Shown here: positions 1 to 34,244 of the stretch, in pieces
How positions within the stretch are numbered: the stretch's first letter is position 1
Layout of the letters: each line of letters begins with the position of its first letter
Position numbers and translations under genes: made by a program
Origin: a virus
Strand: one strand, 5' to 3'
IMG/VR virus record: IMGVR_UViG_3300021963_007715
Span: 1-34,244 of that record
Length of the DNA stretch: 34,244 nucleotides
The notes under the pieces: model-generated
What the model was told of the DNA's origin: nothing
The model's database searches: none
Seen by the model: only the letters and a program-made list of their open reading frames with translations

Positions 1-533
1 TAGCGTGGATCGTTTTGCATGATGCCTTTGTAGATGTCCACTAGCTCATGAGCCAGACCGTTCCAGTTGCCGTCTTCGGTACCAATCATGATCATCTCTG
101 GATTGACCATGTCCCATTTAACTGATCCCATGGCAATCAAGTAGGGATTGTACAAGAATTGATGTTGCTGATCCAACAAGGGATAAAAGTGTCTGCGTGT
201 GGTGCCAGGCAGCACAGTAGAAATTAGTACAACTTTTTTGGGGCTGGTAGCATGCTCGTTGACTTTGTTAATAGCATCAATTACAGCATCGTGTCCAAAG
301 TCTCGGGGAGTCATATGACTGCTGGGCACCGATCCGTCATAACCAGCGGCATGTGGTGTGGGTACCGCTATAAAGATCCAGTCGCTTTCATTCACAGTTT
401 CTTCAATTGAACAAACTTTAACACGGTCACTCTCGCGTGGGTAAATATCGTATCCGCGTACAGTGTATTTCTCCGCAAAAACTTCTGCGCAATCAAGTCC
501 TAGCTTGCCTAAACCAATAAATCCAATATTCAT
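1..533 (-). CDS. UDP-glucose/GDP-mannose 6-dehydrogenase family protein, 3' part cut by window edge
   Basis: The reverse strand from ATG at 533 stays open to base 1, giving 177 N-terminal residues. The first residues hold a Rossmann NAD-binding motif (GFIGLGKLGLD, about residues 4-14). FIAVPTP and LISTVLPGTTRR further on match the NAD-domain blocks of UDP-glucose/GDP-mannose dehydrogenases, which oxidise a nucleotide sugar to its uronic acid. The segment YNPYLIAMGS with a following PEMIMIGTED resembles the family's substrate-linking region. A GAGGAC ribosome site lies about 5 bases before the ATG. Its start is only 13 bases from that of the plus-strand glycosyltransferase-like gene, so the two form a divergent pair plausibly concerned with surface sugars. 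The catalytic Cys would lie outside the window, so activity cannot be judged. Confidence 0.82.
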   Translation of the reverse strand, partial: MNIGFIGLGKLGLDCAEVFAEKYTVRGYDIYPRESDRVKVCSIEETVNESDWIFIAVPTPHAAGYDGSVPSSHMTPRDFGHDAVIDAINKVNEHATSPKKVVLISTVLPGTTRRHFYPLLDQQHQFLYNPYLIAMGSVKWDMVNPEMIMIGTEDGNWNGLAHELVDIYKGIMQNDPR

Positions 534-546
534 AGAGTCCTCAAAA

Positions 547-1809
547 ATGTCAGTTCCTACACATAATTTATACGATTTCATACACCGGGCAACAAAAAAA
601 CAGTTCTTGTTGCGATATTTTTATCCTTATGGTAGCCGCTATCTCAAAGATTGCATCACTATAATATGCACTAACTGGACACAAGGACCAAATAGTATTG
701 ATATCAAAAATCGTTTTGATCGGGTGTTTGAAGACAAATCTGGCATAACAGATTCGTCGCTTGTAACCTTACAACCAGTTTTATTTTGTCACGACCAAGA
801 ACCTTTGTTTTTTGACTACTACACCGACGATGTGCCGCACATGCAAGAATTTTGCGAATATGTTAGGGAAAATCAATTTCTCAGCAAAGAACTAAAAAAT
901 CTCAATCTTCGATGGGTACATCCAATATCGGTACAAAAAACTTGGATTCTGTTACACTCGGAGTTAAACTCCCACGAGCTGAACAAATATGAATCCACCG
1001 GCTCTTTTATAGGAGCATATTGGTGGAGCCATGCTATGCTGTCACTCGACTGGTATAGATTTGCCCAACATGATCCTGCATTAGATACTACCGACGAATA
1101 CAAAAAGTTATTTTTAATTTACTGCCGAGATACCACTGGATCTCGAACATACCGTAAAACTTTCATATCTAGCATTGAAAAAAATAACGTGATTAACGAT
1201 TGTCAAATTGGGTCTTTTCTTGAATACGAAATAACATCAGAATCAAGTGCTGTGTACGATGCTGTAGACTATAATCGGACTGCTATTAGTGTGGTATTAG
1301 AAACTGTTTTTGATGCTCGCATCCATCTGACAGAAAAAACTCTAAGACCTTTAGCATGCGGCCATCCATTTATATTGGCAGCTGGGCCTGGCAGTTTGGC
1401 ACTATTAAGAAAATACGGTTTTCAAACGTTTTCTCCCTACATCGACGAAACATACGATACAGTGCAAGACAATGATCTAAGGCTACAACTTATTGTCGAA
1501 GAAATGCAAAGGATACAACTGTTATCCGAATCTCAGCGTACTGAGCTAGTTAAACAGTGCAATCAAATTGCAGAAATCAACAAGGCACATTTCTTTTCAA
1601 AAGATTTTTTTAATCAGATCGTAAACGAGTTACAACACAATGTTACTGCTGCTTTTGATCAGCATCAAGGTCAGTTAGACTTGTCACTCTGGTGGGAAGA
1701 ACGTAAAAAACGCAAGAAGAATCCGTTGATTCCTAATACTAAGAAAACTAAACTGCTATCTTACTTGCTAACATTGTTTCGGAACACTCGACAAGCCAAA
1801 TCTACTTAA
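547..1809 (+). CDS. Glycosyltransferase-like protein (putative)
   Basis: This 420-residue protein is read from ATG 547; an in-frame ATG at 463 would overlap the divergent dehydrogenase and is less likely, though neither start has a clear ribosome site. The C-terminal half carries an acidic/aromatic block, ETVFDARIHLTEKTLRPLA, then GHPFILAAGPGSL and GFQTFSPYIDETYD. That arrangement recalls the nucleotide-sugar-binding half of GT10/exostosin-like glycosyltransferases (a TEK motif followed by a Pro/Gly loop). The N-terminal half is not recognised. The last 40 residues are Lys/Arg-rich. It is one of only three plus-strand genes, and its stop overlaps the end of the opposing gene by 8 bases. The gene is convincing; the enzymatic class is inference from pattern. 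Confidence 0.6.
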   Translation: MSVPTHNLYDFIHRATKKQFLLRYFYPYGSRYLKDCITIICTNWTQGPNSIDIKNRFDRVFEDKSGITDSSLVTLQPVLFCHDQEPLFFDYYTDDVPHMQEFCEYVRENQFLSKELKNLNLRWVHPISVQKTWILLHSELNSHELNKYESTGSFIGAYWWSHAMLSLDWYRFAQHDPALDTTDEYKKLFLIYCRDTTGSRTYRKTFISSIEKNNVINDCQIGSFLEYEITSESSAVYDAVDYNRTAISVVLETVFDARIHLTEKTLRPLACGHPFILAAGPGSLALLRKYGFQTFSPYIDETYDTVQDNDLRLQLIVEEMQRIQLLSESQRTELVKQCNQIAEINKAHFFSKDFFNQIVNELQHNVTAAFDQHQGQLDLSLWWEERKKRKKNPLIPNTKKTKLLSYLLTLFRNTRQAKST

Positions 1810-2161
1810 CAACAGGTAGCACCCCAGTCCAGTCTGGTCCAGGGTCTTGTTCTTTGTAGTTTTTTACTCGTGCGTCCATTTCGGTGTAGAACGAATCAAG
1901 TTCGCCATTCCAACGACCCAATAGCTGTTCTACAGCCTGTTCGCAATAGTTCCAGTTGCGTAGGTAATAGTTCTTGATGAGATTTTGGTGTAGATCCAAG
2001 TATTGATCTACACTAAACATTTCCTGTATAGGTGTGTTTTCGATCAGACAATAAGCAGTGCTTTTTTTGTCTGCGTCAGCAAAATAAAAAGTGTCTAAGG
2101 GCAACAACATGTATTTTGACTTGACATCGTCGGTGATTGAATCTTCAAACATTATATTCAT
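1802..2161 (-). CDS. Hypothetical protein, translationally coupled to clpS
   Basis: A 119-residue acidic, aromatic-rich protein that I do not recognise. Its ATG overlaps the clpS stop as ATGA (2158-2161), so it is very probably translated from the same message. A later ATG at 2152 is possible but the overlap favours the first. The middle (residues about 44-90) is predicted largely helical, with several Leu, Tyr and Trp residues (YYLRNWNYCEQAVEQLLGRW). No signal peptide or membrane segment is seen. Confidence 0.75.
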   Translation of the reverse strand: MNIMFEDSITDDVKSKYMLLPLDTFYFADADKKSTAYCLIENTPIQEMFSVDQYLDLHQNLIKNYYLRNWNYCEQAVEQLLGRWNGELDSFYTEMDARVKNYKEQDPGPDWTGVLPVVK

Positions 2162-2460
2162 GCTGTATCGGGTTCCAGTTTAATTTGCAATGGGTAGCCT
2201 TCTGATCTTGCGTTTACAGTGATTTCGATGCCTTTCTGTTCGGCCACTTCGTACGGCAATACTGCAACCACAGCTGAACCCGATTCGTGGATGTCCATGG
2301 TGATTGTTTGAGCAGTATCTGGTGTGTATTCAAAATGTTCAATTAAGCTGTCAACAACAAACTCGACCGCGGTGCGATCATCATTTAAGTATATGACCTT
2401 GAACAGAGGCGGTTCTTTAAGAGAGACATTAGTTCTTGTTTTTGATTCGACATTGGCCAT
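2158..2460 (-). CDS. clpS: ClpS-like N-degron adaptor
   Basis: A 100-residue protein that covers the whole ClpS core. Bacterial ClpS binds N-terminal Phe, Leu, Tyr or Trp of substrates and delivers them to ClpAP. The fold-defining block PPLFKVIYLNDDRTAVEF (17-34) aligns with E. coli KVILNNDDYTPMEF, so Asn26, Asp27/28, Thr30 and, further on, His58 match the pocket residues Asn34, Asp35/36, Thr38 and His66. The C-terminal GYPLQIKLEPD matches the family end. The gatekeeper Met40 of E. coli is replaced by Val32. No ClpA is in the window, but a phage ClpX lies about 1.1 kb upstream in the same orientation. It is followed by a coupled 119-aa gene and preceded by hsp20. Confidence 0.9.
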   Translation of the reverse strand: MANVESKTRTNVSLKEPPLFKVIYLNDDRTAVEFVVDSLIEHFEYTPDTAQTITMDIHESGSAVVAVLPYEVAEQKGIEITVNARSEGYPLQIKLEPDTA

Positions 2461-2478
2461 TGTGTGATCCTTGAAAGT

Positions 2479-2503
2479 GGCCCGAGTTGCCCCGGGCCTT
2501 TTT
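2479..2503 (+). terminator. Rho-independent terminator reading on the plus strand, inside a minus-strand operon
   Basis: GGCCCG (2479-2484) pairs with CGGGCC (2493-2498) around an 8-base loop and is followed by TTTTTATTT on the plus strand. On the minus strand no T-run follows, so the strong orientation is plus. The only plus gene upstream is the glycosyltransferase-like one, whose message would run antisense through the 119-aa gene and clpS before stopping here. The hairpin also sits between hsp20 and clpS and may attenuate or protect the minus message. Confidence 0.65.
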
Positions 2504-2505
2504 AT

Positions 2506-2961
2506 TTAAGCTGAGAGAGCGGGAACATAGTTGACAGCAATCTTCTTGGGCCGTTGCGATTCAGGAATGTTTCGCTCCAGCTTGACAGTTAAGATGCCAT
2601 CTTTTAGTTCGGCGTCGCGCACTTCAACATATTCTGCCACCGAGAAGGTGCGAACAAAGCTGCGGCCGCTGATGCCATGATGCAGATACTCTACCTCTAG
2701 TTGAGGGGTAGCTTCTGCTGTTTTCTCGCCCTTAACAATGAGTGTACCATTGTTGAATTCAACATCAATATCCGCTTGTGCAAAGCCAGCTACTGCCACA
2801 CGAATCTCGTAAGTTTCGTCGCCAGTGCGAACAATGTCGTAAGGTGGATAGTTTGTTGAAGCTGCCGAATCAATTTGGCTTACGATACGATCGAACAATC
2901 GATCGATTCCAATTGAATTGCGGTAGAAGGGGGTGAGGTCTAGAGTTGTGAGTTTAGTCAT
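2506..2961 (-). CDS. Hsp20/IbpA-type small heat-shock protein
   Basis: A 151-residue ATP-independent holdase of the alpha-crystallin family. The beta-sandwich domain spans about residues 38-138 and shows YDIVRTGDETYEIRVAVAGF, the IDVEFNNGTLIVKGEK strand pair and the diagnostic ELKDGILTVKLER block. The C-terminal KKIAVN corresponds to the IxI/V anchor that bacterial IbpA-type proteins use for oligomerisation. AGGAG lies 6 bases before the ATG. A perfect T4-late-like octamer 62 bases upstream and a 5'-leader hairpin suggest high late expression, perhaps as a chaperone for virion proteins. Small Hsp20 genes are known from cyanophages and other T4-like phages. Confidence 0.93.
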   Translation of the reverse strand: MTKLTTLDLTPFYRNSIGIDRLFDRIVSQIDSAASTNYPPYDIVRTGDETYEIRVAVAGFAQADIDVEFNNGTLIVKGEKTAEATPQLEVEYLHHGISGRSFVRTFSVAEYVEVRDAELKDGILTVKLERNIPESQRPKKIAVNYVPALSA

Positions 2962-2994
2962 TTTGATCTCCTATTAAGCAAGTTTGACTATATG

Positions 2995-3030
2995 TTGCAG
3001 CCCGACATCGGCACTGCAAGTATATTTATA
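2995..3030 (-). promoter_or_regulatory. T4-like late promoter plus 5'-leader hairpin for hsp20
   Basis: The minus strand reads TATAAATA at 3030-3023, identical to the T4 late -10 octamer. A few bases after the expected transcript start, TTGCAG (3019-3014) pairs with CTGCAA (3000-2995), with a further partly paired C/G core between them. The ribosome site lies outside the hairpin, so the stem probably stabilises the message rather than blocking it. No other gene starts between here and hsp20. Confidence 0.7.
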
Positions 3031-3063
3031 ACATAGAACAATCATTAACACAATAGATAATGG

Positions 3064-3312
3064 TTAACGATTGTTAAGGTCTCGTACGATTCGGTAACGT
3101 TGCCAAGCAGTTTCTGGCCAAGTCAACTGAAAATAGGTATAGACTGCATCATCTTCAAAGCACACTCGGTACTTGAACTTGATGGTCTTGGTTGTGTATT
3201 TGATATTGTTGTGTTGTTCGGCCCATTCAACCAGCTCTCGGGTAATAAGTTGATGAATATATCCAGTTCCCGCAAAAGATGATCCTTGCGGCAGGTCGAA
3301 CTCGATATACAT
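3064..3312 (-). CDS. Hypothetical protein downstream of rpsU
   Basis: An 82-residue protein of unknown function. Its ATG overlaps the bS21 stop (TGATG at 3314-3310), so it belongs to the clpX-rpsU message. It shows alternating hydrophobic/charged stretches (IKYTTKTIKFKYRVCFEDD, then VYTYFQLTWP), suggesting a small mostly beta fold with aromatic residues; no membrane segment or catalytic motif is evident. Codon use resembles its neighbours. Confidence 0.7.
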   Translation of the reverse strand: MYIEFDLPQGSSFAGTGYIHQLITRELVEWAEQHNNIKYTTKTIKFKYRVCFEDDAVYTYFQLTWPETAWQRYRIVRDLNNR

Positions 3313-3533
3313 CAGTACATTTTTTTAGGAAGCTGTTGACTACGCAAGTACTTTTTCCAACGTGATTTGGCCTGGGCAGCTTTGACCTTGCGACGTGTGG
3401 TGGGTTTGATGTAGGTTTCGCGTTCGCGCAATTCTATCAGCAATCCAGACTCAGCAATTTTCTTCTTGAACTTTCTGAGTGCTTGTTCAACTTTGTCATC
3501 CTGTACGTATACAGTTCTTCCGTTTAATTTCAA
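3312..3533 (-). CDS. rpsU: Ribosomal protein bS21 homologue, TTG start
   Basis: The 73-residue product aligns along its length with bacterial bS21, the small-subunit protein beside the anti-Shine-Dalgarno end of 16S rRNA that affects initiation. Seen directly: ALRKFKKKIAESGLL (about 17-31), ELRERETYIKPTTRRK and a basic C-terminal tail ending KKMY, compared with RRREFYEKPTTERK and RLY in E. coli. There is no ATG. AAGGAA is followed 6 bases later by TTG at 3533, which gives MKLNGRTVYV; a TTG at 3539 has no spacer and is less likely. The reading overlaps or abuts the clpX stop. Phage bS21 genes are known in large and T4-like phages and are thought to bias host ribosomes. Confidence 0.9.
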   Translation of the reverse strand: MKLNGRTVYVQDDKVEQALRKFKKKIAESGLLIELRERETYIKPTTRRKVKAAQAKSRWKKYLRSQQLPKKMY

Positions 3534-3535
3534 TC

Positions 3536-4741
3536 TCAATTCCTTGTTAATGTTGCAGGATTATTTACCTGTTTCTCATCAATATCTACGCATTTAACGG
3601 CTGTAGCTTGATATTGCTTGAGATCAAACATGTGCGGCAACAACACACGTTCTAGTTCGCTTTGCAGGGCTCTAGCACCTGTTCCGGATGCAATAGCACG
3701 TTCTACAATGGCCAAGATAGCATGGTCGTCAAAGGCTAGATCCACACCGTCTTGCTGAAACAGCCAACGATATTGATCAATCAAGTTGTTTTTTGTTTCG
3801 ATTAAGATACGCACAAGATCTGCTTTTTCCAACTGCTGTAGTGCAACTACCACGGGGAAACGTCCAACAAATTCTGGAATCAGACCAAACTTGACTAGAT
3901 CATCTGGGGTCACAGTACCTAGATCTATGGATACATTTTTTGACTGCACTTCTTTGCCAAATCCTATGCCGCCGCCCACAGTGCGTGATTTGATGATCTT
4001 GTCCAAGCCCACAAATGCGCCGCCGGCAATGAACAGAATATTGGTAGTATCAATTTCGATCATTTCGCCCGACGGATGTTTACGTCCACCCGACACTGGT
4101 ACACGACAAGTGGTGCCTTCTACCATTTTTAACAAGGCCTGTTGAACACCTTCGCCTGACACATCTCTGGTGATGCTGGCACTTTCGCTCTTGCGTGATA
4201 TCTTGTCAATCTCGTCAACATACACAATACCACGTTGTGTTTTTTCCAAGTTGTTGCCGGAGTTGGTATACAGTCTGGCAATAAGTGTTTCCACATCATC
4301 GCCCACATATCCAGCTTCGGTAATACTGGTAGCATCAGCAATGGCAAACGGCACGTCCAGGTACTTGGCAATGGTCTTGGCCAGCATGGTCTTGCCGCAG
4401 CCGGAAGGCCCAACCATGAGAATATTGGCCTTGTTGATTTCAATGTCTTTGTCTTGGTTTGATATGCGTTTGTAGTGATTCACAATGGCTACTGCCAGAG
4501 TCATTTTGGCCTGTAGTTGCCCTACTACATATTGATCCAAGTACTCTTTTAGCTTCTTGGGATCTTGTCCATCGATTAACTGCTGTTTTACAGCATCCGC
4601 GGCATCGTCGTTTTTCAACAAGTCTTGACACAAGTCAACGCACTCGTTGCAGATTGCCACACTATCACTGACTATTAACTTTTTGACTTCTTCTTTTTTC
4701 TTACCACAAAAACTACAGACATTCTTCAGTGCATCTGACAT
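3536..4741 (-). CDS. clpX: ClpX unfoldase (AAA+), full length
   Basis: The 401-residue protein has all ClpX parts: the zinc-binding adaptor domain with Cys9, Cys12, Cys31 and Cys34; Walker A GPSGCGKT (111-118); pore loop GYVG (144-147); Walker B VYVDEID (173-179); the RKH-type loop GGRKHPSGE (218-226); the ClpP-docking IGF tripeptide at 259-261; the arginine finger in [10 protein letters not shown] (287-296); and sensor 2 GTGARAL (353-359). Bacterial ClpX unfolds substrates for ClpP. No clpP is present in the window, so the retained IGF loop implies docking to host ClpP. The start lies one base from the stop of the upstream membrane protein, and rpsU overlaps the end, so these are one transcription unit. 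Overall similarity to bacterial ClpX is high. Confidence 0.96.
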
Positions 4742-6499
4742 CTATTGACCTTTTGGTGTTAGTTTTGTTTCAATTTGTTGTTGTTCAGCTGGGCTGAGTA
4801 ATTCGGGGTCGTATTGGCCTGATACTAACTTGTCCATAAGATATTCTATATAGGCACTATTATAAGCATAACTGTCTGAAAGACTTTTGTCAACTTCTAT
4901 CCACTTGATTCCGTTGTATTTGAACAATTTGCTAGGTATATATCCTGTGTGTAGGAACTGATAACCTTTTACAGGATTGTCAGGCAGTATCTGACCAAAC
5001 GGTACTGATTCAGTTTCGGGTAGATAGTTTTCCCAAGGCAAATGATCTATTTGTCCTTGTGCCAACAGTTGTCGTTGTTCTTTTAGAGTTTTGTCAGGAT
5101 TGTCGGCTTTCCATTTACGTTTGGCTTCTTTGACCGCAGCAGTTTCTTCAGGGTACTCTCCTACTTCTTCTTCCGGAACTGTCTCAGTTTTTTTTTGATT
5201 CAAATTATCGAGTGCTTCAAGTCGAGCTTGTCTTCTACGTCGCACACGGTTTCTCGGTCGCTTGGGCACAGGCTCATAACGAGCACGGGGCAGATCTTGT
5301 GGTGTGGGCAGTACGGGTGGGGGCAGTACGGGTGGGGGCGGCATAACACCGCGTATCCAAGAACGGCTTTCGGTAGCAGCCAACAACATCATTACTGCCA
5401 ACGGGTCAAATACGGCAACAATAAGGATAATGACCCAGCGCACAGCTTTTTCCAATATGGTTTGATCTGTAGTGTCGTATATGAGTTCAGCAATGTACTT
5501 GATAGGGCCTACTTCAACTTCTAGCTTGCGAAACTCTGCCTGTAACTCATACTTGGTTCGGGTAAGTTTTTCAATTTCTAAGTTGGCTACGTTGATACGT
5601 TGTTGTTGTTCGTTAACCAGTGTTTCAACTGATGCAGTATCACCTTTGCCCAACTGGTTGCGTAAGCGATCAATCAGACGATTCGATTCGGCCACTTGCG
5701 TTTCTACAGTGCGACGCACACGAGCAATTTCTTCTCTAGCAGCTCGTATAGTGGGATTGTTATTGGCTTGTTCTAGTTTCTCCACAGCCGCTGCACGTTC
5801 GCGAGCTCTGACAGCTTGCCAGTTTCTTACAGCAGCCGCAGTGCCAGGACCCCAGTTGCCATCCACTGCTGTGCCTACCAAGGCCTGTGCTTTGTCGATT
5901 TCTTTAGCATCAATAAAAGTCTGTAGCTGTGCTGACTGTTGATCTATCTTGGCAATCTGATCTTGATAAATCTTTGTCTGTGCATCAATGATCTTGTTCT
6001 GTTCATCAATGGCCGGCTGTACACGAGCCAGAGCAGCATCAATACGGTCTTGTTCTGTACGGATTTGACTATTGACGTTGGCATCAGCACCAGTACCAGT
6101 TGTTTCTAGTGTCTTGGCGCGAGCTTCGGCTTTTTCAACTATATCTGTTTGGCGTTTGAGTTCTACTTCGATGCGTTGTAGCTGTGCGGCATTTTCTTGT
6201 CCTTGACCCACTTGTTCGATATGGGCCTTGCTGAGGAATCCAAAGATTCCCATGGAGGTAATAAACATCAGAATAGCTACACTAGGCACCAAGTATAATC
6301 GCATGGCCCATTTGACACGACTCCAATATTCGTGTAGCCATACCGTGATCACCAACTTGGCCACTTCCAGGATTGATCCCATGATCACAACAGGAATCAC
6401 ACTTGCGGCAAAAATCGCTGTCAATCCAACGATGGAATAAAAGGCAGCCACTGCACTGAGACAAAGGGCTACCGCAAGCATGAGATAAGTTAAGAGCAT
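4742..6499 (-). CDS. Large membrane-anchored coiled-coil protein with peptidoglycan-binding-like insert
   Basis: This 585-residue protein is not assignable to a known enzyme. It begins with three hydrophobic segments (about 3-30, 32-54, 66-90). A long coiled coil rich in Glu, Gln, Lys and Arg follows (about 97-330). It is interrupted near 203-228 by QALVGTAVDGNWGPGTAAAV, which matches half of a peptidoglycan-binding type 1 repeat (VDGxxGPxT). A fourth membrane segment lies at about 353-375, then a Pro-rich stretch with a direct PPPVLP repeat and an Arg cluster (416-424). The C-terminal 120 residues look soluble. Multi-span coiled-coil proteins of this shape occur in T4-like marine phages without assigned function; an inner-membrane/cell-wall role is inference. 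The clpX ATG is one base after its stop. Confidence 0.75.
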   Translation of the reverse strand: MLLTYLMLAVALCLSAVAAFYSIVGLTAIFAASVIPVVIMGSILEVAKLVITVWLHEYWSRVKWAMRLYLVPSVAILMFITSMGIFGFLSKAHIEQVGQGQENAAQLQRIEVELKRQTDIVEKAEARAKTLETTGTGADANVNSQIRTEQDRIDAALARVQPAIDEQNKIIDAQTKIYQDQIAKIDQQSAQLQTFIDAKEIDKAQALVGTAVDGNWGPGTAAAVRNWQAVRARERAAAVEKLEQANNNPTIRAAREEIARVRRTVETQVAESNRLIDRLRNQLGKGDTASVETLVNEQQQRINVANLEIEKLTRTKYELQAEFRKLEVEVGPIKYIAELIYDTTDQTILEKAVRWVIILIVAVFDPLAVMMLLAATESRSWIRGVMPPPPVLPPPVLPTPQDLPRARYEPVPKRPRNRVRRRRQARLEALDNLNQKKTETVPEEEVGEYPEETAAVKEAKRKWKADNPDKTLKEQRQLLAQGQIDHLPWENYLPETESVPFGQILPDNPVKGYQFLHTGYIPSKLFKYNGIKWIEVDKSLSDSYAYNSAYIEYLMDKLVSGQYDPELLSPAEQQQIETKLTPKGQ

Positions 6500-6509
6500 A
6501 GTTGATTAT

Positions 6510-6845
6510 TTACCGACGGGAGTGCTTGAGATCACTGGACACTTCAATGCTGTACTTGACAGAAATCCAAGTGGCAAAGGAGGGATCCGGCACTTCAAAC
6601 CAAATTTTATGCGGCATGTGTTGATGTATCCATTGTTGGATCGTTCGGTTAAAATTTTGTGTTTTTTTAAATCGTTTCAGTATATTACGCTGTGTGCGCC
6701 AACTGGTTCCGTACAACTTTCTGCATTCGTTTACTATTGAATACCATTGTTCTCGTGTATGAATCCGGAACCAAAAACGGTGTAGTGACTGGGACGTTAC
6801 TTTAAGTGGTTCCATTGACATCGACATATAATAAGAGGTCTCCAT
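6510..6845 (-). CDS. Hypothetical small basic protein
   Basis: Up to 111 residues; in-frame ATGs at 6845 and 6827 both fit, and GGAG 12 bases before the latter gives no clear decision. The product is basic and aromatic (for example LKRFKKTQNFNRTIQQWIHQ, then KIWFEVPDPSFATWISVKYS), which suggests a small folded nucleic-acid- or protein-binding domain, but no family is recognised. The stop lies 10 bases before the large membrane protein start, so they are probably cotranscribed. Confidence 0.65.
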   Translation of the reverse strand: METSYYMSMSMEPLKVTSQSLHRFWFRIHTREQWYSIVNECRKLYGTSWRTQRNILKRFKKTQNFNRTIQQWIHQHMPHKIWFEVPDPSFATWISVKYSIEVSSDLKHSRR

Positions 6846-7071
6846 TTAGACGCAAAGCTTCTTGCTTTAACTGTGACTGTTCCAATTTGGCCTACACTTA
6901 TTTGGAGAGGCTGAATCAACCGCATCTCGTAAGTTTTGTCTGGATCCCAAGCAGTCGGATTCCAAACTGGCCAGTTCCACACCTAGCAAACTCGCACCCG
7001 TACAGCCACGGCTAATTCCGGATTCGCCTGTACGTGAATTTACTATGATTGCGCCCTGTCACTACTCTTGT
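6846..7071 (-). other. Unassigned region between terminator and next gene
   Basis: About 225 bases with no confident gene. It follows a minus-strand terminator and an extended -10 promoter candidate, so it is probably the transcribed leader of the 6.8-to-1.8 kb operon. A GTG-started reading frame from 6982 (MWNWPVWNPTAWDPDKTYEM...) is open but has an adjacent stop and no good ribosome site. An 8-base inverted repeat, CGTACAGG-type, lies near 6989-7023. I looked for tRNA and tmRNA shapes and saw none. Confidence 0.4.
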
Positions 7072-7080
7072 AGTATAACA
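7072..7080 (-). promoter_or_regulatory. Extended -10 promoter candidate
   Basis: The minus strand reads TGT-TATACT right after the terminator at 7082-7107, matching an extended -10 (TGn plus TATAAT-like). No good -35 is at 17 bases, where the terminator stem lies. It would restart transcription toward the 6510-6845 gene and the clpX operon. Confidence 0.4.
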
Positions 7081-7081
7081 C

Positions 7082-7107
7082 AAAAAAGCCACCTTGCGGT
7101 GGCTTTT
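7082..7107 (-). terminator. Rho-independent terminator of the ligase/small-gene operon
   Basis: A perfect 10-base stem AAAAGCCACC / GGTGGCTTTT with a 4-base loop is followed on the minus strand by six T's. It begins 3 bases past the stop of the last small gene (7110). Confidence 0.9.
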
Positions 7108-7109
7108 GG

Positions 7110-7322
7110 TTAAGTTGTTTTCTTTTTAGGCTTGGCTATTTTTTTAGCTGGTGCTTTCTTTGCTACTTTCTTCACTTCTTTCTTTTTCTTTAACCTAATA
7201 TAATCAAATATTACCCAAAAAACTATTTGTGGAACATACCAAATCATCTCAAGAATACTTTTGGTTGCACCCCAGAAAGTTCGTTTAGTATGTTCCATAG
7301 TTGGATATCTGCCATCGTTCAT
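7110..7322 (-). CDS. Small membrane protein with lysine/alanine-rich tail
   Basis: 70 residues. A hydrophobic helix at about 25-42 (MIWYVPQIVFWVIFDYI) is followed by a strongly basic tail of Lys, Ala and Pro (KKVAKKAPAKKIAKPKKK), resembling the histone-H1-like tails seen in some DNA-binding proteins. The ATG overlaps the preceding stop as ATGA, with GGAG 7 bases upstream inside the preceding gene, which selects this start over the internal ATG. A membrane-tethered, nucleic-acid-binding tail is inference; it is the last gene before the operon terminator. Confidence 0.7.
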   Translation of the reverse strand: MNDGRYPTMEHTKRTFWGATKSILEMIWYVPQIVFWVIFDYIRLKKKKEVKKVAKKAPAKKIAKPKKKTT

Positions 7323-7507
7323 CCTTCAACTCCGAAATGTCGTTTAATATATCTAGCCTTATAATCATTTTTCAGCATGCCGAAAGTTTTTCCATTATCT
7401 GTACTAACCATTATAGTATCAGTACCGTGTAACATATATTTTTTAAGTGGAAGTTTAATTCCATTTTTATAACAGTACGCTACCATCCAATGATTAATTT
7501 GCGTCAT
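7319..7507 (-). CDS. Hypothetical small protein ending RHFGVEG
   Basis: 62 residues, unrecognised, basic, with YMLHGTDTIMVSTDNGKTFG in the middle that looks like a beta-hairpin. Start and stop both overlap neighbours as ATGA. The C-terminal FGVEG is encoded by GGAGTTGAAGG, whose GGAG serves as the ribosome site of the next gene. Confidence 0.7.
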   Translation of the reverse strand: MTQINHWMVAYCYKNGIKLPLKKYMLHGTDTIMVSTDNGKTFGMLKNDYKARYIKRHFGVEG

Positions 7508-7623
7508 TCTTCAACTCCAAAATATTTTAATATTAAATAGTATATGCCACAAACAAATAATGCACTACCGACACCAGTAACAATAGCGATAAAAAGATAT
7601 AACAACAAATTTTCTATACTCAT
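7504..7623 (-). CDS. 39-residue single-span membrane protein
   Basis: Short ORF read directly from the sequence: ATG 7623, TGA at 7506-7504. Residues about 6-32 form one hydrophobic helix (LLLYLFIAIVTGVGSALFVC and onward), and the end is LKYFGVEE. It overlaps both neighbours as ATGA, and GGAC 7 bases before the ATG gives a ribosome site. The unbroken chain of overlaps is the main evidence that it is real; function unknown. Confidence 0.7.
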   Translation of the reverse strand: MSIENLLLYLFIAIVTGVGSALFVCGIYYLILKYFGVEE

Positions 7624-7853
7624 TCTTCAAGTCCAAAATGTCTATTTAATAAATTATCAACATCAACTGCCATATCTCCCGACCCGTCATTGAAGATCCA
7701 TCGCAATTCGGCGTCCCAGTCTCGTGTGCGGTCGTTGATATAATTGGCACATTCCCGCACAATCGACTGGGCGAATTTTTCCAAATCAATCGTGTGCAGT
7801 GCATAAGGATGTTCTTCGGTTTCTTCTGCAAGTCGTTTAATTCGTTCGTTCAT
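7620..7853 (-). CDS. Hypothetical small acidic protein
   Basis: 77 residues. Contains an amphipathic helix with FAQSIVRECANYIND, a pattern common in small phage proteins of unknown role, and ends NRHFGLEE like the 62-aa and 39-aa neighbours. GGAG lies 8 bases before the ATG, within the end of the upstream gene. The stop overlaps the following ATG. Confidence 0.72.
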   Translation of the reverse strand: MNERIKRLAEETEEHPYALHTIDLEKFAQSIVRECANYINDRTRDWDAELRWIFNDGSGDMAVDVDNLLNRHFGLEE

Positions 7854-7856
7854 TCT

Positions 7857-8015
7857 TTATACTCCGCATCCGCATTGACCGTCTGACATACCTTTATCGT
7901 ATCCTTGTTCGTATGCTTCTTTCCAAATTAACTCGGCGAGTCTTTCTATCCATTCCGGTGGGTCGCACAAATTGCCGAAGGTTTCGTTCATTAGTTCTTT
8001 CAGTTCTGCGTTCAT
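7857..8015 (-). CDS. 52-residue protein with Cys-rich C-terminus
   Basis: Short ORF read from ATG 8015 to TAA at 7859-7857. ELIWKEAYEQGYDKGMSDG (29-47) is an acidic helix of a type recurrent in phage small proteins, followed by QCGCGV, a CxC end that could bind metal. Its start overlaps the upstream stop as ATGA; unlike its neighbours, it ends 3 bases before the next ATG. Confidence 0.68.
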   Translation of the reverse strand: MNAELKELMNETFGNLCDPPEWIERLAELIWKEAYEQGYDKGMSDGQCGCGV

Positions 8016-8182
8016 TTGCGGGACTCTATAATAATAGTCTGTATACGCTTGACAATGGATCCCTGAAGTGTGCCATCATCAGGAGCATAACTCTTATCCA
8101 AATGCGCCAGAGCGTATTGAAGGATATAGCGAATCTCTCGATCGCTAAAATTCTCTAACATCTTTTCGGTTCGTTTGTTCAT
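8012..8182 (-). CDS. 56-residue hypothetical protein
   Basis: Short ORF, ATG 8182 to TGA at 8014-8012, overlapping both neighbours as ATGA. The product is mixed-charge and probably helical (MLENFSDREIRYILQYALAH), without recognisable motif. Confidence 0.66.
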   Translation of the reverse strand: MNKRTEKMLENFSDREIRYILQYALAHLDKSYAPDDGTLQGSIVKRIQTIIIESRK

Positions 8183-8382
8183 TCCGAAACACCGTATTCA
8201 CGTTTAAGATCATCTAGTGCAGTGCGCACACGTTCAGCCATGGGACGATACTTAACAGGATGGATAGGATTATAATGCCAGTCCATACCAGCCCAGATTC
8301 TATCACCAGTTAGCAGCCGATCCATATCCGCAAGCAGTTGGAATCTAGGATCGGCCCACATACGTTCAACTTGTTCGTTCAT
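8179..8382 (-). CDS. Hypothetical small protein directly after ligase
   Basis: 67 residues, Trp/Met/Arg-rich (for example DRIWAGMDWHYNPIHPVKYR), ending LKREYGVSE. The ATG overlaps the ligase stop as ATGA, with GGAG 7 bases upstream in the ligase coding end, so its translation depends on ligase translation. No family recognised. Confidence 0.7.
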   Translation of the reverse strand: MNEQVERMWADPRFQLLADMDRLLTGDRIWAGMDWHYNPIHPVKYRPMAERVRTALDDLKREYGVSE

Positions 8383-9770
8383 TCTTTCTCTCCTGTGAGA
8401 GCGTCACGGAAGCGTTCAAAGCGTGGGAACCGTAAGCTATACGTTCCATCTTGGTTTTGCGTTACCGCATCAGCTTTGACTTCAACCACTCGACCAAGTA
8501 ACTGATCACGATTTGCCCAGAAACTATCGCGGTCACTATCAGTGAGCCCACTGCCAACATTAACAGTAATATGTCTATCATTGTCTACTCCTTCACAAAC
8601 GATTGCACCCAAACGGCCTTTATTCTTACCAGTTCCTGCTTCGAATCCCACAATGTTTAGATCCACTGTGATCACTGGCTTCCATTTCATCCACGAACTA
8701 TTGCGTCTGCACTCGTAAGGTGCATCCATAGACTTGATCATGATGCCTTCAAACCCATCAGCCACAGCATCTTCTGCATAGCGACGCATGACGTCATGTC
8801 CCTCGGCAGTATCTAAATCAACTTCAATACCGGGAGTGATCTGTACGTCTGGTGCTTGAGTTGAATCATCAACTCGATTAAACATCCGGTGCAGAGTTTC
8901 AATGCGTCTATATTGTTGTGCATTATGATGCCCTTCAAAAAATGCAGCCTTGGGCATGACATCAAATACAAAGTACTTGCTGTCGCTAGCATTGACATTG
9001 GTTTTGCGTTGTGCCTGCTTCATCAAGGCTTGAAAGCTTTCACCTATGATCTCGCCATCCAACACAAAGTCCATATACTGTCCAAATGCCGCAATACTGA
9101 GTTCACGTGCAATAGAGCCCAACTGTTCTTCAATGTGCGGAAAGTTGGCAAACGGCTTGCCATTGCGGCTGAACAAGTTAACGCCGCCTTCTTTGTAACA
9201 AATGGCAATCACACGCACACCATCCAGCTTGACTTCCAAGCGTTTAGTGCCTTTCAGCTTGGCCGGATGATCATTGCTGTCTTGTGCCAGCTGGCAAGTA
9301 AAAGTAGGGATCACCCAGTCTGTGTTTTTCAACACCTTGTTGAGTGTCTTGTCTGAAATACCACAGCGTAGGTCTTTGATCAAGACTCTGCGGCACAGGT
9401 TGTTCCACTCTAGTGAATCAAACTGTAGGCTGAGGTCTGCTATGGCGTCTCTAGCACGATGTCCTGTGATGCTACGAGTACGCAAGGCCTCTAGTAGGGC
9501 CCAAAACTGCACCCACGGGTTGGGCTGATTCTCAAGACCGTGGGTCTCAGGAACCTGCCGTACGTTATAAACAAAAAAGGGATTGTAAGCCAGGTAGCAG
9601 TTGTAAAGGAAACATTGTGCATTGGCACTGCCTAACCGAGCTGCCACCAATGCCTTTTCAATCACCGATTCCTTGTGTAAACGGCTATCGCTTGACTCTA
9701 AATCTCGGATCCAATCAGCTGCCAATCGTAGTCCATTAAATTTTTCATCGTCTGTAAGGATGTTTGACAT
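8379..9770 (-). CDS. ATP-dependent DNA ligase (T4 gp30-like)
   Basis: 463 residues, seals nicks in duplex DNA through a ligase-AMP intermediate. The nucleotidyltransferase domain holds motif I EVKLDGVR with Lys181 as the predicted AMP acceptor, motif III near FVLDGEIIG (235-243), motif IV DGFEGIMIK (338-346) and motif V WMKWKP (360-365). The OB-fold C-terminus has GRVVEVKADAV. Residues 1-170 form the helical N-terminal domain seen in phage and eukaryotic ligases. The open frame extends upstream to a TTG at 9830, but that overlaps the -35 box of its promoter, so ATG 9770 is the start. It heads an operon of seven coupled small genes. Confidence 0.95.
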   Translation of the reverse strand: MSNILTDDEKFNGLRLAADWIRDLESSDSRLHKESVIEKALVAARLGSANAQCFLYNCYLAYNPFFVYNVRQVPETHGLENQPNPWVQFWALLEALRTRSITGHRARDAIADLSLQFDSLEWNNLCRRVLIKDLRCGISDKTLNKVLKNTDWVIPTFTCQLAQDSNDHPAKLKGTKRLEVKLDGVRVIAICYKEGGVNLFSRNGKPFANFPHIEEQLGSIARELSIAAFGQYMDFVLDGEIIGESFQALMKQAQRKTNVNASDSKYFVFDVMPKAAFFEGHHNAQQYRRIETLHRMFNRVDDSTQAPDVQITPGIEVDLDTAEGHDVMRRYAEDAVADGFEGIMIKSMDAPYECRRNSSWMKWKPVITVDLNIVGFEAGTGKNKGRLGAIVCEGVDNDRHITVNVGSGLTDSDRDSFWANRDQLLGRVVEVKADAVTQNQDGTYSLRFPRFERFRDALTGEKE

Positions 9771-9801
9771 GTTATTTAAGTCCAAATGTTTAATATAATG
9801 T

Positions 9802-9830
9802 ATTATACACAAGACCGTGTTTTTGGTCAA
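9802..9830 (-). promoter_or_regulatory. Sigma-70-type (early) promoter of the ligase operon
   Basis: Minus strand TTGACC (9830-9825), 17-base spacer, TATAAT (9807-9802). The ATG is 32 bases beyond the -10. The -35 hexamer is the one used in the cassette promoters at 11.4-12.5 kb. Confidence 0.85.
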
Positions 9831-9840
9831 TAAATACTGT

Positions 9841-10794
9841 ATGACTCATTATTCTTACGCAGATTACACACCTGTATCAGACACCTTTTTTGCTGGAGCC
9901 AGTGCCAGTTATGCTCCACATGCCATCGATACTGCTGGAATGGGCACAAACGATCGTCGCCAAACTTGGGCAATGACCTTTCGGGTTGGTTCAGATTGGG
10001 TCACAGAACCCACACGCATGTATCAAGGTTGTTTTCGCATGTACCAGGCTTTTGATCAATCAGGCGCATTGGTTTATTTAAACCAAGGTGCTTGGCAACA
10101 CATGGGTAAAATAAACTTTGGATATACATCAGATTACTTCTTGGGTATACAGTTTACGCCTGAAGAGTTTGCGCCCTATCGCAATCGCTGGCTGGGCTTG
10201 GTATCTGCCACCAGCGACAACCGAGCTGACTTTGAGCAATGGTATTCTGGGGACAGAATTAAAAATAACTACTTTGTGCGTAATGTCTTGGTGGATTTAG
10301 AAACAAAACAAATTATAAAAAAATCTGATCGCAGTGCTCATGCTGTAAAAGATTCTATTGATTTTACCCGACCTTGGCAAGTGGCCAACAACACACAAAC
10401 GGCTGGCGCAGGTGAATACTACAATTCTAACTTTTTACTGCTGGGTGCAAGAAATCGCAATGAAGAGATCGACAACATAAAATTCACTGCTGGCCAAAAT
10501 CAATATCAGTGTTTAAGTACTTGGTGTGCCATGGGTTCCGCATTGGATCCCTTGCACCACTGGTCATCTTTGACTGGAACTGATCTAGCACACACTGTTG
10601 AATCAGTCCGAGCGTGGCAGATACATCAATTTCCTGATACTGGACGTTGGGTAGATGACACTTACTTTGGTAGTACCAGATATGTTCCGCTTTTGAAAGA
10701 ATCATCCACTACTAGATGGCCCTCTGATTTGGGATGGACCATTTTTAGTAGGAAAAGATCAGATCTAGCCCGGAACGTTTATCAAACTTACTAA
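9841..10794 (+). CDS. Hypothetical protein, possibly virion-associated
   Basis: 317 residues from ATG 9841; the frame is open to 9817 but that overlaps the ligase promoter. The sequence is rich in Trp, Tyr, Asn and Thr with many short polar stretches, like phage structural or carbohydrate-contact proteins, but I recognise no domain. There is no signal peptide and no clear ribosome site. It stands alone on the plus strand, divergent from ligase, and its stop overlaps the opposing 36-aa gene stop. A host-range or exclusion moron is one possibility; that is speculation. Confidence 0.7.
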   Translation: MTHYSYADYTPVSDTFFAGASASYAPHAIDTAGMGTNDRRQTWAMTFRVGSDWVTEPTRMYQGCFRMYQAFDQSGALVYLNQGAWQHMGKINFGYTSDYFLGIQFTPEEFAPYRNRWLGLVSATSDNRADFEQWYSGDRIKNNYFVRNVLVDLETKQIIKKSDRSAHAVKDSIDFTRPWQVANNTQTAGAGEYYNSNFLLLGARNRNEEIDNIKFTAGQNQYQCLSTWCAMGSALDPLHHWSSLTGTDLAHTVESVRAWQIHQFPDTGRWVDDTYFGSTRYVPLLKESSTTRWPSDLGWTIFSRKRSDLARNVYQTY

Positions 10795-10901
10795 AACAAT
10801 TCAATCAAGGACATGGTGGCTACAAATGCCATCAAGCCTAGGAATGTGCCGATGGTAGCTGCCACCACTACTCCTACAAATTTCCTAATAGAAGTTTTCA
10901 T
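10791..10901 (-). CDS. 36-residue single-span membrane protein
   Basis: Short ORF ATG 10901 to TAG at 10793-10791. Basic N-terminus (MKTSIRKF), then one hydrophobic helix (VGVVVAATIGTFLGLMAFVA), ending SLIELF. The ATG overlaps the stop of the zinc-ribbon gene (TAATG), indicating coupling. The role is unknown. Confidence 0.68.
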   Translation of the reverse strand: MKTSIRKFVGVVVAATIGTFLGLMAFVATMSLIELF

Positions 10902-11080
10902 TATTGAGTCTCCATGACTTTTTCATAGTGTGGATCAAGTGATCCAGAATAGCTGCCGGACATTTTGACGGACTTGGGTATTTTCTTGCACTGGCAAAAC
11001 CAACCTGAGAACGAATCGTAGTAGCCTTCGAAACGAAACGGCTTCAGTTCGGTCTTGCAGTGCGGGCATACTGGCTTCAT
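10901..11080 (-). CDS. Small zinc-ribbon-like protein
   Basis: 59 residues from ATG 11080, chosen because GGAG lies 7 bases upstream; an earlier in-frame start overlaps the previous gene. CPHC (5-8) and CQC (29-31) could form a zinc site. The rest is polar and aromatic. Such small zinc ribbons are common in phage accessory regions, often without known function. Confidence 0.72.
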   Translation of the reverse strand: MKPVCPHCKTELKPFRFEGYYDSFSGWFCQCKKIPKSVKMSGSYSGSLDPHYEKVMETQ

Positions 11081-11081
11081 T

Positions 11082-11363
11082 TTATCTCCGATTGGGCAAG
11101 TATTCAAACAGGACAAACTTGGCACGATTCAACAACTGACGCTGATCTTCCAAAAGGTTAGCCAGTGTATCGCCATCATACGGGCCATAGCTGACCATTT
11201 CTTGTGCGTCACTCAACATACTGGCCGCAACCATTGCTGGCCCTGAGAACTTGAAAGTTGAGCTGGACTCTACTGCTTCACGCATGCCTGCTTCAGTCAC
11301 GCCAAACATACGAACTTCGCGTTTTTCTTGTTCTGTTAATGCTGAGTAAGTTGCTGTAGTCAT
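11082..11363 (-). CDS. Conserved-looking small phage protein
   Basis: 93 residues from ATG 11363, which follows AGGAG of the cassette leader by 6 bases; an upstream in-frame start would lie inside the promoter. The product is helical and acidic with FSGPAMVAASMLSDAQEMVS and LEDQRQLLNRAKFVLFEYL. No family recognised. First gene of cassette A, followed by the zinc-ribbon and 36-aa genes. Confidence 0.72.
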   Translation of the reverse strand: MTTATYSALTEQEKREVRMFGVTEAGMREAVESSSTFKFSGPAMVAASMLSDAQEMVSYGPYDGDTLANLLEDQRQLLNRAKFVLFEYLPNRR

Positions 11364-11452
11364 TTTCTGCTCCTGTTTGTTTACTGTACATACATTATAG
11401 CAAATGGTAGATTTCTGGTCTACCGTTTTTTGGTTGTTGCCAAAATACAACA
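11364..11452 (-). promoter_or_regulatory. Cassette A: stem-loop, sigma-70 promoter and shared leader
   Basis: On the minus strand: stem-loop TGTTG-N8-CAACA (11452-11435), TAGACC (11422-11417), 17-base spacer, TATAAT (11399-11394), then the leader ACAGTAAACAAACAGGAG ending at the ribosome site. Spacer and leader match cassettes B and C base for base at many positions. The -35 region also forms GGTAGA / TCTACC, an inverted repeat unique to this copy. Confidence 0.8.
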
Positions 11453-11453
11453 G

Positions 11454-11675
11454 TTAAATCGGGTGGCGATGTAACAGGCCTACAACATAAATCAACAGCA
11501 ATCCTGCATTGATCACTATCAGGCTGGCTTCTCGAATACGGACGGCCCATGTCAGGTACAAGACGGACCCCACATTTAAAAGATAGATGTTGATGGGATC
11601 CATCTGCAGGCTGGTAGTTAGTGCACCGCCCAGGGTGACAAGGCAGGCAGTCCATTTTAGAATGGTGTTGAGCAT
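11454..11675 (-). CDS. Small three-span membrane protein
   Basis: 73 residues from ATG 11675, with AGGA 5 bases upstream; a TTG at 11702 is less likely. Three hydrophobic segments, with NIYLLNVGSVLYLTWAV and the final VINAGLLLIYVVGLL. The arrangement recalls half-transporters of the SemiSWEET/PQ-loop type, but the PQ motif is absent, so I call it only a membrane protein. It is the second gene of cassette B. Confidence 0.68.
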   Translation of the reverse strand: MLNTILKWTACLVTLGGALTTSLQMDPINIYLLNVGSVLYLTWAVRIREASLIVINAGLLLIYVVGLLHRHPI

Positions 11676-11682
11676 CTGTGTC

Positions 11683-11934
11683 CTAACTGTTGCAGGTTGC
11701 AAAAGGACTGAGGTTTTCTTCGGGGAAAATCCAGCCTTGCTCGATTAGTGCTTCGCGTTGAGCAGGATCAGCCCGCATTTGGGCCACAGTGGCGTCCAGC
11801 TGTTCTAGCTCACGAGCCAGTGTGCAACGACCCTCGCCATACATACGAGTACGGAAGCCAAATACTGACTTGCTGTAATCGCTGAGGATTTCTGCTAAGT
11901 CGCTGTCGCTGTAGTTGCTGTTGAACCAATCCAT
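11683..11934 (-). CDS. Small acidic phage protein
   Basis: 83 residues from ATG 11934 with AGGAG 7 bases upstream in the cassette leader. SDSDLAEILSDYSKSVFGFR followed by LARELEQLDATVAQM gives two helices. No known motif. Head gene of cassette B. Confidence 0.73.
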   Translation of the reverse strand: MDWFNSNYSDSDLAEILSDYSKSVFGFRTRMYGEGRCTLARELEQLDATVAQMRADPAQREALIEQGWIFPEENLSPFATCNS

Positions 11935-12020
11935 TTATTACTCCTGTTTGTTTACTGTAAAAACAGTATAGCATTTTGGGTATTTCTGGTCAACCAAAAT
12001 AGTGTTGCGTTAAAACAACA
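11935..12020 (-). promoter_or_regulatory. Cassette B: stem-loop, sigma-70 promoter and shared leader
   Basis: Stem-loop TGTTG-N8-CAACA (12020-12003, overlapping the stop of the previous gene), TTGACC (11993-11988), 17-base spacer beginning AGAAATAC, TATACT (11970-11965), then ACAGTAAACAAACAGGAG before the ATG. Confidence 0.82.
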
Positions 12021-12393
12021 TCCAATATAAAGCCAGCGGTATTGCCAGGGCCATAGAGATTATCAGTTTAAAAACAGTCCAAAGAAAGCTGACAAAAGTC
12101 ACTATTCCCCAGTGCGGGAAGAATAAAAATCCTATTAGGATCCATAAAAATATGGCAGAAAACACTATGTAAAGTGCATATGGCGGAGGAGCAGTATCGC
12201 TGTAACCGCCTCCAAACCCACCGCCTCCGACGGAGTAGCCGCCTGAAGATTGTTGTGATAGAATACGGTTTTGTTCTTCGAGTTTTTCGTTGGTTATGCA
12301 AGCCGGGCAAGTCAGTGACCAGCCTTGGATCATAACAGTACCACAACGGTTACAATTCCGTTTGTGATCCACGTAGTTGTCACCTGATGCCAC
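12010..12393 (-). CDS. Zinc-ribbon membrane protein with glycine-rich linker, GTG start
   Basis: 127 residues from GTG 12393, selected by AGGAG 8 bases upstream. CNRC (14-17) and CPAC (29-32) form a likely zinc ribbon, followed by a short coiled region, a Gly/Tyr/Ser linker (about 50-66) and two membrane helices (about 73-93 and 95-125). The layout resembles bacterial zinc-ribbon membrane proteins of unknown role. Only gene of cassette C before the next terminating stem-loop. Confidence 0.75.
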   Translation of the reverse strand: MASGDNYVDHKRNCNRCGTVMIQGWSLTCPACITNEKLEEQNRILSQQSSGGYSVGGGGFGGGYSDTAPPPYALYIVFSAIFLWILIGFLFFPHWGIVTFVSFLWTVFKLIISMALAIPLALYWMLF

Positions 12394-12472
12394 AGTTGCT
12401 ACTCCTATTTGTTTAGCGTAAAAATATTATACTAAATGGTGTATTTCTGGTCAACCTATACTGCGGTTGCAG
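12394..12472 (-). promoter_or_regulatory. Cassette C: stem-loop, sigma-70 promoter and leader
   Basis: CTGC-AACC-GCAG hairpin (12472-12461, inside the previous coding end), TTGACC (12454-12449), 17-base spacer, TATAAT (12431-12426), leader CTAAACAAATAGGAG before GTG. The leader differs from A and B at a few positions. Confidence 0.8.
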
Positions 12473-14345
12473 GTATTTGAGTATCAGATCCAATGCCAGC
12501 GTTGTCAAAAACTTTGATATTTCTGCCTTCTCTAAAGCTGGCAATGATGGCTTGACCGTATTGATTACTGGTATCAGCAATGGCGGTGAAGAAATCATTT
12601 TGACCTTTGGGTGCTACATCTGTTCCGATATCGTGCAAACTGCTACTCAGGCTCATGACGCTGCTTCTGGAATTGGCAGCTAGGTCACTGAAGGTCACCT
12701 GTGCCAGGACCAAGTTGTTTGTTTCTGCACTCAGTTGCTGTGCCATTGTGGTAAAGCTGGTGTTTAGGGAACTGACATTGCTGACGTTATTGGCGGCCAC
12801 GTTGGCAATGAGATTGGCAGCAGCCGGTATTAGACCAGTACTGAAAGCAGCATCCAAGTTGCCATATGTACCTTCTCCCGGCAAGCCGGAAGGAATAGTG
12901 ATGGTGATTTCAATAGGGCTGGGACTGATTACAGTGGTGTAATCACCGTCTAATGTGTCCTGCATTACAGTATAAACACCGTAGGTAGAATCGGTTAGGG
13001 TGTACAGAGCATTAGCCGATTGCATGGAGTTTATGGTACTGGTGACCGAAGTAAATTCAGCTGTGTAGGGTACGCCAGCAGTGGCACCCATGAAATCAAA
13101 CAAGGTTAATGTACCGTTGGGTCCAGTGCCTGTGGCCAGAGTGCTGTTGATGTTTGAAGCAACGCCAGGAGGAACAGGTTTTGTTAACGCAGTAATATCT
13201 CCCAGGCCTGAGTTGGTTTCGGTTGCTGTCACTGTTCTGGCCAAAACCGGCAAGGTCAGTTGAAAAATGTTTTTGACCTGTTGCAAACTGTTGGCAATGG
13301 CCTGCGCAGCTAGAGCCTGGTCTGATGGAATAATTTTAGACAAACCAACATAGGCTGGACTGGTACCATACACTGACAATAGATTACTGTTGATAGTGTT
13401 GGCAGAAACATATACATTGCTCAACACTGTAGCAGTGGGAGTAACATCAGTGCCAGTGGGTGTTAGATTGGTTAGACCTAAATAACTATTGGGCAAGCTT
13501 TTTACTGGATTCAACAGGTCGGCCATTGTAGACAAGTTTTCGGTGGTTACACTCAACAGCAGCTTGACCTGATCTAGTAGGTCGCCTGTAACTTGGGTCA
13601 TGACTTGATAAATCAACAGGTCCACTGATCCAGCCACTTCTGTTCCGCGTTGTATGGAACTAAGGTCATCTATGGTAACTCCAGTATTGATTAACTGTTG
13701 TGTCAACTCTGGCATGATACCGCCGGCCTGCGACATTTGATACAACAGCACCCAAGGATATCCAAACACTGGTAACTTGTTCAAAGCCCAAGCAGTTCCC
13801 AACTTGGTTAGATCAGCTCCGAACGCTGGCAGATTACGATTGATGTCGCTGATACCACCTGTGGTTATGCTGTTCATGCTGGTAAAGGTCGTATCCAGCA
13901 CTGCGGAATTTTTTACACTGTTAATAATGGGATTGTTTTGCGCAATATAGCCTTGACACTGGCCGTACACCTGAGCAAACTTTCCCAGGTCTCCGTTGCC
14001 CAAGATTAGATTTGCTTGTGTGCTCACCAGGCCTGAGAACCCTGCGGCACTGTTGCCAATGGGCAAGGTGTTGGCATAAGCAGCAGGCACTGCATCAGTA
14101 ATGGCAGGCAAAGTATTAGCAGCTAGGCTTTGTAACGAACTAAAAGTACTGGTAGTAATTTGATCATTGCCTACGCCCACATTAGCAAATGCAGTAGACA
14201 GTATGCTGAGGTAGCTGCTGACCGCAGTGGTACTGGTATAAGCATTAATGGCCACTGTTAGATTGCCGCTGATTGCAAGACCTTGATTTTGTAGTAGGCC
14301 GTCAGTGGCAATTAACATTACTGAACTATAGGGACCTTGACTCAT
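12456..14345 (-). CDS. Tail/baseplate-associated structural protein (putative)
   Basis: 629 residues, very rich in Ser, Thr, Ala, Asn and Leu, poor in charge, starting MSQGPYSSVMLIATDGLL. Predicted mainly helical repeats such as AANLIANVAANNVSNVSSLN. No signal peptide, Cys cluster or enzyme motif. Placement directly after the PAAR gene (3 bases apart, same message) and the size suggest a baseplate or spike-associated protein. It has no promoter of its own, so it should share the PAAR late switch. Function is inferred from context only. Confidence 0.6.
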   Translation of the reverse strand: MSQGPYSSVMLIATDGLLQNQGLAISGNLTVAINAYTSTTAVSSYLSILSTAFANVGVGNDQITTSTFSSLQSLAANTLPAITDAVPAAYANTLPIGNSAAGFSGLVSTQANLILGNGDLGKFAQVYGQCQGYIAQNNPIINSVKNSAVLDTTFTSMNSITTGGISDINRNLPAFGADLTKLGTAWALNKLPVFGYPWVLLYQMSQAGGIMPELTQQLINTGVTIDDLSSIQRGTEVAGSVDLLIYQVMTQVTGDLLDQVKLLLSVTTENLSTMADLLNPVKSLPNSYLGLTNLTPTGTDVTPTATVLSNVYVSANTINSNLLSVYGTSPAYVGLSKIIPSDQALAAQAIANSLQQVKNIFQLTLPVLARTVTATETNSGLGDITALTKPVPPGVASNINSTLATGTGPNGTLTLFDFMGATAGVPYTAEFTSVTSTINSMQSANALYTLTDSTYGVYTVMQDTLDGDYTTVISPSPIEITITIPSGLPGEGTYGNLDAAFSTGLIPAAANLIANVAANNVSNVSSLNTSFTTMAQQLSAETNNLVLAQVTFSDLAANSRSSVMSLSSSLHDIGTDVAPKGQNDFFTAIADTSNQYGQAIIASFREGRNIKVFDNAGIGSDTQIPATAV

Positions 14346-14348
14346 TTA

Positions 14349-14639
14349 TTATCCAATAGAGACACTTTCGCTGCCTTGAATTATTTGTGTGCATTCGCTC
14401 ATGCGATCGCCCACAGTGGCAATGGGCTTTCCATTTACAAAAACAGAACTGCTGCGAGCTATAATTTTACTCACATGCGGTACACACTTGTTGCCCTGTG
14501 GTTTTTGATGCACTGTGCTGGAATCACCGTCACGGGCTACAGGACGCCCGTCAACAAAAACATCCGGGGATCCGGTAGAAATTGTGTATCCACTGCAATG
14601 TACAGCTCCGGCATCACCTTGTCTTGCTACTGCTGGCAT
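14349..14639 (-). CDS. PAAR-domain spike-tip protein
   Basis: 96 residues with a PAAR-type repeat pattern: ARQGDAGAVHC near the start, VFVDGRPVARDGD (27-39) and VFVNGKPIATVGD (66-78). His14, His44, His55 and Cys83 are candidate zinc ligands, with Cys15 and Cys52 nearby. PAAR proteins form the sharp metal-bound cone on the tail spike (T4 gp5.4 is one) and on type VI secretion spikes. With a phage late promoter and a putative tail gene beside it, the tail-spike role is preferred. The ribosome site GAGAG is in a hairpin (see the regulatory entry). Confidence 0.9.
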   Translation of the reverse strand: MPAVARQGDAGAVHCSGYTISTGSPDVFVDGRPVARDGDSSTVHQKPQGNKCVPHVSKIIARSSSVFVNGKPIATVGDRMSECTQIIQGSESVSIG

Positions 14640-14642
14640 AGT

Positions 14643-14678
14643 ATTTCTCTCGTAAGTTGTATATTTATCGAGAGAAAT
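14643..14678 (-). promoter_or_regulatory. Late promoter nested in a ribosome-site-hiding hairpin
   Basis: A perfect 10-base inverted repeat, ATTTCTCTCG (14678-14669 on the minus strand) and CGAGAGAAAT (14652-14643), encloses 16 bases. The second arm contains GAGAG, the ribosome site 7 bases before the PAAR ATG. GATAAATA (14669-14662), one base off the T4 late octamer, lies at the first arm/loop border, so a transcript started from it (about 14656) would lack the first arm. Read-through RNA from the oxygenase operon upstream would keep both arms and hide the site. Confidence 0.7.
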
Positions 14679-14687
14679 ATAGGTGTA

Positions 14688-15335
14688 TTATGTATTGGCC
14701 AACTGTGCAAGATACTGTACAGTAGCAGGTGTTTGCACACCAGTTACTTGCAGTGTTACTCTGGGATGGTGGCTGGCATTGGCTGTGGCATGTGGAAGAT
14801 TTTGCCAATCAAATGTGGTCACTTCGCCAGCACGCCAACGGCTATGGCAGTAGTTGCCATAACTCCAAAACTGTCCAGATTCCCAATCAGTCAGCTGTAT
14901 TTGCACACGCAGCACACTGTTGGGATTGTCGGGATTCCACTTTTCCAACTTGTCTAGGTGCAAGTTCCAAACTTGACCAGGCATTTGCACGTGAATACGA
15001 GCCATGGAATCTTCTAAGGCAAAGCGGTCAGCAATCTCTTGCAACACAGGAGGAATTGCCCAGTTTAGATTGGTGATGACATAATCTGCTCCGTATCCTT
15101 CGCGTTCTAGGTCATAATCTTCTGCAGCCAGTTCTTCCTCGGGTCGTATTTTACCCGCAGCACCACGTGTGCGCCAGGTAGCAGATCTCGAGTTGGCCAC
15201 AATGTCTGCCAACTCTGAATCCCAACATGGCTGGATAAATCCCAGACGCACAACACGATCTTGATCAGGATCAAAACGACGATTATCAAAATGATATTGA
15301 CTGCGTTTTTTAGTTTCGTCCCATGAGCTCATCAT
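14688..15335 (-). CDS. Putative 2-oxoglutarate/Fe(II) oxygenase (HxD...H)
   Basis: 215 residues. The double-stranded beta-helix is suggested by MARIHVQMPGQVWNLHLDKL with His126-x-Asp128, the distal His182 in DWQNLPHATANASH, and Arg192 in HPRVTLQVTG as the likely 2-oxoglutarate anchor. Substrate unknown; phage 2OG oxygenases may act on DNA bases, proteins or sugars. Its ATG overlaps the stop of the sulfotransferase-like gene (ATGA), so it belongs to a three-gene cassette with that gene and the Bug-type protein. A second 2OG oxygenase lies at 31235-31885. Confidence 0.75.
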   Translation of the reverse strand: MMSSWDETKKRSQYHFDNRRFDPDQDRVVRLGFIQPCWDSELADIVANSRSATWRTRGAAGKIRPEEELAAEDYDLEREGYGADYVITNLNWAIPPVLQEIADRFALEDSMARIHVQMPGQVWNLHLDKLEKWNPDNPNSVLRVQIQLTDWESGQFWSYGNYCHSRWRAGEVTTFDWQNLPHATANASHHPRVTLQVTGVQTPATVQYLAQLANT

Positions 15336-15946
15336 ACCACAGTTACCTCAATGTCTGATTTTTTGTAACTTTGATAATATTCCATAGGTGGTGGTTCAAT
15401 GCCCAAGGTCCTTGCCAAAGTCAGGTTGTCTCCAATGTAATAACTGCCTTTCCACGCTGCCATAATATCTCTATTTTGATCTGCAATGATTCGAGCCATG
15501 TGTCGAAGATCCACATAGTACTGTTCATATTTAGGGTAAGTGATATTGAAATGACCGCACTTGACCCACCAGCCCAGACAGGCATCGTCACAGCGATGTA
15601 CCAGAATAACTGGTGAATCAGGCCAGTGTTTTTTTAGAAAATCAATGTGGTGTGCAAAAACATGACTCTTGACAATACGCACACCTTCTCCCGAGAATGG
15701 ACGATCAAATTCTGCTTCACATTCTTCTTTGCTGTAGTCAGATAATCTATCAAAAAATCCACCAAACTCCATACCAGGATCAAAGTATGCACCCAAGTGC
15801 ATGAGTTGTGGTTCTCCCCATGCACTATGCCAATACTCACGTGCCGCACTAGCATCACTGCGGTCAATACTGGAACTGAAGTAAATGTTCTTTGCTACGC
15901 TGGACCATTTACTTCCTGGGGCACCTGCCATAAAGATATATTTCAT
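15332..15946 (-). CDS. Sulfotransferase-like P-loop protein
   Basis: 204 residues starting MKYIFMAGAPGSKWSSVA, a P-loop at 8-16 with the Gly-Ser-Lys-Trp variant typical of PAPS-dependent sulfotransferase folds. RIVKSHVFAHH followed by PVILVHRCDDACLGWWVKCG resembles the 3'-phosphate-binding strand and helix, where an Arg after the strand binds PAPS. No membrane segment. The overlap with both neighbours (ATGA at each end) argues for a shared task, perhaps modification of a small molecule or cell-surface component. A nucleotide kinase is an alternative, but no Walker B pattern is plain. Confidence 0.6.
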   Translation of the reverse strand: MKYIFMAGAPGSKWSSVAKNIYFSSSIDRSDASAAREYWHSAWGEPQLMHLGAYFDPGMEFGGFFDRLSDYSKEECEAEFDRPFSGEGVRIVKSHVFAHHIDFLKKHWPDSPVILVHRCDDACLGWWVKCGHFNITYPKYEQYYVDLRHMARIIADQNRDIMAAWKGSYYIGDNLTLARTLGIEPPPMEYYQSYKKSDIEVTVV

Positions 15947-16926
15947 TTTTTTCCTATTAGGTCAACTTGATCAGCCAGTGGCATCCAAATACTACGCAAG
16001 TGTTCAATATGCTGATCAAATCCAGCAGGTGTCATTTCTGCAGGTACAGCAATAATTAAATTGTCTTCGTAGTATTTTTTCACTGCTGGAGTGTACATAG
16101 CAGCAGTGAATGCCCGGCGATACCATTCTACAATCTCTGCTGGTGCGTTTGGAGGCAGTACCAGTGACCATGCTGCATAGATATCAATGTAACTTCCGCC
16201 TACTTTGATTGGTTCTGCTTCAGGTAATTTGGCTAATTTTTGATCGCCTGTGATACCAATCACTTTGACTTTGCCGGCCTGCACCAAAGGTAGTGCAATG
16301 CTGATGGGCATGATTCCAAACTCTATACCGGCATCGCTAGCAGTGGCTGAAACTGCTTGTAATGGGCCTTGATATTGTACAAATTTAACAAGATCTTTGT
16401 TGCCTTGTGCTTTCCACATGAAATATTCAAATGTCATACGATGTGCACCTGATCCCACTGCAAAAGTAACTGGTTTGTTGGTATTTTTAACCAGCTCTGC
16501 TAGTTCAGCAGCCGTGTTGATTTTGCTCTTGGGGTTGGCCACAATAGTCAAAGGACTTTTGCCCATGCCCATTACACTGGAAAAACTGTTGTATTTGAAT
16601 TTCTTGATATCTTTTTGCCAAATATCATTGGTGATGTAAGTGCCAACATAACTGGGAACACTAATAGTGTAACCATCAGGTTTGGCTTCATACAAATAAT
16701 TACTGGCGATCACACTGTCAGCACCAGGTTTGAGTTCTATTAAAAAATTGGCATTGGGATTGGCCTTGGTTACTTCGGCTGCTAACACTCTAAATCCTAC
16801 TTCATTGCCAGATCCCGGCTGAAAACCAATAACAACACTAACAGGTTTAGTGGGTTCCCATGCCGCAGATGTCAGAGGCATAACCGATATTGCTGCCAAT
16901 AACAGGGCAGAGATAAAACGTTTCAT
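15943..16926 (-). CDS. Bug/TctC-family periplasmic substrate-binding protein
   Basis: 327 residues with a signal peptide (MKRFISALLLAAISVMPLTS, cleavage near residues 20-22). The mature part follows the Bug family of tripartite tricarboxylate transporter receptors: VSVVIGFQPGSGNEVGFRVL at the start, VGSGAHRMTFEYF, GIMPISIALPLVQAGKVKVI in the hinge region and LPPNAPAEIVEWYRRAF near the end. These proteins bind carboxylates in the periplasm and are heavily expanded in Burkholderiales. A phage copy without membrane partners (no TctA/TctB here) would feed host transporters or act on its own. The ATGA overlap with the next gene places it first in the cassette. Acquisition from a betaproteobacterial host is likely. 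Confidence 0.9.
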   Translation of the reverse strand: MKRFISALLLAAISVMPLTSAAWEPTKPVSVVIGFQPGSGNEVGFRVLAAEVTKANPNANFLIELKPGADSVIASNYLYEAKPDGYTISVPSYVGTYITNDIWQKDIKKFKYNSFSSVMGMGKSPLTIVANPKSKINTAAELAELVKNTNKPVTFAVGSGAHRMTFEYFMWKAQGNKDLVKFVQYQGPLQAVSATASDAGIEFGIMPISIALPLVQAGKVKVIGITGDQKLAKLPEAEPIKVGGSYIDIYAAWSLVLPPNAPAEIVEWYRRAFTAAMYTPAVKKYYEDNLIIAVPAEMTPAGFDQHIEHLRSIWMPLADQVDLIGKK

Positions 16927-16977
16927 TTTTTGTTTCCTTGTGAAAAATATGATATATAACTTGATAATAAAACAAGT

Positions 16978-17012
16978 GCATAAATTTTTATGCTTTTGTA
17001 ATTTTATTTATC
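16978..17012 (-). promoter_or_regulatory. Late-like promoter and leader hairpin upstream of the Bug gene
   Basis: GATAAATA (17012-17005 on the minus strand) is followed by a leader with GCATAA-AAAT-TTATGC (16993-16978). The leader runs about 75 bases to the Bug ATG, which has AAGGAA 8 bases upstream. The region is very A/T rich, so a chance octamer match is quite possible. Confidence 0.4.
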
Positions 17013-17030
17013 TTTTTAGAGAAAATTTTT

Positions 17031-17765
17031 ATGAATAGCAAAATTTTTAATCACATTTTAGAAAAAATGAAAGATACCTTTCATTTAGCCAAATATGACG
17101 AAATTCGTGTAGCGTTTAGTGGCAAGACAAAATTAGACGATTTGCCGTGGACTCCGGCACGTAAATTGAAATTTCAACAAGATTTGGAATCTACGTTTGG
17201 TGTACCTGTTGAATTAGAAGGCACCCTAGCACAACTGGTAGAACGCACAGATGTTCGTTACTTGATGTGGTTTTTTGGAGAAATTTGGAAACCCAGAACT
17301 GAAAGATATCATTGGACTGGATATCGTATTGCCGAAGAAATTTGTCGTGCAAATCCACGCAAAGTATTAGACATAGGTTGCGGATACAATCCATTCAAAG
17401 GGCGTATTCCAAATTTGATTGGTATTGATCCTTACAACAACTGTGCCGACTTCCAAGTTGACATCATGGACTATCATGTGGAACCAGCCAGCTTTGATCA
17501 TGTGATTGCGTTGGGATCCATCAACTTCAACAGTCGAGAGGACATCGAAGAACGCTTTAGTGCCACTGTAAATCTGTTGGCACCGGGTGGTCATTTATGG
17601 ATGCGTTGTAACCCTGGACATAGTCACAAAAATGGACCATGGGTTGATATATTTCCATGGTCCTTTGATGTTGCTTATGAGTTGGCTAAAAAATACAACC
17701 TAACTCTAGAAACGCTTAAACAGGATCAAGACAGATTGTTTTTCCTGTTTCGGCGCAACGCTTAA
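17031..17765 (+). CDS. SAM-dependent class I methyltransferase
   Basis: 244 residues. Motif I is KVLDIGCGYNP (111-121), followed by LIGIDPYNNCADFQVDIMD for the acidic ribose-contact loop, FDHVIALGSINF for motif IV and LLAPGGHLWMRCNPG near 195-210. The N-terminal 75 residues look helical; TKLDDLPWTPARKLKFQQDL followed by FGVPVELEG recalls carrier-protein-like domains of hydroxy-acid pathways, but no phosphopantetheine Ser is seen. Substrate unknown. Plus-strand singleton, with its TAA sharing TTAA with the opposing stop, and an A/T-rich upstream region that differs from its surroundings. Confidence 0.82.
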   Translation: MNSKIFNHILEKMKDTFHLAKYDEIRVAFSGKTKLDDLPWTPARKLKFQQDLESTFGVPVELEGTLAQLVERTDVRYLMWFFGEIWKPRTERYHWTGYRIAEEICRANPRKVLDIGCGYNPFKGRIPNLIGIDPYNNCADFQVDIMDYHVEPASFDHVIALGSINFNSREDIEERFSATVNLLAPGGHLWMRCNPGHSHKNGPWVDIFPWSFDVAYELAKKYNLTLETLKQDQDRLFFLFRRNA

Positions 17766-18064
17766 CCTACCAAGATCTTCTTTTCCGGCGGTACTACTAC
17801 GCCGGTTGTTACTTCAATATACTTGGTTTTGATATCATCCTTGGCGTCAGCAATCATGGAAACGGCTGCGCCATACAGCACAATTTCCTTGTCCAAGTTG
17901 CCACTGAACATGCTGGGCATCATTTGCAGGCCTTGTTGAGTTGGTGCCATGCTGACGGGTTGTTTCAAAATAAACATGCCATCGGTTACTTCTACAATCT
18001 TGGCAATCAGCTCTTCGCCACTGTTTAATTTAAAAACCAATATTTCGTCTTTTTCGATCTTCAT
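17762..18064 (-). CDS. Sm-like-fold hypothetical protein
   Basis: 100 residues. VFKLNSGEELIAKIVEVTDGMFILKQ (10-35) has the strand-turn-strand pattern of Sm/Lsm or Hfq-type barrels, and VTTGVVVPPEKKILV closes it. Residues 36-60 are Met/Gln/Pro-rich. Small proteins of this shape are common beside nrd genes in T4-like marine phages, with unknown role. AAGGA 5 bases before the ATG; last gene of the nrd operon. The Sm link is a pattern guess. Confidence 0.6.
   Translation of the reverse strand: MKIEKDEILVFKLNSGEELIAKIVEVTDGMFILKQPVSMAPTQQGLQMMPSMFSGNLDKEIVLYGAAVSMIADAKDDIKTKYIEVTTGVVVPPEKKILVG
17785..17805 (+). terminator. Possible plus-strand terminator after the methyltransferase
   Basis: CCGGCG (17785-17790) pairs with CGCCGG (17800-17805) over a 9-base loop, followed by TTGTTACTT on the plus strand. 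The T-run is imperfect, and the stem lies inside the opposing coding end, so it may be chance. Confidence 0.3.
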
Positions 18065-18066
18065 CG

Positions 18067-18309
18067 TTATCCTTTAAGTTGTGTCCAAAAGTTCTCAGGT
18101 TGTGCTACTAAACCCTGATAGCCACCTTGCAATAGTGTGTCGCCGTTGAAAATTTGTGGCACGCTACGCAAACCTTGGTCTACTAAAAAGCCACGTGCAT
18201 CCGGCTGTTCTTCAAGATTAATGGTTTGGTATGCTACGCCGCGGCTTTCCAACAGTGTTTTTGCACGATCGCAATAGGGGCAATTATTTTTTGTGTATAC
18301 TGTTAACAT
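18067..18309 (-). CDS. Glutaredoxin
   Basis: 80 residues with the dithiol site Cys10-Pro-Tyr-Cys13, the cis-proline in SVPQIF (49-54) and the GGY glutathione-contact loop (62-64). Glutaredoxins reduce the class I ribonucleotide reductase, here nrdA/nrdB about 1.6-6 kb upstream in the same orientation; T4 nrdC has the same role. A perfect consensus sigma-70 promoter precedes it, so it can also be expressed without nrdA. AGGAA about 7 bases before the ATG. Confidence 0.93.
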   Translation of the reverse strand: MLTVYTKNNCPYCDRAKTLLESRGVAYQTINLEEQPDARGFLVDQGLRSVPQIFNGDTLLQGGYQGLVAQPENFWTQLKG

Positions 18310-18323
18310 ATCAATTTCCTAGT

Positions 18324-19502
18324 TTAGATTATAGCAGTTTCAATCAGGTGTGTCAAGTGTTTTGCAGTTGCAGGACTAACTGTCCATCCCAAATGTCCAT
18401 GCCCAGTATGATAGAACACCCGCGAGTCTGTTTGACTTTGGCGCACTATGGGCATCATGTTGGGAGTCATGGGACGTAGACAGGCCCAAGATTGATAATC
18501 ATGTGTGTTGATTTGTGGTAAATTTTCATGCACCCAATTCAACAGGGGTTGGATCCTGTCCTTGCGTATGTCATAGTTTTCACCGGTGAGTTCAGCAGTG
18601 CCAGCCACACGCAGTCTGTTGCCCAAGGGAGAAGCTACTATTTTGGCTTGATCATCCAACAAACTGGTCTTGGGTAACAGTCTAGGATCAACATTGTTGA
18701 TGGTAATGCTGTAGCCTTTGACAGGATAGATAGGCAACGAATCGCTAATGCTACGAGCCAACTCAACTGACCCAACTCCGGCCGACACTACCACTGCGTC
18801 ATACTGTATTGACAGAGATTCCAAGCTGTCTAGTCGGGAATCATAATGAAATTCAACCGCGTACTTATCTTTCAACACACGGCACAGTTCGTGACAGAAT
18901 TTATGCATGTCGCCAACCCAATCACCGGCAGTCCAAGCACCGCCTAAGATACCGCTGGCTAAGAGACGTGGATCTGTGTCAGCAACAGTTTGAGCGTCCA
19001 TGATACTCCATTCACACCCGTTTGATTCATACAATTCTCGTGCTTGTATGGCTGCGTCAAAGTATTTTTGATCTTTGTAAAAATGCAAAATACCGCACGT
19101 GACCTGATCAAAATTTTCAATACCTTCTTCGTTGATTAAGTCTTGATATAACTTGCGCGATTCAAGCCCCAAGCGAATGGTTTCCGCTGTGTTCTTGGCA
19201 TAGTCACCTCGTAGTGTATGGTAAAGGAACTCGGTCATCCATTTGATTTTGGCCCATTCAAATGTAGGGCGTATCAGTAAAGGTGCATCCTTGCGCAGCA
19301 TCCATTTGATGCCTTTCTTTACATTGCTCCATGTATTCCAAACTTCGCTGTTTGACACAGACACTTGCGCACCGTTGGCATAACTGGTGCGCATGGCGGC
19401 ATACCGTTCTTGATCTACAACTGTGACTTTATGGCCCGACTTGGCCAAATAGTAAGCAGCCATAACGCCGCTGATACCTGCTCCTACTACTGCAATTTTC
19501 AT
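18324..19502 (-). CDS. DadA-like FAD-dependent amine/D-amino-acid oxidoreductase
   Basis: 392 residues of the DAO family. The N-terminal dinucleotide site is GAGISGVMAAYYLAKSGHKV (7-26), followed by acidic DQERYAAMRTSYANGAQVS, the region where DadA proteins contact FAD. Later VVSAGVGSVELA, YPVKGYSITI, LRVAGTAELTG and the closing GHGHLGWTVSPATA match the conserved FAD/substrate blocks of D-amino-acid dehydrogenases. These oxidise D-amino acids (notably D-Ala) to 2-oxo acids and ammonia. Its position inside an nrd operon is unusual. Origin by transfer from a proteobacterial host is likely; the precise substrate is not readable. Confidence 0.88.
   Translation of the reverse strand: MKIAVVGAGISGVMAAYYLAKSGHKVTVVDQERYAAMRTSYANGAQVSVSNSEVWNTWSNVKKGIKWMLRKDAPLLIRPTFEWAKIKWMTEFLYHTLRGDYAKNTAETIRLGLESRKLYQDLINEEGIENFDQVTCGILHFYKDQKYFDAAIQARELYESNGCEWSIMDAQTVADTDPRLLASGILGGAWTAGDWVGDMHKFCHELCRVLKDKYAVEFHYDSRLDSLESLSIQYDAVVVSAGVGSVELARSISDSLPIYPVKGYSITINNVDPRLLPKTSLLDDQAKIVASPLGNRLRVAGTAELTGENYDIRKDRIQPLLNWVHENLPQINTHDYQSWACLRPMTPNMMPIVRQSQTDSRVFYHTGHGHLGWTVSPATAKHLTHLIETAII
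18328..18356 (-). promoter_or_regulatory. Perfect sigma-70 promoter for glutaredoxin
   Basis: TTGACA (18356-18351), 17-base spacer, TATAAT (18333-18328) on the minus strand, inside the dadA coding end. The -10 is 18 bases before the glutaredoxin ATG. Confidence 0.88.
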
Positions 19503-19528
19503 TTAATAATTTTCCAATACTGAAAGTA

Positions 19529-19858
19529 TTATAAAGATTTGTTTACTACTTCAAATATGATACCATTTTCTGTTTGATATCGCATGAAAAATGCCAACCA
19601 CTCAGAATCTGTTCCTTTTCCTTGCGCGGCTGTGACTTCGTCTTTCCAAACATACACTCTGTCATTGACAGTACCTGTGCCTTCGACTACTACAAGATCC
19701 CCGCGAGCAATGGCTCGATCTCTCAAATCAAACTGCCGTAATTCGGCAGCACGAAACTGAGCTTGTTCGACCATAGACAAAGTTTCTATCCATTTATGTA
19801 GTGGTATAGCTGGTTGGCCATCTTGAGTCTTGTAGACAAATTCTTGTGCAACTGGCAT
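19529..19858 (-). CDS. Hypothetical protein between nrdB and dadA
   Basis: 109 residues, acidic, unrecognised. Contains RGDLVVVEGTGTVNDRVYVW, which looks like a small beta barrel, and ends YQTENGIIFEVVNKSL. Two bases separate its ATG from the nrdB stop. The 26 bases after it hold a small hairpin (AATACT-TTC-AGTATT) and a TATAAT overlapping its stop with TTTGAA 16 bases upstream, a possible weak promoter for dadA. Confidence 0.7.
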   Translation of the reverse strand: MPVAQEFVYKTQDGQPAIPLHKWIETLSMVEQAQFRAAELRQFDLRDRAIARGDLVVVEGTGTVNDRVYVWKDEVTAAQGKGTDSEWLAFFMRYQTENGIIFEVVNKSL

Positions 19859-19860
19859 GA

Positions 19861-20961
19861 TTATAGATTTGGTAGTTGTTCGTAATCAAGCTCGTCGCTC
19901 ATGACACCAATTACATAGTTTGTTGATTCAGTTTCCTGCAGAGCCGACTGCTTCTTGTGTATGTCAGTGTGCTTGTTGAACCACGGAATTGGCGTTGAGC
20001 GAGGTGCTGTACCTTGGTATTTGATACCTATCTGTTTGAGTGCATCCACTGCTGTGTAGTCTACAAAGTCCATTAAAATGTTGGCATTGAGTCCAATCAC
20101 AGGACCTTTCTTAAACAGGTACACAGCCCAATCTTTTTCTTCACGGATAACATCTTTGTAGATCTCGTAAACTTCAGCTTCGCATTCAGCTTTGGCTTGT
20201 GCAAAGCGTGGATCTTCTTTGACCACTTGATTGATCAGGAAAGCTGTCCAACCTTTGTGTAACAGTTCGTCTTGTAGAATCAAACTGATGATGTTGCCGT
20301 TGCCAATGAAGATACGATTTTCGACCATGGCCAAACTTGTAGCAAAGCTGACCATAAAGCGGAATGCTTCTAAGGCATAGCTAGCATGTAGTGCTAGCCA
20401 AATGGCTTTGATATGACCATCTTCTTGTACATACAAGTCTGCTTCTTTACAGCAATTGAGCTTATGCAATGCATCGTAGTATTTGCCTACGCTACTGGCC
20501 ATACCAACAATCTCTTCAGTATCGTGAATTGTGTTGAACACATCCTTAGGCACGTTGTAAATGTTGCGAATGATATGACTGTAGCTACGACTGTGAATAT
20601 TGGTTTCAAAGAAGCTCCAGTTATACATTAGTGCTTCCAGTTCAGGCAAACTTACACATGGTGTAAACACTTGCGCAGGACCTCGTCCTTGTAAACTATC
20701 TAGTGCTGTTTGTCGCAACAAATTACTGGTGAAGATATGCTTGACAGCATCACTGGCGTCCTTGAAGTCGCCGGCGTCCTTGGTAAGACTGATCTCTTCT
20801 GGTACCCAATAAAAACCACGTGCTGTAGTTTCAAAGTTGGCAACCTTGTTGTACTTGACTTCTTCAAAGCGTTGGATAGTAACCGGGCCTGCTGGATCCA
20901 GAAACATCTTGCGATTTAAGTAATCTGTTTTTGTTTTCAAATTGTATTGTGCTTTGCTCAT
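19861..20961 (-). CDS. nrdB: Class I ribonucleotide reductase beta subunit
   Basis: 366 residues, ferritin-like radical-generating subunit. Ligand and radical candidates by alignment with E. coli: Asp88 in ALDSLQGRGP (Asp84), Glu119 (Glu115), His123 (His118), Tyr127 in HSRSY (Tyr122), Glu214 (Glu204), Glu232 and His235 in DELLH (Glu238, His241). The E-to-H spacing is 4 (ETNIH) where E. coli has 3 (ETIH). The C-terminal SDELDYEQLPNL is the tail that binds the alpha subunit. The ATG overlaps the 81-aa gene stop. Confidence 0.95.
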   Translation of the reverse strand: MSKAQYNLKTKTDYLNRKMFLDPAGPVTIQRFEEVKYNKVANFETTARGFYWVPEEISLTKDAGDFKDASDAVKHIFTSNLLRQTALDSLQGRGPAQVFTPCVSLPELEALMYNWSFFETNIHSRSYSHIIRNIYNVPKDVFNTIHDTEEIVGMASSVGKYYDALHKLNCCKEADLYVQEDGHIKAIWLALHASYALEAFRFMVSFATSLAMVENRIFIGNGNIISLILQDELLHKGWTAFLINQVVKEDPRFAQAKAECEAEVYEIYKDVIREEKDWAVYLFKKGPVIGLNANILMDFVDYTAVDALKQIGIKYQGTAPRSTPIPWFNKHTDIHKKQSALQETESTNYVIGVMSDELDYEQLPNL

Positions 20962-21203
20962 ATTTTATCTTCTTTAATCAATTCGTGTTCGTTCCATACG
21001 TTTCTATTATGTACTGCACTTTCTTTTAACAATCTCCATGTTTTTTCTTTAGCTGTTTCAGTCCAAGTAAAGTATAAATTGTTTAAAGGAGGTCGTCCAG
21101 TGTGTTTATCGTACAGTGATTTATGCTGATGGTAGGTACATAACCATATTAGTTTGCCGCTGGTTACAGTAACAGGCCACCAGGCAAACTTTTTACTTTC
21201 CAT
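20958..21203 (-). CDS. Hypothetical protein in the nrd operon
   Basis: 81 residues from ATG 21203 (a TTG at 21224 is possible but is inside the aldolase gene). Trp/Lys/His-rich: FAWWPVTVTSGKLIWLCTYH, then WRLLKESAVHNRNVWNEHEL. Overlaps the aldolase end by 11 bases and nrdB by 4. No recognised family, but the fixed place in the operon makes it real. Confidence 0.72.
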   Translation of the reverse strand: MESKKFAWWPVTVTSGKLIWLCTYHQHKSLYDKHTGRPPLNNLYFTWTETAKEKTWRLLKESAVHNRNVWNEHELIKEDKI

Positions 21204-21834
21204 AATTGCCCGACGCCAGTACAATCTTGCAAATATGTTCTAGTCGTTCGATATGTTCGTATGCACGCCACGGACTGGTATCAATAGCAACTACTCCGTG
21301 TCCTTTGATTCCTATGATATCAAATGGTACATTTCCGTGTCGGTCTATCTGCAATTTTTCTAAAGTCTGATCAGCAAGCTCTTGACTGATAGGAGGCACG
21401 TCGCCCACATTGGGTGCAACTCTGGTATAACGATTCAGTTCTGGAAACGCATCGCTGATTCTGCTAAGGTCAATCCCGGCATGCATAGCAGCAATACAGT
21501 AAGTGGGATGAACATGAACAACCACACGAACATCGTCTCGATGTTGCCCCATTTCTTTCTGTAGACCAAAGTGCAAGGGTATCTCTCCACTGGGTATGAG
21601 TTTCTCACTGATATCAGTATAAGGCAATACAACCCATCCAGTATCTTCGTCAGGGCGTCTTGTTATACCAATCTTCTTAAACTGATCGGGCTGTAAGGTT
21701 TGCTTACGCACACCCGACGGTGTAATATAAAAGTGATCACGGTCGTGATGACGAATACTTACATTGCCGTCACGACTAGTAATCCAATTACGCTTGTAAG
21801 CGTCTACCATTATGTCACAAATAGTTTCAAGCAT
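21193..21834 (-). CDS. Class II aldolase/adducin-family protein
   Basis: 213 residues of the FucA/AraD/MtnB family. SRDGNVSIR (20-28) is the substrate-phosphate loop, SGE (82-84) carries the catalytic-type Glu, and HVHPTY (107-112) plus GHGVVAID (178-185) give the zinc His residues 107, 109 and 179. Family members split or dehydrate sugar phosphates or methylthioribulose phosphate. Substrate cannot be told from motifs. It sits between nrdA and nrdB, overlapping nrdA as TAATG, so it is made with the reductase. An aldolase acting on deoxyribose- or sulfur-salvage intermediates would suit the context, but that is speculation. Confidence 0.88.
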   Translation of the reverse strand: MLETICDIMVDAYKRNWITSRDGNVSIRHHDRDHFYITPSGVRKQTLQPDQFKKIGITRRPDEDTGWVVLPYTDISEKLIPSGEIPLHFGLQKEMGQHRDDVRVVVHVHPTYCIAAMHAGIDLSRISDAFPELNRYTRVAPNVGDVPPISQELADQTLEKLQIDRHGNVPFDIIGIKGHGVVAIDTSPWRAYEHIERLEHICKIVLASGNYGK

Positions 21835-24185
21835 TATAGTTTACAGGCCTCGCAATCTTCTTCTTCATAATCTGGCATTACCGGCGACTTTAAATTAGTC
21901 CACATTTTTTGTTCGTCAGTCATTCTAGGAGCATCTTCTGCTGCCATCTTGCTACCTTGTTTGTTAATCAAACTATAATAGAATGTTTTCAATCCCCATG
22001 CATGTGCCTGCATCAAGTTGCGAGCAATCAAGGTAGTTGGTACTTTACGATCAGCCCAGTGTGCTGGATTATAGAATGTATTTGTTGAAATACTTTGATC
22101 AACATAGGCAGCTAGAACTGCTGCTGTCTTTAAGTAACCAACACAGTCAGTCTGTTCCCACATCAATTGATATCGATTCTTTAGTTTCTGGTATTCAGGT
22201 ACAACTTGTACCAGCGAGCCGGCTTTTGATTCCTTGACAGTGATCAAGCTCATGGGCAACTCGATACCGTTGGTGCTGTTGATAACAACACTACTGGATT
22301 CAACAGGGGCAATGGCCATTTGAGTTGCATTGCGTACACCATGTTCTTTCATCTGTGCTCGTAGTGTTTCCCAGTCGAGTTCCGGGGCAAAGTCAGTTAA
22401 TTCGTTAGCACCTTGTGCCCGTAATTCCCAAGGAAACTTACCTTGTCCGTAGCGTGTACGATCGCTGTGCGCACATGCGCCACGTTCGCGAGCCAATTCA
22501 ACTGTGGCTTCTGTTAGATAAAAGGCTTGATGTTCCATCCATGATTTGACATCTGCTAGGGCATCAGCATCGCCGTATTTGAGCCCACGCTTGGCATGCC
22601 AATAAGCCAAGTTAGTGATTCCAATACCCAAGGGACGGATCTCGTCATTACTGAGTTTACTTTGGATCGACAAGAAGTCCTGATAGTCCAATATGTTATT
22701 AAGACTGCGATGTAAGATCCTACAAGCACGACGCATATCTTCGGGATTACGGAACGCACCCCAGTTGATCGAACCCAATGTACATAACGCAATACGACCT
22801 TGGTCATCATCAAGACGTTGGAATGGTACGGTAGGCAATAAAATTTCACAGCACAGGTTGCTTTGATAGATTGTGTGATATTCAGGATCAAACGGACCTT
22901 GGTTCATTACATTGTCAATAAACACAAGGTAAATGCGTCCTGTATCTGTGCGTTCTTTGAGCAGGCCTGACTTGAATACTTCTTCGGCACTCATTGTTTT
23001 CTTGCGTAGATCTTTGCGTTTTTCGTACCGTACATACAGATCTTCAAACTTAGCTGTATCACTGTAGAACGCTTGATGTAGGTCGGGCACTTCATTGGGA
23101 TCAAAGAAAGTTATGTTTTCTTTGTTTTTAAATCGTTTCCAGAAGAAAGCACTAAGCACAACCCCATAATCCATATGACGGACTCGGGTTTCTTCTGTTC
23201 CTTGGTTGTTCTTAAGGACAATAAGATCATCAAACTGGTAATGCCAAATAGGATAAAAAACTGTAGCACTTGCATTACGAATACCTCCTTGACTGCAACT
23301 ACGTAGGTCACCAAACCATTTCTTCAAGAATGGAATCATGCCTGTGTGCTGAATCTCGCCGCCACGAATAGGTGCGCCAAGTGGACGTAGTCGTCCAATC
23401 TCAAGACCAATGCCGGCACGTTTGGCGGCATACTTGGCCATCATTTCTCCTGAAGCAAAGATGCTATCAAGATTGTCATCACTACGAATAAGAACACAAC
23501 TACTGAACTGTTTAGTTGGAGTTCCCAACCCGGCCAGAACAGGAGTGGCAAGAGTAAAAAGACCGTCAGACGCCGCATTGTAATATTCCTTGATGTATTT
23601 CATACGAGCCGAGCCAGGCTCTTCTTTGTGAAAGACTGTTGCTGCCGCAACCATATAACGTACTTGTGGAGTTTCGTAAGTTTCTTTTGTGGTACGATTG
23701 CGTACCAGATACTTTTCGATCAGCTGTTCGATTGCAGCATATCCATACTGTTCATCTTTGTCATGATCGATTATATCGTCCATGCGATTCCAGTCATCCT
23801 CTGTGTACCAGGTTAGTAGTTCACTGGTATACACACCTGCTGCTACATTCTGGCATACGATTTCATACAAGCGCGGAGGCTCATACGAACCATACACATC
23901 TTTGCGCAGCATCGATAAGCGTTGCTTACCTGCCACGTATTGATAGTTGGTTTGTCCTACATCGGGATTGGATTCTACATCAATCAAATCCACAATAGCA
24001 CGTAGAGTTATTTCATCGATCTCTTTTGTGGTAATACCATCGTAAAAATGCGGTTGGCTTTTGATTTCTATCATCGATTGGCTTACGTCTGCTATGCCAC
24101 TGCAAACTTTGGTAATTTGCGCTTGCCATTTATCGATGTTTAAAGGCTCACGATTACCGTTTCTTTTTTGAACTTGAATTGTCAT
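21834..24185 (-). CDS. nrdA: Class I ribonucleotide reductase alpha subunit
   Basis: 783 residues, reduces ribonucleoside diphosphates. The ATP-cone region (about 1-95) aligns with E. coli NrdA, so dATP feedback control may be kept. Active-site residues: Cys230 in QFSSCVLI, Cys468 in IALCTLGS, and the Asn443/Cys445/Glu447 triad in QSNLCCEI. KTFYYSLIN near 730 holds the two radical-path tyrosines. The C-terminal pair is Cys778-x-x-Cys781 (DCEACKL), the thiol pair that glutaredoxin re-reduces. First gene of the nrd operon; downstream genes overlap or abut. Confidence 0.96.
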   Translation of the reverse strand: MTIQVQKRNGNREPLNIDKWQAQITKVCSGIADVSQSMIEIKSQPHFYDGITTKEIDEITLRAIVDLIDVESNPDVGQTNYQYVAGKQRLSMLRKDVYGSYEPPRLYEIVCQNVAAGVYTSELLTWYTEDDWNRMDDIIDHDKDEQYGYAAIEQLIEKYLVRNRTTKETYETPQVRYMVAAATVFHKEEPGSARMKYIKEYYNAASDGLFTLATPVLAGLGTPTKQFSSCVLIRSDDNLDSIFASGEMMAKYAAKRAGIGLEIGRLRPLGAPIRGGEIQHTGMIPFLKKWFGDLRSCSQGGIRNASATVFYPIWHYQFDDLIVLKNNQGTEETRVRHMDYGVVLSAFFWKRFKNKENITFFDPNEVPDLHQAFYSDTAKFEDLYVRYEKRKDLRKKTMSAEEVFKSGLLKERTDTGRIYLVFIDNVMNQGPFDPEYHTIYQSNLCCEILLPTVPFQRLDDDQGRIALCTLGSINWGAFRNPEDMRRACRILHRSLNNILDYQDFLSIQSKLSNDEIRPLGIGITNLAYWHAKRGLKYGDADALADVKSWMEHQAFYLTEATVELARERGACAHSDRTRYGQGKFPWELRAQGANELTDFAPELDWETLRAQMKEHGVRNATQMAIAPVESSSVVINSTNGIELPMSLITVKESKAGSLVQVVPEYQKLKNRYQLMWEQTDCVGYLKTAAVLAAYVDQSISTNTFYNPAHWADRKVPTTLIARNLMQAHAWGLKTFYYSLINKQGSKMAAEDAPRMTDEQKMWTNLKSPVMPDYEEEDCEACKL

Positions 24186-24192
24186 TTGTCGC

Positions 24193-24618
24193 TTATTGTA
24201 AAAAACTTGCTAAATCTTTACTGTCGATACGTCGGAGCACAGTGAGAGATGTTGAGTTGATATTTAACACTTCACCAGGAGCCCAATTCAATATATATTT
24301 CCCAGAGTCGATCTGGACTAAATTGTCTTGGCCTGTCAAAATGATCTCAAGATCAGTATATAGCTGACGATCCAACAGTAGTAAAGTATACACTATACCT
24401 AGGGCTCTTGCAAGATCACAATAGCCGCTATTCACTAATAAATCCCATGGAGTTGGCCATTCAGCAGGGTTGTCCCACGTTACTACTCGATTGACAATGG
24501 GTGCGCGAAACCACCAGGTGTTGATCAGTTGTAATTGTGCAGGGAGTTCTACCGCAGAGGCTGCTTGCCGAAGATGATACCAATCAGCAAGTCTTTCTTG
24601 ATACAGGTGTTTCCACAT
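24193..24618 (-). CDS. Conserved-looking phage protein after the tail fibre
   Basis: 141 residues with a Trp-rich N-terminal half (NTWWFRAPIV, WDNPAEWPTPWDLL) and GYCDLARALGIVYTLLLLD; the second half looks beta. No catalytic motif known to me. Its ATG overlaps the fibre stop (TAATG), which suggests a fibre-linked role such as chaperone or attachment factor; that is inference from place. Confidence 0.7.
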   Translation of the reverse strand: MWKHLYQERLADWYHLRQAASAVELPAQLQLINTWWFRAPIVNRVVTWDNPAEWPTPWDLLVNSGYCDLARALGIVYTLLLLDRQLYTDLEIILTGQDNLVQIDSGKYILNWAPGEVLNINSTSLTVLRRIDSKDLASFLQ

Positions 24619-26195
24619 TAAGCTAGTCGTGCTAAGGAATATGTTATGGTTCCGGATAAACCTGTTGATGTACTTGAATAAAGTACGCTGACTACATCTC
24701 CCGATCTTGTTACACTTAGAGTAATACCCGAACTGGCATCTTCGGTGTATTCATCGGCGTAACTCACTGCCGGCGATACAGATCCTGCTGTGACTACTAG
24801 CGTTCCAAACCGCACCACAGTGTTTCTTGTGATGGTGTAGGTCATCTCGTAGGCTTTGATAGTGGATGTGTCGGTTGTAAAAATAGGTTGATTGCTTTGA
24901 TTGTCAGCTAGGGTAAAAATTCTACCATTCTCTCTGGCATAGTGACCCACTTGAATTTGTGTGCCAGTAGTGGTAGCGGAACCTGTAACTTCAACTCTGG
25001 GCTCAATCTGTGCATCAACATCGTCACGTTCAAACATGTCGCTGATCGATGCATTGTTGTCGTTGCCAAACAATATCACTGGTGTAACAGGGCTAGATGA
25101 ATATTGATTACCCACATCGTAAAATACATTATAAGCTGACACATTGAGATCAACATTGTCATATATAATGCCTTCAGAATAAATTTCGTCAAACAAGTTT
25201 TGCACAGCACGGAAGCCTGTGGCGCCACCGTTGACAGGAGCACCTGTGCCTAGTGATATGCCTTGGTACAGTGTGACAAATGCACCGTTGCTGACCGTGA
25301 CAGAGTTGATTTCTTGATCTGTGTTGATACCGTATGTTAAGCCTTGGAAGCGGCACTTGTCAAATGTGATTTGATTACACACCAAACTGACTGTGCTGGC
25401 AAAACGCACGCCAGCAATGTTGTCAGCACTGGGAGTAGCAATGATATCAGCAGTGGTCAGCGGACCCACAAAGTTCACACTGTCAAAATAACACTGTGTG
25501 GCATCTTCGACTAAGAATACATCTGTGACTTCTACAGTTTCAAATGTCATTGACGAGATTTCAATGTTGGTAGGAGCAGTGGCACCGTTGTTGCCAATGT
25601 TGACACCTGTTTGTTGCAGGCTATCACCGTAGCGAGCCACGTATGCGCTCAAGCTGGAAATATCGCTGCTGGTATCTAAATAAATTGTAGTACAGTTTGC
25701 ACCCTCGCCTACCAGTTTAGCATAGGCAGGAATAATGATAGTTTCTGTTATTTTGTAGGTTCCTGCTGGGAAATACAAAGTACGACGGATCTGTGTGTTG
25801 GCTTCCACACAGTATAATTGGAACAAGGCACGATTAATGGCTGCTGTGTCATCTGCGGCGCCATCACCAACAGCACCAAAATCTCTAACATCTGCAAAGT
25901 CGTCTAGTTTGGCTTGTACTGTGCGCACCACTGGATTGCTGGTTGTAGGCCCTGTTTGTGCTGCATAGCCAACTGCAATGTCTTTGTAGGTGTAGTTGCT
26001 GACTGCTGTAATGTCTGAAAATTCTGTCAGGATCTCAGTATTTCCAATTATTGGAGCACCTTCTTGTAGTGTACCGTTACCAATAAACAATTGGCGTGTA
26101 TCGACAGCCCAGCCCAATTCAGCGCCGGCCAGCTGCGGCAGGTTTTCTATTAACCCTTTACGGTTGGTAATTCTAGAGATTTGTACAATGGCCAT
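24618..26195 (-). CDS. Tail fibre/spike with pectate-lyase-type beta-helix
   Basis: 525 residues. The N-terminus (VQISRITNRKGLIENLPQL, then WAVDTRQLFIGNG) has the pattern of the attachment domain found at the start of many T4-like marine-phage fibres. VRDFGAVGDGAADDTAAINR (103-122) is the classic pectate_lyase_3 opening, followed by FPAGTYKI and a run of beta-helix coils up to about residue 400. The C-terminal 130 residues are Ser/Thr/Val-rich beta structure, probably the receptor or trimerisation end. No signal peptide. Sugar-cleaving activity is possible but not shown. Confidence 0.9.
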   Translation of the reverse strand: MAIVQISRITNRKGLIENLPQLAGAELGWAVDTRQLFIGNGTLQEGAPIIGNTEILTEFSDITAVSNYTYKDIAVGYAAQTGPTTSNPVVRTVQAKLDDFADVRDFGAVGDGAADDTAAINRALFQLYCVEANTQIRRTLYFPAGTYKITETIIIPAYAKLVGEGANCTTIYLDTSSDISSLSAYVARYGDSLQQTGVNIGNNGATAPTNIEISSMTFETVEVTDVFLVEDATQCYFDSVNFVGPLTTADIIATPSADNIAGVRFASTVSLVCNQITFDKCRFQGLTYGINTDQEINSVTVSNGAFVTLYQGISLGTGAPVNGGATGFRAVQNLFDEIYSEGIIYDNVDLNVSAYNVFYDVGNQYSSSPVTPVILFGNDNNASISDMFERDDVDAQIEPRVEVTGSATTTGTQIQVGHYARENGRIFTLADNQSNQPIFTTDTSTIKAYEMTYTITRNTVVRFGTLVVTAGSVSPAVSYADEYTEDASSGITLSVTRSGDVVSVLYSSTSTGLSGTITYSLARLA

Positions 26196-26201
26196 TTACG
26201 T

Positions 26202-26226
26202 ATACCTATTTGATCAGGTATTTATG
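26202..26226 (-). promoter_or_regulatory. Late promoter overlapping a hairpin over the fibre ribosome site
   Basis: CATAAATA (26226-26219), one base off the late octamer, overlaps the first arm of ATACCT (26221-26216) / AGGTAT (26207-26202), an 8-base-loop stem. AGGT in the second arm lies 8 bases before the fibre ATG. A start about 6 bases after the octamer drops the first arm, freeing the site; read-through RNA from the nuclease gene keeps it. Confidence 0.6.
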
Positions 26227-26932
26227 CTGTTAGATAGTACAGCTCAACTCGTTTAGTCCATTCATTGGTCCAGTAGTCAAATTCGTCACCTTCTATGACA
26301 AATTCCATATACTGGGGTTTGGAGTATGATTGGTCTTCCAACAGTTTGGGCTGCACAGCCATCAAAATAACACCGGTGTTGATGTCTGTTCCGTGCATTT
26401 CGTTATGAGCCTGTGCGTATGCTGCCAACTGTAAGAAGTAATCAGTGATGTATTCCCGCTTCTTGACCTTGTTGCTTTGCTTGAAATCCATGATGGCAGG
26501 TTTATCTTTCCATTTACCCACCAAGTCTGTGGTACCGGCATATAACCCACTATAATATACAGGAACTTCTGTGCCCCAGAATTCTGTAGCGTGTTGTAAT
26601 CCTTGCAGGATGATCTCAGCAGCCATGAACCAACTAGGGTGCGCAAATGGGTTGCCGGGCAAGGGTTTCATTTCGTCCATCATTACATAAGTTTCCAAGT
26701 AGGCATGCATGCGTGTGCCACGATTAGCTGCTTCTGTAGTGATTTGCTGCGCACGTTGTTCGCCTACATTCTTACGCCAGTTGGCAAGTGCGTCCCTGGC
26801 TTCCTGTGGCTTGGTACGATCCAGGATGGTTGTTACACTGGGTACTTTCTTGCCGTCGGGCAAACAGTAATGTCTTTTGCCATCAACAGTGGTTCTGCTG
26901 ATGGGCGCATAATCATATCGTTGTGTTATCAT
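26222..26932 (-). CDS. PD-(D/E)XK exonuclease, MGME1/RecB-like
   Basis: 236 residues. RGTRMHAYLE (71-80) with His76, the acidic Glu122 in FWGTEVPVY, YAGTTDLVG with Asp136, the IMDFK core (147-151) with Asp149 and Lys151, and QLAAYAQAHN (168-177) form the RecB-type nuclease pattern. Such single-domain exonucleases occur in T4-like marine phages and presumably act in DNA recombination, repair or host-DNA breakdown. The ATG is next to the iscA stop (gap 0) and the gene is followed by the fibre, so both promoter types may serve it. Confidence 0.88.
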   Translation of the reverse strand: MITQRYDYAPISRTTVDGKRHYCLPDGKKVPSVTTILDRTKPQEARDALANWRKNVGEQRAQQITTEAANRGTRMHAYLETYVMMDEMKPLPGNPFAHPSWFMAAEIILQGLQHATEFWGTEVPVYYSGLYAGTTDLVGKWKDKPAIMDFKQSNKVKKREYITDYFLQLAAYAQAHNEMHGTDINTGVILMAVQPKLLEDQSYSKPQYMEFVIEGDEFDYWTNEWTKRVELYYLTA

Positions 26933-27259
26933 TTAGATTGTAAAACTTTCACCGCAGCCGCAACGGGCTGCTTCCTTGGGGTTCTTAAAATCAAAGCCTT
27001 CGTTGAGACCTTGACGTGTGTAATCAATTTCCAAGCCGTCCATGTATACTAAATCTCGACCTGTTACCCACACTACTGCACCATCCTGCTCATATCGGAA
27101 CCAGTCACGAGTCACAGGTTCTTGATCCACATATTCCAACACATAGGCCAAGCCCGAGCATCCTGTAGTTTTTACACCTACTTTAATGCCCACGCCTGCG
27201 CCACGCTTGGTAATGTTGCTGACAATCTTCTTTGCTGCTGTTTCAGTTATGGTTATCAT
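26933..27259 (-). CDS. iscA: A-type iron-sulfur carrier (IscA/ErpA/SufA family)
   Basis: 108 residues with the three invariant cysteines Cys34 (TTGCSGLAY), Cys100 and Cys102 (CGCGESF). N-terminal ITITETAAKKI is typical. A-type carriers pass Fe-S clusters from the scaffold to target enzymes. The gene overlaps the iscU end by 17 bases. It cannot be told from motifs whether it is IscA, ErpA or SufA. A-type carriers are known in some T4-like phages; the pairing with a scaffold is the uncommon part. Confidence 0.9.
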   Translation of the reverse strand: MITITETAAKKIVSNITKRGAGVGIKVGVKTTGCSGLAYVLEYVDQEPVTRDWFRYEQDGAVVWVTGRDLVYMDGLEIDYTRQGLNEGFDFKNPKEAARCGCGESFTI

Positions 27260-27629
27260 GTCGAGTTCTGTAGTCTGCTATTGCGGCTTTGATAGCATCT
27301 TCTGCAAGGATGCTGCAATGTATTTTAACCGGCGGGAGCGCAAGTTCTTGAGCAATTTCAGTATTTCTAATTGTCGCTGCTTGGTCAAGAGTTTTCCCTT
27401 TGACCCATTCAGTAACCAATGAGCTACTGGCAATGGCCGAACCGCAGCCGTATGTTTTGAATTTTGCATCTGTAATAATGCCGTCTAGAACTTTGATCTG
27501 TAGTTTCATTACATCTCCGCAAGCTGGTGCTCCTACCATGCCTGTGGCAACATCTGGATCGTTCTTGTCAAACGATCCCACGTTGCGGGGATTTTCATAA
27601 TGATCTAAAACTTTGTTTGAATAAGCCAT
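27243..27629 (-). CDS. iscU: IscU iron-sulfur cluster scaffold
   Basis: 128 residues, complete. Cluster ligands Cys37 (GAPACGD, with Asp39), Cys62 (YGCGSA), His104 and Cys105 (KIHC); LPPVK (98-102) is the HscA chaperone-binding motif. The stretch around VKIHCSILAEDAIKAAIADY equals the bacterial consensus, suggesting recent transfer from a proteobacterium. No IscS, HscA/B or ferredoxin is in the window, so it would need host partners. AAGGAAG precedes the ATG, and it follows the secreted repeat protein by 9 bases, so it uses that sigma-70 promoter. Confidence 0.95.
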   Translation of the reverse strand: MAYSNKVLDHYENPRNVGSFDKNDPDVATGMVGAPACGDVMKLQIKVLDGIITDAKFKTYGCGSAIASSSLVTEWVKGKTLDQAATIRNTEIAQELALPPVKIHCSILAEDAIKAAIADYRTRHDNHN

Positions 27630-27638
27630 ATTGCTTCC

Positions 27639-27992
27639 TTATCTGTAACACTGACACACGCTATCCCAGTACAAGACTGGTGCTGGATTAGGATCCACAT
27701 AGGTGTTAGGGGTGTAATATACCGTCGGGGGTGGTTCATAAACAGGTGGCGGAGGTGCATAGTATATTGTAGGTGGTGCGTAGTAAGGTCTTGCACCATA
27801 TACCAGTGCACCGCCTATGATGGCACCACCTAATGCAGCAGCACCCCAATTCCAGTTATTATTCCAGCCACGGTTATAACCATTGTTGTAAACATTGTTA
27901 TATCCGCGTCCGTATCCGCCAGCATAGGCTGAGCCAACCATTGCTGCAATTAGTACCAATGTAGCAATAATTGTTATCAAAATCTTTTTCAT
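27639..27992 (-). CDS. Secreted Gly/Asn/Tyr/Pro-rich repeat protein
   Basis: 117 residues from ATG 27992; the frame is open further but that would pass through the promoter. A signal peptide MKKILITIIATLVLIAAMVG with probable cleavage after AYA is followed by a GYxxGYNNxYNNGYNRGW-like low-complexity run, a glycine zipper (GAAALGGAIIGGALVYG) and a Tyr/Pro repeat (YYAPPxxYYAPPPP). Similar proteins are common in proteobacteria as small cell-envelope components of unknown role. Two Cys near the end (VCQCYR). Function in the phage is unknown; envelope or exclusion roles are guesses. Confidence 0.8.
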   Translation of the reverse strand: MKKILITIIATLVLIAAMVGSAYAGGYGRGYNNVYNNGYNRGWNNNWNWGAAALGGAIIGGALVYGARPYYAPPTIYYAPPPPVYEPPPTVYYTPNTYVDPNPAPVLYWDSVCQCYR

Positions 27993-28014
27993 AATAATCT
28001 CTTTGAGTATACTG

Positions 28015-28593
28015 CTATTTAATATTATACACGAACTCTTTGATGATATCAACTGTTTTGGGACTCATTACCACTTCATAATGGTTGATATACAATTCTT
28101 CAAACTGCATTTCGGGTCGATGTCGCATGCTGTTGATGGTTACCACTCCGTCATTTGGCTGCATGATCCACGGACTGTCCCCACGAGTGGTCACAATGTT
28201 TAACCAAGGATGTTGTATGCGAATCTTGCTGGCCGATTTCATAGGTGCACTATTAGGACCAATATCACGTAACAGTCTGCTGAACGGTAAAAAATATTTG
28301 GCATAATCGGCATTCTCTGCACCGCCGTAAGGAGAACTCAATGTGACTGCACCCAACACGTTTTTTGGAAAAGCATCGGCTAGATGTAGAGCGTATATGC
28401 CACCCAGGCTGTGGCACACAAACACAATTTTGTCAACTGTGGCTACAATGCCCTTCATGTCGTTGAGATTATGATCAAAGCCATTCTGGCTATCGTACTC
28501 TATGACAATTTCGTCAGGGTGATTGAGGTGGTGCCGAATGTAGTTAAAGCTATCCCCGGTGGCACTGGCACCGTGAATATAAACAAGGTTCAC
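28015..28593 (-). CDS. Alpha/beta hydrolase (lipase/esterase-like), GTG start
   Basis: 192 residues from GTG 28593, which overlaps the previous stop (GTGA). VYIHGASATG (4-13) is the oxyanion-hole HG loop, VCHSLGG (59-65) carries nucleophile Ser62, Asp148 in PNDGV and His171 in INHYEVV complete the triad. Small, without lid domain, near the PGAP1/lipase-type group. Targets could be host lipids or esters; a role in lysis or membrane remodelling is inference. Confidence 0.85.
   Translation of the reverse strand: MNLVYIHGASATGDSFNYIRHHLNHPDEIVIEYDSQNGFDHNLNDMKGIVATVDKIVFVCHSLGGIYALHLADAFPKNVLGAVTLSSPYGGAENADYAKYFLPFSRLLRDIGPNSAPMKSASKIRIQHPWLNIVTTRGDSPWIMQPNDGVVTINSMRHRPEMQFEELYINHYEVVMSPKTVDIIKEFVYNIK
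28024..28052 (-). promoter_or_regulatory. Sigma-70-type promoter for the secreted protein-iscU-iscA unit
   Basis: TTGATA (28052-28047), 17-base spacer, TATAAT (28029-28024), lying in the hydrolase coding end. The -10 is about 31 bases before the ATG at 27992. Confidence 0.87.
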
Positions 28594-28706
28594 GATTTCT
28601 TGAAGAAACCCATTATCTTGGATTGAATGGCTTTGGCAAAATCAGGTTGTGGAAAGTTCCAACCAACAAAAGCACCTAGTAATAACCAGAAAATTGTTTC
28701 TAACAT
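28590..28706 (-). CDS. 38-residue membrane protein
   Basis: Short ORF ATG 28706 to TGA at 28592-28590. One hydrophobic helix (LETIFWLLLGAFVGW) then a basic tail (KIMGFFKKS). One base after the 112-aa gene stop and overlapping the hydrolase start, so it is embedded in the operon. Confidence 0.7.
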   Translation of the reverse strand: MLETIFWLLLGAFVGWNFPQPDFAKAIQSKIMGFFKKS

Positions 28707-28707
28707 T

Positions 28708-29046
28708 TTAAAGTCCTTTTTTGTTTAGTGCCCGCTTGGCCATTGTGTCAACAGTGGCGCGGGCTTGATCCACAGTCATGTTTGGTGCATCTTCGACTGC
28801 ACCTTTGAATATGACTTCACGGTCAGTGACATCAGCAATCAATTCATTTAGCGGAGCTTGCTGAGCTAGATTGCGCAGTTGGGAGTCAGTTAAGCTGACA
28901 CCGATGTTGTTGGCCAATTCAAGAAATGCAGCAATAGATATTTTCTTTTGTGCATCTGTATCTTGAGCACGTGCCAACAAAAACTGGCTTAATGCAGCCA
29001 GTTCTGTTGTGCTTTGTGTAGATACATCAAATTCGTCAAGTCGCAT
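28708..29046 (-). CDS. Hypothetical protein
   Basis: 112 residues, Ala/Asp/Gln-rich and helical: LAALSQFLLARAQD, then LTDSQLRNLAQQAPLNELIA. Coupled to the preceding gene by TAATG. In T4-like marine phages such proteins follow the EF-hand-tailed structural gene; function unknown. Confidence 0.7.
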   Translation of the reverse strand: MRLDEFDVSTQSTTELAALSQFLLARAQDTDAQKKISIAAFLELANNIGVSLTDSQLRNLAQQAPLNELIADVTDREVIFKGAVEDAPNMTVDQARATVDTMAKRALNKKGL

Positions 29047-30059
29047 TAATTGGTTTTCTTGGCAAAAGGATTTTTCTTTTTGTCAGCAGCAGCCTTCTTC
29101 ATTGGCTCTTTTTTGTTGCCATCTTTGTCTAAGTCCAAGAAATCAGGCCGGCCTTTTTTGGCAGCTTCTGCAACACGACGCTCACGTCCCAAAGCCTCTG
29201 GAGCACCCAACGGTGTTGGCTCTTCTTCGCCTGCAGGAGCAACTTCGGCATCCACGTCTACATCAATGTCAGCAGCAGGTTCAGCATTTAAATCAGCACC
29301 CATATCTGCAGCAGGAGCAGCAGGTTCGGCGCCTGGCACAACCGGAGCAGTACCTGTCAATGTTCCTTGTGCGCCCTCTAGTGCTGTCTTACCTTGTTGC
29401 ACACCGGCCAACAACTGTGTAAGTGCAGCGGCGGCAGCTGATTGATAAGCAGTGGCTTGATCAACGCCCATGTCGTTCTTGATTGAATCTGTCAAGGCTG
29501 GTAAGTCTTTAAACTGCATGGCTGAAATCTGTTCCAACATCTTTTGTACCTGATCAACCATGTCTTGTGCAGCTAGTACAACCTGAGCTTGTTGGATTTC
29601 GCTTTCGCGCAGTCTACGACGTGCTCTGATTGATTCTTTTTGCATTGCACTGGCAGCAACAGCACCTACTAGCTTTTGTTCGTCTGGGTTTAATGTTTGT
29701 CCGGCTTGCGATTTTTTCATTGCAGCTTGAACTTTGGGATCTTTTGAATCTACTGGAATAGCAGCGCCTTGTCCTGGTGCAGCAGGTGCTTGTCCTGGCA
29801 CGACAGGAGCAACTTCTTTTAGTCGACCTTTCAGTCCAGATTCAAGCATGAGCAGTTTGAGATAAGCTGGATCACGCTCGCTTGAATGTGATGCAGCACT
29901 AGCTCTGTGCTCATTGATTAGCCCACGTACACGCAGCAGCATGTGACGTGATTCACGCAGAGTAAGATTGTTGAACGAAACGGTCTGTCCCAATCGTTGT
30001 TCCAATACTTGTGCTGCTTTATCTTGTTGTTTGAGTGCGTCTAGTTCGTGCAGTTTCAT
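29046..30059 (-). CDS. Virion/head-associated protein with EF-hand-like tail (putative)
   Basis: 337 residues from ATG 30059; the in-frame start at 30104 is less likely since AAGGA lies 9 bases before the chosen ATG. A helical core is split by Pro/Ala/Gly-rich linkers (VVPGQAPAAPGQGAAIP and a second at about 235-255), then an acidic stretch and the C-terminal FLDLDKDGNKKEPMKKAA, a DxDxDG calcium-loop-like motif with a basic tail. This tail pattern recurs in structural proteins of T4-like marine phages. Head-core or scaffold use is inference. Confidence 0.65.
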   Translation of the reverse strand: MKLHELDALKQQDKAAQVLEQRLGQTVSFNNLTLRESRHMLLRVRGLINEHRASAASHSSERDPAYLKLLMLESGLKGRLKEVAPVVPGQAPAAPGQGAAIPVDSKDPKVQAAMKKSQAGQTLNPDEQKLVGAVAASAMQKESIRARRRLRESEIQQAQVVLAAQDMVDQVQKMLEQISAMQFKDLPALTDSIKNDMGVDQATAYQSAAAAALTQLLAGVQQGKTALEGAQGTLTGTAPVVPGAEPAAPAADMGADLNAEPAADIDVDVDAEVAPAGEEEPTPLGAPEALGRERRVAEAAKKGRPDFLDLDKDGNKKEPMKKAAADKKKNPFAKKTN

Positions 30060-30519
30060 CGCGGTTGAATCCTTGTATTTGCCAGTATTTAGCCAAATTG
30101 ACACATTTAGTTAATTGTTTTTCTACTGTGTCTATTGTGGTTTTTTTGGTCGTTAGCTTAAGGTGCGCAACTTCTTTGCGCTCTACGTTACTAATGGTTT
30201 TCAGCAAAGACTGTCGTACAGCAATGTCATTGGACATGCGTAGTTTTTCTTTGTCTAAGTTTATCAAACGAAAAGCCAAGTTGATCTGTTGATACTTATC
30301 AGCAATACACCAACTGAAAGCAATGCGCAAAGAACTGAAAGTCTTGGGATCGTAACGACGTTTTACAACATCAAATGTTCCGGAGGAATTCTTTGTTATT
30401 ATATAAGTGTCAAACACATGGTATTGATTGTTGTCGCAGAATATTAAATTATCTTTAATCTGCTCAAAATCTTCTTTTACTAGCTTTTCTAACTGCGTTA
30501 AAACAGTATCTTGTTTCAT
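30019..30519 (-). CDS. Hypothetical protein
   Basis: 166 residues from ATG 30519, which overlaps the previous stop as ATGA; the frame is open upstream but inside the neighbour. Mixed charged, with two long helices (KQDTVLTQLEKLVKEDFEQI and DTVEKQLTKCVNLAKYWQIQ) and a basic end. Its 3' end overlaps the next gene by 41 bases. No family recognised. Confidence 0.68.
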   Translation of the reverse strand: MKQDTVLTQLEKLVKEDFEQIKDNLIFCDNNQYHVFDTYIITKNSSGTFDVVKRRYDPKTFSSLRIAFSWCIADKYQQINLAFRLINLDKEKLRMSNDIAVRQSLLKTISNVERKEVAHLKLTTKKTTIDTVEKQLTKCVNLAKYWQIQGFNRDETARTRRTQTTR

Positions 30520-30779
30520 CGGATCACATAGTGCATTAACAGATAACCAATTGCACCTACTAATACACCGATAATAGCTGTGCCCCATTTAATCAGCTGA
30601 TCGTTGCGTTTGCTGACTACTTCGTCCATCATAGTACGTATATCTGCAACCATGTCATTGACATTACTAATTGTTGCTTCTACTGTTTCTAATTTATTCT
30701 CAAGAAAGCGATAGCGTTCTGCACACAATTCTACATGTGCTTCTAAACTTTTCTTTTCAATGTCGGTTGTGTCAACCAT
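30516..30779 (-). CDS. Coiled-coil protein with C-terminal membrane anchor
   Basis: 87 residues. A coiled coil (LEAHVELCAERYRFLENKLE onward, to about 62) leads to one C-terminal membrane helix (WGTAIIGVLVGAIGYLLMHY). AAGGA 7 bases before the ATG. Tail-anchored phage proteins of this size sometimes act in holin or lysis control, but no motif supports that here. Confidence 0.72.
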   Translation of the reverse strand: MVDTTDIEKKSLEAHVELCAERYRFLENKLETVEATISNVNDMVADIRTMMDEVVSKRNDQLIKWGTAIIGVLVGAIGYLLMHYVIR

Positions 30780-30797
30780 AATGTATCCTTAGACAGA

Positions 30798-31238
30798 TTA
30801 TTTATCGTTTATTTGCCGAACCACATCAAACCAAATGTTGGCACTGGGACCTTGACTGGATAAAAAAGCAGCGGTTTCAACAGCTTCGCCTAAGCCAGTC
30901 AGCATAGGAACCCCGTCGCAATCTCCCACTAGATAGCCAACTGGATCAGAATTGTAGGAAATAGATCCAGGGTCAACAACATCAAACTCAAAAGACCAAG
31001 TGGCGGTTGCAGAATCATGTACTGGTACAGATATACGCTCAGGCAAAGTACGCAAGCTGATCACTTGATTTACAGTTTCCCAATTACATTCTTGGTTTCT
31101 AGCACGTTGCCATTCACTCTGAGTTGTGATTGTTTTTCCAGTCTTGTCTGTAAATGGCATGTTGGATCTGAAAGTGCGATTGCGTATGCCAGTTTCTGTG
31201 ATGTCAAACCGAGTGGTGCATTTTATCCGTATGGTCAT
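30798..31238 (-). CDS. Hypothetical protein, possibly virion-associated
   Basis: 146 residues, beta-rich, with IRIKCTTRFDITETGIRNRT at the start and TWSFEFDVVDPGSISYN later. The ATG overlaps the stop of the oxygenase upstream (ATGA). No recognised motif. Confidence 0.68.
   Translation of the reverse strand: MTIRIKCTTRFDITETGIRNRTFRSNMPFTDKTGKTITTQSEWQRARNQECNWETVNQVISLRTLPERISVPVHDSATATWSFEFDVVDPGSISYNSDPVGYLVGDCDGVPMLTGLGEAVETAAFLSSQGPSANIWFDVVRQINDK
30799..30806 (-). promoter_or_regulatory. Late-like octamer upstream of the coiled-coil anchor gene
   Basis: GATAAATA on the minus strand, 19 bases before the ATG at 30779, overlapping the stop of the previous gene. One base off the consensus; no convincing leader hairpin follows. 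Confidence 0.4.
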
Positions 31239-31885
31239 ATTGATATCGATACTTGCGACATATCGGCCCGTGTTATTTTGCAGTTTAATGCAATTACTAT
31301 ACGATCTTTCATGCCACGATAGGTTGTGGCAGAATGATTGACCCAGCTGGGGAAAACCACCATCATTCCAGGTTCGCCCTGGAAATCAATACTGGTGTTA
31401 GCAGTAGTCCAAGCAGTGCCGGCATCTAGGTACATGCTGTTGTTGGGATTGTAAAATCTATTGACCCCGTTCTTGGGATCCTTGCCCATGTCGCCTGTGT
31501 CTAAGTAGTAGATGGCAGACCAAGAACTATTGGGGTGTGCATGCATGTCGTGGTAGCCACCGTCTCTGGTTATATGACACCAGGATTCGTGTATCTCTAC
31601 ATTGACATTTATCCCTGCTGGCCAATACTGTTTGTTGGCTGCGGCAGCAGCTCGAAAGAAACAACCTTTAACCCAATGACTAAATGCCAACACAGCTGGC
31701 GATTCTGTGGTTACAAAGTCAAACCCACTTTCGTAAAGTCCGCGCTTGGCATCAGGTGCAACGTTGCTGACGTGTTTTTTGGCTTCAAGATCATAACAGA
31801 CTCGGACAAGTTCATCTCGATATTGTGTGTGTTCAGGCCATTGAAAATCATACAGCAATACAGGCCATAAGGGAATTGTTTGCAT
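31235..31885 (-). CDS. Second 2-oxoglutarate/Fe(II) oxygenase (prolyl-hydroxylase-like)
   Basis: 216 residues, typical phage 2OG oxygenase. YHDMHAHPNSSWSAIYYLDT (111-130) holds His115/His117 and the WSAxYYL strand, His184 in WVNHSATTYRG is the distal metal ligand and Arg195 in KDRIVIALN the 2-oxoglutarate anchor. This pattern fits the putative 2OG-Fe(II) family seen widely in T4-like marine phages. Substrate unknown. Starts 20 bases after a terminator. Confidence 0.88.
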   Translation of the reverse strand: MQTIPLWPVLLYDFQWPEHTQYRDELVRVCYDLEAKKHVSNVAPDAKRGLYESGFDFVTTESPAVLAFSHWVKGCFFRAAAAANKQYWPAGINVNVEIHESWCHITRDGGYHDMHAHPNSSWSAIYYLDTGDMGKDPKNGVNRFYNPNNSMYLDAGTAWTTANTSIDFQGEPGMMVVFPSWVNHSATTYRGMKDRIVIALNCKITRADMSQVSISI

Positions 31886-31893
31886 AGTATAGG

Positions 31894-31901
31894 TATTTAA
31901 T
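31894..31901 (-). promoter_or_regulatory. Weak late-like promoter candidate
   Basis: ATTAAATA followed by CCTAT resembles the extended T4 late consensus at most positions but has two octamer mismatches. It is listed because a start is needed between the terminator and the oxygenase, only 20 bases apart. Confidence 0.25.
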
Positions 31902-31904
31902 GGT

Positions 31905-31936
31905 CAAAAGAAAGCCCCGAAATAAATCCGGGGCTA
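31905..31936 (-). terminator. Rho-independent terminator after the 153-aa gene
   Basis: AGCCCCG (31935-31929) pairs with CGGGGCT (31919-31913) over a 9-base loop, followed by TTCTTTT on the minus strand. It isolates the 153-aa gene as a single-gene unit. Confidence 0.88.
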
Positions 31937-31957
31937 TTTGTGTAACAAAACTGGCTA

Positions 31958-32419
31958 TTAGGCTAGTTTGAAACCTGCGTCAGTAACGTCTGTACCCGAC
32001 ACGTTAACGCCTGTCACTGTACCGTTGCTGGCTGTGATCTGAACGTTGCCCAATGCTTTTAGAGCTGCGTCAAGAGTAGCAGCAGTCCAAGCACCACTTG
32101 GGTAGATACCGTAGCTGATCTGACCACTTGAGTCAGCTTCAACTTGATACATAGCGATTGTGGCTGTGCGCTGAATAGCTTGATTGATTTGAACAACAAC
32201 ACCTGGTGTGAAAACACCGGCTGTTACGTTGCCCAACTGGTTGGTAATGTCAACTGCTTGGTTGCTACCGTTCTGAACGATAACTTTGAAGTAGTCTAAC
32301 TTAGGACCTGCCATCTGCACTAATGCAGCTGACGAGATGTCGCCTGTCTGGGCGCCGTTGTTGATGTCTAATGCAAATACCGGTTGTGCATCGCCATTTG
32401 CTGGTGGAAAATATGCCAT
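31958..32419 (-). CDS. Highly expressed small structural protein (putative)
   Basis: 153 residues, Ala/Val/Thr/Gln-rich, few charges, beta-type. MAYFPPANGDAQPVFALDIN at the start and a C-terminal Ig-like or beta-sandwich stretch. A consensus late promoter with leader hairpin, AAGGAGC 7 bases before the ATG and its own terminator make it the best-equipped late gene in the window, as expected for a head-decoration or tail-tube-type protein. No homologue is named from sequence alone. Confidence 0.7.
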   Translation of the reverse strand: MAYFPPANGDAQPVFALDINNGAQTGDISSAALVQMAGPKLDYFKVIVQNGSNQAVDITNQLGNVTAGVFTPGVVVQINQAIQRTATIAMYQVEADSSGQISYGIYPSGAWTAATLDAALKALGNVQITASNGTVTGVNVSGTDVTDAGFKLA

Positions 32420-32440
32420 TTTAAAGCTCCTTGGTTAAGT

Positions 32441-32470
32441 GGGACAATTTCGTCCCTGCACTTATTTATA
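32441..32470 (-). promoter_or_regulatory. Consensus T4-like late promoter with 5'-terminal hairpin
   Basis: TATAAATA (32470-32463) is an exact octamer; GGGAC / GTCCC (32456-32441, loop GAAATT) starts within a few bases of the expected transcript start and would cap the message of the 153-aa protein. The ribosome site is outside. Confidence 0.78.
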
Positions 32471-32495
32471 CCAAAAGACAGAAATCGGTCTGTAC

Positions 32496-34244
32496 CTAAC
32501 TCAATTCGGGATTGTTTTTGGCAAAGTTTGCAGCACTAAAACGCATGCGATCCACAAACTTCATGCCTTGTCCCACATATCCTTCGTGTCCAGGTTCGTT
32601 ATTGATGCTGGCCCGGACATCGTGTGCTTGTGCATCTAACTGGCGTACCACTTGATTTTTAAGGCTGGATATTTCCAAGAAAGCTTGAAACAGGGCTGCT
32701 ACTGCTTGCTTGTTTTCAGTTGCCCATTCAAAGATACGCGGTGCTTTAGCAGGTGCTTTTTCTTGAACCCACTTACCAAAACCACCAACCAGGTTATCAT
32801 AACTGCCGCTGCGTACACGACTGTTGATGTAGGTTTTGATCAAGGCAGGAAAGTCGCTGATCTTACGTGTTCGCAGTTCAGCAGGATTAAACAACTGATC
32901 CATTGCTGCACCGTATTTTGTGAGCAAGCTGTTGGCATCTTTGACTGTGGCAGCATCAAGCTTAATCTCACGTGGCTCTTTTAGGCTGGGATCCAAGATT
33001 AACAATCCTGGACTGGGTTCCAAGGCAGCAGCACGAATAGGAGTAGGTGTAGCTCCTGGTGCTGCCAATGCAGTATGGATGGCCACTGCCGCGGTGCTTT
33101 GACTAATCTTTTGGCCTAAGTCTGTGTTGGCTGGGACAGTATATGTCACCGTGTTGGGTGTGAACACATAGTTGTCGCCCTTTAGTTCAGGCGTTTCGCT
33201 GTACAACAGGTCACCTTGAACATAGCCACGGAAATCTTCAGGCACTGCACGACGAAGCAAGGGAAATAGTCGTTGATAAAGAGCAACAAGTTCCCCTCGT
33301 TCGCCGCCACGCATGTTCATGATTTGTGCGATCTGTTCTGGGCTTGTGGCAAGTCCGTCGTAGCCCTTGGCTCCAAATCCTGACTTGTCAGTTAATACAA
33401 ACTCACCTGTGGGTTTGCGTCCAAATATAATAGCTGGCTTGCCGTCCCACTTGACTGTGGTTTCTCTGGGATTACGAGCAGCAGCCACAATACCATCTAG
33501 TGCTTGCTTGAGACCTGCACTGGGACGCTGGTCAAATATCATGTCTTCGGGGTGCTCAATACGCACGCCTTCCACAATGACCTGCATGCCTTGATTCACA
33601 ATACGATCACGCAAGCGTGCCATAAAGCTGACTTCGTTGTATTCAGTATATAATTCTGTGTTCTCGTAAATGCCTTCGTCGAACTGTATGCCTTCACGAT
33701 CCATGTGTGCTTTAAAATCAGCGATTTTAGCAGCACGTTTTGGATCAGCTTCCAAGGCCTTTAAGATAGCTTCTACACTGTACAAGTCAGCAGGGGTGGC
33801 ATTGGGATTCAACAGCATCTGTGCTACTCGAGCAGGATCATCTGTGATCAACTCGTTGGTGGCACGATTCATGATACCGTCATTCTGATTCAGTTTGTAA
33901 CCCATGGCCTTGGCCATTGAGTTCATCATGATGTTGCGTAATGCGCCTTTGTACTTGCTGCGTGGATCGCTACTTAATACAAACTGTGTCCAAGCAGGTT
34001 TGTTACTGAACATAAAATCTGTTTGTACAAAACCATTCTTTGGATTGCCGTTGATGGCAGTAAAGAAGTGTACAGCTGAACCTGATTTTTTAACGTACTT
34101 GGCAGGATCAACACCTTTACTTTTGGCCCATTGAGACAATACTGCGACCAACTGATCTTTGCTCATTTCGCCAGCATCCACACTCATGTCTAGGTCGCCC
34201 GAATCGGCCTTACGACCAGTTGAGCCTAACCACTTGACGGGTTT
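32496..34244 (-). CDS. Nucleotidyltransferase plus KxDG-domain fusion, start beyond window
   Basis: At least 582 residues; the frame stays open past the ATG at 34187 to the edge and reads WLGSTGRKADSGDLDMSVD, a minimal nucleotidyltransferase signature (GS, then DxD), with a third acidic residue likely in VQTDFMF. About 260 residues later TTVKWDGKPAIIFGR has the KxDG core used by ligases and capping enzymes to bind AMP/GMP, followed by GYVQGDLLYSE. If both are active it could be a nucleic-acid end-processing or repair protein. Similar large two-part proteins occur in T4-like cyanophages without known function. The C-terminal 180 residues are helical and unassigned. Confidence 0.68.
   Translation of the reverse strand, partial: KPVKWLGSTGRKADSGDLDMSVDAGEMSKDQLVAVLSQWAKSKGVDPAKYVKKSGSAVHFFTAINGNPKNGFVQTDFMFSNKPAWTQFVLSSDPRSKYKGALRNIMMNSMAKAMGYKLNQNDGIMNRATNELITDDPARVAQMLLNPNATPADLYSVEAILKALEADPKRAAKIADFKAHMDREGIQFDEGIYENTELYTEYNEVSFMARLRDRIVNQGMQVIVEGVRIEHPEDMIFDQRPSAGLKQALDGIVAAARNPRETTVKWDGKPAIIFGRKPTGEFVLTDKSGFGAKGYDGLATSPEQIAQIMNMRGGERGELVALYQRLFPLLRRAVPEDFRGYVQGDLLYSETPELKGDNYVFTPNTVTYTVPANTDLGQKISQSTAAVAIHTALAAPGATPTPIRAAALEPSPGLLILDPSLKEPREIKLDAATVKDANSLLTKYGAAMDQLFNPAELRTRKISDFPALIKTYINSRVRSGSYDNLVGGFGKWVQEKAPAKAPRIFEWATENKQAVAALFQAFLEISSLKNQVVRQLDAQAHDVRASINNEPGHEGYVGQGMKFVDRMRFSAANFAKNNPELS

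Follow-up and report, generated by a model that had tools for sequence, protein, structure and literature searches.

The leader of a PAAR spike-tip gene in an uncultivated, T4-like phage is probably a promoter-embedded translational switch of the kind known from T4 gene e. The window (the whole 34,244-nt stretch of DNA that was analyzed) carries, on its minus strand, an inverted repeat that encloses a late-type promoter octamer and holds the PAAR ribosome site in one arm. RNA entering PAAR from upstream genes would carry both arms and fold into an 11-bp hairpin that hides the ribosome site, so that PAAR would hardly be translated, and probably neither would the 629-aa gene that follows. Polymerase guided by a gp55-type late sigma factor would use the octamer GATAAATA in the hairpin's own DNA, and the resulting late RNA would begin at about 14656, without the 5' arm, and be freely translated. 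We infer the use of this late promoter, its +1, the fold in cells and the timing. What appears to be new here is the location of a known T4 gene e-type switch, at spike-tip and tail-spike-like genes. The features of the PAAR locus are as follows.

12456-14345, minus strand: 629-aa gene, starting 3 nt past the PAAR end and adjoining PAAR in the six relatives compared
14349-14639, minus strand: PAAR spike-tip gene, 96 aa (PF05488, E 3.2e-16; phrog_281, E 2e-24)
14642-14652, minus strand: hairpin 3' arm CGAGAGAAAUA (DNA form CGAGAGAAATA), including the ribosome site GAGAG
14656, minus strand: predicted late +1, placed at the sixth base past the octamer, so that the leader is 17 nt long and lacks the 5' arm
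14662-14669, minus strand: T4-type late-promoter octamer GATAAATA, spanning -13 to -6
14669-14679, minus strand: hairpin 5' arm UAUUUCUCUCG, 11 nt, carried by read-through RNA only
14688-15335, minus strand: co-oriented 215-aa gene directly upstream, the presumed source of the read-through RNA

A predicted late promoter inside the PAAR hairpin

The minus strand ahead of PAAR reads UAUUUCUCUCG-AUAAAUAUACAACUUA-CGAGAGAAAUA-CU-AUG. A reading made from the sequence alone (the sequence-only reading) had described a perfect 10-base inverted repeat at this place; the repeat is indeed perfect (100% complementary, with a 16-nt loop), and its arms are 11 bp long. That reading had also correctly located the PAAR ribosome site in one arm and a late-like octamer at the border of the other arm and the loop: GAGAG, which is a weak ribosome site, lies inside the 3' arm, 8 to 12 nt ahead of the PAAR ATG at 14639, and the 5' arm ends, on its loop side, with the first G of the octamer, most of which lies in the loop. 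According to the T4 rule (PMC1524935), the late octamer occupies -13 to -6. Folding the RNA of 14680-14600(-), as had been suggested, yielded -20.3 kcal/mol (z -3.09), and 2 of 200 shuffles were equally good.

Perfect arms of at least 11 bases with a loop of 3 to 30 occur once in the window and 0.33 times on average in 12 first-order Markov sequences, and because 0.33 are expected per window, the 11-bp repeat is unremarkable on its own. The placement of the repeat, unlike the repeat itself, is rare. With the octamer, leader and start codon held fixed, 600 dinucleotide shuffles of the upstream 45 nt and 600 random same-strand 45-mers from the window included none that hid the ribosome site equally well (p = 1/601 in each test). 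The octamer, its conservation, the fold and the loss of that fold in the predicted late RNA were all computed. With late RNA taken to start at the sixth base after the octamer, the cost of opening the ribosome site falls from 13.0 kcal/mol (read-through RNA) to 0.7 (late RNA), which agrees with the earlier proposal that read-through RNA folds over the site and late RNA frees it.

The same method was applied to T4, using 35 of 91 T4 features, listed by hand, as a yardstick (cost pairs are given throughout as read-through/late RNA, in kcal/mol). The two octamers of gene e gave 13.1/2.9 and 14.8/0.4, and segB gave 11.9/4.8, whereas the octamer genes 53 (11.1/6.7), 4 (8.2/5.7), 15 (5.3/6.7), 9 (2.8/0.7) and 18 (2.4/2.8) fall by at most 4.4 on late RNA. 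Because the read-through cost of gene 53 is high too, it is the large fall on late RNA that marks e, segB and PAAR. The computed costs of the PAAR leader are nearly identical to those of gene e, and the appeal of the sequence-only reading to the logic of T4 gene e is borne out to that extent. The primary paper on gene e is reportedly that of McPheeters et al. 1986.

Gene e has a late promoter inside the DNA of the hairpin that hides its ribosome site on read-through RNA (PMC3014915). Unlike gene e, which encodes lysozyme and has two octamers, the PAAR leader serves a spike tip and has one; its hairpin, again unlike that of gene e, is built of 11 perfect pairs and leaves most of the octamer in the loop, and the late +1 is a predicted one. 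Sequestration of the ribosome site on the longer RNA is also described for T4 soc, 49, I-TevI, I-TevII, I-TevIII and segB and for Aeh1 mobE (PMC3014915, PMC2988022). The endonuclease hairpins of T4 and Aeh1 resemble that of PAAR in that the late RNA lacks the 5' arm. The soc, 49 and endonuclease genes are neither PAAR nor tail-spike genes, and they come from cultured phages, several of them having been tested in the laboratory, whereas the PAAR switch is computed. The NATAAATA late promoters of T4-like cyanophages are similar in the form of the octamer and in their position before late genes (PMC2984593); the same source, so far as it was accessible, mentions no sequestering hairpin, and the phages considered here are uncultivated. 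The literature, covered in part (including PMC3014915, PMC2988022, PMC2984593, PMC2988020 and PMC1524935), describes no such switch at a PAAR or tail-spike gene.

Two other identities for the PAAR hairpin were considered and rejected. It has no U-run behind its 3' arm, as a terminator would, and the minus strand has no terminator-like site between 14300 and 17200. The sole match to a known RNA family at 14300-15400 was to CRISPR-DR36 (15027-15045), far below the gathering score.

The 629-aa gene is probably on the same late RNA as PAAR. Its product had been called a tail protein, a label we consider unfounded because searches of Pfam, the PHROGs and PDB sequences found no match for the product and its single-sequence fold, with a pLDDT of 33.7, was useless as a model.

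Signs of T4-type late transcription in the phage group

Among the matches listed, 11 of 11 close IMG/VR relatives (contigs with an 83 to 100% identical PAAR, drawn from 80 of 95 confirmed relatives) retain the octamer at PAAR in the form NATAAATA; together with the window, these represent seven distinct PAAR leaders, the window's type included. Of the other 69 listed PAAR loci, 3 have ATAAATA and 7 have C/GTAAATA no farther than 60 nt from the start.

The octamer is enriched ahead of start codons, those of late genes included. All of the following counts use start codons from simple ORF rules, not curated ones. ATAAATA is not overrepresented in the window as such (7 copies versus 5.43 expected), and six of the seven copies sit 19 to 78 nt before a same-strand start codon. 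In six contigs of the clade, 16 of 38 ATAAATA lie 8 to 50 nt before a start, as do 6 of 14 CTAAATA and 4 of 24 GTAAATA, compared with 1 to 4 of 35 to 51 copies for five control motifs; AAATAAT (11/60) and TTAAATA (10/42) are raised before starts too. On the 337-kb contig G032, the counts for the same interval are 19/47 for ATAAATA, 16/44 for CTAAATA and 13/46 for GTAAATA, versus 2/27 for TTAAATA, 4/59 for ATAAATT, 7/42 for ATAATAA, 7/71 for AAATATA, 2/37 for ATATAAA and 4/36 for AATAATA; TAAATAA, which overlaps the motif, stands at 13/42.

An octamer precedes the start of the tail-sheath gene by 29 nt in G008 and by 27 nt in G032, and that of the G032 gp55 gene by 19 nt. No octamer was found within 60 nt of the G032 genes for DNA polymerase, clamp loader, uvsX, helicase, uvsW and nrdAB, nor within that distance of those for capsid (gp23), portal (gp20), prohead protease (gp21), terminase (gp17), gp14 and gp47; gp15 and gp46 had no readable start in this check. 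The genes of the second group, from capsid to gp47, may lie inside operons.

A gp55 gene was matched in 3 of the 19 records searched (G017, G031 and G032), a count that leaves out a doubtful match in G024 (E 9.8e-5, internal stops). The products from G017 and G032 match phrog_12791, annotated as "sigma factor for late transcription" (E 4.2e-76 and 5.1e-75); in G032 the gene adjoins an SbcD/gp47-like gene, and G017 has a look-alike neighbor. NrdA from G031, G032 and G017 is 87%, 84% and 46% identical to that of the window. No gp55 was found in the window or, by profile search, in eight of G001 to G011, all of which are fragments. It was likewise not found in other long relatives, among them G018 (154 kb), G019 (130 kb) and G020 (114 kb), which may be fragments and whose NrdA proteins are about 79 to 87% identical to the window's. 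Two of these have a divided NrdA match: the halves are about 0.7 kb apart within a single 1,087-aa open frame in G019 (intein-like) and 1.6 kb apart in separate frames in G018 (intron- or endonuclease-like). A tblastn search with gp45 of P-HM2 gave no match in the window, G008, G011 or G032. Core proteins of P-HM2 were matched in G032 (17/26), G008 (7/26), the window (2/26) and G011 (2/26), those of the last two being nrdA and nrdB only, and judged by these core genes the group appears to be T4-like.

Upstream of PAAR, a further octamer at 17005(-) lies ahead of the operon and could yield late read-through RNA too. Because of it, we did not adopt a wholly late-specific reading of the switch: the RNA from upstream may be late as well, and the split may be one between PAAR's own promoter and an upstream promoter rather than strictly between late and early. 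The PAAR hairpin would act on read-through RNA whether that RNA is early or late. A/T-rich inverted repeats surround the 17005 octamer and its counterparts in G002 and G006 (AAAAATTT...AAATTTTT in these two relatives). At 15943-16926(-), there is a phage-borne gene for a TctC tripartite tricarboxylate receptor (PF03401, E 1.1e-23). TctC is 49 to 50% identical in G008, G010 and G011 and has no match at 1e-5 in G002, G006 and G007; since it is present in only some relatives, the slot is variable. Elsewhere in the window (2158-4741, minus strand), genes for a ClpX-like AAA+ protein with a ClpX zinc finger, an Hsp20 and a small protein of an "ATP-dependent protease" family are clustered, perhaps as a phage proteostasis cluster.

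The PAAR hairpin in relatives and competing explanations

PAAR stands directly behind the co-oriented 215-aa gene in the window and in G002, G007, G010 and G011. Pairing is strong in the window, in G002 (opening cost 14.6/0.7, p 1/601) and in G007 (10.4/1.2, p 0.012), moderate in G010 (6.9/1.8, p 0.028) and weak in G011 (5.6/0.4; p 0.33 by shuffle and 0.085 against random real stretches). The sequence-only reading would have been embarrassed by relatives with both arms unpaired and the gene intact, and two such relatives exist. G006 and G008 keep the PAAR gene and the octamer and have lost the hairpin (1.4/1.6 and 1.9/1.9); two antisense genes are inserted before PAAR in G006 and one co-oriented gene in G008, and the context that requires a switch has therefore changed in both. 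These two contigs fit a hairpin that is needed only where RNA of the 215-aa gene runs into PAAR.

Compensating changes in the arms, which that reading had also proposed to look for, are present in one sense: G007 pairs with different letters, UUCUCC/GGAGAA, and hides the ribosome site likewise. Column-wise covariation at PAAR was not counted because G008 was badly aligned by MAFFT and the window and G007 pair in different registers. When the halves of leaders were exchanged, the real pairing was the best of 24 for the four directly adjacent types (the window, G007, G010 and G011); for all six PAAR leader types, 42 of 720 permutations matched the real one, which is not exceptional. A wider pattern search returned 30 stretches, 19 of them unique, of which 1 was dropped (late leader too short) and 2 were near-copies. 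The 16 representative octamer-bearing leaders had a mean cost of 6.17 versus 4.90 when permuted, a value reached by 108 of 20,000 permutations, with the signal coming mainly from two leaders, the window-like and G007 types. The six PAAR relatives from the genome collection, at most 45% identical, were of no use for leader comparison.

We consider it rather unlikely that the hairpin is an operon insulator and not a clock, blocking PAAR on all RNA started upstream, early or late, with the dose set by PAAR's own promoter. This would accord with the 17005 octamer, which could make the upstream operon late too, and with the missing hairpin in G006, where two antisense genes intervene, and in G008, which has a co-oriented insertion of one gene. 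Yet timing is its sole difference from a T4 gene e-type switch. On the G007 and G010 contigs, no co-oriented ATAAATA exists besides the PAAR octamer, and G011 has none between the tail-spike-like gene and PAAR. Judged by ATAAATA alone, with the CTAAATA and GTAAATA forms left aside, the upstream RNA in G007, G010 and G011 thus need not be late.

That the late promoter alone matters and the hairpin is incidental seems improbable to us. The octamer does occur in all 11 listed close relatives and the hairpin does not occur in all, and a repeat of 11 bp is expected 0.33 times per window; but the placement test (p 1/601), the same pairing achieved with different letters in G007 and the recurrence of the design, with covariation, in the tail-spike-like family described below all argue against it. 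The promoter is also flanked by an inverted repeat as a DNA operator for a dimeric repressor might be, and I-TevI binds over its own late promoter (PMC2988022), but we give this candidate hardly any credence: the letters of an operator should be conserved, whereas arm letters vary among relatives with pairing kept, and the arms lie outside or inside the octamer depending on the leader.

Tail-spike-like and other octamer leaders

A second leader consistent with a T4 gene e-type switch lies in the same window.

24618-26195, minus strand: tail-spike-like gene, with a pectate-lyase-like domain and matches to tail-spike families
26202-26221, minus strand: second switch-like hairpin, AUACCU...AGGUAU, with six Watson-Crick pairs and one G-U
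26219-26226, minus strand: late-type octamer CATAAATA of the tail-spike-like gene

In this leader (CATAAATACCUGAUCAAAUAGGUAU), the 5' arm AUACCU begins inside the octamer and the 3' arm contains the ribosome site AGG. T4 gene e has ATAAATACCT...AGGAGGTATT (RNA UAUAAAUACCUUC...AGGAGGUAUU) where the tail-spike-like leader has ATAAATACCT...AGGTAT. The arms AUACCU/AGGUAU are identical in G002, G008 and G011, and the costs, with starts again from simple, uncurated ORF rules, are 8.1/2.2 in the window, 9.7/2.2 in G002, 9.8/2.4 in G008 and 7.9/3.3 in G011.

The tail-spike-like family is large (at least 588 relatives confirmed). We scanned 200 loci, comprising 80 of these relatives and 120 loci from a pattern search that had to carry TAAATA, which yielded 123 unique leaders; of these, 73 at below 75% identity served as representatives. 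The mean cost of the 73 was 6.98 with their own halves, 4.72 with halves swapped and 2.82 on late RNA; none of 5,000 permutations reached the real mean, and 17 of the 73 reached p 0.05 individually (3.7 expected). The difference between read-through and late RNA is at least 5 kcal/mol in 29 of the 73 and below 2 in 26, and the switch is thus common among tail-spike-like leaders and not universal.

In one class of these leaders, the helix extends from the octamer's final A as far as the base preceding AUG. At least six such end-anchored pairs occur in 11 of 99 leaders versus 0.1% of shuffled ones, and when 3' ends were exchanged inside the class, six pairs survived in 28 of 110 combinations. 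In 15 aligned leaders of the class, 92.4% of cells are paired, a figure biased upward because the 15 were chosen by eye as paired (L257 was omitted, its stretch being that of L247, and L298 and L239 stayed in despite their poor alignment). This bias bears less on the double changes and on the slid controls. Two-sided changes were found in 15 cells versus 3.8 when shuffled, and 5 of 8 pairs changed on both sides versus 2.5 (reached by 3 of 500 shuffles). The covariation score of 0.377 was reached by 0 of 500, and sliding by 1 to 3 columns destroys it. These alignments suggest that compensating changes have been kept in this class of tail-spike-like leaders.

Three types of hairpin are now apparent, with arms outside the octamer, arms starting in the octamer and arms ending at the start codon. 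We tentatively speculate, short of favoring the idea, that in a large group of uncultivated T4-like phages selection may act on the position of the arms relative to the late +1 and not on their letters, and that such hairpins may have arisen repeatedly at host-contact genes as a general punctuation of late operons. If true, a textbook posttranscriptional switch would extend from T4 lysozyme and selfish endonucleases to the host-contact genes of uncultivated phages. As comparative material that includes a covariation test, the tail-spike-like leaders could be carried over to T4 laboratory systems, and the results suggest annotating T4-like late promoters jointly with the folding of their read-through RNA.

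When all of G032 was tested, with starts again from simple ORF rules, p 0.05 was reached by 6 of 44 octamer leaders against about 2 expected, a modest excess. The octamer leader of a 153-aa gene in the window (32419-32470, minus strand) is a weak third candidate for a switch: the stretch before the octamer is complementary to the AAGGAG site by GGU/ACC and CUU/AAG, a GGGAC/GUCCC stem-loop lies just past the octamer, and the opening cost is 4.7 versus 2.1 (p 0.21). At the G032 start at 127743, a hairpin GGGUAU...AUACCC follows ACTAAATA and ends at the start codon.
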